From Pyrinomonadaceae bacterium (GTDB lineage Bacteria > Acidobacteriota > Blastocatellia > Pyrinomonadales > Pyrinomonadaceae), in contig JAICGZ010000017.1 of NCBI GenBank assembly GCA_025922875.1, positions 1 to 40,119 on the forward strand: a DNA stretch of 40,119 nt, read 5' to 3'. A model generated the notes under the pieces. It was not told the DNA's origin, made no database searches, and was given only the letters and a program-made list of their open reading frames with translations. Shown piece after piece: positions 1 through 40,119 of this stretch (positions are counted from its first letter, which is position 1; each line of letters starts with the position of its first letter). Position numbers and translations under genes: made by a program.

Positions 1-45
1 CTGGTTCGGGCTTTGCCCGAGTTTATGGGCCAAAGGCCGAACCAG
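1..45. repeat. Imperfect inverted repeat at left edge
   Basis: Arms beginning CTGGTTCGG and ending CCGAACCAG pair over about 19 bases with two mismatches, around a short AT-containing centre. It may run past the left edge of the window. It could form a hairpin terminator for a gene outside the window, but there is no T-tract. It is followed by further small GC-rich hairpins. Confidence 0.6.
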
Positions 46-78
46 GGGCACAGCCCAAATTTCATTAAAAACTTTCAC

Positions 79-97
79 GGCGCGGCCTAGCCGCGCC
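79..97. repeat. Short perfect GC hairpin
   Basis: GGCGCGGC and its complement GCCGCGCC flank a CTA loop. It sits in the gene-free stretch 1-351 between two larger inverted repeats. No T-run follows, so a terminator role is not shown. Confidence 0.5.
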
Positions 98-142
98 TCA
101 CATCAGGCGGCGAAGCCGCGGCCGAGGCCCGTAATGGACTTC

Positions 143-242
143 TTCTCTGTGCAACCTCTGTGTCCTCTGTGCCATGTGGTTTAAGGATCATTCGTGAAAC
201 AACCACAGAGCAACCACAGAGCACTCAGAGTTGCACAGAGAA
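143..242. repeat. CACAGAG-family dispersed palindrome
   Basis: The left arm starts TTCTCTGTGCAAC and the right arm ends GTTGCACAGAGAA. Both arms are built from repeated CACAGAG/CTCTGTG units. A clear relative lies at 18254-18342, and CACAAAG variants lie at 7318-7384 and 16348-16417. The rest of 1-351 holds only smaller hairpins, and I see no gene in it. Confidence 0.8.
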
Positions 243-351
243 TCCGACTTTTCGGGCAAAGCCGTTTGAACTCTAAACTGTAACCTCGACAGCCATCGAG
301 GAATCGCTGTAAACTTCTCTCGCCCATTCCTGTTTTGAGAGGACTCCAATC

Positions 352-1398
352 ATGAACGTTCCCGTTCGGTTTCTACGCCGGCAGCGTCCTTTGCTTTGCT
401 CTGTTCTGTTAACTCTAATCACATCTTTCACTGCGCTGGCGCAGTCCCAGCCTGACCCGAACGTAAAACTCGATGCCGGAAACGGCGGCCATAATACCCT
501 TCAGGGCGACCTGATTACACCAAGCGGACAGCGGTTTGACCGTCCAGTGATAGTCAGGCTTGGCACTCCGAAAGGTGAAATCACGACCACGTCCAACGGC
601 AATGGCTCATTTATTTTTCGCCAGCTGACTGCGGGCCGGTACACCGTAATCATTGATGCCGGTGACGCATATGCTCTGGCCAGGGAGGTAGTTGACATTA
701 ATGAATCGAGCAGTGGCGCCATGGGCCGCATAGGACAAACCTACACCGTGCAGGTTCACCTGCGCCCCGTTTCCGCACAGCCAGTTACCAAGGGCGTAAT
801 CTCAGCTAATGATCCTCCGCAAGCCGCACTCGATCTCTATAACAAAGCCCTTACATCAGTGAAGGACGGCAACAGAGAAAAAGCCATCGAACAACTGAAG
901 GGTGCGATCGCGATCCACCCCGCGTTTGTGGCGGCACTGAATGGCCTCGGCGTTCAGTATATGAAGATGGGCAAGCATCAAGCTGCGTACGAGGCGTTTA
1001 GTAATGCGCTAAAAATCACCCCGGATAGTTTTATTCTTCACCTGAATTGTGGCATTACACTCTTCTACTTAAAGAAGTATGCGGAAGCGGAAGCAGAATT
1101 CGCAGCAGCGCTACTGAAAAACGAAGCGTCAGGACCAGCCCACATTTACAGAGCCCGATCTCTCATTGCTCTGAACCGCCTGGATGATGCGGCGACGAGT
1201 CTGAAGCGCGCTGTCGAAATTGGTGGAGATGATGTGAAGATAGCTCATCGTTACCTCGCCGGCATTTACGTTGAGAGGGGTGAAGCAGCGGAAGCGGTCA
1301 AGGAACTGGAGCTGTATCTCAAGGCGATCCCTTCTTCGAAAGAAACTGATCAGATTAAGAACCTGATCAAGGAGTTGAATAAGAAAGCGGGCAGCTAG
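352..1398 (+). CDS. Secreted TPR protein with carboxypeptidase-regulatory-like domain
   Basis: Exported protein of 348 residues, probably a periplasmic scaffold or binding protein; the partner is unknown. A signal peptide covers about residues 1-30: Arg-rich start, hydrophobic core, then ALAQ. Residues 50-135 look like a carboxypeptidase-regulatory beta-sandwich (a D-G-x-F-x-F-x-x-L-x-x-G-x-Y-x-V pattern near the tail is visible as SNGNGSFIFRQLTAGRYTV). From about residue 155 to 335 there are roughly five tetratricopeptide units with typical A-x-x-x-L-G and Y-x-x-A-x-x-x-F spacing. A GAGAGGA ribosome site sits just ahead of the ATG. It appears monocistronic. This architecture is common in Acidobacteria. 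The domain calls are firm but the function is not known. Confidence 0.88.
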   Translation: MNVPVRFLRRQRPLLCSVLLTLITSFTALAQSQPDPNVKLDAGNGGHNTLQGDLITPSGQRFDRPVIVRLGTPKGEITTTSNGNGSFIFRQLTAGRYTVIIDAGDAYALAREVVDINESSSGAMGRIGQTYTVQVHLRPVSAQPVTKGVISANDPPQAALDLYNKALTSVKDGNREKAIEQLKGAIAIHPAFVAALNGLGVQYMKMGKHQAAYEAFSNALKITPDSFILHLNCGITLFYLKKYAEAEAEFAAALLKNEASGPAHIYRARSLIALNRLDDAATSLKRAVEIGGDDVKIAHRYLAGIYVERGEAAEAVKELELYLKAIPSSKETDQIKNLIKELNKKAGS

Positions 1399-1504
1399 TA
1401 GCAACGCGTTAGGGAGTGACGCGATCAGCGCCATCAAACCTCAACGACTTACCCCCTTTCGCAGGGAAAGGATTTCTATTTAGTAAGCCTCACGTTAATG
1501 CCTT

Positions 1505-3154
1505 ATGAAAACTAACACAGCTGAATCAAATGGACGACTGTCACGGGAAAAAGCCAGCCGCCAGGACGCCGAAATTCTTCGCGATGCCAATATCGCATTG
1601 ACGGAAAACCTCAGCCTTGAAAAAGTCCTCGAAACGCTGCTCGATTTTCTCAGCAAGCTTGTTCCGTATGACAGCGCGAATGTGATGTTGCGGAATGGAG
1701 ACTCGCAATTTGTTGTCAGCGCGCTCCGGTCTTATGAAGAATTTCAGGGTGAGACCCCTCGATTCATTGCCTTCGACGCGAAAACCAATCCGATTTTGCA
1801 GCACCTTTGTTTAACTAAACAGAGCGTGGTTGTGCCGGATACGCACCGGGAGACTGGCTGGCAATGGGTAAACGGCGCCGGCCACGTGCGCAATTGGTTT
1901 GGAGTGCCGCTGCTCGCATCAGGAAAGGTCATCGGTGTCTATTCGGTGGACAAGGCGGAACCATTTTTCTTTCAGGAAGAGCACGTACGGTTGGCCGAGA
2001 AGCTCGCGGCGCGTGCGGCCAGTGCGATTCGAAATGCTCAGTTGTTCGAGCAAACCCAGCATCACGTGGCGGAACTCGAGGAACGCATTGCCGAACGCAA
2101 GCGCGCGGAAGCGGCGCTGCGCGAGAGCGAAGAGCGTTATCGCGAGTTGTTTGAGAATGCGAGAGACGCTATTTACGTTCACGATCTCGAGGGAAATTAC
2201 ATGAGCGTGAACCGCGCCGCGGAACAACTGTCCGGATATACACGCGACGAAATTGTCGGTCATAACTTTGTGGAGTTCGTAGCTGAAGAGCATGTTCGGC
2301 ATGTGCGCAAAAGCTTCTGCGCAAAACTGGCTGAACAAGGTGCAACCAGTTATGAAGTAGACGTGATTGCAAAGGATGGACGCCGCATCCCGGTCGAGGT
2401 CAGTAGTCGCGCAATCTATGAGAACGGCTTGCTGGTTGGCGTTCAAGGAATGGCGCGCGACATCACCGAACGTAAGGTGGCCCAGGACGCACTGCAAATG
2501 TTTTCACGCCAGCTAATCGAAGCTCAGGAGGACGAACGACGGCGCATAGCGCGCGAACTACACGACCAAATCGGCCAGGTCCTGACCGCTATTAAAATGA
2601 ACCTTCATACCGTGCAGCAGGATTGCAACTCTATGGAAGCAGGTTCACACATTAAAGACAACATCGACGCGGTTGACGAAGCCCTTCGACTGGTCCGCGA
2701 TCTCTCGATCGATCTGCGGCCGCCATTGTTAGACGATTTAGGATTGGTTACAGCTCTGCGCTGGTACGTTGACCGTTATGCTAAACGCACCGGGCTGAAC
2801 GTTGATGTGGTGATTAAACTGGCCGACGAAAATGAGCGTTTCTCACGCGAAGTTGAAACCGCATGCTTTCGGATCGCGCAGGAAGCATTGACCAACATCG
2901 TTCGCCACGCACAAGCGAGTCAGATACTTGTCTACGTGGCAAAAGACGAAAACAGCCTCACTCTGTCAGTGAAGGACGACGGCGTGGGCTTTGATGTCGA
3001 GAGTTTGAGAAAACGCGCGAAACGGGTGGCCACTCTCGGACTCATCAGCATGCAGGAACGAGCTCATGCCGCAGGCGGCGCCATCGACATCAACTCTGTG
3101 CCTTCAGAAGGCACAGAGATCCGGTTCAAGTTCCCACTCGAATACGAGCTCTAA
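1505..3154 (+). CDS. GAF-PAS sensor histidine kinase, NarL/DegS type
   Basis: Cytoplasmic sensor kinase of 549 residues with no transmembrane segment. Order of parts: GAF domain about residues 35-180, a short charged coiled coil 183-210, PAS domain 211-325 ending in the usual DITERK, HisKA_3 dimerisation helix with phospho-accepting His353 in RELHDQIGQ, then HATPase_c with N-box Asn464 (EALTNIVRHA) and G-box DDGVGFD at 491-497. Kinases of this subfamily phosphorylate LuxR-type response regulators, but none lies beside it, so the partner is encoded elsewhere. No strong ribosome site precedes the ATG. Its last 29 bases overlap the convergent gene on the other strand. The ligands of the GAF and PAS domains cannot be told from sequence. 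Confidence 0.93.
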   Translation: MKTNTAESNGRLSREKASRQDAEILRDANIALTENLSLEKVLETLLDFLSKLVPYDSANVMLRNGDSQFVVSALRSYEEFQGETPRFIAFDAKTNPILQHLCLTKQSVVVPDTHRETGWQWVNGAGHVRNWFGVPLLASGKVIGVYSVDKAEPFFFQEEHVRLAEKLAARAASAIRNAQLFEQTQHHVAELEERIAERKRAEAALRESEERYRELFENARDAIYVHDLEGNYMSVNRAAEQLSGYTRDEIVGHNFVEFVAEEHVRHVRKSFCAKLAEQGATSYEVDVIAKDGRRIPVEVSSRAIYENGLLVGVQGMARDITERKVAQDALQMFSRQLIEAQEDERRRIARELHDQIGQVLTAIKMNLHTVQQDCNSMEAGSHIKDNIDAVDEALRLVRDLSIDLRPPLLDDLGLVTALRWYVDRYAKRTGLNVDVVIKLADENERFSREVETACFRIAQEALTNIVRHAQASQILVYVAKDENSLTLSVKDDGVGFDVESLRKRAKRVATLGLISMQERAHAAGGAIDINSVPSEGTEIRFKFPLEYEL

Positions 3155-4538
3155 TACCCCAGTCCTGGCGGACAAATTGGTCCATCAGATCTTCAACCCT
3201 GCTCGCCGGCGCGTAGCGCTCGCTCGGACGAGGCTCAGTGTTTTCAATAAACCAACCATCATACCGGGCAGCGGTTAACACCGCTGGATCGTAATCAAAG
3301 AGTTTCGTGATATCGATCTTTCGATCCTTCATCGCCCTGCTCCATCTTTCGTAAATAAAGCGCTGTGCTTCAGGCGATACGCGATGGATGCCTCTATTTT
3401 GCTGCCGGCCGGTTCGACACTGTTCCAGAAAAAATCCTGCCTGGACCAACGCAGCTAACAAACCACCGATATCGAATTGCACGATCGATGTTGGAAGGGC
3501 TTCGTTACGTCGAGACACAAAGCTATATGGATATCCGAGATAAGCAATATGGATTCGCCCGGATGGTCCATGTTCCGAAACGATGTCCCAGGTATGTGGC
3601 GCTATTTTGAAATCTGGTTTCTCTTTTATATCTCTTATGCACGGACAAAACTCCTGGTCACCACTGGAAGCACTGAGGAGTTTTATGCCGGGCCTGTGGC
3701 TCAACGGCCACTTCCCTCTGAATGGGTTGCGGCCGGAACAGCCGAGAACGTAATCACAACCGAGCATTAGCTCCTCGAGCGAATTCGAACGAACGAGTTT
3801 GTTGTCTGCCAATCGAGAAACGTGCAAGTGTGGATCCGGATCGTAGAACAAGACGTCACAGCCATGTTTGAGAAGCAGATTCGCCACTCCCCTGCCGATG
3901 CTTCCCATGCCAATGATGCCGAGTTGTTTTCCTCGTAGTGATTGGCCTCGGAGGAAGTCTGTCTTTAGTTTCTCGATCAGCCACCGAGCGAAAATAGGGC
4001 CGCCCATCTGTAGTTTGACTGCGGCTCGAGCCCACGAGATCACGGCGAACGGTGGCGGCTTTTCTTCAACCTGGAAAATACCTGAAGAGGTCTGTTCAAC
4101 ACCGCAGACTGCATACTGTTGCAGGATCTCAGCAGGCACACGTGTAATGCACACTCCTGCATCGTCCAGGACCAGGACACGTCTAATCCGCCTTTGCGCC
4201 AGCGCCTCCGCGGCGATTTTCCAGAGCCTGTCAACGTCTCTTTCGAAATAAGAATGGAATTCTCCGGGCGGGGGCACGGTCGTCTCGACAACTGTCACTC
4301 CCATATCGCGCAAAGTTTTGATCACTGGAAAACTGTTTGAATAGATTTTTCCGAGCGCGAAAATGTTTTTCAGAGTTAGCCCCATGTCGGCGGCGGTCTG
4401 GAAGAAATCGATCGTCTGTTGCAGCATGTGCTGAACGGCGACGAGAGCCGTGTCTTCACCAAAGTCAAAGCGAGCTGCTCTGGCACAATCCAGGAGAGAT
4501 CGAGTTACTTCCAGTGGGGGTGATTGTGAGTGTGACAT
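3126..4538 (-). CDS. Divergent S-adenosylhomocysteine hydrolase-like NAD-binding protein
   Basis: Protein of 470 residues whose middle aligns by eye with the true SAH hydrolase encoded at 6025-7302. LDDAG (124-128) matches IDDGS, GVEQTSSGI (146-154) matches [10 protein letters not shown], and the Rossmann loop GIIGMGSIGRG (207-217) followed by FYDPDP matches [10 protein letters not shown]...TEVDP. Key SAHH features are absent: the K-x-x-x-D-N catalytic segment reads KLQMGG, and the substrate His of NSGHFD reads SSGDQEF. About 170 residues after residue 300 are unlike SAHH. It therefore probably binds NAD(P) but is unlikely to hydrolyse SAH. It stands just upstream of, and divergent from, metK-ahcY, which hints at a role near the methyl cycle. 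A plain 2-hydroxyacid dehydrogenase-type enzyme is an alternative. The real substrate is unknown. Confidence 0.75.
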   Translation of the reverse strand: MSHSQSPPLEVTRSLLDCARAARFDFGEDTALVAVQHMLQQTIDFFQTAADMGLTLKNIFALGKIYSNSFPVIKTLRDMGVTVVETTVPPPGEFHSYFERDVDRLWKIAAEALAQRRIRRVLVLDDAGVCITRVPAEILQQYAVCGVEQTSSGIFQVEEKPPPFAVISWARAAVKLQMGGPIFARWLIEKLKTDFLRGQSLRGKQLGIIGMGSIGRGVANLLLKHGCDVLFYDPDPHLHVSRLADNKLVRSNSLEELMLGCDYVLGCSGRNPFRGKWPLSHRPGIKLLSASSGDQEFCPCIRDIKEKPDFKIAPHTWDIVSEHGPSGRIHIAYLGYPYSFVSRRNEALPTSIVQFDIGGLLAALVQAGFFLEQCRTGRQQNRGIHRVSPEAQRFIYERWSRAMKDRKIDITKLFDYDPAVLTAARYDGWFIENTEPRPSERYAPASRVEDLMDQFVRQDWGIRARIRVGT

Positions 4539-4752
4539 AACCAGGAAAATTGCCCTGAAACGAGAGGGGGGTTAGTCATTCCGGCGGGCGGTGCTTACTT
4601 CTCTGCCTAAAATAGATGTCAGTAAATGTCGATACGTAACACGAAAATCCTGTAATAAAGGTTTGTAATTGGTGCAGTATGAAGTCGTAAGGGCCGTCCA
4701 TACGAAGCACTTGAGCTCTAAACTGCATCACTACAACGAAGGGCTAATCGCC

Positions 4753-4781
4753 TTGACACTCGCAAAGCGCGACTGTTAAAG
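4753..4781 (+). promoter_or_regulatory. Sigma70-type promoter of metK
   Basis: A perfect -35 TTGACA (4753-4758), 17-base spacer, and -10-like TTAAAG (4776-4781). It lies 56 bases ahead of the metK TTG codon, leaving a short leader with AAGGAG at 4828-4833 next to the start. The 4539-4837 intergenic stretch contains nothing else I can name; I could not fit a SAM riboswitch into it. Confidence 0.6.
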
Positions 4782-4837
4782 TTTGCGGTCTTTTTCTGCA
4801 CTGAATTCGAGTCTGTGTAAAACAAAAAGGAGTTGTT

Positions 4838-5989
4838 TTGACTAGCGAATCCGGTTACCTCTTTACCTCTGAATCAGTTACTGAAGGTCATCCCGACAAG
4901 ATCTCCGATCAGATCTCCGATGCAGTCCTTGACGCGGCCTTGAGTGTCGATCCAAAAGCCCGTGTGGCGTGTGAAACACTCGTCACCACCGGTCTTGTGG
5001 TTGTCGCCGGCGAGATCACTACCGACGCCGTGATCGACTACTCGAGAGTCGCGCGTGAAACGGTTCGCGACATCGGCTACACCCGCGCGAAATATGGTTT
5101 CGATTGCGACACCTGCGCTGTGTTGTCCGCGCTCGACCGTCAGTCACCCGACATAGCAATGGGTGTTGACACCGGTGGCGCCGGCGATCAGGGATTGATG
5201 TTTGGCTTTGCTTGCAATGAAACGCCCGAGTTGATGCCGTTGCCGATTCAGTTGGCGCACATGCTGTCACGCCGTCTTTCCGAAGTGCGCAAATCAGGCG
5301 AGCTTCCTTATCTTCGTCCCGATGGGAAATCCCAGGTGACAGTTGAATATCGTGATGGCCGTCCTTTCAGGCTCGAAGCCGTGGTCATCTCTTCGCAGCA
5401 CGACGCAAACGTCAGCAACGAACAACTGCGTTCGGACATCGAGGAGAAAGTTATCAAACACACTGTCTCTTCTGAGCTGCTCGACGAAAACACGAAGTAT
5501 CACATCAACCCAACCGGACGCTTCGTGACTGGTGGTCCGCAGGGAGACGCTGGTGTAACCGGCAGGAAAATAATTGTCGATACATACGGAGGCTACGCGC
5601 CTCACGGTGGTGGTGCTTTCTCGGGCAAGGATCCCACGAAGGTCGATCGTTCGGCCGCTTACATGGCGCGTTATGTCGCGAAGAACATCGTCGCCGCCGG
5701 ACTCGCGGATCGATGTCTGGTCCAACTCGCCTACGCGATCGGAGTCGCCGATCCGGTTTCAGTGCTGGTCGATACCGCGGGCACTGGGCGGATCAGCGAA
5801 ACTGCTTTGGCAAAGTTGGTGCGAGATAACTTTGAACTTACGCCAGGGGGAATAATAGAATCACTGAATCTACGCCGGCCGATATATAAAGCTACCGCCG
5901 CTTACGGCCACTTTGGACGTAATGAAGAAGGTTTCAGTTGGGAAAAGACCGACAAAGCCGAAATTCTACGTGCAACTGCCGGCATTTGA
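4838..5989 (+). CDS. metK: S-adenosylmethionine synthetase
   Basis: Cytosolic enzyme that makes S-adenosylmethionine from methionine and ATP, as a tetramer using Mg and K ions. Its 383 residues match the usual bacterial length. Visible signatures are [18 protein letters not shown] near residues 16-33 (ATP and metal binding), GGAGDQG at 113-119, and the phosphate-binding [12 protein letters not shown] at 257-268. The start is TTG: AAGGAG lies five bases ahead, and the N-terminus begins where family members begin. It is the first gene of a two-gene unit with ahcY 35 bases downstream, so synthesis of SAM and removal of its product SAH are expressed together from the promoter at 4753-4781. Confidence 0.98.
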
Positions 5990-6021
5990 AAATCACGTAT
6001 TCACAAACAGGGGAATAATAA

Positions 6022-7302
<1,281 letters not shown>

Positions 7303-7317
7303 CCACAAAACCAGTTA

Positions 7318-7384
7318 AGCCACAAAGAGGCACATAAATAGAAACTCGTTCTGTTTATGTGCTTTTTTGTGCCTCTTTGTGGCT
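7318..7384. repeat. CACAAAG-variant palindrome between convergent genes
   Basis: AGCCACAAAGAGGCACATAAA pairs with TTTATGTGC...GCCTCTTTGTGGCT. It occupies almost the whole gap between ahcY and lptFG and touches the lptFG stop codon. The T-run in the right arm makes it a plausible two-way terminator, but repeat family membership is the safer statement. Confidence 0.75.
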
Positions 7385-9714
7385 CATGTTCTTACCCGCG
7401 AGAGAAAGTAGGTACCGGCCGCGGCGAAGATTACTAGTGGCGACCAGCCGGCGACCGAGGGTCGTAGCATCCCATAATTTCCGAGTTGCTGAAATCCTCC
7501 TCCAACCGCCCAGTAAGCGATACCCACGACCACTGCGGCACAAAGCGCAATCACAGTTCCCTTCCGGCCGAACGACACAGCCAGCGGCATACCGATAAGC
7601 GCCATGATGATGATGCCGAACGGGCCGGCGTATTTTCTTTGCAGAGCTACGGCGAGGGCTGAAACGTCCATTCCGCGCCGCTTCGCTGCGTTCAAGTAAC
7701 TTCTTAAATCACGTGCGCTAAGTTGCGAGGGTTTATCGATGGTCGGCTTGAACACTGCCGGTGATTCAACTCCCGCAAAAATAGTTTCAGCGTCAGTTCT
7801 ACGCTCGACTCCCATACCTTTCAACGAAAGCGTTTCAGCCTCGGTGATCTTCAGATGAGCCGGATCGATCCACGCGCCGCTCTTCCCACTGACTACCTGC
7901 GCGAGATGCACTGCGTCAGCATCCAATTCATAGATCGTGGGCTCGATCAGTCGTCCATCTTCACCAAACTCATAGGAATAAAATCGCCGCGTCTCAGTCG
8001 ACGCCAGCCACTGTCGTCCGGTGCGCGTTGTTGCACGCGCCTCGCCGCCACGTATTCTCGCTCGCAGTGCGTCCTGTTTTAGATTCGTTCCAGGCATCAC
8101 GTGCTCCTGGACCAGCCACGATCCGAAAGCCATCGCGAGTGCAAAGAAAAAGCCCGGCAACATTAATCGATAGACGCTCTGGCCCGACGCCCACCACGCT
8201 ATCGCTTCATGTCGTCTCGCAAGCAACGCATAAGTGACGAGCACCGAGATCAACATCGTCGCTGGAAAAAGTTCAACCGCAATGAGCGGCAGGAGAAACA
8301 GTAAGTATCTCGCCACCAAACCTGCGCCCGCGTGAGTCACCGCGATAAATCGCCACAGTTCAAACAAGGTAAAGATGTTGAAGATGGCCGCCAGCGCGAC
8401 AAAGCACACGACGAAACTCACGGCCAACGAGCGAAAGAGTGTCGCGTCCATTAGGTTTGGAAAACCCAGAACGGAGAAACTGCGATGCGAACTCTTACGC
8501 GTTGAGGATACCGGCTCAGCAGCGCCTTTTGATTTCAAAGGGAGAATCGAACGTGAAGAGATAAATGGAATTCGCTGTGTCAACAGGAACAGCAGACTCA
8601 AAGCGAATACAAAGACCGTTGCCAGCCATGGTCCAATGTAAGGCGAAACGGTGCCAACGCGTGCTAACGATTCACCCAGCAGCGAAATCAGGTAATAAAT
8701 AATGACCACGATCAGTGTCAGCAGCACGCCAATGCTTCGGCCGCCACGACGTATTCGTAAACCCAGTGCAGCAGCCATGAGTGAGAAGAAGAAAGGCGCA
8801 GCGGAAAGAGCGGCTCGCCGGTTGAGAATTCGTACAGCTTCTTTTTGCTCTGCTTGTGAGCCGGATGCGACTCGTTCACGAAGGTCAGTCCAGTCCATTG
8901 AATCCGCGTTCGTGTCTCGCTGGTTCAATCGCTGCACGATGTCGGCACGGCCAGTGTTGATGGAAAACCTTAACTGGTCCGAGCGCTCGACGATGTACGA
9001 GTTTTGATCTTCAGTAGTTTGAGTAGGACTGTCCGCAGTCAGGCTGGGAAACTTGGTCGCGAGCACATCAGTTAAAACAAGTTCTGATTGATCGCCTGAT
9101 GAGTCGATTCTTCCGGAACGAGCGGTGAAGACTTCCGTCGTACGATCGGACCGCTGGCCGAAGATGAAAACACGTCCCCAGGCGCCTCGCTCTTTATCGC
9201 CATCACGGACGTAGATGACATATCTGGGCAATGTACTGAACGTACGAGGTTCAACTGGCGAATCGAGTTTCGCCAATGCTCCCTGGAGCGCGATGCGCTC
9301 GAGATCTCTCGCGGCCTCTGGCGCTTCTTTCAAGTGCAGGTAAGTAGTGACGCCCGTCAACAGCAATCCAATCAGCAGTGCGGGCCAGATCATGGTCCAT
9401 GAACCCACACCGGCTGCGCGCATGGCGACGATTTCGCTGTCGCTTCCCATGCGTGAGAAGCCAATGATGATTCCGGCGAGAGTAGCTAAAGGGATTGAGA
9501 ACGTAAGCACTCCGGGCAGCAGCGCTGCGCCGATCGAGCCGAGCAACGAGAAAGGCAAGTCGGCATAGACGACCAGTTCCGCCAGGCGCGCGGCCTGTTG
9601 CGCGAAAAGAACCGCGGTGAGCATCAGGAGCGAGAGGATGATGTAGGGCGCCGTCGCCCCGAGGATGTAACGGGGGATGATGAACTTCCTGAAGTTAAGG
9701 TTTTCCGTTAACAC
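7384..9714 (-). CDS. Fused LptF-LptG lipopolysaccharide export permease
   Basis: Inner-membrane part of the Lpt transporter, which with LptB ATPase pulls LPS from the inner membrane. Most bacteria encode LptF and LptG as two proteins of about 360 residues; here both are in one chain of 776. Half one (about 1-375) has N- and C-terminal transmembrane pairs around a periplasmic beta domain and the cytoplasmic MGSDSEIVAMRAAGV segment that contacts LptB. Half two (about 405-776) repeats the plan, with ARRHEAIAWWASGQS as the matching segment and AKRRGMDVSALAVALQRKYA typical of LptG near its end. A linker of roughly 30 residues joins them (about 375-405). The start is GTG (VLTEN). recO lies upstream, with a repeat between. 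The function call is firm. Confidence 0.93.
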   Translation of the reverse strand: MLTENLNFRKFIIPRYILGATAPYIILSLLMLTAVLFAQQAARLAELVVYADLPFSLLGSIGAALLPGVLTFSIPLATLAGIIIGFSRMGSDSEIVAMRAAGVGSWTMIWPALLIGLLLTGVTTYLHLKEAPEAARDLERIALQGALAKLDSPVEPRTFSTLPRYVIYVRDGDKERGAWGRVFIFGQRSDRTTEVFTARSGRIDSSGDQSELVLTDVLATKFPSLTADSPTQTTEDQNSYIVERSDQLRFSINTGRADIVQRLNQRDTNADSMDWTDLRERVASGSQAEQKEAVRILNRRAALSAAPFFFSLMAAALGLRIRRGGRSIGVLLTLIVVIIYYLISLLGESLARVGTVSPYIGPWLATVFVFALSLLFLLTQRIPFISSRSILPLKSKGAAEPVSSTRKSSHRSFSVLGFPNLMDATLFRSLAVSFVVCFVALAAIFNIFTLFELWRFIAVTHAGAGLVARYLLFLLPLIAVELFPATMLISVLVTYALLARRHEAIAWWASGQSVYRLMLPGFFFALAMAFGSWLVQEHVMPGTNLKQDALRARIRGGEARATTRTGRQWLASTETRRFYSYEFGEDGRLIEPTIYELDADAVHLAQVVSGKSGAWIDPAHLKITEAETLSLKGMGVERRTDAETIFAGVESPAVFKPTIDKPSQLSARDLRSYLNAAKRRGMDVSALAVALQRKYAGPFGIIIMALIGMPLAVSFGRKGTVIALCAAVVVGIAYWAVGGGFQQLGNYGMLRPSVAGWSPLVIFAAAGTYFLSRVRT

Positions 9715-9732
9715 TACGATCGCTAATGTTCT

Positions 9733-9807
9733 TTGTAGGGGTAACCCTGTGTGGCCACCCCCTCGGCGAAATCAAACGAGGGGCGGCCACGGAGGGCCGC
9801 CCTACAA
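9733..9807. repeat. TTGTAGGG/GGCC-family palindrome
   Basis: The arms start TTGTAGGGG and end CCCTACAA, with GTGGCCACC/GGCGGCCACGGAGGGCC inside. Relatives lie at 22954-23029 and 38678-38711. Read on the minus strand, its outermost TTGTAG supplies the last Leu codon and the stop codon of recO. Confidence 0.85.
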
Positions 9808-10533
9808 GCGAATCCGCGGCATTCGTTCAAGAACTCTGCCAATCAGTTGAAACGTTAACTCAGCCATCTCTCGCCTGGTCACCTTCGAGACTTCCCTCGC
9901 CTCCTTCGCAAACTTCGCCGGTGATAATTTCTCAGTCGTTCTTAAGTGCGTATGAAGACCTTTTGAAACTGCACCACCGCGACCATTGCTGCATTGCAAA
10001 CATCGCAGAGACAGATCCGCGTCAAGATAAACTGCTTCATCTGTAAAAGCTCGATGGCAATTCGCGCACGTGCGCAGATCAGGCAAGAAGCCTTCGAGTT
10101 TCAGCAGCCATACTTCAAAGTAGCGCAGCACCGAGTCGAGATCTTCAGGAACTTCCGCGACTGCCTCAAAACACGCGAGCGCCATTCGGTAGAGATTGTC
10201 ATTTGCCTGGTGCGGGGGTGAAAAATCTATGAGCAGGTCACCCATGTAGGAGAAGCCAGTGAGGACTGACGCATTAGAAGAAAGGTTAAAGCGTGACTTT
10301 AAGATCTCGGCTTGCCGGAATGATACAAGTTCCCGGTGCTCTTTCTCGTAATACGTGAGGTTAATAAGCGTGAACGGTTCCAGTGCCGCGCCAAAACGAT
10401 TCTGCAGTTTTCTACAACCTTTGGCGACTCCCCTGATCAATCCTGCTGAGCGACTCAAACAAACGACGATCTTGTCAGCCTCTGCCAAATTGTAAGTGCG
10501 CAGGATCAGAGCCTCGGTTTCGAATAAAGCCAT
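9802..10533 (-). CDS. recO: DNA repair protein RecO
   Basis: Recombination mediator of 243 residues that with RecR loads RecA on SSB-coated DNA and anneals strands. The N-terminal OB fold (about 1-80) begins with the characteristic ETEALILRTYNLAEADKIV. A helical domain follows, with a zinc site formed by CANC (about residue 156) and CLQC about 20 residues later, as in many RecO proteins. Length and order are normal. It is the last-but-one gene of a minus-strand run: seven bases separate it from the small membrane gene upstream, and lptFG follows after a repeat. The ORF terminates inside that repeat, so its last codons may have been changed by repeat insertion. Confidence 0.93.
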   Translation of the reverse strand: MALFETEALILRTYNLAEADKIVVCLSRSAGLIRGVAKGCRKLQNRFGAALEPFTLINLTYYEKEHRELVSFRQAEILKSRFNLSSNASVLTGFSYMGDLLIDFSPPHQANDNLYRMALACFEAVAEVPEDLDSVLRYFEVWLLKLEGFLPDLRTCANCHRAFTDEAVYLDADLSLRCLQCSNGRGGAVSKGLHTHLRTTEKLSPAKFAKEAREVSKVTRREMAELTFQLIGRVLERMPRIRL

Positions 10534-10540
10534 TTCGCGG

Positions 10541-10708
10541 TCACGGGATGAAGTAGAGGATCCAACTCAGCACCAAACCGATCACCATGAACTCCGCAAA
10601 AACCTTGAAGCCGTAAAGCCATCGTTCTCGCGTCGTGTCTTTCCCCATCGCGCCAAGCACGATGGCAGCAAGAGCGGCAAACACAGCCATAACGAGGAAA
10701 TGTCTCAA
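10541..10708 (-). CDS. Small two-helix membrane protein, 55 residues
   Basis: Short gene easily missed because of its size and TTG start. The stop codon of the gene upstream and this TTG overlap as TTGA, and a GGAGG ribosome site lies five bases before the TTG, which argues for translational coupling. The product is LRHFLVMAVFAALAAIVLG, then a charged loop KDTTRERW, then a second hydrophobic stretch EFMVIGLVLSWILYFIP. This predicts two transmembrane helices with a short basic/acidic turn. An ATG at codon 7 would give 49 residues but has no ribosome site. No family is recognised. Tight spacing to recO (7 bases) and the overlap with a 4-TM protein suggest it is a small partner of that membrane protein. 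Confidence 0.72.
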   Translation of the reverse strand: MRHFLVMAVFAALAAIVLGAMGKDTTRERWLYGFKVFAEFMVIGLVLSWILYFIP

Positions 10709-11142
10709 GATTTCCTCCCGGCAGCTATATCAAATGCATCGAGCATAGTTAAGTAATTCAACAGTCCCGCGATTATCAGAAAGATGTAGCCGTATTCATA
10801 CGTTACCCGGGCTGCTTGTTGGGGATCTTCCTGAAAGCCTACTCCCAGCAACCACGAAACGATATAAAGGCCGCCTGTTCCCAGATTACCGATCATTGGC
10901 GGAACTCGCAGGAGTTGTGACCAGCCGTCCTGGGCACCCGAGAGATCGTACATATGCCCACCCATCAACAAGCCCAACGCGAAACAGAACCAAACCGCGC
11001 CGCCCATCAAGGCTGCGCGACCCCAGCGTGAAAGCAGTAAGTGACCGGCACCGGGGACGAACCACGCTGCCAGCCCAATCAACCAGGCCGACCCGGGTGT
11101 CTCGTCGACATCATCGACCTGCATGCGTTCAGTCTTAACCAA
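10705..11142 (-). CDS. Four-helix membrane protein, TM2/DUF6677-like
   Basis: Integral membrane protein of 145 residues with about four hydrophobic helices (roughly 18-36, 42-61, 81-103, 117-137). The segment FVPGAGHLLLSRWGRA resembles the P-G-x-G-x-x-Y/H-x-G turn of TM2-type proteins and the acidobacterial DUF6677 group; that assignment is from memory and not certain. The start is TTG, chosen because GGAGG lies six bases ahead. The first ATG is six codons inside and lacks such a site. It is the first gene of a tight run with the 55-residue membrane gene (4-base overlap) and recO. Function unknown. Confidence 0.75.
   Translation of the reverse strand: MVKTERMQVDDVDETPGSAWLIGLAAWFVPGAGHLLLSRWGRAALMGGAVWFCFALGLLMGGHMYDLSGAQDGWSQLLRVPPMIGNLGTGGLYIVSWLLGVGFQEDPQQAARVTYEYGYIFLIIAGLLNYLTMLDAFDIAAGRKS
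10714..10718 (-). promoter_or_regulatory. Ribosome binding site deciding a TTG start
   Basis: GGAGG on the minus strand, five bases before the TTG at 10708-10706. It lies inside the 3' end of the upstream ORF and is the main evidence for the start of the 55-residue gene. Confidence 0.65.
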
Positions 11143-11148
11143 GCTTTA

Positions 11149-11153
11149 CCTCC
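11149..11153 (-). promoter_or_regulatory. Ribosome binding site deciding a TTG start
   Basis: GGAGG on the minus strand, six bases before the TTG at 11142-11140 that opens the four-helix membrane protein gene. It favours the TTG over the ATG six codons downstream. Confidence 0.65.
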
Positions 11154-11194
11154 AAATGTTCATGCGCACGATTAAGGTTGTACCTTAAGAGAAA

Positions 11195-11215
11195 GTTTCC
11201 CGCAAAGGCGCAAAG
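11195..11215. repeat. Half-site of GCAAAGGCGCAAAG family
   Basis: GTTTCCCGCAAAGGCGCAAAG, one arm only. The full palindrome of the same family is at 21101-21165, and another half-site is at 37846-37868. It lies in the leader of the four-helix membrane protein gene. Confidence 0.6.
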
Positions 11216-11315
11216 CCTCCGAAGCTGAACATTCACCTTAGCCGTCGGCATGGCGACCTCTAACGTCTCACCTTAAGTCGGCTATCATGTTAAATACTGT
11301 AATCCTGTCCGATGA

Positions 11316-12518
11316 TCAGTACAGCAGGTATGACTCTCGTAACTTCTTAAACTCAGCGAGCGGCGCTTTTGTTTCTTCAGCGATCACATCCAACTCGGTT
11401 CCCTTCTCAAACGCCTCTCGAATCTTAGCGGTTCCGCTGATCACATCGAACGGATTCTTGTCGTAAACATATTCGTACGGCGGTTCTTTCCAGCGAAATT
11501 CATCTCTGTACATATCGTGCGCCAACTTCGCCAATGCAATACCCGCAAGCCACGGTTCAAATACATCCCTATCAGTCACATGAATCTGCACTCCACCGCA
11601 GCTAACACCCGCATGCTTCTGAAATGTCGGTTGAAATACACAACTTCGGAAAAACACTCCCGCTAAACCGAGCGCGTTTAATCGATCTGCATAATCATCT
11701 GGATCGATGTAGGGCGCACCGATCAACTCGAACGGCTTCGTCGTTCCTCGTCCTTCTGAAACCTGCGTGCCTTCGAAATGTACCGTGCCGGGAAACACTG
11801 TCGCCGAATCAAGCGTCGGCATGTTAGGCGACGGCAGCACCCACGGGGCATCAGTGTCATCATGCCAAAGCTCTCGGCCCCATCCCTTCATCGGGATCAC
11901 TTCAAGATCGCATTCGATCTTAAAGTGTTCATTGAACAATCGCGCGAGCTCGCCAACAGTCATTCCATGACGCGTCGGCAGCGGAAACTGCCCGACAAAC
12001 GACGCATACTCCGGTTCAAGAATATTACCCGCGACACTCGCGCCGTTGATTGGATTCGGCCGATCGCAAACCACCACTCGCTTCCCTAACCGCCGCGCCG
12101 CTCGCATGCAATTCGCCAGCGTATAAATAAAGGTATAGATGCGACAGCCAACGTCCTGCATGTCAAAGATCAGCACGTCTACGTCTTGAAGCATCGCATC
12201 CGTTGGCTCTCTCGTTTCGCTATAAAGCGAATGCACCGGCAGGCCGGTCTTGCGATCGACGCTGTGGCCAGTTTCGATCATGTTGTCTTGAACGTCGCCG
12301 CGAATTCCGTGTTGTGGACCAAACAGGGCCCGAAGCTCAATGCCGGGATGTTGATGCAAGAGATCTGCAGCGTGCTGATAACCGTGGTCAACGGAGGCCT
12401 GGTTGCAGATCAATCCGGCGCGACCCTGCACGCCACCCTCTTCAAGTAATCTCTCAAGCCCTAACTCAACGTGCTGCACGGACCTTTTTAACCTTTCCCG
12501 TTCGAGAGTTAAAGTCAT
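11316..12518 (-). CDS. namZ: Exo-beta-N-acetylmuramidase NamZ family (DUF1343)
   Basis: Protein of 400 residues of the DUF1343 family, whose characterised Bacillus member (YbbC/NamZ) removes MurNAc from the non-reducing end of peptidoglycan fragments. Family landmarks are RAGLICNQASVDHGYQHAAD (about 33-52), LRALFGPQHGIRGD, the acidic DVLIFDMQDVGCRIYTF, VVCDRPNPINGA, LPTRHGMTVGELA, and PSPNMPTLDSATVFPGTVHF followed by EGTQVSEGRGTTKPFE. No signal peptide is visible, so a cytoplasmic or otherwise targeted role is possible; the Bacillus enzyme is secreted. GGAG lies ahead of the ATG. In this window it fits with the AmgK-like kinase and MurU-like transferase at 33451-35570, which could reuse the MurNAc it releases. 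Confidence 0.85.
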   Translation of the reverse strand: MTLTLERERLKRSVQHVELGLERLLEEGGVQGRAGLICNQASVDHGYQHAADLLHQHPGIELRALFGPQHGIRGDVQDNMIETGHSVDRKTGLPVHSLYSETREPTDAMLQDVDVLIFDMQDVGCRIYTFIYTLANCMRAARRLGKRVVVCDRPNPINGASVAGNILEPEYASFVGQFPLPTRHGMTVGELARLFNEHFKIECDLEVIPMKGWGRELWHDDTDAPWVLPSPNMPTLDSATVFPGTVHFEGTQVSEGRGTTKPFELIGAPYIDPDDYADRLNALGLAGVFFRSCVFQPTFQKHAGVSCGGVQIHVTDRDVFEPWLAGIALAKLAHDMYRDEFRWKEPPYEYVYDKNPFDVISGTAKIREAFEKGTELDVIAEETKAPLAEFKKLRESYLLY

Positions 12519-12536
12519 ACATGAGATCTCCGTTAG

Positions 12537-12593
12537 ACAGGATTCACAAGATGCCTGATCCTGTGAATCTTGAAACGTCTTGTAAATCCTGTT
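12537..12593. repeat. ACAGGATTTACAAGA-family repeat
   Basis: ACAGGATTCACAAGATGCC at one end pairs with CTTGTAAATCCTGT at the other, with a further copy of CCTGTGAATCTTG in the middle. It fills the gap between the SDR gene and namZ. Relatives: 14831-14892, 26019-26105, 32019-32080, 36175-36249. Confidence 0.85.
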
Positions 12594-12596
12594 TCA

Positions 12597-13373
12597 TTAA
12601 CCGCACAAAACCGATCCGCCGTTTACGTTTAGCACTTCACCCGTTATGTGATTCGCCCACTCGGTGCATAGAAAAACTATCGGTCCGGCAATCTCTTCCG
12701 GCGTCGCAACTCGACCGAGGGGAATAGTTTTAGCAATTGAATCGCGTGCGGCCGCATCAGCCAGGGCATTCACCGTCATTTCAGTTTCAACCCAACCAGG
12801 CGCAACACAATTCACGTTGATCCCAAAGGCAGCCAGTTCCGGCGCGAGTGATTTAGTAAATGAGATCTGCCCGCCCTTGGATGCAGCGTAGTTGGAAACA
12901 TTAGCTTCACCGCGCTGCCCTGCTGTCGAACTCACAATGACAATCCGCCCAAATCGCTGTTTCTTCATCAACGGAACTGCCGCGCGACAGACTGACCACG
13001 TACCTTTGAGATTGATGTCGAGCGTCTTGTTCCAGAGCTCTTCAGAGATCGACTCGACCGGACCACCTTCCCAGATACCCGCATTGCAGATTAGAAAATC
13101 GATCCGATTGAAGTGCTCAACTGTTTGCCGAAGCAGACGCTCCGCTTCACAAAGCTGCGAAACGTCAGCTTGAATCGCCAGTGCTTTGACTCCAATAGTT
13201 CGCGCAATACTCACAGTGTCAGCCGCCGACTGTTCATCCTTTACATAATTAATTGCGACGTGAGCACCGAACGAAGCGAGAAGCTCAACGACAGCTTTAC
13301 CGATGCCTCGAGATCCTCCGGTTACGAGGGCGACTCGATCCGTCAAACCAAGCCTGGTTATTGATGAATTCAT
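12597..13373 (-). CDS. Short-chain dehydrogenase/reductase, FabG-like
   Basis: NAD(P)-dependent classical SDR of 258 residues. It has TGGSRGIG at 18-25 for the cofactor, CNAGI near 96-100, catalytic Ser149 (IVSST), Tyr162 and Lys166 in the Y-x-x-x-K pattern NYAASKGG, and the family-typical APGWVETEM and TGEVLNVNGG near the end. It is close to 3-oxoacyl-ACP reductases, but a dedicated FabG is usually found in a fatty-acid cluster, so the substrate is open. It overlaps the gene upstream by four bases (ATGA), so the two are co-translated. The class-I amidotransferase-like hydrolase and this reductase may act on one small molecule, but that is only inference from coupling. Confidence 0.9.
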   Translation of the reverse strand: MNSSITRLGLTDRVALVTGGSRGIGKAVVELLASFGAHVAINYVKDEQSAADTVSIARTIGVKALAIQADVSQLCEAERLLRQTVEHFNRIDFLICNAGIWEGGPVESISEELWNKTLDINLKGTWSVCRAAVPLMKKQRFGRIVIVSSTAGQRGEANVSNYAASKGGQISFTKSLAPELAAFGINVNCVAPGWVETEMTVNALADAAARDSIAKTIPLGRVATPEEIAGPIVFLCTEWANHITGEVLNVNGGSVLCG

Positions 13374-14125
13374 GCAGGTGTGGGGATTGGCTCGAACTCG
13401 GATTCGCGCCGTTGCGCGGCATGCTTCACAAACGACTTGAACAATTGCTGAGAAACTACATCAGCTTCCCAGCCAAGCTCCGGATGCCATTGAACAGCCA
13501 TTACAAACCGATCGGGCCGCGGATCTTCCATTGCCTCGATGACACCATCCGTGGTCCAGGCTGTCGCTACCAGGTCGGCGCCTAACGACTCGATAGCCTG
13601 ATGATGATGGCTGTTGACGACAGCATCAAGCGTCCCAACGATCTTCGATAACTTAGTGCTTTCCGACAGTCTCACGCGGTGAGAAGGTCGACCTCGAGGT
13701 ATTCCCTGCTCGTGTTTGATCGCGTCGGTCACCTGCGATCGAATGTCCTGAATCAACGTTCCACCTCGAGATACGTTCAGGATCTGCATTCCGAAACAGA
13801 TTGCGAATAGCGGTATCCGCCTTCGCTCGACAGCATCAATAACCAGTAAATCAGTTTCGTCTTTGCTTGTGTGGACCGAGCCGAGTTCGGGATGAGGTTG
13901 TTGACCGTACCTCAACGGATCGACATCGGAGTCACTACCAGGCAGCAGGATGCCGTCCAAACCTTCAACCACCGAGTCAATATACTCAGAGTTTGGAATC
14001 AGACTGATGTGGACTGGAGCGCCGCCTGCGGCTTCTACAGCCTCACTGTAGTGCCGCGAAAGATAGAATCGATCGGTTACGTGTTCAATGCGCATCGTGA
14101 TGCCGATGCGTGGTCGTTTGTTCAT
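13370..14125 (-). CDS. Gamma-glutamyl-gamma-aminobutyrate hydrolase-like peptidase C26
   Basis: Class-I glutamine-amidotransferase-type hydrolase (PuuD/peptidase C26 group) of 251 residues, expected to cleave gamma-glutamyl amides. Visible features: RIGITMRIEH near the N-terminus, LPGSDSDVDP (61-70), nucleophile Cys110 in LFAICFGMQILN, and the catalytic His in MAVQWHPELGWEAD. The chosen start is the ATG at 14125. The open frame continues 28 codons further upstream, but those codons read through a GGCAAT-family repeat and do not resemble the family. An ATG at 14137 is possible. It has an ATGA overlap with the SDR gene downstream. The substrate is not proven; polyamine (putrescine) degradation genes are not seen nearby. 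Confidence 0.87.
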   Translation of the reverse strand: MNKRPRIGITMRIEHVTDRFYLSRHYSEAVEAAGGAPVHISLIPNSEYIDSVVEGLDGILLPGSDSDVDPLRYGQQPHPELGSVHTSKDETDLLVIDAVERRRIPLFAICFGMQILNVSRGGTLIQDIRSQVTDAIKHEQGIPRGRPSHRVRLSESTKLSKIVGTLDAVVNSHHHQAIESLGADLVATAWTTDGVIEAMEDPRPDRFVMAVQWHPELGWEADVVSQQLFKSFVKHAAQRRESEFEPIPTPA

Positions 14126-14135
14126 AGTTTTAATC

Positions 14136-14218
14136 ATTGCCGATTGCCAATTTCCAATTGCCAATTTAGTAAGACGAACGATTTCCAATTGGCAATCGGA
14201 AATTGGCAATCGGCAATC
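14136..14218. repeat. GGCAATTGGCAAT-family palindrome
   Basis: ATTGCCGATTGCCAATTTCC at the left pairs with GGAAATTGGCAATCGGCAAT at the right, about 35 bases per arm around a short spacer. A shorter copy is at 34497-34533. In both places it abuts the start of a minus-strand gene and extends its open frame artificially upstream. Confidence 0.85.
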
Positions 14219-14240
14219 TATAATACCTCAGAAGCCCTCC

Positions 14241-14270
14241 TTGACTTACATTGAAACGAGTTCCTATAGT
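14241..14270 (+). promoter_or_regulatory. Sigma70-type promoter of hslVU
   Basis: TTGACT (14241-14246), 18-base spacer, and TATAGT (14265-14270), placing the expected transcription start about eight bases before the hslV ATG at 14285. It sits directly after the GGCAAT repeat. Confidence 0.5.
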
Positions 14271-14284
14271 TCACATCAAAGAGC

Positions 14285-14830
14285 ATGCAGAAAGAAAACC
14301 ACAGGGTGCGCAGCACTACCGTGCTGCTCGTACGCAAGGACGCTAACGTCGCACTCGCGGGAGACGGGCAGGTGACGATGGGCGAAACGGTCATGAAAGC
14401 CAGCGCTAAAAAAGTGCGGCGTCTCTATAACGATCAGATTTTGGCCGGCTTTGCGGGAGCAACTGGAGACGCGTTTGCGCTTCTGACGCGGTTCGAAAGC
14501 AAGCTCGAGCAATATCACGGCAATCTCGAGCGGGCCGCGATTGAACTCAGTAAGGAATGGCGTACGGACAAGATGTTGCGTCACCTGGAGGCGCTACTGG
14601 TCGTCACGGACAAAAAGAACTCTTTCCTTCTTTCCGGCAATGGCGACGTCATTGCACCCGATGAGGGCGTGCTTGCGATCGGCTCCGGCGGCTCTTACGC
14701 GTTGGCCGCCGCGCGTGCGCTGATCAAAAATACAGACATGTCTGCGCGTGAAATTGCGGTCGAAGCGCTTCGTATCGCTGGTGAGATCTGCATCTATTCG
14801 AATCAAAATATCGTAGTAGAGGAACTGTAG
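14285..14830 (+). CDS. hslV: ATP-dependent protease peptidase subunit HslV
   Basis: Proteasome-like threonine peptidase; two HslV hexamers stack and are fed by HslU. The 181-residue chain has the expected core: [19 protein letters not shown] with the catalytic Thr (Thr11) exposed after removal of a 10-residue leader, [20 protein letters not shown], and [12 protein letters not shown]. It has the C-terminal [15 protein letters not shown] and [12 protein letters not shown]. The leader is longer than the single Met of E. coli but similar short leaders are known. hslU follows after a 76-base gap holding a repeat. Confidence 0.97.
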
Positions 14831-14892
14831 ACAGGACTTACAAGATTTATCAGGATTTACATGTTAATCCTGTCTAATCATGTAAATCCTGT
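14831..14892. repeat. ACAGGATTTACAAGA-family repeat between hslV and hslU
   Basis: ACAGGACTTACAAGATTTAT at the left pairs with CATGTAAATCCTGT at the right; internal AATCCTGT copies are also present. It begins right after the hslV stop codon and ends just ahead of the AAAGG ribosome site of hslU, so it lies inside the transcript. Confidence 0.85.
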
Positions 14893-14906
14893 AAAAAGGT
14901 TTAGAA

Positions 14907-16334
14907 ATGGTTATTTATTTGGCTGGAGAGGTTGACGAAGAAGCGCGACTCGACGAAATGTCGCCTCGTCAGATTGTGACCGAACTCGACAAGCACGTTG
15001 TCGGACAACGTAACGCAAAACGCTCCGTGGCGATCGCTTTACGAAACCGCGTGCGGCGACAGAAGTTGCCACCTGAAATGGCGGTCGACGTGATGCCCAA
15101 GAACATCATCATGATCGGCTCCACGGGTGTTGGAAAGACCGAGATAGCTCGCCGCCTTGCACGTATGTCCAACTCGCCCTTCTTGAAAGTCGAAGCTTCG
15201 AAGTTTACCGAGGTCGGATACGTCGGTCGCGACGTCGAAAGTATGATTCGCGACCTCACTGAGATCTCTGTGGAGATGACGCGACAGGATAAGATCGAAG
15301 AGGTCGCTGAAAAAGCGGAGCTGAACGTCGAGGAGCGAATCCTCGACTTGCTTCTCCCCCCACCGCGTTCGACTTCCGGTTTTTATGACTTCGACGCCGA
15401 CACCAGCGAGGAACAATCGACCGAGCTCGATAGTCCCGCACGTGACGAGCAATTTCAAAGAACACGCGAGAAGCTTCGCACTCAACTACGCAGCGGCAAG
15501 CTCGATAACCGTCTGGTTGAACTCGAAATCAGAGAAAAGAACTTTCCGGTGATCGAGTTGGCTGGACCACAGGGCGTCGAAGAGATGGGCATCAACATGA
15601 AAGACATGTTGGGCAACCTGTTTCAGGGACGCACTAAACGCCGCAAGCTGCGCGTCGACGAGGCGATGGAATATCTGATGCAGGAAGAAGAAGAACGCCT
15701 CATCGACATGGACCAGGTAGCACGCGCAGCCATCGAGCGAGTTGAAAATTCGGGAATTATCTTTCTCGACGAGATCGATAAGATTGCCGGAAGAGAGTCG
15801 GGTCATGGGCCAGACGTTTCTCGTGAGGGAGTGCAGCGCGATATTCTTCCCATCGTCGAGGGAACAACTGTCAATAGTCGTTATGGAATGGTCCGCACGG
15901 ACCACATCCTGTTCATTGCCGCCGGCGCGTTTCACGTTTCAAAGCCTTCTGACTTGATCCCGGAACTACAGGGTCGCTTTCCGATTCGCGTCGAACTCGA
16001 ATCACTCACAATCGAAGATTTCAAACGAATACTGACTGAACCGCGCAACGCGTTGATTAAACAGTACCAGGCAATGATGGAAACGGAAGGAGTCACGATC
16101 GAGTTTACTTCAGACGCGATCGACTCTATCGCCAACTTCGCCTGGCAGGTTAATCAACAGACTGAAAACATCGGCGCCCGTCGTCTGCAAACGATCATGG
16201 AAAAACTGTTGGAGGAGATCAGTTTTGAGGGGCCCGATCTCGACCCGAAGCACCAGCGCATCGATGCAGCTTATGTCTCAGGCATGCTTTCCGAAACTGT
16301 GAAGGACCAGGACCTCAGTCGTTACATTCTGTGA
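14907..16334 (+). CDS. hslU: ATP-dependent protease ATPase subunit HslU
   Basis: AAA+ unfoldase partner of HslV, 475 residues. Walker A GSTGVGKT at 71-78, [13 protein letters not shown] pore loop following it, an inserted I domain (about residues 115-270, with [18 protein letters not shown] in its later part), Walker [13 protein letters not shown], and sensor/arginine-finger region [11 protein letters not shown]. The C-terminus DLSRYIL is the tail that docks in HslV. The first ATG has AAAGG eight bases ahead, but similarity to other HslU proteins begins at Met18 ([17 protein letters not shown]), so the first 17 residues may be an extension or the true start may be 14958. Its stop overlaps the GTG of the next gene (GTGA). 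Confidence 0.97.
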
Positions 16335-17470
16335 AGCAACGGCCTAACCACAAAGGCACTAAGGCACAAAAGATCGTAGTGGAGCTAATCAAAGCTTTGT
16401 GTCTTTGTGTGTTTGTGCTGCTTGTTTCGGGCTGCGGCAAACGAAGACCGCCGCTTCCTCCGGTCGAACGCGTGCAGCAACGCACCGAGTTTCTCTCCGG
16501 CGCGCAGCAAGGGAATGAAGTGATCCTCAGTTGGCCTGCCCCGCGACGAAACGCGCCGGACAGCAGCGTACAGAGCATCAGACGAATCGACGTCTACCGG
16601 CTCGCAGAAAGACCCGGCGCGCCGCTCGCACTTACCGAGGATGAATTCTCAGCCCGCGCAACGCTCGTTGGCTCTGTTACCTACGAACAGATCCAAACCG
16701 CGGGCGATACTCTGACTTACCGCGACGTGCTTGAACTTGCCGGACAGCCTACGCGCCTCCGTTATGCGCTGCGTTACGTCAATGCCGAGGGACAACGAGC
16801 GTCATTCTCGAATTTCCTGAGCATTGAACCGGCTGCACAGATCGCGCAAGCACCGGCACTGACACCACAAGCAAAAATCGCAGAAGACTCAATAACGATT
16901 TCATGGCAACCACCGGCGGCGAACATTGATAACTCGACGCCCGTGAATCTGCTCGGCTACAACGTCTACCGAATTGACGAATCGCAGACCGAACCCGGTA
17001 ATCAGGCAATCAATTCCGCATTGATCTCAGGAACGGAATACGCGGACAAAAACTTCCAATTCGGGAAAGACTATCGCTACATCGTACGTGCTGTTTCACT
17101 CGGAACGGGCGGAGCCCAGGTTGAGAGTCTTAACTCCAACTCCATTACCGTTGCGCCTCGAGACATCTTTCCGCCAGCTGCCCCGGAAAGACCGAGCATC
17201 GCAGCACCTGAGCCGTCGTCCGCGAGGTTGGCAATCTTCTTTGCCGCAAACAAGGAAACTGATATTGCGGGCTATAACATTTATCGGTCGACCGATCCTG
17301 ACCTCCCAAAGCAAAATTGGACCAAGCTGAATCAGGCATTGTTAACGCGCACGACTTACCAGGACGACAAGGTTGAACCGGGCAGGACCTATTACTATTA
17401 CGTGACGGCCGTAGACCAGACTGGGAATGTGAGTCCACCATCAGAAGTCGGATCGGAGAAGGCGCCTTGA
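16331..17470 (+). CDS. Lipoprotein with three fibronectin type III-like domains
   Basis: Probable outer-membrane or periplasmic lipoprotein of up to 379 residues. A lipobox LLVSGC puts the lipidated Cys at residue 35 from the GTG that overlaps the hslU stop. A second GTG at 16379 would place it at residue 19, a more usual length. After a Pro-rich stretch come three beta-sandwich repeats (about 48-165, 175-280, 285-379), each with fibronectin III hallmarks such as [16 protein letters not shown] and [19 protein letters not shown]. The signal peptide is coded within a CACAAAG-type dispersed repeat (16348-16417). It is part of a tight run: hslU overlaps upstream, and the FAA-hydrolase overlaps downstream (TTGA). 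Partner unknown; FN3 lipoproteins usually mediate binding. Confidence 0.85.
16348..16417. repeat. CACAAAG-type repeat inside a lipoprotein ORF
   Basis: CCACAAAGGCACTAAGGCAC at the left and CTTTGTGTCTTTGTGTGTTT at the right form imperfect arms of the family also seen at 7318-7384. Unlike the other copies it is coding: it gives the basic and hydrophobic parts of the lipoprotein signal peptide. Confidence 0.7.
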
Positions 17471-18249
17471 GAGTTTGTCGCGTTTCACATGAGAGTTTAC
17501 CGGCCGCTCGTTATGCTGCGCTCTCAGGCTCGAGTGTCTTCCCTCTTCCTTCGGACTACAACTTTGAAGACATTCAGATCCCGAATGAAGAAAGCGTGCT
17601 CACTCTCGACGAAGTGAAACTGCTCGCGCCTGTTGCACCTTCGAAGATCGTTTGTGTAGGAAGAAACTATCGCGAGCACGCAGCAGAGCTCGGGAACAAG
17701 ATGCCTGACGAGCCGCTGCTGTTCTTGAAAGCACCGTCGGCTGTGATCGGTTCGGGCGAACAGATCGAAATACCGAACGCCTCGCAACAGGTTGAGCATG
17801 AGGGCGAGCTCGGAGTTGTGATCGGCCGTACTGCGCGCAATCTCTCGCAGCATGAAGATCCGTTGAATTATGTTTTTGGTTACACGTGTGTCAACGACGT
17901 TACCGCACGCGATCTCCAGCGCAAAGACGTTCAATTCACGCGCGGTAAGTCGTTTGACACATTTTGCCCGGTGGGGCCGTGGATTGAAACGGATATCGAT
18001 CCAGGTAACGTGGCCGTCGAGACTCGCCTCAATGGTGAAGTAAAACAAAAAGGTAACACGGCTGACATGGCCTTCCCTGTCCACTTTCTTATAAGGTACA
18101 TCTCTGAGATCATGACACTGTATCCGGGCGACCTGATCGCGACGGGAACGCCGGCAGGCGTTTCGCGAATGAAGCATGGCGATACGGTGGAGGTAGAAGT
18201 CGCCGGAATCGGTGTTCTACGGAACGAGGTGCATGATCGTATTGGATGA
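17467..18249 (+). CDS. Fumarylacetoacetate hydrolase family protein
   Basis: Member of the FAH superfamily of metal-dependent C-C hydrolases, decarboxylases and isomerases, 260 residues. Core landmarks: SKIVCVGRNYREHAAELG (about 59-76), PLLFLKAPSAVIG, the metal-binding Glu pair and following strand VEHEGELGVVIG, YVFGYTCVNDVTARDLQ with the third metal ligand Asp, GKSFDTFCPVGPW, and LYPGDLIATGTPAGV. Such proteins act as 5-carboxymethyl-2-hydroxymuconate isomerases, acylpyruvases or oxaloacetate decarboxylases; which one applies here cannot be told. The TTG start overlaps the stop of the lipoprotein gene (TTGA). The N-terminal 50 residues form the small domain seen in bacterial members. Confidence 0.92.
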   Translation: MRVCRVSHESLPAARYAALSGSSVFPLPSDYNFEDIQIPNEESVLTLDEVKLLAPVAPSKIVCVGRNYREHAAELGNKMPDEPLLFLKAPSAVIGSGEQIEIPNASQQVEHEGELGVVIGRTARNLSQHEDPLNYVFGYTCVNDVTARDLQRKDVQFTRGKSFDTFCPVGPWIETDIDPGNVAVETRLNGEVKQKGNTADMAFPVHFLIRYISEIMTLYPGDLIATGTPAGVSRMKHGDTVEVEVAGIGVLRNEVHDRIG

Positions 18250-18253
18250 CATC

Positions 18254-18342
18254 TTCTCTGTGCCACCTCTGTGGCTCTGTGGTTTCCGATGACGACGTAG
18301 GTAACCACAGAGACACAGAGAACACAGAGGTGTCACAGAGAA
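18254..18342. repeat. CACAGAG-family dispersed palindrome
   Basis: TTCTCTGTGCCACCTCTGTG at the left pairs with CACAGAGGTGTCACAGAGAA at the right; the core is repeated CACAGAG. It begins within six bases of the upstream stop codon and ends shortly before the transaldolase ribosome site. Same family as 143-242. Confidence 0.85.
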
Positions 18343-18365
18343 AAGACTGACTAGGAGTTCTAATT

Positions 18366-19016
18366 ATGAAATTTTTTCTTGATACCGCGAATCTCAACGA
18401 GATACGCGAAGGAGCAGCGCTGGGTATTGCCGATGGAGTGACGACTAATCCTTCTTTGATTTCCAAAGAAGGTGATGTCGACTTCAAGCAGCACATCGCT
18501 GCTATCTGCGAAATCGTTCAGGGTCCTGTTTCGGCCGAAGTGACGAGCCAGGACAAGGACGGAATGGTCCGCGAGGGACGTGAGTACTCGAAGATCGCTC
18601 CCAACGTTGTCATCAAGTGCCCATCAACTCGCGATGGATTAAAAGCGACGCGCCAGCTCTCTGATGAAGGCATTAAAGTGAACGTCACGCTTTGCTTCTC
18701 ACCGGCGCAGGCAATCCTCGCAGACAAGGCTGGAGCGTCTTTCATCAGCCCGTTTCTAGGCCGGTTGGATGACATCGGCGAAAACGGACTCATCCTGCTG
18801 CAAAACATCATCGAGATCTATCAGAACTACGAGTGGGAAACCGAGGTCCTGGCTGCAAGCCTGCGTCACCCGATCCACGTGATCGAAGCCGCACGTATGG
18901 GCGCGGATATCGGGACGATGCCGTTCAAGGTAATCGATCAACTGTTCAATCATCCGTTGACTGACAAGGGTCAGGCCCAGTTTCTGGCTGATTGGGCGAA
19001 GAGTGGAAGAAAATAG
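18366..19016 (+). CDS. Small transaldolase / fructose-6-phosphate aldolase family
   Basis: Class I (Schiff-base) aldolase of 216 residues, the small subfamily that comprises both transaldolase (tal) of the pentose phosphate pathway and fructose-6-phosphate aldolase (fsa). Features: [16 protein letters not shown] with Asp6, [25 protein letters not shown], the Schiff-base Lys84 in [29 protein letters not shown], and [11 protein letters not shown]. The residues usually used to separate transaldolase from fructose-6-phosphate aldolase are not decisive by eye; transaldolase is the more common role for such proteins. AGGAG precedes the ATG. Followed after 15 bases by a DUF402 gene. Confidence 0.93.
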
Positions 19017-19031
19017 CGCGGAAGGAAGTGA

Positions 19032-19517
19032 TTGAACCCGACTGCGGACGCAATTTTCGTCAGTGTGCTTAAATACGATGGGCGTGAGCACCGGCGCTGG
19101 CCGGCGCGAATCACGAAGACCGCAGGTCCGCTGCTAGTGCTGGATGCGGTCTTCGAGGAAGAGATTCAACACGATCTGCTCGGCACGATTCCATGTGGAA
19201 CCGTTAGTACCGAGTACTACTGGCTCGATCGCTGGTACAACGTGTTTCGCTTCAGCGATCCGGATCAGACGTTGAGATATTTTTATTGCAACGTAAACAC
19301 TCCACCGCATTTTGACGGACACGTTCTCAGCTACACTGATCTGGACATTGACGTGCTGGTCGCCCCCGACCTCACTTACAAGATTCTCGACGTAGACGAT
19401 TTCGAAGAAAACGCCACGCGCTACGGTTATCCGGACGATGTTCAGGCGAATGCGCGCGCGGCCCTAACCGAGTTGACCCGGCTGATCGAAGTGAGGTCGT
19501 TTCCGTTCAACGAGTAA
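19032..19517 (+). CDS. DUF402 family protein, nucleotide phosphohydrolase-like
   Basis: Protein of 161 residues with the DUF402 core: [14 protein letters not shown] (about 60-73), [14 protein letters not shown], and the acidic [14 protein letters not shown] and [17 protein letters not shown]. In characterised relatives (FomD and a staphylococcal nucleoside tri/diphosphatase) such Asp clusters bind metal and hydrolyse nucleotide-phosphonate or nucleotide bonds. The substrate here is unknown. TTG start with a GGAAGGAAG ribosome site 1-10 bases ahead. It lies 15 bases after the transaldolase and 5 bases before the carboxylase gene, so all three are probably one transcript. Confidence 0.85.
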
Positions 19518-19522
19518 TTAAT

Positions 19523-21094
19523 ATGGCCTCAAAACAACAACCCAAACAGTCAAGATCCAAAGTTGAAACCCTGCGCGAGCGAAGTGCGCTGGCTGAGCAG
19601 GGCGGCGGCGCAGCTCGAGTTGAGAAGCAGCACGAGGCGGGAAAAATGACGGCCCGCGAAAGACTGGAGTTTCTGCTCGACGAAGGTTCATTCGAAGAGT
19701 TTGACAAGCTCGTCGTGCATCGCTCGAGAGATTTTGGACTCGACAAGCAGCTTTACCCTGGCGATGGTGTGATTACCGGGCACGGTTTGATCGACGGGCG
19801 TAACGTATTTGTGTTTGCACAGGACTTCACTGTCTTTGGCGGCTCACTTTCCGAGACGCATGCTGAAAAGATCTGCAAGGTGATGGATCTCGCGATGAAG
19901 GTTGGCGCGCCTGTTATCGGTTTGAACGACTCGGGTGGAGCGCGCATTCAGGAAGGAGTCGTCAGTCTCGGCGGATACGCCGATATTTTTCTGCGCAACA
20001 CGCTCGCGAGCGGCGTGGTGCCGCAAATCAGTTGCATCATGGGACCATGCGCTGGTGGCGCCGTTTATAGTCCGGCTATCACTGACTTCAACATCATGGT
20101 CAAAGACACCTCCTACATGTTCATCACAGGACCGGACGTGATCAAGACCGTCACGCACGAGGAGGTTACTAAAGAGGCATTGGGCGGTGCTGTCACTCAC
20201 AACAGTGTTTCGGGTGTCGCGCACTTCGCCGCGGATTCAGACGAGCATGCACTGCGGATCGTGCGCGAGCTTTTCTCGTTCATACCTTCGAACAACCTCG
20301 AAGATCCGCCGCGTGTAGACGTGAGCGATCCTATCGATCGTATCGAACTGAAGCTGAACGAAATAGTTCCCGAGGCCTCGAATCAGCCATACGACATTCG
20401 CGACGTCATAAACCAAGTCGTCGACGACGGGTATTTCTTCGAGGTGCACCAGATGTTTGCGCCTAACATCTGTGTTGGATTTGCGCGGCTTGGCGGGCGT
20501 TCGGTGGGCATCGTGGCGAACCAGCCGGCATTTCTGGCGGGTGTGCTGGATATTGCCGCGTCTGTCAAAGGCGCGCGGTTTGTTCGGTTCTGTGATTGCT
20601 TCAATATCCCGCTGGTAACGTTTGAAGATGTGCCGGGATTCCTGCCGGGCGTTTCGCAGGAACATGGCGGCATCATCACACACGGAGCCAAACTTCTGTA
20701 CGCGTTTGCAGAAGCGACCGTGCCAAAGCTCACGGTCATCACGCGCAAAGCATACGGTGGAGCCTACTGCGTCATGGCATCAAAACACATCCGTACCGAC
20801 GTCAACTTTGCGTGGCCTTCGGCGGAGATTGCAGTGATGGGAGCTGAAGGAGCGGTGGGAATACTCTACCGGCGTGAGCTCAAGGATGCGCAGGACAAAG
20901 AATCCGCACGCAATGCGAAAATTCTTGAACTGCAGGACAAGTTCGCCAACCCTTACGTGGCCGCTGAAAGAGGGTTTGTCGACGAGGTAATCGAGCCCGC
21001 GTACACACGTCCGAAATTGATTCGAGCGCTTTCGCTGTTGGAGAACAAACGCGACTCAAACCCGCCACGAAAACATGGGAATATCCCTTTATAA
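19523..21094 (+). CDS. pccB: Acyl-CoA carboxylase carboxyltransferase (beta) subunit, PccB-type
   Basis: Biotin-dependent carboxyltransferase of 523 residues, the beta subunit of propionyl/acetyl-CoA carboxylases; it moves CO2 from carboxybiotin to an acyl-CoA. Two crotonase-fold halves are visible. The N-half has [34 protein letters not shown], and the oxyanion region [20 protein letters not shown] with [15 protein letters not shown]. The C-half has [20 protein letters not shown] and [17 protein letters not shown] followed by [17 protein letters not shown]. The position often linked to acyl chain choice (Asp in GGAYDVM of typical PccB) is Cys here. The biotinylated alpha subunit is not in the window. 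The organism probably uses it for propionyl-CoA or for odd-chain and branched breakdown. Confidence 0.95.
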
Positions 21095-21100
21095 AGGATA

Positions 21101-21165
21101 GTTTCGCGCAAAGGCGCAAAGGAGTAATGAGAACCTCTTTGCTCCTTTGCGTCTTTGCGGGAAAC
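21101..21165. repeat. GCAAAGGCGCAAAGG-family palindrome
   Basis: GTTTCGCGCAAAGGCGCAAA on the left pairs with CTTTGCGTCTTTGCGGGAAA on the right, arms of about 29 bases. It separates the convergent ends of pccB and the aspartyl protease gene, so it might also serve as a two-way terminator. Half-sites of the family are at 11195-11215 and 37846-37868. Confidence 0.8.
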
Positions 21166-21175
21166 AATTGTAACT

Positions 21176-22123
21176 TCAGTTGCGTTCGGCGGGCTCGAAG
21201 GCGATCAGTCTCGAGGCTGGATCAAAGGTGATTCGGAAGGGAAAGAGTGCTCCGCGGCCGAGGATGATCGGCGTTCCTGGCGCAACACCCGTTAACATGT
21301 CAGTCGGCACACGATTGAGCACCAACGAGCCAATACTGACGACCTGTGGCTCAATCCTGTGAGATTCCACTATTCCCCCGCCGAGGTCGTGAATCCTGTT
21401 GTCACTTCGCCGGTGATTTGACCCGACCACGCGTCCTCCATTCAACGCGAGGCCCAAACCCGATCCGGTATCAATTAGCGCTAATCGGCCGTCACCTAGT
21501 TTGACAAATGGGCGATCGCTGCCTGCTTCGCGCACCCAACGCACTACCGCGCCATCCTTTGGCACTTCCGTCACGCGCAAACGCAGATCGAACGCGCGTA
21601 ACTCGCGACTGGGCAGGTCAACTGTGTATCCAAGGGGACTGAACACTTCAGTCGGATCCAGCACTCCGTCAATTGATCCCGGCAGGCTTCCCACGACTGC
21701 CGCATTAAAGCTTCCGGGCAGATCATTGTTACTTCTGCCCAGCGCGAGCCTGGAAATATGTGCTTCCTGATCTGAAGAGATTGGCGAGGTGCTGAGGCCG
21801 CCCACCAGCGGGCGACGCGATTTTGCGACTCGTAACCCTGCTCGTTCGACAACGTTGCGGCTGATGAGCGAAACACCCGCGCCCGTATCAATCGCGAAGA
21901 CAAACGGCCCTGCGCCGTTTATCCATCCGTTTGCCAACAAGCCGCGACCGCGTTCCTCACGCAGCCGAATTGGCTGGACTGGGGTTATGTTGCCTCGTGT
22001 AACGTTGCTCCTGCTCTCGGTGCGCTGAACACGTTGATGGGCGATTCCTAATCCAGGAATCGCCCATGCAACCATTGCAACACTGAGAGTACTTAGAGCG
22101 ATAGCAAGTTTAGCTTTGCTCAC
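21176..22123 (-). CDS. Exported two-lobed retropepsin-like aspartyl protease
   Basis: Protein of 315 residues with an N-terminal hydrophobic helix (about 5-25), so periplasmic or membrane anchored. It carries two aspartyl-protease motifs: FVFAIDTGAG with Asp79 and ALIDTGSG with Asp218, each in a homologous half. Half one ends GVLDP...YTVDLPSRELRAFD; half two ends IILGRGALFPFRITFDPASR-LIAFEP, the usual strand after the flap. One chain can thus build the full active-site pair that retropepsins make by dimerising. GTG start, with AGAGGT ahead. It converges with pccB and lies 25 bases downstream of a glycine-zipper gene, likely in one transcript. Whether it is an active protease or a binding protein is not proven, but both Asp-Thr-Gly triads are intact. 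Confidence 0.87.
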   Translation of the reverse strand: MSKAKLAIALSTLSVAMVAWAIPGLGIAHQRVQRTESRSNVTRGNITPVQPIRLREERGRGLLANGWINGAGPFVFAIDTGAGVSLISRNVVERAGLRVAKSRRPLVGGLSTSPISSDQEAHISRLALGRSNNDLPGSFNAAVVGSLPGSIDGVLDPTEVFSPLGYTVDLPSRELRAFDLRLRVTEVPKDGAVVRWVREAGSDRPFVKLGDGRLALIDTGSGLGLALNGGRVVGSNHRRSDNRIHDLGGGIVESHRIEPQVVSIGSLVLNRVPTDMLTGVAPGTPIILGRGALFPFRITFDPASRLIAFEPAERN

Positions 22124-22148
22124 TAATCCGGACCTCTAAGTAAACCAG

Positions 22149-22709
22149 TTAGTAGTTCCGGTCGCGCTTGCGCAGCTTGTACGTCCACAAGGCCGAGCCA
22201 CCGGCGCCAGAGAGTGCACCGATTGCCGCACCCTTCTTACCACCGATCAAGCCACCGATAGCGGCGCCCGCACCCGTGCCCATCGCTACGGTCAGCTTAT
22301 CGCGATGTTTGTCCCAGAAGCTGCGTTTCCGCGGCTCATAGTTGTAGTAAACGCGCTGTGACGAGGCTCGACTACCTGAGTTTCGATAAACCACGCGAGT
22401 CGGAGCGCGTCTGGTGCTCGTTGCGCTCGTTGTGGTTCTCTGTTCGACTTGCGTCGCTGCGGCGAAGCCGTCGGCGAAGCCGGTCTTATATGCTGTCTGC
22501 TCGCCTGCTGTGTTGAACTCGCCCGGAACCAATTCATTGTTACTGGCTGTCTGTTCCGCAGCAACGGGCGTGGTTTGCGCAGCCTTCTGCGCTGTGGTGT
22601 TAGTTTCAGCCGTCGCCGGCTGAGATTTGGACATAACCAGCGCGCCGACCGAACCACCGATAAGGGCTGCAATCAAGGCCACTGGAAGTAATTTGTTAGT
22701 CATAATCAT
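22149..22709 (-). CDS. Glycine-zipper membrane protein
   Basis: About 186 residues. An N-terminal transmembrane helix or signal anchor (PVALIAALIGGSVGALVM), a long Ala/Thr/Gln-rich flexible part, a short helical motif GEQTAYKTGFADGFAAA, an Arg/Ser/Tyr-rich segment, and a C-terminal glycine zipper GTGAGAAIGGLIGGKKGAA with G-x-x-x-G spacing followed by a second helix. Such zippers form a tight hairpin in membranes (YMGG/Gly-zipper_2 style) and are common in envelope proteins. The start at 22709 is chosen because AAGGAG lies ten bases before it; an upstream in-frame start would add 13 Arg-rich residues with no ribosome site. The role is unknown; coupled to the aspartyl protease gene 25 bases downstream. 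Confidence 0.75.
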   Translation of the reverse strand: MIMTNKLLPVALIAALIGGSVGALVMSKSQPATAETNTTAQKAAQTTPVAAEQTASNNELVPGEFNTAGEQTAYKTGFADGFAAATQVEQRTTTSATSTRRAPTRVVYRNSGSRASSQRVYYNYEPRKRSFWDKHRDKLTVAMGTGAGAAIGGLIGGKKGAAIGALSGAGGSALWTYKLRKRDRNY

Positions 22710-22953
22710 CGCTCTGCTTCTCCTTGCAAAAGATCCAGTACGTCTCAAGTAGTGCTCCGTGCTGCAAGACCTATTCCTCTTTTGTCGGGTGATTTGAGAT
22801 GGCGGCTAACTGCCTGAGATTTTAGCAATCATCGCCGAAATTTCGACGCTGCAAGAAATTCACAAGACAATTCCAACGCTTCTGATCAAAATGCGGAAAT
22901 GTGAGTGTACCCGATATGGAAGCGCAGTATTCGATATCCGCAGTGGCTACTGG
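22710..22953. other. Gene-free stretch ahead of the glycine-zipper gene
   Basis: The space between the glycine-zipper gene and the next gene totals about 340 bases (22710-23050). Apart from a repeat at 22954-23029 it has no convincing open frame, RNA gene or strong promoter pair on either strand. The promoter for the leftward genes should lie here. Confidence 0.5.
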
Positions 22954-23029
22954 TAGGGTGGCCTCCGTGGCCACCCCTCCGTGGATTTCGTGAAAGGAAA
23001 AGGGTGGCCACGAAGGGCCACCCCTACAA
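22954..23029. repeat. TTGTAGGG/GGCC-family palindrome
   Basis: TAGGGTGGCCTCCGTGGCCA on the left pairs with TGGCCACGAAGGGCCACCCC on the right; the right end CCCCTACAA is shared with 9733-9807 and 38678-38711. It lies downstream of the S41-like gene and could end its transcript. Confidence 0.85.
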
Positions 23030-23050
23030 ACAATTCCTAAAACGTATTGC

Positions 23051-24346
23051 TTATGCTGCTCTTTGCGCGGGCTTGTCTTTCAAAAGCTCCAGGGCTTTCT
23101 TGAGTTGCAGATCTTCAGAAGCCGGTTTAGCTGCTGGCGCGGGCGTCGTCGCTTCTCGCTTCTCGTTCCCCACCTCCGGTTTGACGATCTCGTCGTCGTC
23201 ATTACCCGTCAATTCGTCAGGATCGACTGCTTCGGAGACTTCCGCCCCTTTAACCTCGACTGTCGGCGCCACACCGGAATGGGCGCGATCTTCGCCAAGA
23301 AATGTTTTTCCATTTGCACTTGCCCACTTGATGGTCGTCAACAAGAGACCGTCACCGCCGCGCAATGAAAAGAGTTGCTGTTCGGTGCCGGCGCCAAAAC
23401 TCTTCTCGCCGACAACCTGGCCCCGGTTTCGATCCAACAGCGCGGATGCAACCACTTCAGCCGCTCCGGCCGTCCCGATGTCGATCAACGCCACGACCGG
23501 TCCCGAAAAGATCGTTGCCTTCGGGTCAGCCGTAAAGGTCTTCAACGCCTTTCCTTCACGTCCGATCGTCTGAGCGATGACGCCGTCTTTAATGAACAGG
23601 TTCGCGACCGCCACGGCTTCCGGCAAAGATCCACCGGCTGTGTCGCGCAGGTCAACGACAATCTTCTGCGCACCCTGCTTGACGAGATCCTGAAGACGTG
23701 TACGTGCCTCGGCAGCTTCGCCATCAGCAAAGCTGTTGATTCTCAGAATGCCGACGCGTCCGGCTTCCATGCGAGCTTCTGCGGCCGCGGCGCGCGACGA
23801 CCCGCGTTTTACGCTTATCGTCAGCGGCGTGGTATTCGCTCTCAACACCCGGAGCTTGACTTCACTTCCCGCAGGCCCGTTGAGTAGTTGTTTTGCGTCG
23901 TAAAGAGAGATGTCTCGCGTGGCCTTGGTATCGATGTACTCGATGATGTCTCCCGCTTTGAGCCCGGCCTGGTCGGCCGGCGACCCCTTCATGGGAGCAA
24001 TGATGTAAAGATAGGACGCGTATTGCGATAGCTCGGCACCGATGCCGGTCTGATTCTCTTTGTTACCGGCGTTAAACTCGCGCACCTGCTCGGGCGTGAG
24101 ATAGGTCGAGTAAGGATCGAGACCATAGGCAAGACCGCGTAGCGCGCCTGCCCGAACCTTATCCATATTTGGCTCATCTACGTAATCGTTCTGAATGTGC
24201 TGCAGCACGCTCTCGAAAATACGTAACTGTGCATTTGGGTCATTGGCCGGCTGTTGCGCGCGCGTGGAAATCCACCCGCCGACAGCCGTGTATAGAGTTA
24301 GGGTTGCAGATAGCAGAGTAAGGATGAACTTGGTACGAAATGACAT
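23051..24346 (-). CDS. S41/CtpA-like protein with PDZ domain, catalytically degenerate
   Basis: Exported protein of 431 residues with the layout of C-terminal processing proteases: signal anchor (1-30), N-terminal helical cap, PDZ domain (about 98-180), then the S41 core. The nucleophile signature normally reads G-S/T-A-S-A-S-E; here it is GTAGAAE, so the catalytic Ser is Gly294. The general-base signature T-F-G-K-G is SFGAG, so the Lys is Ala319. Both changes were checked in the nucleotide sequence. Flanking parts are well kept (DLRDTAGGSLPEAVAVA and RGQVVGEKSFG), as in a stable fold. The C-tail is acidic then Ala/Pro rich. It is most likely a pseudoprotease acting by PDZ binding, for example as an adaptor for another envelope protease. 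AGGTAGG precedes the ATG. Confidence 0.88.
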   Translation of the reverse strand: MSFRTKFILTLLSATLTLYTAVGGWISTRAQQPANDPNAQLRIFESVLQHIQNDYVDEPNMDKVRAGALRGLAYGLDPYSTYLTPEQVREFNAGNKENQTGIGAELSQYASYLYIIAPMKGSPADQAGLKAGDIIEYIDTKATRDISLYDAKQLLNGPAGSEVKLRVLRANTTPLTISVKRGSSRAAAAEARMEAGRVGILRINSFADGEAAEARTRLQDLVKQGAQKIVVDLRDTAGGSLPEAVAVANLFIKDGVIAQTIGREGKALKTFTADPKATIFSGPVVALIDIGTAGAAEVVASALLDRNRGQVVGEKSFGAGTEQQLFSLRGGDGLLLTTIKWASANGKTFLGEDRAHSGVAPTVEVKGAEVSEAVDPDELTGNDDDEIVKPEVGNEKREATTPAPAAKPASEDLQLKKALELLKDKPAQRAA

Positions 24347-24466
24347 TTACCTACCTCTTCGATTACGTTAGAGCCCGGACCAAAACAAAGATCGCGCTAA
24401 TTGCGAATCGAACCGTATGATACAGGCGGCATTTACGGGGTGCAAGCCAAAGCTTTCTGGATTCTA

Positions 24467-24949
24467 GTGAATAAAAACAACGATCAGTTAAGTCCTGCTG
24501 GGCCGGTTCTCGCGCTCGATCTTGGCCAAAAGCTTGTCGGTGCCGCGATATCGGACGAACGGCTGGTGACAACGAAACGGCTGCCACCACTCAAGCGCTC
24601 GAATTGGAAAAAACTACTTCAGGACGTGCGGCACTTGATTGAACGCTTTGACGCCCAAACAATAGTGGTTGGTTTGCCGTTGAGACTGGATGGAACGGCC
24701 GGCGATGCGGCAAGAGAGGTTCGTCGCCTGGCCACCAACCTGGCTAGATCAGTAGAGCAACCGGTTTATCTACAGGACGAGCGCTTGACTTCGTTCGAAG
24801 CCACAGCGAATTTAAAGGCGGAAGGTATTAAGCCCGACGATATTCCCGCACTCGTAGACGGCGAAGCGGCAGCGATGATCCTGCGAGACTTTCTCCAGGC
24901 CAATCAGGAACGAATTCGCGTCCTATCTGACACGACGATACAAGAATGA
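24467..24949 (+). CDS. ruvX: Holliday-junction resolvase-like RuvX (YqgF)
   Basis: RNase H-like nuclease family protein of about 160 residues, linked in bacteria to 16S pre-rRNA 5' end processing. The core begins VLALDLGQKLVGAAISDE with the first active-site Asp, IVVGLPLRLDGT holds the second strand, and YLQDERLTSFEATANL and DIPALVDGEAAAMIL hold the remaining acidic residues. The open frame reaches back to 24401, but the extra 22 residues are unlike the family and overlap the probable promoter space of the divergent S41-like gene, so the GTG at 24467 is preferred. It overlaps mltG by four bases (ATGA), the usual ruvX-mltG arrangement. Confidence 0.88.
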   Translation: MNKNNDQLSPAGPVLALDLGQKLVGAAISDERLVTTKRLPPLKRSNWKKLLQDVRHLIERFDAQTIVVGLPLRLDGTAGDAAREVRRLATNLARSVEQPVYLQDERLTSFEATANLKAEGIKPDDIPALVDGEAAAMILRDFLQANQERIRVLSDTTIQE

Positions 24950-26028
24950 AACGGCTAATACTTCTGCTAATCGTGCTCGGCATCCTTGCCGTGGCAGCTC
25001 TCGGGTTCTGGACCTACTCTGATTTGCGTAAACCAGTGGCTCATGCCAAGTCCGGTCAGTACATCGAGATTCCCAAAGGATCGTCGCCATCAGCAATAAT
25101 CAGGAAATTGGCGGCGGAAGGAGTGCTCAAACACGAGTGGCCCTTAAAGCTTTACCTTAAGAGCACCGGAGCGGGCAGCACACTGAAGGCCGGCGAATAT
25201 GACTTTCCCTCACCCATCTCCCCGCTCAGCGTGCTGGCGAAACTTCAGCAGGGCCAGCGGCGGCTGAACCGCCTGACCATCATCGAAGGCTGGACTCGTT
25301 GGGACATCGCGCGCGCAATGACTCAGGTTCCCGAGTTCGGCCTCAGCGGAGAAGCTCAAGCATTAGAGTTAATGAATAACGTGAGCCTCATTAGCGATAT
25401 CGATCCGGAAGCCAGGAACCTCGAAGGCTATCTCTTCCCCGACACCTACGAGTTCTCTCCTGAGACGACGCCCGCTCAATTGATAGAAATGATGGTGAAG
25501 CGCTTTCGCGAGGTCTGGAAACCCGATTGGAGCGAACGGGCGCGAAGCATGAACTATTCGCCGCGGCAGATCGTCACGATCGGTTCATTAATCGAAACTG
25601 AGGCTAAGCTTGATGAGGAGCGCCCGCTGGTGGCTTCCGTGATCTACAACCGCTTGCAAAAGGACATCCCACTCGCCGTTGACTCGAGCATCATTTACGC
25701 CTCGAAGCTTGAAGGAAAGTGGCGCTATGACGGGAAGGTCTACCTGAGCGACATTCAACGACGATCACCATATAACACTCGAATCTACGCAGGGCTGCCG
25801 CCTGGACCAGTCGCTTCGCCCGGAGAGAGTTCGTTAAAGGCTGCTTTGAACCCAGTCACCACGGATTTTCTCTACTACGTTCGTAATCCGGATCGTGACG
25901 ATGGTGCTCACAACTTCTACAGCAATGGCGCTGACTTTGAGATGGGTGTTCAGGCATTGCGGAGGTGGGAACGTGAGCGCGATGAGGAAGAAGCGCGAAA
26001 GAAACGCGAAGCAGGGTTACAGGATTAA
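24946..26028 (+). CDS. mltG: Endolytic transglycosylase MltG
   Basis: Membrane-anchored lytic transglycosylase that cuts nascent peptidoglycan strands and sets their length. 360 residues: an N-terminal transmembrane helix (2-23), a LysM-like segment (about 38-105, QYIEIPKGSSPSAIIRKL), and the YceG catalytic domain with NLEGYLFPDTYEF, the catalytic Glu in IGSLIETEAKLDEERP, VIYNRLQKDIPLAVDSS, and the family ending NTRIYAGLPPGPVASPG. The very last codons and the TAA stop lie in an ACAGGATT-family repeat. The charged tail DEEEARKKREAGLQD may thus be lineage specific. Overlaps ruvX upstream by four bases. Confidence 0.95.
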   Translation: MKRLILLLIVLGILAVAALGFWTYSDLRKPVAHAKSGQYIEIPKGSSPSAIIRKLAAEGVLKHEWPLKLYLKSTGAGSTLKAGEYDFPSPISPLSVLAKLQQGQRRLNRLTIIEGWTRWDIARAMTQVPEFGLSGEAQALELMNNVSLISDIDPEARNLEGYLFPDTYEFSPETTPAQLIEMMVKRFREVWKPDWSERARSMNYSPRQIVTIGSLIETEAKLDEERPLVASVIYNRLQKDIPLAVDSSIIYASKLEGKWRYDGKVYLSDIQRRSPYNTRIYAGLPPGPVASPGESSLKAALNPVTTDFLYYVRNPDRDDGAHNFYSNGADFEMGVQALRRWERERDEEEARKKREAGLQD

Positions 26029-26105
26029 CCGGATTGAATACAGGATTAGCAAGATATCGGCAACACACATCTTGTCAATCCCGAAGCACCCTGTACATCT
26101 TGTTC
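26019..26105. repeat. Degenerate ACAGGATT-family repeat at mltG end
   Basis: ACAGGATTAACCGGATTGAA and ACAGGATTAGCAAGAT lie on the left, CATCTTGTCAATCCCG and CTGTACATCTTGTT on the right. It is less regular than other copies. Its first bases provide mltG's last Gln-Asp codons and stop. Confidence 0.6.
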
Positions 26106-26199
26106 CAGTGATGCTTGTATTTGAGTGACTGTTAATCTATTCTCAGGTTACGAGTCCCCTTTGAAGTTCATTTCGGTGTGAAAGCAAGAAGGTGTCGTC

Positions 26200-26844
26200 A
26201 TGTTGCGCATAATTACTGGCCTACTCGTGTTGATTACCTGCTCTGTTCCAGCGTTCGCACAGGCGGCAAAGGGCGTCGACAAACAAAACGAACGCGTCAG
26301 GGATAGCGGTTCGGATCGGACGCCTGCAAACAACGGCAATAAGACAGACGTGGGGACCGGTCGAGGCATCGACTTCGGCAGTGGCCGCACTCCTGAAGCA
26401 CCTCCGCTTCCAAATCCATACCGGCTCAGCGGGCGTCGCGACGTGATCCTCACGGCGGTGCAGGAGCTGATGCGAGATCGGAAGTTGGTGGTCGACGAGA
26501 GTGCATCAAAGCTCGCGGACGGAATCATCGTCAGCCAGCCGTTCACGTTTACGAAGGGCGCAGTGGTGGCCCAGGCTGACTTGAGCAGATACGCAGACGT
26601 TCCTACGGCCAGTGCGAGAGCATGGACACGTGGCCGCTACACTTTGACAGTTGAAGTTCAACCGATCGACGGCACGACTGCGAACGTTGCGGTTAATGCA
26701 AAAGTTGAAGGACGAACTGACGGCGCGACCGGCGCTGAATGGACCACGTTGAGAAGCACCGGTCTTGCTGAAGATCAGTTCCTTGAAGGTCTCATCACGG
26801 CGGTATCCGGCGCTGCCCCTGCGGGACGAACGCCGCAGCCTTGA
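26200..26844 (+). CDS. Secreted protein of unknown function
   Basis: 214 residues with a clear signal peptide (LLVLITCSVPAFAQ cleaved near residue 21). Residues 22-75 are low in complexity and Gly/Asp/Arg rich, with two S/G-x-R-T-P pieces (SGSDRTP and FGSGRTP). The ordered part, about 76-203, reads like one alpha/beta unit: helix RRDVILTAVQELMRDRKLVV, strands DGIIVSQPFTF, GRYTLTVEVQPI, NVAVNAKVEG, then a final helix EDQFLEGLITAVSG. This order recalls the helix-grip domains of BamC-type lipoproteins, but I cannot assign a family. First of four exported-protein genes running toward the VWA gene. A weak TTGTAT-17-TATTCT pair lies at 26115-26143 ahead of it. Confidence 0.75.
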   Translation: MLRIITGLLVLITCSVPAFAQAAKGVDKQNERVRDSGSDRTPANNGNKTDVGTGRGIDFGSGRTPEAPPLPNPYRLSGRRDVILTAVQELMRDRKLVVDESASKLADGIIVSQPFTFTKGAVVAQADLSRYADVPTASARAWTRGRYTLTVEVQPIDGTTANVAVNAKVEGRTDGATGAEWTTLRSTGLAEDQFLEGLITAVSGAAPAGRTPQP

Positions 26845-26881
26845 GTTGAAGAGTTGAGGTTTTACGTGAGCAAAGCATTAC

Positions 26882-27496
26882 ATGATTAACGATCCATTTC
26901 ACCCGGAAGAGGCCATTGCACGGCAGCACGATTCAAATCGACGAAAACTGCTGGCAGTGGTTTGCGCGGTTGGCATCACAGCAGTTCTCCTCGTTGGCTA
27001 CGGATACATTCGCAAGTACCACACTGAAAGAATTCTCGCCAACAACACGCCACCGCCTGTCACTGACTCAGGTCCAAAAGGACCACCGCTGGCCCACGTC
27101 GTTGTCGATGAGCCAACGCTTTCACAGGGCATGACGACAATCGGCGGTGTTGTAAAGAACATCTCGAAGCAGGAGCTTACGAATGTTTCCGTCGTAATAG
27201 AACTGCGCAGGCGAAAAGACGGCGGTATCGAAGAGAGCCTGCTCCCGGTCACGCCATCGCCGCTGCAACCGGATCAGGAAGGTGCTTACTCAATGAAGGC
27301 GCCGGCGCAGGATTATGCTTCGATTCGCCTTGCCGGCCTCAAGGCCGATCCGCAATCGACCTTGATTGCTTACAGTTCCTCACAGGGGAAGAAACGACCG
27401 CCAGAGCGCCTCGAACCCCGAACGATAGTGGTCAAGCGCGCGGGCAAACCTGGCGAGTTTATTAACACCCCAGACAACCCTACACGTGTTCCCTAG
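26882..27496 (+). CDS. Single-pass membrane protein with FxLYD-like domain
   Basis: 204 residues. A short cytoplasmic head, one transmembrane helix about 22-43 (LLAVVCAVGITAVLLVGYGY), and an extracytoplasmic part. Residues 72-165 resemble an FxLYD/DUF3426-type beta domain: TIGGVVKNISKQELTNVSVV is the typical opening (gain of a residue from a partner, modified by N-x-S), and L-Q-P-D-Q-E-G-A-Y is the usual second half. Such domains are found in membrane proteins that bind other envelope parts. Function unknown. It is 37 bases after the previous gene and 63 before the next. Confidence 0.75.
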   Translation: MINDPFHPEEAIARQHDSNRRKLLAVVCAVGITAVLLVGYGYIRKYHTERILANNTPPPVTDSGPKGPPLAHVVVDEPTLSQGMTTIGGVVKNISKQELTNVSVVIELRRRKDGGIEESLLPVTPSPLQPDQEGAYSMKAPAQDYASIRLAGLKADPQSTLIAYSSSQGKKRPPERLEPRTIVVKRAGKPGEFINTPDNPTRVP

Positions 27497-27559
27497 TCTC
27501 CCAAGATCACATTTTTGAAGTTATTGTTTAGGGGTCGGCGTGCCGATATTTAATGTGAA

Positions 27560-28132
27560 ATGAGAGATGTTGAAAACAGAGTGCGCGCACTTTTGATCGT
27601 TTTTGCTTTTCTACTCTGCTCGGGTGTTGCCCTCGCTCAGAATCCAGTACCGCGATCCACTCCTCTTCCTCCACCGATCCACGGGCCGGGAAGGGACCCG
27701 GAACAAGAGGGACGACCGCTCACGACCATTGAAGAAGAAATGCGCTGGAAGCGGGCGCTCAAAATGGCTGAGAAGGATCACCGGGAGAACCTCGATCGCG
27801 CGCGCGAAATTGCGCAGATCGGAAAAGAACTCAGGGAAATTCTCAAGACTCGTTCAGGCATCCATCGCGATGCTCTGAAAAAAGTTGAGCGCCTGGAAAA
27901 GCTTACGAAAAAGGTTCGTGGTGAAGCGGGCGGTGAGGATGAAGAAATTGAGATCGCAAACCGGCCTTCAGATCTCTCCTCTGCTGCCTCGCAAATCGCA
28001 GACGCCGCCGAGTTGTTATCGAAGGATGTTCAAAACACTCCGAGACAAGTAGTCTCTGCATCCGTAATCAGCAACGCTAATGTTTTACTTGAGCTAATCA
28101 AAATACTTCGCGGGTTTGTTCGTCAGCCTTAG
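27560..28132 (+). CDS. Secreted helical protein of unknown function
   Basis: 190 residues with a signal peptide (LLIVFAFLLCSGVALAQ) and then a Pro-rich linker. From residue 55 on it is almost all helix: charged, K/E/R rich (KRALKMAEKDHRENLDRARE), then an acidic loop GGEDEEIE, then two further helices. It might form a small coiled-coil bundle. No family is recognised. The ATG at 27560 lacks a clear ribosome site; a GTG at 27581 would still give a whole signal peptide (VRALLIVFAF). It ends two bases before the VWA gene, so the two are almost certainly co-translated and may work together. Confidence 0.7.
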   Translation: MRDVENRVRALLIVFAFLLCSGVALAQNPVPRSTPLPPPIHGPGRDPEQEGRPLTTIEEEMRWKRALKMAEKDHRENLDRAREIAQIGKELREILKTRSGIHRDALKKVERLEKLTKKVRGEAGGEDEEIEIANRPSDLSSAASQIADAAELLSKDVQNTPRQVVSASVISNANVLLELIKILRGFVRQP

Positions 28133-28134
28133 AT

Positions 28135-29031
28135 ATGCGCTCAATTCTCTTCCTTCTCGCAGTCTTGTGCCTCAGTGCGGTTGCAGTCGCGGCGCAGGAC
28201 GATGACGTGATTCGCGTCAACACCGATCTCGTGGTACTGAACCTCGCTGTTACCGACAAGGATGGTCAGTACGTGAAAGGCTTGAAAGTATCCGACATCA
28301 AAATCTACGAAGATGGTGTTGAAGTTCAGCCCAACATGATCACCAGCTTTGCACTTCAGGAATCACCCTATGCCGCGGTTGTGTTGCTGGATAGTTCCGG
28401 AAGCATGGAAGCACGTTTCTCGCTCGCACGATCGGCGGCGATCAGGTTTCTTGATGGGCTTCGTCCGGAGGATGTCGCAGCGGTCTACAGGTTCGACTCG
28501 AAGGTTGAACGTGTGCAGGAGTTTTCGGGTGGCAGAGATCTCGCGCCGTTGGCCTATGCGATTCGTGCGAGAGGCATGACGACGCTCAATGATGCTGTCG
28601 TTGAAGCGTCGAAAACACTTGCGGACCGGCCGGAGCAGCGAAAAGCGATCGTGATCTTGTCAGACGGCATGGACACGTACAGCAAAGCATCAAGCGAGAA
28701 GGCGGTTGAGAGTGCGCTTGCGGTGGGAGCGAGTATCTACGCTGTTGATATGTCGAGTCTGGAAATCGCGGGAACAACGAGACGACAGAGCGCTGCTTCG
28801 TTGAAGGGTTTTGCGGAGAAGACTGGTGGAAGGTTTATCGCGACGCCCGGTGGACCAGCGTTACGCGATGCTTTCACCGGCATTGCGAGCGAGCTTGGCC
28901 AGCAGTACACGATTTCCTACCGGCCAGCAAACACGAAACGAGATGGGAAGTGGCGAACACTTGAAGTAAAGGTTCAACGACCAGATCTCACTGTTCGCAC
29001 CCGCAAAGGCTATCGCGCGCCGAAGAATTAA
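28135..29031 (+). CDS. Secreted VWA protein, acidobacterial VWFA-related type
   Basis: 298 residues: signal peptide (1-20, ending VAVAAQ), a short beta region typical of this group (VNTDLVVLNLAVTDKDGQYV-KGL followed by IKIYEDG), then a von Willebrand factor A domain (about 80-255). The metal-ion-dependent adhesion site is complete: DSSGS at 86-90, Thr in GMTTLND, and Asp in ILSDGMD. A final segment YTISYRPANTKRDGKWRTLEVKV plus RTRKGYRAP is the family tail. It is best matched by the VWFA-related domain seen in great numbers in Acidobacteria. Expected to bind a protein partner through Mg. It closes the four-gene exported-protein run beginning at 26200. Confidence 0.92.
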   Translation: MRSILFLLAVLCLSAVAVAAQDDDVIRVNTDLVVLNLAVTDKDGQYVKGLKVSDIKIYEDGVEVQPNMITSFALQESPYAAVVLLDSSGSMEARFSLARSAAIRFLDGLRPEDVAAVYRFDSKVERVQEFSGGRDLAPLAYAIRARGMTTLNDAVVEASKTLADRPEQRKAIVILSDGMDTYSKASSEKAVESALAVGASIYAVDMSSLEIAGTTRRQSAASLKGFAEKTGGRFIATPGGPALRDAFTGIASELGQQYTISYRPANTKRDGKWRTLEVKVQRPDLTVRTRKGYRAPKN

Positions 29032-29056
29032 CGAATCTCCGTGGAGGGAGGGACTT

Positions 29057-30190
29057 TTATCTTGAGGTTTTCGTAAGCGACTTCTCTTTGTGACGCTCGA
29101 AGGCAAGTTCAATCAACGTCTCGAGCAAACGCGGAAACGGCAGCCCTGATGCTTCCCACATCTTCGGATAACCCGAGACCTCAGTCAGCCCCGGCATCGT
29201 GTTCAATTCATTGATCACTAAATCTCCGCCATTGCGCGTGAGAAAAAAGTCGACTCTCGCCAGTCCCGCTCCATCAACCGACTGAAACGCCTGGATCGCC
29301 ATCCGCTGAATCTTTGTCGTCATCGACTTCGACAACGGGGCAGGGACTACAAAACTCACGTGGCCCGTGTTTGCATACTTCTCGGTGTAATCTAAAAATC
29401 GCGCCGCTTCGTCATAAACGACATACTCACCCGGCAAGCTCGCCTTCGGCTCATCATTTCCCAGCACCGCGCATTCGATCTCACGAGCAACAAGCTCTTC
29501 TTCGATAATTATCTTCCGATCGTACTCAGCAGCCAGATCGATCGCCTTGCTTAACGACTTCTTGTCCGTCGCGCGCGAGACGCCAACTGACGAACCGAGA
29601 TTCGCAGGCTTAACAAAACAGGGTAGACCAATTTCGCTCGTAACTTTGCGCGCAATTTTGTCAGGATTGTTACGCCACTGAGAACGCAGAAACCAGAGGT
29701 GTTTGCAGATCGGCAAACCTGCCTGCACAAAGAGCGACTTCATCGTCACCTTGTCCATGCCGCACGACGAAGCAAGAACGCCACAGCCGACGTATGGCAC
29801 ATCGGCCATCTCAAGTAATCCTTGAACAGTGCCGTCTTCACCGAATGGACCATGCAGTGCGGGAAAGACTACGTCGAGTTTCTCTCCACCCGCGGCCTGT
29901 GAATTGGTCTCGAGTGAGATGAGACCTTTATGCGAAGGATCACCAAGAAGCGCCACCTCTCCGCTCGCTTCATGTGTCCTGGGAGGCAACAACCCATGAA
30001 CCGAAGCTGGTAAAAGTTGCGCCGATTGCGAAGGGGAAAGCCACTTCCCTTCCTTGGTGATAGCGATTGGAATTACATCAAACTTTTTTCGATCGATAGC
30101 TTCGACAATCGCTCGCGCCGATCGGATCGAAATCTCGTGTTCACCTGATCGCCCGCCGAAGATCACTCCGACGCGCAGCTTTTTTGGCAC
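29057..30190 (-). CDS. ddl: D-alanine-D-alanine ligase
   Basis: ATP-grasp enzyme joining two D-Ala for the peptidoglycan stem. 377 residues, near the DdlA-type length. Seen: VGVIFGGRSGEHEISIRSA at the N-terminus, FPALHGPFGEDGTVQGLLE, PYVGCGVLASSCGMDKVTMK, the ATP-grasp lysines in PCFVKPANLGSSVGVSRA, and YTEKYANTGHVSFVVPAPLS, whose Tyr and Lys fit a D-Ala-D-Ala rather than D-Ala-D-lactate ligase. The end has ARVDFFL and INELNTMPGLTEVSGYPKM with metal and second-substrate residues. GTG start (VPKKLRVGV). 17 bases after arginase, so likely part of the AIM24-arginase-ddl run. Confidence 0.96.
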   Translation of the reverse strand: MPKKLRVGVIFGGRSGEHEISIRSARAIVEAIDRKKFDVIPIAITKEGKWLSPSQSAQLLPASVHGLLPPRTHEASGEVALLGDPSHKGLISLETNSQAAGGEKLDVVFPALHGPFGEDGTVQGLLEMADVPYVGCGVLASSCGMDKVTMKSLFVQAGLPICKHLWFLRSQWRNNPDKIARKVTSEIGLPCFVKPANLGSSVGVSRATDKKSLSKAIDLAAEYDRKIIIEEELVAREIECAVLGNDEPKASLPGEYVVYDEAARFLDYTEKYANTGHVSFVVPAPLSKSMTTKIQRMAIQAFQSVDGAGLARVDFFLTRNGGDLVINELNTMPGLTEVSGYPKMWEASGLPFPRLLETLIELAFERHKEKSLTKTSR

Positions 30191-30207
30191 TCTTGTTAAT
30201 CCAACCT

Positions 30208-31131
30208 TTACAGAATCGTCTTGCCTAACGCAGACAGAATCAGTTCCACACCCAGTTCCGCCGTTTTGTTGTTCACATCGAGTGCGGTATTTATCTCGAC
30301 GATTTCCAGCATGCGCATGCCGCCTGCCTCTGCGATCTTCTCCATTCCCAAATGTGCCTCGCGATAGGTGAGTCCACCGCGAACGAGCGTGCCTGAACCG
30401 GGCGCATCACCCGGATCCAAAGCATCGACGTCAAACGTCACGGCATAACCTGCGGAGCCACGCGAGGCGATCGCCAGGGCTTCATCCATGCATGCGCTCA
30501 TTCCACGCTCGTCGATCTCTCGCATCGTAAAGAACCGCATTCCCAGCTGATTGATTAATTCCCTTTCGCCCGGATCGATGTCACGCGCACCAACGTGCGC
30601 ACACAACTTAGGATCGAGCTTCGGAGAAAATCCGGCGACGTTCGTGAGTTCAGGTGCGCCGTGTCCCAGCAGAGCAGCGAGCGGCATTCCGTGAATGTTG
30701 CCGGTAGGTGTGGTTTCGGGAGTGTTCATGTCGGCGTGAGCGTCGAACCAGATCAATCCGAGCGTCTCTTCGCGTTTCCTGAAAAAAGAAACCGCGCCGC
30801 CAAACGATCCGATCGCGATTGAGTGATCGCCGCCAAGTATTAACGGCATATGACCGTTGGTGAGTATCGCTTCAACTTCACGAGCGAGCTCTTCACACGC
30901 GTTGCTGATCTCGCGACCGTACTTGAGCTTCTCATTCAACAGCGCGGAAGGCTGCGGTCGCTCGAGCCGCATGTCGCCTAAGTCCTGCACGGTGTAACCC
31001 AGGAATGAAATTCGTTGATTTAAACGCGCTACACGCAGAGCAGCAGGTCCAATGTCGACACCGGCCATGCTTGCGCCATAACCGAGTGGCACGCCTAAAA
31101 TGCTGACTGATTTTTGCGCTTCCGTAGACAT
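30208..31131 (-). CDS. rocF: Arginase
   Basis: Mn-dependent ureohydrolase splitting arginine into ornithine and urea. 307 residues. Metal ligands are visible: GGDHSIAIGS, WFDAHADMNTPETTPTGNIH (Asp/His set) and FDVDALDPGDAPGSGT. SPTGNIHG-type substrate residues read TPTGNIHGMPLA, and GGLTYREA follows, as in arginases rather than agmatinases. The segment after DALDP reads GDAPGSGT instead of the common APGVGT/ATGTP, a mild variant. ATG start, its A shared with the last base of the upstream stop (TGATG). It sits between the AIM24-like gene and ddl. It would give ornithine or remove arginine nitrogen; urease genes are not in the window. Confidence 0.94.
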   Translation of the reverse strand: MSTEAQKSVSILGVPLGYGASMAGVDIGPAALRVARLNQRISFLGYTVQDLGDMRLERPQPSALLNEKLKYGREISNACEELAREVEAILTNGHMPLILGGDHSIAIGSFGGAVSFFRKREETLGLIWFDAHADMNTPETTPTGNIHGMPLAALLGHGAPELTNVAGFSPKLDPKLCAHVGARDIDPGERELINQLGMRFFTMREIDERGMSACMDEALAIASRGSAGYAVTFDVDALDPGDAPGSGTLVRGGLTYREAHLGMEKIAEAGGMRMLEIVEINTALDVNNKTAELGVELILSALGKTIL

Positions 31132-31994
31132 CAGCCACCAAGATTGAAATTGAAGCCACCGCCGCCGCTGCCACCCTGAGACGGGAAGAACGGCCTCAGG
31201 AGACCCGCGAGCGCGGCGAGGTTTCGCGTTTGAATCAGTAACTCGCCAGGTCCTGTAAACTCCGCCACGATTCCTTCACCACTCATCATACTGCGGAAAA
31301 AACCGGCAGCCGCTTTGCGAAGTGTGTATTGAGTTGTGCCTTCCCACGCCACGAGGTGTCCGGTATCGACAACATATCGTTCGCCGGTTTGAAGTCGCTT
31401 TCGGTGAATCGCGCCGAAAGAAGAAACAAGCAGCAGTCCCTGTCCCTGCACCATCAACACGAACAATCCTTCACCTGAAAAGAAGGACTTCGCCCCACCC
31501 CATTTTGTATCGACTGACAGGCTCGCGTCACCTGCGAGATAAGAACTCGACTGAACAAAAAACGGCTGCCCGGTCAGTTCGATCGCGGCGACATCACCGG
31601 GCGCGCCGGGAGCTAGCGTCACTTCTCCAGGACCACCGCGCGCAGTAAATGTCGAGATGAATGCCGACTCACCGCCCGCAGCTCGCTTAATGGCTCCGAG
31701 GAAACCGCCTTTCATCTGCGATTGAAGTTCTACATTAGCTGACATCGATACCATCGCGCCTGATTCCGCCTGGATCGATTGCTCAGGTTGAAGACGAAGA
31801 ACAGCCAGCGAGAACGACGGTTGATGTAAAACTTCATAGTCGTAGCCTCGGCCGTGGCCACGCGAGTCTGCATCGATCTGAATACCACCCCCGCCGCCAG
31901 CACTCGCCGGCGCCGCCGGACTCAGGCGATGGCCGCAAGCTCCACAGAAAGTCGAGCCCGCCAGCAACTGTGCACCACATTTAGGACATGTCAT
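31131..31994 (-). CDS. AIM24/TIGR00266-like protein with N-terminal zinc ribbon
   Basis: 287 residues. It starts with a zinc ribbon (CPKCGAQ...CGACG, residues 3-21), then a Gly-rich linker, then the beta-barrel of the AIM24/TIGR00266 family (about 48-265) with EIQ-like strands: GAMVSMSANVELQSQMKGGF, SAFISTFTARGGPGEVTLAP, GDASLSVDTKWGGAKSFFSGEG, VVDTGHLVAWEG, SGEGIVAEFTGPGELLIQTR. The C-terminus is Gly/Asn rich. Such proteins exist in bacteria and mitochondria but their role is poorly known; tubby-like binding has been suggested. Overlaps arginase by one base, so probably co-expressed with it and ddl. Confidence 0.88.
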   Translation of the reverse strand: MTCPKCGAQLLAGSTFCGACGHRLSPAAPASAGGGGGIQIDADSRGHGRGYDYEVLHQPSFSLAVLRLQPEQSIQAESGAMVSMSANVELQSQMKGGFLGAIKRAAGGESAFISTFTARGGPGEVTLAPGAPGDVAAIELTGQPFFVQSSSYLAGDASLSVDTKWGGAKSFFSGEGLFVLMVQGQGLLLVSSFGAIHRKRLQTGERYVVDTGHLVAWEGTTQYTLRKAAAGFFRSMMSGEGIVAEFTGPGELLIQTRNLAALAGLLRPFFPSQGGSGGGGFNFNLGG

Positions 31995-32018
31995 AACAAA
32001 AGCTCCAAGAACAGCCTC

Positions 32019-32080
32019 ACAGGATTCACATGATTTTTCATGATTTACATGTAATCCCGAGAAATCCTGTAAATCCTGTC
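32019..32080. repeat. ACAGGATTTACAAGA-family repeat
   Basis: ACAGGATTCACATGATTTTT on the left and AAATCCTGTAAATCCTGTC on the right. It fills the gap between the asnS stop and the AIM24-like gene. Confidence 0.8.
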
Positions 32081-32089
32081 AAAAACGAC

Positions 32090-33427
32090 TTAGGGCCTGA
32101 TCCGATAGAGCATCCGCGGAAACGGTATCGTCTCTCGAATGTGCTCGATGCCGCACATCCACGCGGTGCAGCGTTCGATACCCATTCCGAAACCTCCATG
32201 CGGGATGCTGCCATAGCGACGCAGATCGAGGTACCACTGAAACGCTTCTTCCGGAAGTTCATGTAGCGCGATCTGCTCTTGCAGAAACTCCAGCGACGTC
32301 GCACGCTCACCGCCTCCGATGACCTCACCATACCCCTCGGGCGCCAGGACGTCGACGCCCAACGCCAGTTCCGGACGCTCAGGATCTCGCGCCATGTAAA
32401 ATGCTTTCACCGCCGCCGGGTAGTGAGAGACCATCACTGGCTTTTTAAACTGGCTCGAGATGTACGTTTCATCAGGCGCGCCAAAGTCCCCACCCCACTC
32501 AAACTTCGATTCCAACACGCCCTTTTCAAATCCTTCATGAAGAAACTTGACCGCATCGTCGTAATGAATTCGCGGAAACGGCGGCACGATCGACTCGAGT
32601 TTCGAAGTGTCACGCTCCAAAATTTTCAACTCTTCACTTCTCTGTTCGAGCACTTGAGCGGCGATGTATGAAAGCATACGCTCGGACAGATTCATCACGT
32701 CGTCCAGCGTCGCGTACGCCATCTCCGGCTCAACCATCCAGAACTCTGTCAGGTGTCGCCGAGTCTTCGATTTTTCAGCCCTGAACGTCGGACCAAAGCA
32801 ATAAACTTTTCCAAACGCCGCGGCAGTTGCTTCGTTGTAAAGTTGGCCAGACTGCGTCAGATAAGCCTTCTCACCGTCGAAATAATCGACTTCGAAGAGC
32901 GTAGTAGTTCCTTCACACGCAGCCGGAGTAAAGATTGGCGAATCGCACAACGTGAAGCCATCGTTATCGAGAAAATTTCTTACTGCCTGAACGACCGTGT
33001 GTCTAACTTTCAAAACCGCATGTTGCCGGCGAGATCTTAGCCACAGATGCCTGTGGTCCATCAGAAACTCGGTGCCGTGCTCTTTAGGAGTGATCGGATA
33101 ATCATGCACCTGCTGCAAGACCTCAGCATCGATCACGTCGATTTCGTATCCGCCGGGCGCGCGGCTATCTGCGCGTACGGTGCCCCTGATTACAAGTGAC
33201 GATTCCTGGCCAAGTCCTTTCAACGCTTCCCACAACTCGGGCGAGATCGCATTTTTCAGAACGACGCACTGCACCACGCCGGTACCGTCGCGCAGTTGCG
33301 GAAAAAGGATCTTGCCGCTCGAGCGCATGTTGTAAAGCCATCCTTTAAGAACTACTTCAGCGCCGGCGTGGTTTGAAAGTTGGTTGATGTAGGTGTGATT
33401 GTCCGAAGCGATTGCGTGTGTTGTCAT
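32090..33427 (-). CDS. asnS: Asparaginyl-tRNA synthetase
   Basis: Class IIb synthetase charging tRNA-Asn. 445 residues: an N-terminal OB fold (about 20-115, [20 protein letters not shown]), then the catalytic domain. Motif 2 is visible in [20 protein letters not shown] followed by MVEPE; motif 3 is [21 protein letters not shown]. The catalytic core has [19 protein letters not shown] and SGKILF near the OB fold. C-terminal [16 protein letters not shown] is the AsnRS type, not AspRS. Its presence means Asn-tRNA is made directly, not only by transamidation. 23 bases after the AmgK-like gene, so may be co-transcribed with the upstream sugar genes. Confidence 0.97.
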
Positions 33428-33450
33428 CGAAAACCCGAGGGTCTAAGCAG

Positions 33451-34500
33451 TTAGTTAATTCGTTCCTTTAACATCCGTCGTAGTGTGGGGAATCTTTCGA
33501 GCCATTCGGCAGCCTGCAAAACTATTTGAAGCGTGGGTTCAATGAAGTGCTGGTACACCGAGGCCCTGCCGCAAACTGCGGTTTGGTAAGAGAAAGTTCC
33601 TGTTGCTTTCAATCCGCGTTGAATCGTCATGAGTCGAAACTCGAGTGCAAACTCATCCGGATCGATTGCGCCGAGTCCAAGCTGCCGTCGCTCTTCGAGA
33701 AAGAACAGGCGATATCCACGCAGTTCAGCCAGCGACGGCGGACACGGCTGGCGATCCAGCAGGAATGAAACCAGGTCATAACTCGCCGGGCCCATGCGAG
33801 CGTCCTGATGGTCCACGATTCTGATCCGTTTCTTGCCGTCGATCATCAGGTTCGAAGCGTGATAGTCGCGATGGCACAGCACGCGCGGCGCCGCCGCCAG
33901 CTCAGCGGCGATGTCGTTCAGTTCGGCTTTTAATTCCGCGGTTTCTGCATGGCGCAACGTCTCGCCGCGTAAGCTGCCAAAGAAATGCTCAAAAAAGAAG
34001 TCCAGCTCCCAGGAAAGCTTTGCTTCATCAAACGCGAGCCGGCTGGCGATCGAGTGCGTTTCGTGCGCTCGTTCAGTTGCGTTCTGAATCTTCGCGATTA
34101 GTGCGATTGCCTGTTCTTTGTACTCATCGCACTGCTCGTCGGATTCTTCTTCATAAAAGTGAAATAGCTGCCGATCGCCGAGATCCTCCTGAACGATGAT
34201 TCCGGCGTTCCCGTCAACCGCGTAAATCTCGGGCACTGGAATTTCACTATCCAGAAACAGCCGCGTCACGTCGAGATAAGGATGAAATTCGGGATCAAAC
34301 GGCTCCGGATACACCGCAGCCACCGCAGTCCGCTTTTTCCATCCGATGCGGTAATACTTGCGAGTTGACGCGTCGGGAGTGAGGGGGATGACTTCCTTAC
34401 TTGCGACTCCCTGCTCCGTGATGAATCTGGCAAGTCGATCTGACGCAGAGGACTCAAATACGTTCGAAATCACAGGTTTCGGAGCACTCATTTGGTTCAT
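33451..34500 (-). CDS. amgK: AmgK-like sugar kinase (APH fold)
   Basis: Aminoglycoside-phosphotransferase-fold kinase, 349 residues from the chosen start. It resembles AmgK, which phosphorylates MurNAc/GlcNAc at C1 in a peptidoglycan-recycling route. Seen: PDASTRKYYRIGW (the AmgK-type A-D-A-S-x-R-x-Y), VPEIYAVDGNAGIIVQEDLG, catalytic CHRDYHASNLM, and the metal-binding VDHQDARMGPASYDLVSFL. The next gene upstream codes for a MurU-like nucleotidyltransferase, its usual partner. The open frame runs seven codons further upstream, but those are from a GGCAAT repeat; the ATG at 34500 is preferred, 34491 is also possible. The exact sugar is inferred from family and neighbour, not shown. Confidence 0.85.
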   Translation of the reverse strand: MNQMSAPKPVISNVFESSASDRLARFITEQGVASKEVIPLTPDASTRKYYRIGWKKRTAVAAVYPEPFDPEFHPYLDVTRLFLDSEIPVPEIYAVDGNAGIIVQEDLGDRQLFHFYEEESDEQCDEYKEQAIALIAKIQNATERAHETHSIASRLAFDEAKLSWELDFFFEHFFGSLRGETLRHAETAELKAELNDIAAELAAAPRVLCHRDYHASNLMIDGKKRIRIVDHQDARMGPASYDLVSFLLDRQPCPPSLAELRGYRLFFLEERRQLGLGAIDPDEFALEFRLMTIQRGLKATGTFSYQTAVCGRASVYQHFIEPTLQIVLQAAEWLERFPTLRRMLKERIN

Positions 34501-34533
34501 TGCCAATTTTCCGATTGCCAATTGCCAATTTCA
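34497..34533. repeat. GGCAATTGGCAAT-family repeat
   Basis: TCATTGCCAATTTTCCGATT-GCCAATTGCCAATTT is one arm; a weak partner GCGAAATTGGCA is at 34584-34595. Same family as 14136-14218. It lies at the start of the AmgK-like gene and adds a false N-terminal extension to its frame. Confidence 0.7.
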
Positions 34534-34607
34534 GATGTGCTGAAACGGATTAAGCCTTGTTAAATATGAATGGAATGGACAATCGCGAAATTGGCAGGCG
34601 GATTGTA

Positions 34608-35570
34608 TCACAACGGCACGACAAAGTTTTCGCCCTTGAAATGACCGGGGAGCGCTTTTTCAGGGGGCGTTTTGCCTTCCACTAACCGCCGCGGCACGAC
34701 CACGGCATTTTCGACAACCTCACCTGCATTGATTCTCACGTTATCAGCGAGCACCGCTTGACTGACCCGTGCACCGTCGCCAATCTCAACGTCGTCCCAA
34801 AGGATCGACTCAACAACCAACGCAGTCTCGCAGATAACAGTACCTGCCCCCGCGTTGTAAGTCCTTCCCGTCTCTTTCAATAATTCGACGCTGATGTCGA
34901 GATACCTTTTCAAGGTTGAGAGCTCACGCCACTTCCCGGAAGCAACATGAGCCGCAACAACTTCTCCGTTCGAGATCGCCTGCGGGTAAACGTCGGTGGT
35001 CGAGTGGGAGAAGACACCGCGAGGAATGTATTCGAAGATGCGCGGTTCGAGGATCTGTATGCCGGTGAACATTAATGGCTCTTTATCCTCTTCGACCGGC
35101 ATTCCACCGAATGCTTTGACTCGACCGTTTTCAGTTTCAACAACGCTGAAACGTTCGCGACGAGTGTTGGGAAGCAGAACCAACGTCGCTAGCGCATTTG
35201 TGTTTCGATGAGTCTCGAGCGCGGCATTCAAATCGATGTCAGTAATGATTTTTCCATTGACGGCAACGAAGGTCTCGCGTTCGAAGAACTCGCGCGTGTT
35301 ATCGAGCGCACCGCTGGTACCGAGGATCTCGGGTTCTTCGACGTAATGAAGCTTCACGCCGAAGCGACTGCCATCTCCGAGTGCTTCTCGAACCGATTCG
35401 GGCCGGTGATGCAGGTTAACTACGATCTCATCGATACCGTATGCAGCGAGATATTCGGCGACGTAACCAACCAGCGGTTTTCCCAAGATCGGTATGGCGG
35501 GTTTGGTGCGGTCTTCCGTGAGGGGCCAGAGTCGTGTGCCGTAGCCGGCAGAAAGAACGATCGCGCGCAT
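34608..35570 (-). CDS. murU: MurU/ManC-type NDP-sugar nucleotidyltransferase
   Basis: Sugar-1-phosphate nucleotidyltransferase of 320 residues. With the AmgK-like gene, MurNAc-1-P uridylylation (MurU) is the likely role. N-terminal Rossmann domain: LSAGYGTRLWPLTEDRTKPA (6-25) with G-x-G-T-R and Lys, EEPEILGTSGALDN, and FTGIQILEPRIFEYIP. A hexapeptide beta-helix follows (about 235-320), which short MurU proteins lack, so a mannose- or glucose-type enzyme remains possible. In NGKIITDIDL the residue after Asn-Gly, normally a metal-binding Asp, is Lys107. It stands 12 bases after the HTH gene and 107 before the kinase. Confidence 0.83.
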   Translation of the reverse strand: MRAIVLSAGYGTRLWPLTEDRTKPAIPILGKPLVGYVAEYLAAYGIDEIVVNLHHRPESVREALGDGSRFGVKLHYVEEPEILGTSGALDNTREFFERETFVAVNGKIITDIDLNAALETHRNTNALATLVLLPNTRRERFSVVETENGRVKAFGGMPVEEDKEPLMFTGIQILEPRIFEYIPRGVFSHSTTDVYPQAISNGEVVAAHVASGKWRELSTLKRYLDISVELLKETGRTYNAGAGTVICETALVVESILWDDVEIGDGARVSQAVLADNVRINAGEVVENAVVVPRRLVEGKTPPEKALPGHFKGENFVVPL

Positions 35571-35582
35571 CGGTCCGAACGA

Positions 35583-36149
35583 TCAGGAAGCTTTGGAGGC
35601 GTCGCGCATGACGAGGTCGAAGGTTCCGGGAGCGACTTTGCGAAAGCGGGAGTTGCGATTGAGGGAGACCGCGACGCTGATTGTCGGGTTTTGACCGGTG
35701 AACTTGAAACCACCTTCGAGCAGACGGTTGTAGATCTCATTGACGTGAAGTGGTCCACCTTCTTCGCGAAGCAGCAGCGTGACTGCCTGAGGGATTGTTC
35801 GATCCATAAACCGATCGCTCAGTACTTCGACGTTGTTGCGGACCGTGGGAATTTGTGTTCGCCGATCGGCTGGAACGGGGGCTCGCGATGGTTGTGACTG
35901 GCGCATCGCCGCTTCGAGTTCGGCGTCGGACGGCAAACCCAGCGAGATATTTCCGGAAGCCAAAACCGAGGACAGCAGACGGTAAATCGCCGCTTCAGTC
36001 TGGCTTGCCAGCGTGTCCATCTCCGCCAATTCAGCACGAACGCTATCGGCTTCCGCTTCCAGCTCTCTAAGACGAGCGGCGAGATGCATTCGGGCCGCGC
36101 GTGATTGGCGCAGGCTTTGTTCGAGACGTGACAGCAGGTTCTCGCTCAT
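35583..36149 (-). CDS. Coiled-coil protein with HARE-HTH-like winged helix
   Basis: 188 residues. Residues 3-60 are a charged coiled coil (LSRLEQSLRQSRAARMHLA followed by LRELEAEADSVRAELAEM). After a linker, about 110-180 form a winged helix like the HARE-HTH (HB1/ASXL) domain: IPQAVTLLLREEGGPLHVNE then IYNRLLEGGFKFTGQNPTIS and FRKVAPGTFDLV. In other bacteria such domains are found with restriction enzymes, DNA-binding subunits and RNA-polymerase-associated proteins. It may regulate the sugar genes downstream, with 12 bases to the MurU-like gene, but this is inference. No DNA target is visible. Confidence 0.78.
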   Translation of the reverse strand: MSENLLSRLEQSLRQSRAARMHLAARLRELEAEADSVRAELAEMDTLASQTEAAIYRLLSSVLASGNISLGLPSDAELEAAMRQSQPSRAPVPADRRTQIPTVRNNVEVLSDRFMDRTIPQAVTLLLREEGGPLHVNEIYNRLLEGGFKFTGQNPTISVAVSLNRNSRFRKVAPGTFDLVMRDASKAS

Positions 36150-36174
36150 CAGCCCGTGATTCTAAGAGGAATTG

Positions 36175-36249
36175 GACAGGATTTACAAGATGTTTTCAGG
36201 ATTACAAGCTGAATCCTGTCATCCTGAAAAAAATCTTGTAAATCCTGTC
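36175..36249. repeat. ACAGGATTTACAAGA-family palindrome
   Basis: GACAGGATTTACAAGATGTT on the left and AATCTTGTAAATCCTGTC on the right, with TTCAGGATTACAAG and AATCCTGTCATCCTG between: the clearest inverted copy of this family in the window. It lies between the polyprenyl synthase and the HTH gene. Confidence 0.9.
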
Positions 36250-36252
36250 TGA

Positions 36253-37275
36253 TTAACGATCGCGGTCCAGGATGTAGGCAGGAAGCGCTCGCAAAGAGTC
36301 GCAGTAATCTGAATCCGGTAAGTTGTCCAGAGCCGAGCATGCGTTTTCCGCGTACTCATCAGCACGTTCGCGTGCTTTTTCCAAAGCTCCGGTGCGCACC
36401 AACGCCTCGCGCACATCCCCCTGCCTGACGGTGTCGTACTTCCCTTCACGCAACACCGTTTGGACCATCTCAAGCGTCTGCGGCGCTGCTTCTCTCAAAT
36501 AGATCAACGGTAACGTTACCTTGCCGCCAAGCAGATCGGCGCCCGCGGCTTTCCCCAGCGCATCTTCACTTGAAGTGAAATCAAGCAGGTCATCAATTAA
36601 CTGAAACGCTGTTCCCAGGTTGAGGCCGTAATCACGCAATGACGTCTGTTGCTTCTCCTCCGCGCCACCGAGAATCGATCCAATCTCACAACTGGCGCTG
36701 AAGAGATATGCAGTCTTGCGTTTAAGCACGTCGAAGTACTGTGCCTCAGTCACGTCAGCATGGCCCAGTAACGTCAACTGCAACAGCTCTCCCTCCGTCA
36801 TTTTTCGCGTGACCCTCGTGAGAATGTCGAGTATCGGCAACGATCTTTCGGCGAGACTGGTCTCAAACGCAGACATGTAAAGCCAGTCGCCCATGAGCAC
36901 GGCAGTCTCATTACCGTAAAGCGCGTTGACGGTCGGCCGCTTGCGACGAAGGTCTGCCTTATCGATCACGTCGTCATGGACCAGAGTCGCTGTATGGAGA
37001 AACTCCATCACCGTCGCCATACGAATCGAGTTATAACGCGAGCCATCGCCGCCGACCGCGTAGTTTGAAAGAATCGTCAGCGCGGGACGAACACGTTTAC
37101 CGCCAGACGCACGCAGATACTCGCCCAGGTAATCAATCACCTGAACGTTCGAACGCGCCTGGCGCTCGAATTCAAGCTCCACTTGCACGAGTTCGTTCGA
37201 GATCACGCTGAAGATCCGGCGAGCCGAAACTCTTGCCTCTTCATCCAGCGCAAGTATGTGGCTTGACGTAGTCAT
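36253..37275 (-). CDS. ispB: Trans-polyprenyl diphosphate synthase
   Basis: Condenses isopentenyl diphosphate units to make a long prenyl chain, usually for quinones. 340 residues. First Asp-rich motif DDVIDKADLRR (101-111), second IDDLLDF with Asp228/229/232, GGKRVRPALTIL (59-70) and GGKVTLPLIYL. The residue five places before the first motif is Ala96, a small one, as in long-chain (C35-C45) synthases. Closest in kind to octaprenyl/heptaprenyl synthases. Located 15 bases after the YajQ-like gene. The chain length is inferred, not measured. Confidence 0.92.
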   Translation of the reverse strand: MTTSSHILALDEEARVSARRIFSVISNELVQVELEFERQARSNVQVIDYLGEYLRASGGKRVRPALTILSNYAVGGDGSRYNSIRMATVMEFLHTATLVHDDVIDKADLRRKRPTVNALYGNETAVLMGDWLYMSAFETSLAERSLPILDILTRVTRKMTEGELLQLTLLGHADVTEAQYFDVLKRKTAYLFSASCEIGSILGGAEEKQQTSLRDYGLNLGTAFQLIDDLLDFTSSEDALGKAAGADLLGGKVTLPLIYLREAAPQTLEMVQTVLREGKYDTVRQGDVREALVRTGALEKARERADEYAENACSALDNLPDSDYCDSLRALPAYILDRDR

Positions 37276-37290
37276 GACAACTGCGGCGGT

Positions 37291-37788
37291 CTAGTTTGAA
37301 CGGTAGTTCGTAAACTGCATGTGAATGCCGAAGTCTTTATCCTTCAGCCTCGCTATGATGTCCTGGAGCGTGTCGCGATCGCGGCCTGACACACGGACGA
37401 TGTCACCCTGAATGGAAGCCTGGACCTTTGCTTTACTGTCCTTGATGAACTTGACGACCTCTTTGGCTTTGTCTTGCGGAATGCCTTCCTGGATCTGTGC
37501 TCGTTGCCGGACGGTGCCGCCGGCGGCCTGCTCAATCTTGCCGTAATTGAAAGCTTTCAGCGGAACACCGCGACGCACGAGCTTCTGCTGCAGTATGTCG
37601 TTCATGTTGCGCAGTCGCGTTTCATCTTCCGCGCTTAGGACCAGTTCGTTTTTCTCATGCACGACGTTGGCAGCGCTTCCCTTGAAATCGAAACGCTGTC
37701 GCACCTCTTTCAGTGTCTGATTGAGAGCATTTGCAATCTCGGCGGAGTCGACCTGGGAAACAATATCGAAGGAGTTCTGCTGAGCCAT
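37291..37788 (-). CDS. yajQ: YajQ family nucleotide-binding protein
   Basis: 165 residues of the DUF520/YajQ family, two ferredoxin-like halves; family members bind tRNA/nucleotides or cyclic-di-GMP. Characteristic segments are NSFDIVSQVDSAEIANALNQ, RFDFKGSAANVVHEKNEL, LVRRGVPLKAFNYGKIEQAA, VKFIKDSKAKVQASIQGDIV, RVSGRDRDTLQDIIARLKDK and FGIHMQFTNYR at the C-terminus. Length and order are normal. It lies 15 bases before the polyprenyl synthase and 84 after TatD. The exact ligand is unknown for this group. Confidence 0.95.
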   Translation of the reverse strand: MAQQNSFDIVSQVDSAEIANALNQTLKEVRQRFDFKGSAANVVHEKNELVLSAEDETRLRNMNDILQQKLVRRGVPLKAFNYGKIEQAAGGTVRQRAQIQEGIPQDKAKEVVKFIKDSKAKVQASIQGDIVRVSGRDRDTLQDIIARLKDKDFGIHMQFTNYRSN

Positions 37789-37845
37789 TGATGGGAGAAT
37801 ACCACCAAAACGCCAGCATGTGAAACTTATCTCATGCTCTGCCGC

Positions 37846-37868
37846 CTTTGCGCCTTTGCGGGAGAAAC
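37846..37868. repeat. Half-site of GCAAAGGCGCAAAG family
   Basis: CTTTGCGCCTTTGCGGGAGA, one arm only of the family at 21101-21165. It lies between the tatD stop and the yajQ start. Confidence 0.6.
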
Positions 37869-37872
37869 CTCT

Positions 37873-38655
37873 TTATGAAGTGAGACCGAAGAAGCTTCTG
37901 AAATTCTCGCTTGTGACTCGTCCGATTTCTTCCAGGTCGACTCTGTGAATACCTGCAAGACAACGCGCGACTTCAACAACGTAAGCCGGCTCGTTTCGTT
38001 TTCCGCGATATGGGATCGGAGTCAGATATGGACAATCGGTCTCAATCAACAAACGATTTAAAGGAACTTGCTTCGCAATCTCGCGCAGTTCGTCAGCCTT
38101 CTTGAAGGTGACGATGCCTGACAACGAGATCATGAACCCGAGCTCGAGTGCGCGTCGCGCCAGGTCCATGCTGCCGCTGAAGCAGTGAAAAACTCCCTTG
38201 CGTTCCGCACCCGCGTAAACGCTTTGTAGAATCTCGATAGTCTCAGACTCCGCCTCGCGTGTGTGAATCACTACCGGAAGATCACACTCGCGCGCCGCTC
38301 GAAGCTGTCGCTTGAAAACTGCGATCTGCACGTCGCGCGGTGAGTTGTCGTAGTGAAAATCAAGACCAATCTCACCCCAGGCGATTACTCGTTCGCTTTT
38401 AATGAGCGACTTGATCTTATCTTCGGCTTTATCGTCGTAAAGACGAGCATCGTGAGGATGCGTACCCAGCGCAGTGTAAACGGACTCGTATCTCTTCCCT
38501 AGCTCAACCGCCCTTTCGAACGCGCCGCTGTGCGGATCTCCCGTTCCAACGTTCAAGATCGTCGACACGCCCGCCGCGCGAGCACGCTCGATGATCTCAT
38601 CACGATCGTCGTCGAACTCTGGACCATCGATATGCGCGTGCGAATCAATAAACAT
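37873..38655 (-). CDS. tatD: TatD family metal-dependent hydrolase/deoxyribonuclease
   Basis: TIM-barrel hydrolase, 260 residues. Metal and active-site residues: DSHAHID (His6, His8), GEIGLDFHYDNSPRDVQ with Glu, VIHTREAE, VFHCFSGSMD and ETDCPYLTPIPYRGKRNEP. All standard sites are present, so it is probably an active 3'-5' DNA or RNA exonuclease. Its place directly after metG is the well-known metG-tatD pairing. No ribosome site is obvious before the ATG. YajQ and the polyprenyl synthase follow. Confidence 0.95.
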   Translation of the reverse strand: MFIDSHAHIDGPEFDDDRDEIIERARAAGVSTILNVGTGDPHSGAFERAVELGKRYESVYTALGTHPHDARLYDDKAEDKIKSLIKSERVIAWGEIGLDFHYDNSPRDVQIAVFKRQLRAARECDLPVVIHTREAESETIEILQSVYAGAERKGVFHCFSGSMDLARRALELGFMISLSGIVTFKKADELREIAKQVPLNRLLIETDCPYLTPIPYRGKRNEPAYVVEVARCLAGIHRVDLEEIGRVTSENFRSFFGLTS

Positions 38656-38677
38656 TTATTAATTGCCGAGGGCGCAG

Positions 38678-38711
38678 TTGTAGGGGCGGCCACGGAGGGC
38701 CGCCCCTACAA
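38678..38711. repeat. TTGTAGGGG/GGCC-family palindrome, perfect
   Basis: TTGTAGGGGCGGCC, six-base loop ACGGAG, GGCCGCCCCTACAA: 14 perfect base pairs. The most compact member of the family also at 9733-9807 and 22954-23029. It fills the gap between the metG stop and tatD. Confidence 0.92.
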
Positions 38712-38714
38712 TCA

Positions 38715-40119
38715 TCACTTTAAGCGTGCGCCGTTGGGAACGTCTTCGGTGAATGTGGCGATCACCGGACGACCTTCTTCACCGTAAGAAGCCGCGACTA
38801 CCATTCCCTGCGATTCAAACCCGCGCAACTTGCGTGGCTTCAGGTTCGCTACGATCACCACCTTGCGTCCCACGAGTTTCTCAGGCTCGTAATACTGAGC
38901 AATCCCTGCGAGTATCTGCCGCGGTTGTTCCTCGGCAAGATCAACCTTAAGCAATAGCAGCTTGTCGGCCTTCGGCACGCGTTCAGCAGACAACACCTGG
39001 CCCACACGCAGATCGACTTTCGCAAAGTCGTCGATTTCGATGAAGCTGGTGATTCCGACAGCATCAGCTTCCGTCGCATGTGTCATCGGCGGCGCAGGCT
39101 CCGGCGTCTGAGTCTGTTCTCCGTTTATCTCCGACATGATCCTCGCTTTGTCCAATCGCGGAAACACTGGCTGCACGTCGCTGATCGCGGCGCCTTCCTT
39201 GAGCTCACCCCACTTGAGTTCCGATGGATTAATCTGCGCGGGCGAACCATCGAGGCCTAACTGCTTCCACATTACCCGGCTCGCACCCGGCATGACCGGA
39301 TGCAACAACACGCTCAACCAACGCAGCGATTCCGCGGCCCGGTACAACACCACCCCGAGCGTCTGCTTCTGGTTCTCATCTTTCGCAAGGTCCCACGGCT
39401 TGGCGTCGGTGATCATCTTGTCGACGCGTGCAACAACCGACCATGCCGCCTCCAGCGCACGGCTGAACGCGAGGTTTTCGAAGTGCAACAGGAACTGATC
39501 GCGCGCATGCTCGATGAAACCGGCGACTGTAGTCTCATCGGTATCGACTCCAGTGCGCTTGGCCAGCAGCAACTTATCTTCAGGGATCACGCCCGACGGA
39601 ATTCGCGAATCGCAGTAACGCGCAATCATTGTCAGCGTGCGGCTCGATAAGTTGCCCCAACCGCTCGCAAGATCGCTGTTGGCGCGATCGATCAAACCTT
39701 CATATCCGAAACGCCCGTCTTGTCCAAACACCATTTCACGAAGACAGAAGTAGCGAATCGCATCGATCGAAAAGTGTTTGTGCAGAACGTCGAGCTCAAC
39801 CGTATTACCGAGCGTCTTTGACATCTTGCGGCCATTCGGATCGACCCACATGCCATGGGCCACAATCGCGCGCGGGAGTTCGACGCCGGCGGCGATCAGA
39901 TATGCGGGCCAGTAAACGGCGTGAAATCGCAGAATGTCTTTTCCAACCAGGTGCAGCGCCGGCCAAAACTTCTCGAAGCCGACTGCCCGTTCGCGTTCCT
40001 CATTCCCAAACCCAATGGCGGTAATGTAATTGGTCAATGCATCAAACCAAACGTACATCGTGTGCGCCGGGTCGTCAGGCACCGGCACGCCCCAACTCAC
40101 GGAAGTTTTCAAGCGGCTC
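38715..40119 (-). CDS. metG: Methionyl-tRNA synthetase, C-terminal part (cut by window edge)
   Basis: Class I synthetase charging tRNA-Met; the window shows about 468 codons from within the catalytic domain to the stop. The N-terminal part with the HIGH motif is beyond the right edge, so this is a partial gene and no start is called. Visible: WGVPVPDDPAHTMYVWFDAL, VGKDILRFHAVYWPAYLIAA, the KMSKS-type loop GRKMSKTLGNTVELDVL, anticodon-binding helices, and a C-terminal tRNA-binding OB domain (DFAKVDLRVGQVLSAERVPK, QILAGIAQYYEPEKLVGRKV, NLKPRKLRGFESQGMVVAAS). No zinc-knuckle claim can be made from this part. tatD follows after a palindrome. Confidence 0.95.
   Translation of the reverse strand, partial: SRLKTSVSWGVPVPDDPAHTMYVWFDALTNYITAIGFGNEERERAVGFEKFWPALHLVGKDILRFHAVYWPAYLIAAGVELPRAIVAHGMWVDPNGRKMSKTLGNTVELDVLHKHFSIDAIRYFCLREMVFGQDGRFGYEGLIDRANSDLASGWGNLSSRTLTMIARYCDSRIPSGVIPEDKLLLAKRTGVDTDETTVAGFIEHARDQFLLHFENLAFSRALEAAWSVVARVDKMITDAKPWDLAKDENQKQTLGVVLYRAAESLRWLSVLLHPVMPGASRVMWKQLGLDGSPAQINPSELKWGELKEGAAISDVQPVFPRLDKARIMSEINGEQTQTPEPAPPMTHATEADAVGITSFIEIDDFAKVDLRVGQVLSAERVPKADKLLLLKVDLAEEQPRQILAGIAQYYEPEKLVGRKVVIVANLKPRKLRGFESQGMVVAASYGEEGRPVIATFTEDVPNGARLK

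Follow-up and report, generated by a model that had tools for sequence, protein, structure and literature searches.

The locus and the encoded protein

The window, i.e., the whole analyzed stretch of 40,119 nucleotides, carries on its minus strand a gene for a degenerate CtpA/S41 protein, with ruvX as divergent neighbor and mltG following it. The features were assigned as follows:

23051..24346, minus strand: coding sequence of the degenerate CtpA/S41 protein (ATG start, 431 amino acids), based on the open reading frame list and Pfam/TIGRFAM matches
24257..24346, minus strand: residues 1-30, probable signal peptide or signal anchor, judged by eye and from an AF2 helix at 3-30
24110..24112, minus strand: Tyr79 at the site of the accessory catalytic His (LDPHS), from alignment and codon
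24062..24229, minus strand: residues 40-95, N-terminal dimerisation region (NDR), extent from the alignment and name after PMC11021448
23789..24061, minus strand: residues 96-186, PDZ domain (PDZ_6 match)
23465..23467, minus strand: Gly294, replacing the catalytic Ser, codon GGA, from alignment with P. aeruginosa CtpA
23390..23392, minus strand: Ala319, replacing the catalytic Lys, codon GCC, from the same alignment
23378..23380, minus strand: Gln323, the third triad residue, kept (Gln331 of P. aeruginosa CtpA)
23075..23113, minus strand: residues 412-424, C-terminal helix (AF2 helix 413-423), aligning with the C-terminal stretch of P. aeruginosa CtpA
24401..24949, plus strand: ruvX, divergent neighbor (PF03652)
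24946..26028, plus strand: mltG, endolytic transglycosylase, after ruvX (PF02618, TIGR00247)

A role has been described for the C-terminal helix of P. aeruginosa CtpA (PMC8764530). The window protein matched PF03572 with 124 bits (cut-off 24), PDZ_6 with 46.4 bits, and the CtpA-type model TIGR00225 (prc) with 236.6 bits, which is above the threshold of 218.6. These three matches bear out the first impression from the raw sequence that the PDZ domain and the fold-defining segments are retained. The fold of S41 C-terminal processing peptidases (CTPs), consisting of NDR, PDZ, cap/core, and C-terminal helix, is present in the window protein, and its N-terminus shows by eye a hydrophobic stretch followed by TRA-QQ at residues 28-32. 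A curated model termed “C-terminal processing peptidase” passes its cut-off here on a protein without catalytic residues.

Loss of the catalytic dyad

In a phmmer alignment with P. aeruginosa CtpA (7rpq), which we take to be PA5134, the motifs GSASAAE and SFGKG are matched without gaps by GTAGAAE and SFGAG of the window protein, with a spacing of 25 residues in both (S302-K327 and G294-A319, respectively). Since the alignment has no gap over the motifs, S302 corresponds to G294 and K327 to A319. Together with the codons GGA and GCC, this confirms the reading of the earlier note that both catalytic residues were lost, and the Ser-Lys dyad of S41 CTPs is absent from the window protein. PMC11021448 reports that S302A alone or K327A alone abolishes the activity of P. 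aeruginosa CtpA in vivo. Based on the sequence and these published mutants, the window protein very likely does not cleave.

A single accident or a sequencing error was ruled out, as the loss is common to near relatives. An alignment artefact was likewise ruled out, as active acidobacterial CTPs have Ser and Lys intact in the same alignment. So do 10 of 10 loci read from the phylum of L060, presumably Myxococcota (Polyangiaceae). With profile A4, active loci of that phylum score 310-324 bits, higher than some dead copies; profile scores can therefore not tell dead from active proteins, and the catalytic residues were read one by one.

Distribution across Acidobacteriota

The window genome contains 10 S41 matches, in two of which (L001, L002) the Ser and Lys motifs are intact. 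Within the window's family, an orthologue with at least 49% identity, whole or partial, was found in 112 of 119 genomes among the matches listed, the assemblies of the other seven being 75-91% complete. A contig scan, reaching close relatives only, returned 50 loci. Those from Blastocatellia (L011-L039) carry Gly294 and Ala319, except for Ser at 319 in L033, and those from Terriglobia and Acidiferrales carry Gly294 with Leu, Ser, or Thr at 319. Lys was found at position 319 in none of 60 loci fetched across the phylum. In many deeper lineages, an active CTP of ~500-720 amino acids and a degenerate copy of ~400 amino acids occur together.

In total, 242 distinct S41 proteins were sorted into 46 with Ser and Lys, 193 without both, and three gapped ones (L282, L060, L284). 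Removal of L004-L008, L234, and L285 (proteins of another S41 type or doubtfully aligned) and of the window protein itself from the 193 left 185 orthologues; L239, a clade member with both residues, was set apart. As the 185 were pre-sorted as “not both Ser and Lys”, their never having both is true by definition, and independent support comes from a tree calculated without the catalytic columns. Within this set, Ser294 is absent in 180, Lys319 in 184, and both in 179 orthologues. Position 294 is occupied by Gly in 165, Ser in five, and other residues in 15; position 319 by Lys in one and Ala in 65, the remainder being spread over 16 other residues. Thus, five orthologues have Ser without Lys and one has Lys without Ser.

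The Gly/Ala pair was examined as a possible mark of a conserved clade. It is usual in the window's family (35 of the 42 orthologues read, besides three Ala/Ala in L087, L088, and L090, three Gly/Ser, and one Gly/Met) and found in 9 of 18 orthologues from other families of the class. Beyond the class, this idea stood for one half of the pair only: Gly294 is mostly kept, but almost any residue is found at 319.

A dead copy was read in 73 of 83 family codes, with further ones in f18, f37, f81, and part of f29. No clear dead copy was found in the genomes looked at from f9, f30, f32, f60, f70, and f83; in f70, L282 is gapped at the Lys site. Alignment is weak for some deep copies, such as L286 with 85 bits. 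Sampling outside of Acidobacteriota covered one other phylum (140 genomes, 10 loci read), along with few active comparators from a plasmid search. Within this scope, a degenerate CtpA is kept in most of the sampled Acidobacteriota families, soil members included.

The accessory catalytic residues behave differently from one another. The site of Tyr79 corresponds to His84 of P. aeruginosa CtpA and His85 of H. pylori CtpA; His occupies it in 25 of 26 active rows, in 2 of 87 degenerate rows, and in 3 of the 185 other orthologues. Gln323 is retained in 151 of the 185. According to PMC11021448, neither His nor Gln is essential in P. aeruginosa CtpA. The common Gln323, together with four copies from family f29 that have Ser, Lys, and Gln, would fit a protein that is still a protease, operating with a catalytic pair at other positions or with a mechanism based on Gln323. 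We consider this very improbable, since either single mutation inactivates P. aeruginosa CtpA and since no Lys, His, or Cys is invariant across 45 aligned A2 sequences from two classes. The latter comparison, made by sequence, is also the check for another Ser/Lys pair at the active site, an outcome that the earlier note had named as refuting.

Tree and the f29/f43 exception

In a quick tree without the catalytic columns, 87 degenerate and 27 active rows were split by one branch with a support of 100 (L004, L233, and L234 left out, L228 missing from the input). A careful tree, also without these columns, separated 52 from 25 rows by a branch with 100/100 support, L239 being among the 52. Its active rows comprised Acidobacteriota, the phylum of L060, Alphaproteobacteria, and Bacteroidota. 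Both trees are unrooted and weak in their inner order, so the term “clade” assumes a root on the active side. With this rooting, the trees show the putatively dead CtpA as an old clade, separate from all sampled active CTPs.

The candidate statement that all members lack both residues was rejected on the basis of the five orthologues with Ser without Lys, the one with Lys without Ser, and family f29, in which four of six copies (L239, L289, L291, L292) have Ser, Lys, and Gln. It would therefore be too strong to call the whole clade dead. The other two f29 copies have Gly and Lys (L290) or Gly and Arg (L293), the f43 copy (L223) has Gly and Lys, and the accessory His is replaced in all f29 and f43 copies read. 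Placement of f29/f43 with the actives was not rejected (p-AU 0.137, in a tree with five long-branch rows left out), and the free tree needs two changes; f29 and f43 are thus possibly relics. They may represent relics of the active state, a reversal, or several losses. Taken as a series, the f29 and f43 copies run from Ser and Lys (four) over Gly and Lys (two) to Gly and Arg (one), which could be steps of catalytic loss.

Selection and shifted constraint

The suggested dN/dS comparison gave a low value, with a median of 0.086 over 31 pairs with dS <1.5, which are non-independent as they share branches; the window's own pairs were saturated (dS 1.8-2.8) and excluded. Among the matches listed, the frames of the orthologues are open, except for one TAA each in G016 and G084. 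Mean column entropy showed the NDR to be equally constrained in degenerate and active proteins (2.02 vs 2.05), whereas the core (2.24 vs 1.47) and the PDZ domain (2.25 vs 1.60) are looser in the degenerate ones, a relative statement as the two sets differ in depth. A decaying gene without function would agree with the lost catalytic residues and with a PDZ domain and core more variable than in active CTPs. The low dN/dS, the open frames in relatives, and the retention in most sampled families make this explanation hardly conceivable.

Positions near-fixed in active CTPs but relaxed in the dead clade include Lys319, His79, aromatic-99, and Arg/Lys-156, the latter two matching in our own alignment Phe105 and Arg162, which are switch residues in H. 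pylori CtpA. Such positions are described as catalytic or switch sites of active CTPs in PMC11021448, PMC12749690, and PMC3808539. Within the PDZ domain, Gly103 is kept in 86 of 87 degenerate rows, and the carboxylate-binding loop 101-104 of the window protein reads GIGA, like Gly113-Ala116 of CtpB as given in PMC3808539. The site of the CtpB sensor Arg168 is Asn156 in the window protein. As R168A/F is reported to weaken peptide binding of CtpB 3-5 fold (PMC3808539), PDZ binding is perhaps weaker or different here.

Gene neighborhood

According to PMC12569750, ctpA of P. aeruginosa lies within envC-ctpA-PA5135, PA5135 being the yibQ/sddA orthologue, and YibQ/SddA of E. coli is described as a septal denuded-strand deacetylase in PMC12440217. 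A Ruegeria record reads gpmI-M23-S41, and Shinella has M23, S41, and yibQ. Among 177 loci with dead CtpA, an M23 (EnvC-type) gene was found directly upstream in 45, representing 41 family codes and including a remnant in L161, while yibQ was found downstream in 43; 22 loci have both. The M23/EnvC model was built from four Pfam-checked M23 domains, and examples of the neighbors were Pfam-checked. M23 calls beside dead CtpA in L157 and L165 were dropped, as the first EnvC model had matched antisense or cut frames. In contrast to the dead copies, none of the 28 active acidobacterial CTPs with enough flanking DNA (30 read, L239 uncounted) has an M23 or yibQ neighbor. Judged by gene order, the envC-ctpA-yibQ slot in Acidobacteriota is filled by degenerate CtpA, the active CTPs being located elsewhere.

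Divergent ruvX is present upstream of dead CtpA in 77 of the 177 orthologous loci, and mltG lies beyond ruvX in 37 of the 45 ruvX loci having at least 1.8 kb of upstream DNA. In L162, L164, and L169, mltG-ruvX diverges from M23-dead CtpA. At the window locus, there is neither M23 upstream nor yibQ downstream of dead CtpA. The window genome (assembly 93.5% complete) has no match to PF04748 (YibQ/SddA), and its four M23 matches are all away from the dead CtpA locus. With no yibQ match and no adjoining M23, any operon link in this genome would at best date back to its ancestors, and comparison of the loci suggests that a locus of the mltG-ruvX/M23-CtpA type lost envC and yibQ and so gave rise to the arrangement seen in the window. 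Altogether, 144 of the 185 orthologues have one of the three marker neighbors and 41 have none, some of them for short flanks.

In seven f15 loci (L138, L139, L141, L143, L145, L146, L176), the next gene downstream encodes a PBP1-type transglycosylase/transpeptidase (c14), Pfam-checked in one of the seven (L143). Such further cell-wall neighbors, i.e., mltG and the PBP1-type gene of f15, would count for a cell-wall role.

Other neighbors were also observed. A 21-residue M23 scrap lies between ruvX and dead CtpA at about 7115-7178 of L161, looking as if envC was lost there. Downstream of dead CtpA and in the same direction, the window has genes for a retropepsin-like aspartyl protease (21176-22123, minus strand; PF13650) and a protein weakly matching a glycine zipper (22149-22748, minus strand), both recurring in near relatives. 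Genes that we take to encode an RDD-like membrane protein (c21) and an LptD-like protein (c20) are located upstream in L043, L047, L049, L052, L054, L056, and L059.

Comparison with known systems

The P. aeruginosa CtpA is encoded in the envC-ctpA-PA5135 operon and has LbcA as partner. Compared with it, the window protein is devoid of the catalytic Ser and Lys, the His is replaced, and the operon partners are gone at the window, while the switch Phe and Arg sites are relaxed in the dead clade. B. subtilis CtpB differs in being active, in having its Arg168 sensor, and in a different C-terminal dimerisation. The S41 fold also occurs in IRBP (RBP3), an animal non-protease that has no PDZ domain and binds retinoids, and a fold match to it was found. 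By analogy, the active-site cleft of the window protein might be reused for a small or non-peptide ligand. We regard this as quite unlikely, since the PDZ loop and the gene order indicate protein and cell-wall partners and position 319 of that same site is almost free.

To our knowledge, a CTP acting as non-proteolytic scaffold or adaptor has been described for no bacterium. A literature search, with most subscription papers outside its scope, did not turn up any CtpA pseudoprotease described from Acidobacteriota. According to PMC4794232 and PMC3149277, the bacterial MamO and the animal iRhoms keep a protease fold for a non-proteolytic job, but they belong to protease families other than S41. 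Pseudoproteases (MamO, iRhoms) and an S41-fold non-protease (IRBP) are already known.

Proposed role

Bacterial CTPs are best known for degrading cell-wall hydrolases. As the dead CtpA is kept in most sampled families, often at the slot of a live one, the job of this protein would need no cutting. The proposal that it is under selection for a non-proteolytic role is well supported by the phylum-wide degenerate clade, the open frames, the low dN/dS, and the conserved gene order. Recruiting by the PDZ domain and a decoy function, the examples given in the earlier note, would be candidate roles. The presence of a dead copy in the slot of a working protease suggests a cell-wall role by binding and not by cutting. 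With moderate confidence, we assign the window gene product as a non-cleaving cell-wall regulator, i.e., a catalytically dead CTP of the CtpA type (pseudoprotease).

Besides very likely not cleaving, the protein has a conserved function, as shown by selection and retention. Its N-terminus, NDR, and C-terminal helix point to periplasmic export and di- or oligomerisation. The kept loop suggests that the PDZ domain and the cage would bind protein C-termini or unfolded tails, a step weakened by the lost Arg (Asn156), and the neighbor genes make peptidoglycan hydrolysis the probable target. The dead CtpA would then hold, recruit, or shield peptidoglycan hydrolases or their activators, and opening of the cell wall would be regulated through binding, a task that P. 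aeruginosa and E. coli CTPs perform by degradation. H. pylori CtpA is presented in PMC12749690 as an active protease activated without an adaptor, the triple catalytic mutant of which still formed hexamers and held peptide; by analogy, the dead CtpA may be capable of both. A more far-reaching history is put forward tentatively: the CtpA of the envC-ctpA-yibQ division operon would have turned non-cutting either before Acidobacteriota diversified or early in that process, and would since then have controlled septal peptidoglycan hydrolases from within the periplasm as a non-proteolytic PDZ scaffold or adaptor, with f29 as a surviving step.

The dead protein could alternatively be a regulatory subunit, forming mixed dimers or hexamers with the cell's own active CTP and controlling it like the resting subunit of a CtpA dimer. 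Active CTPs co-occur with the dead copy, the NDR is kept, and PMC11021448 and PMC12749690 report for P. aeruginosa and H. pylori CtpA that each N-dimer has a single active subunit. However, the active acidobacterial CTPs read (about 500-720 amino acids) are on another branch, do not adjoin the dead gene, and differ in their N-terminal motif, rendering such a subunit unlikely. For the non-cleaving regulator that we prefer, a wider consequence is that a non-cutting job may exist, unseen, in active CtpAs too, e.g., in the resting subunit of each dimer.
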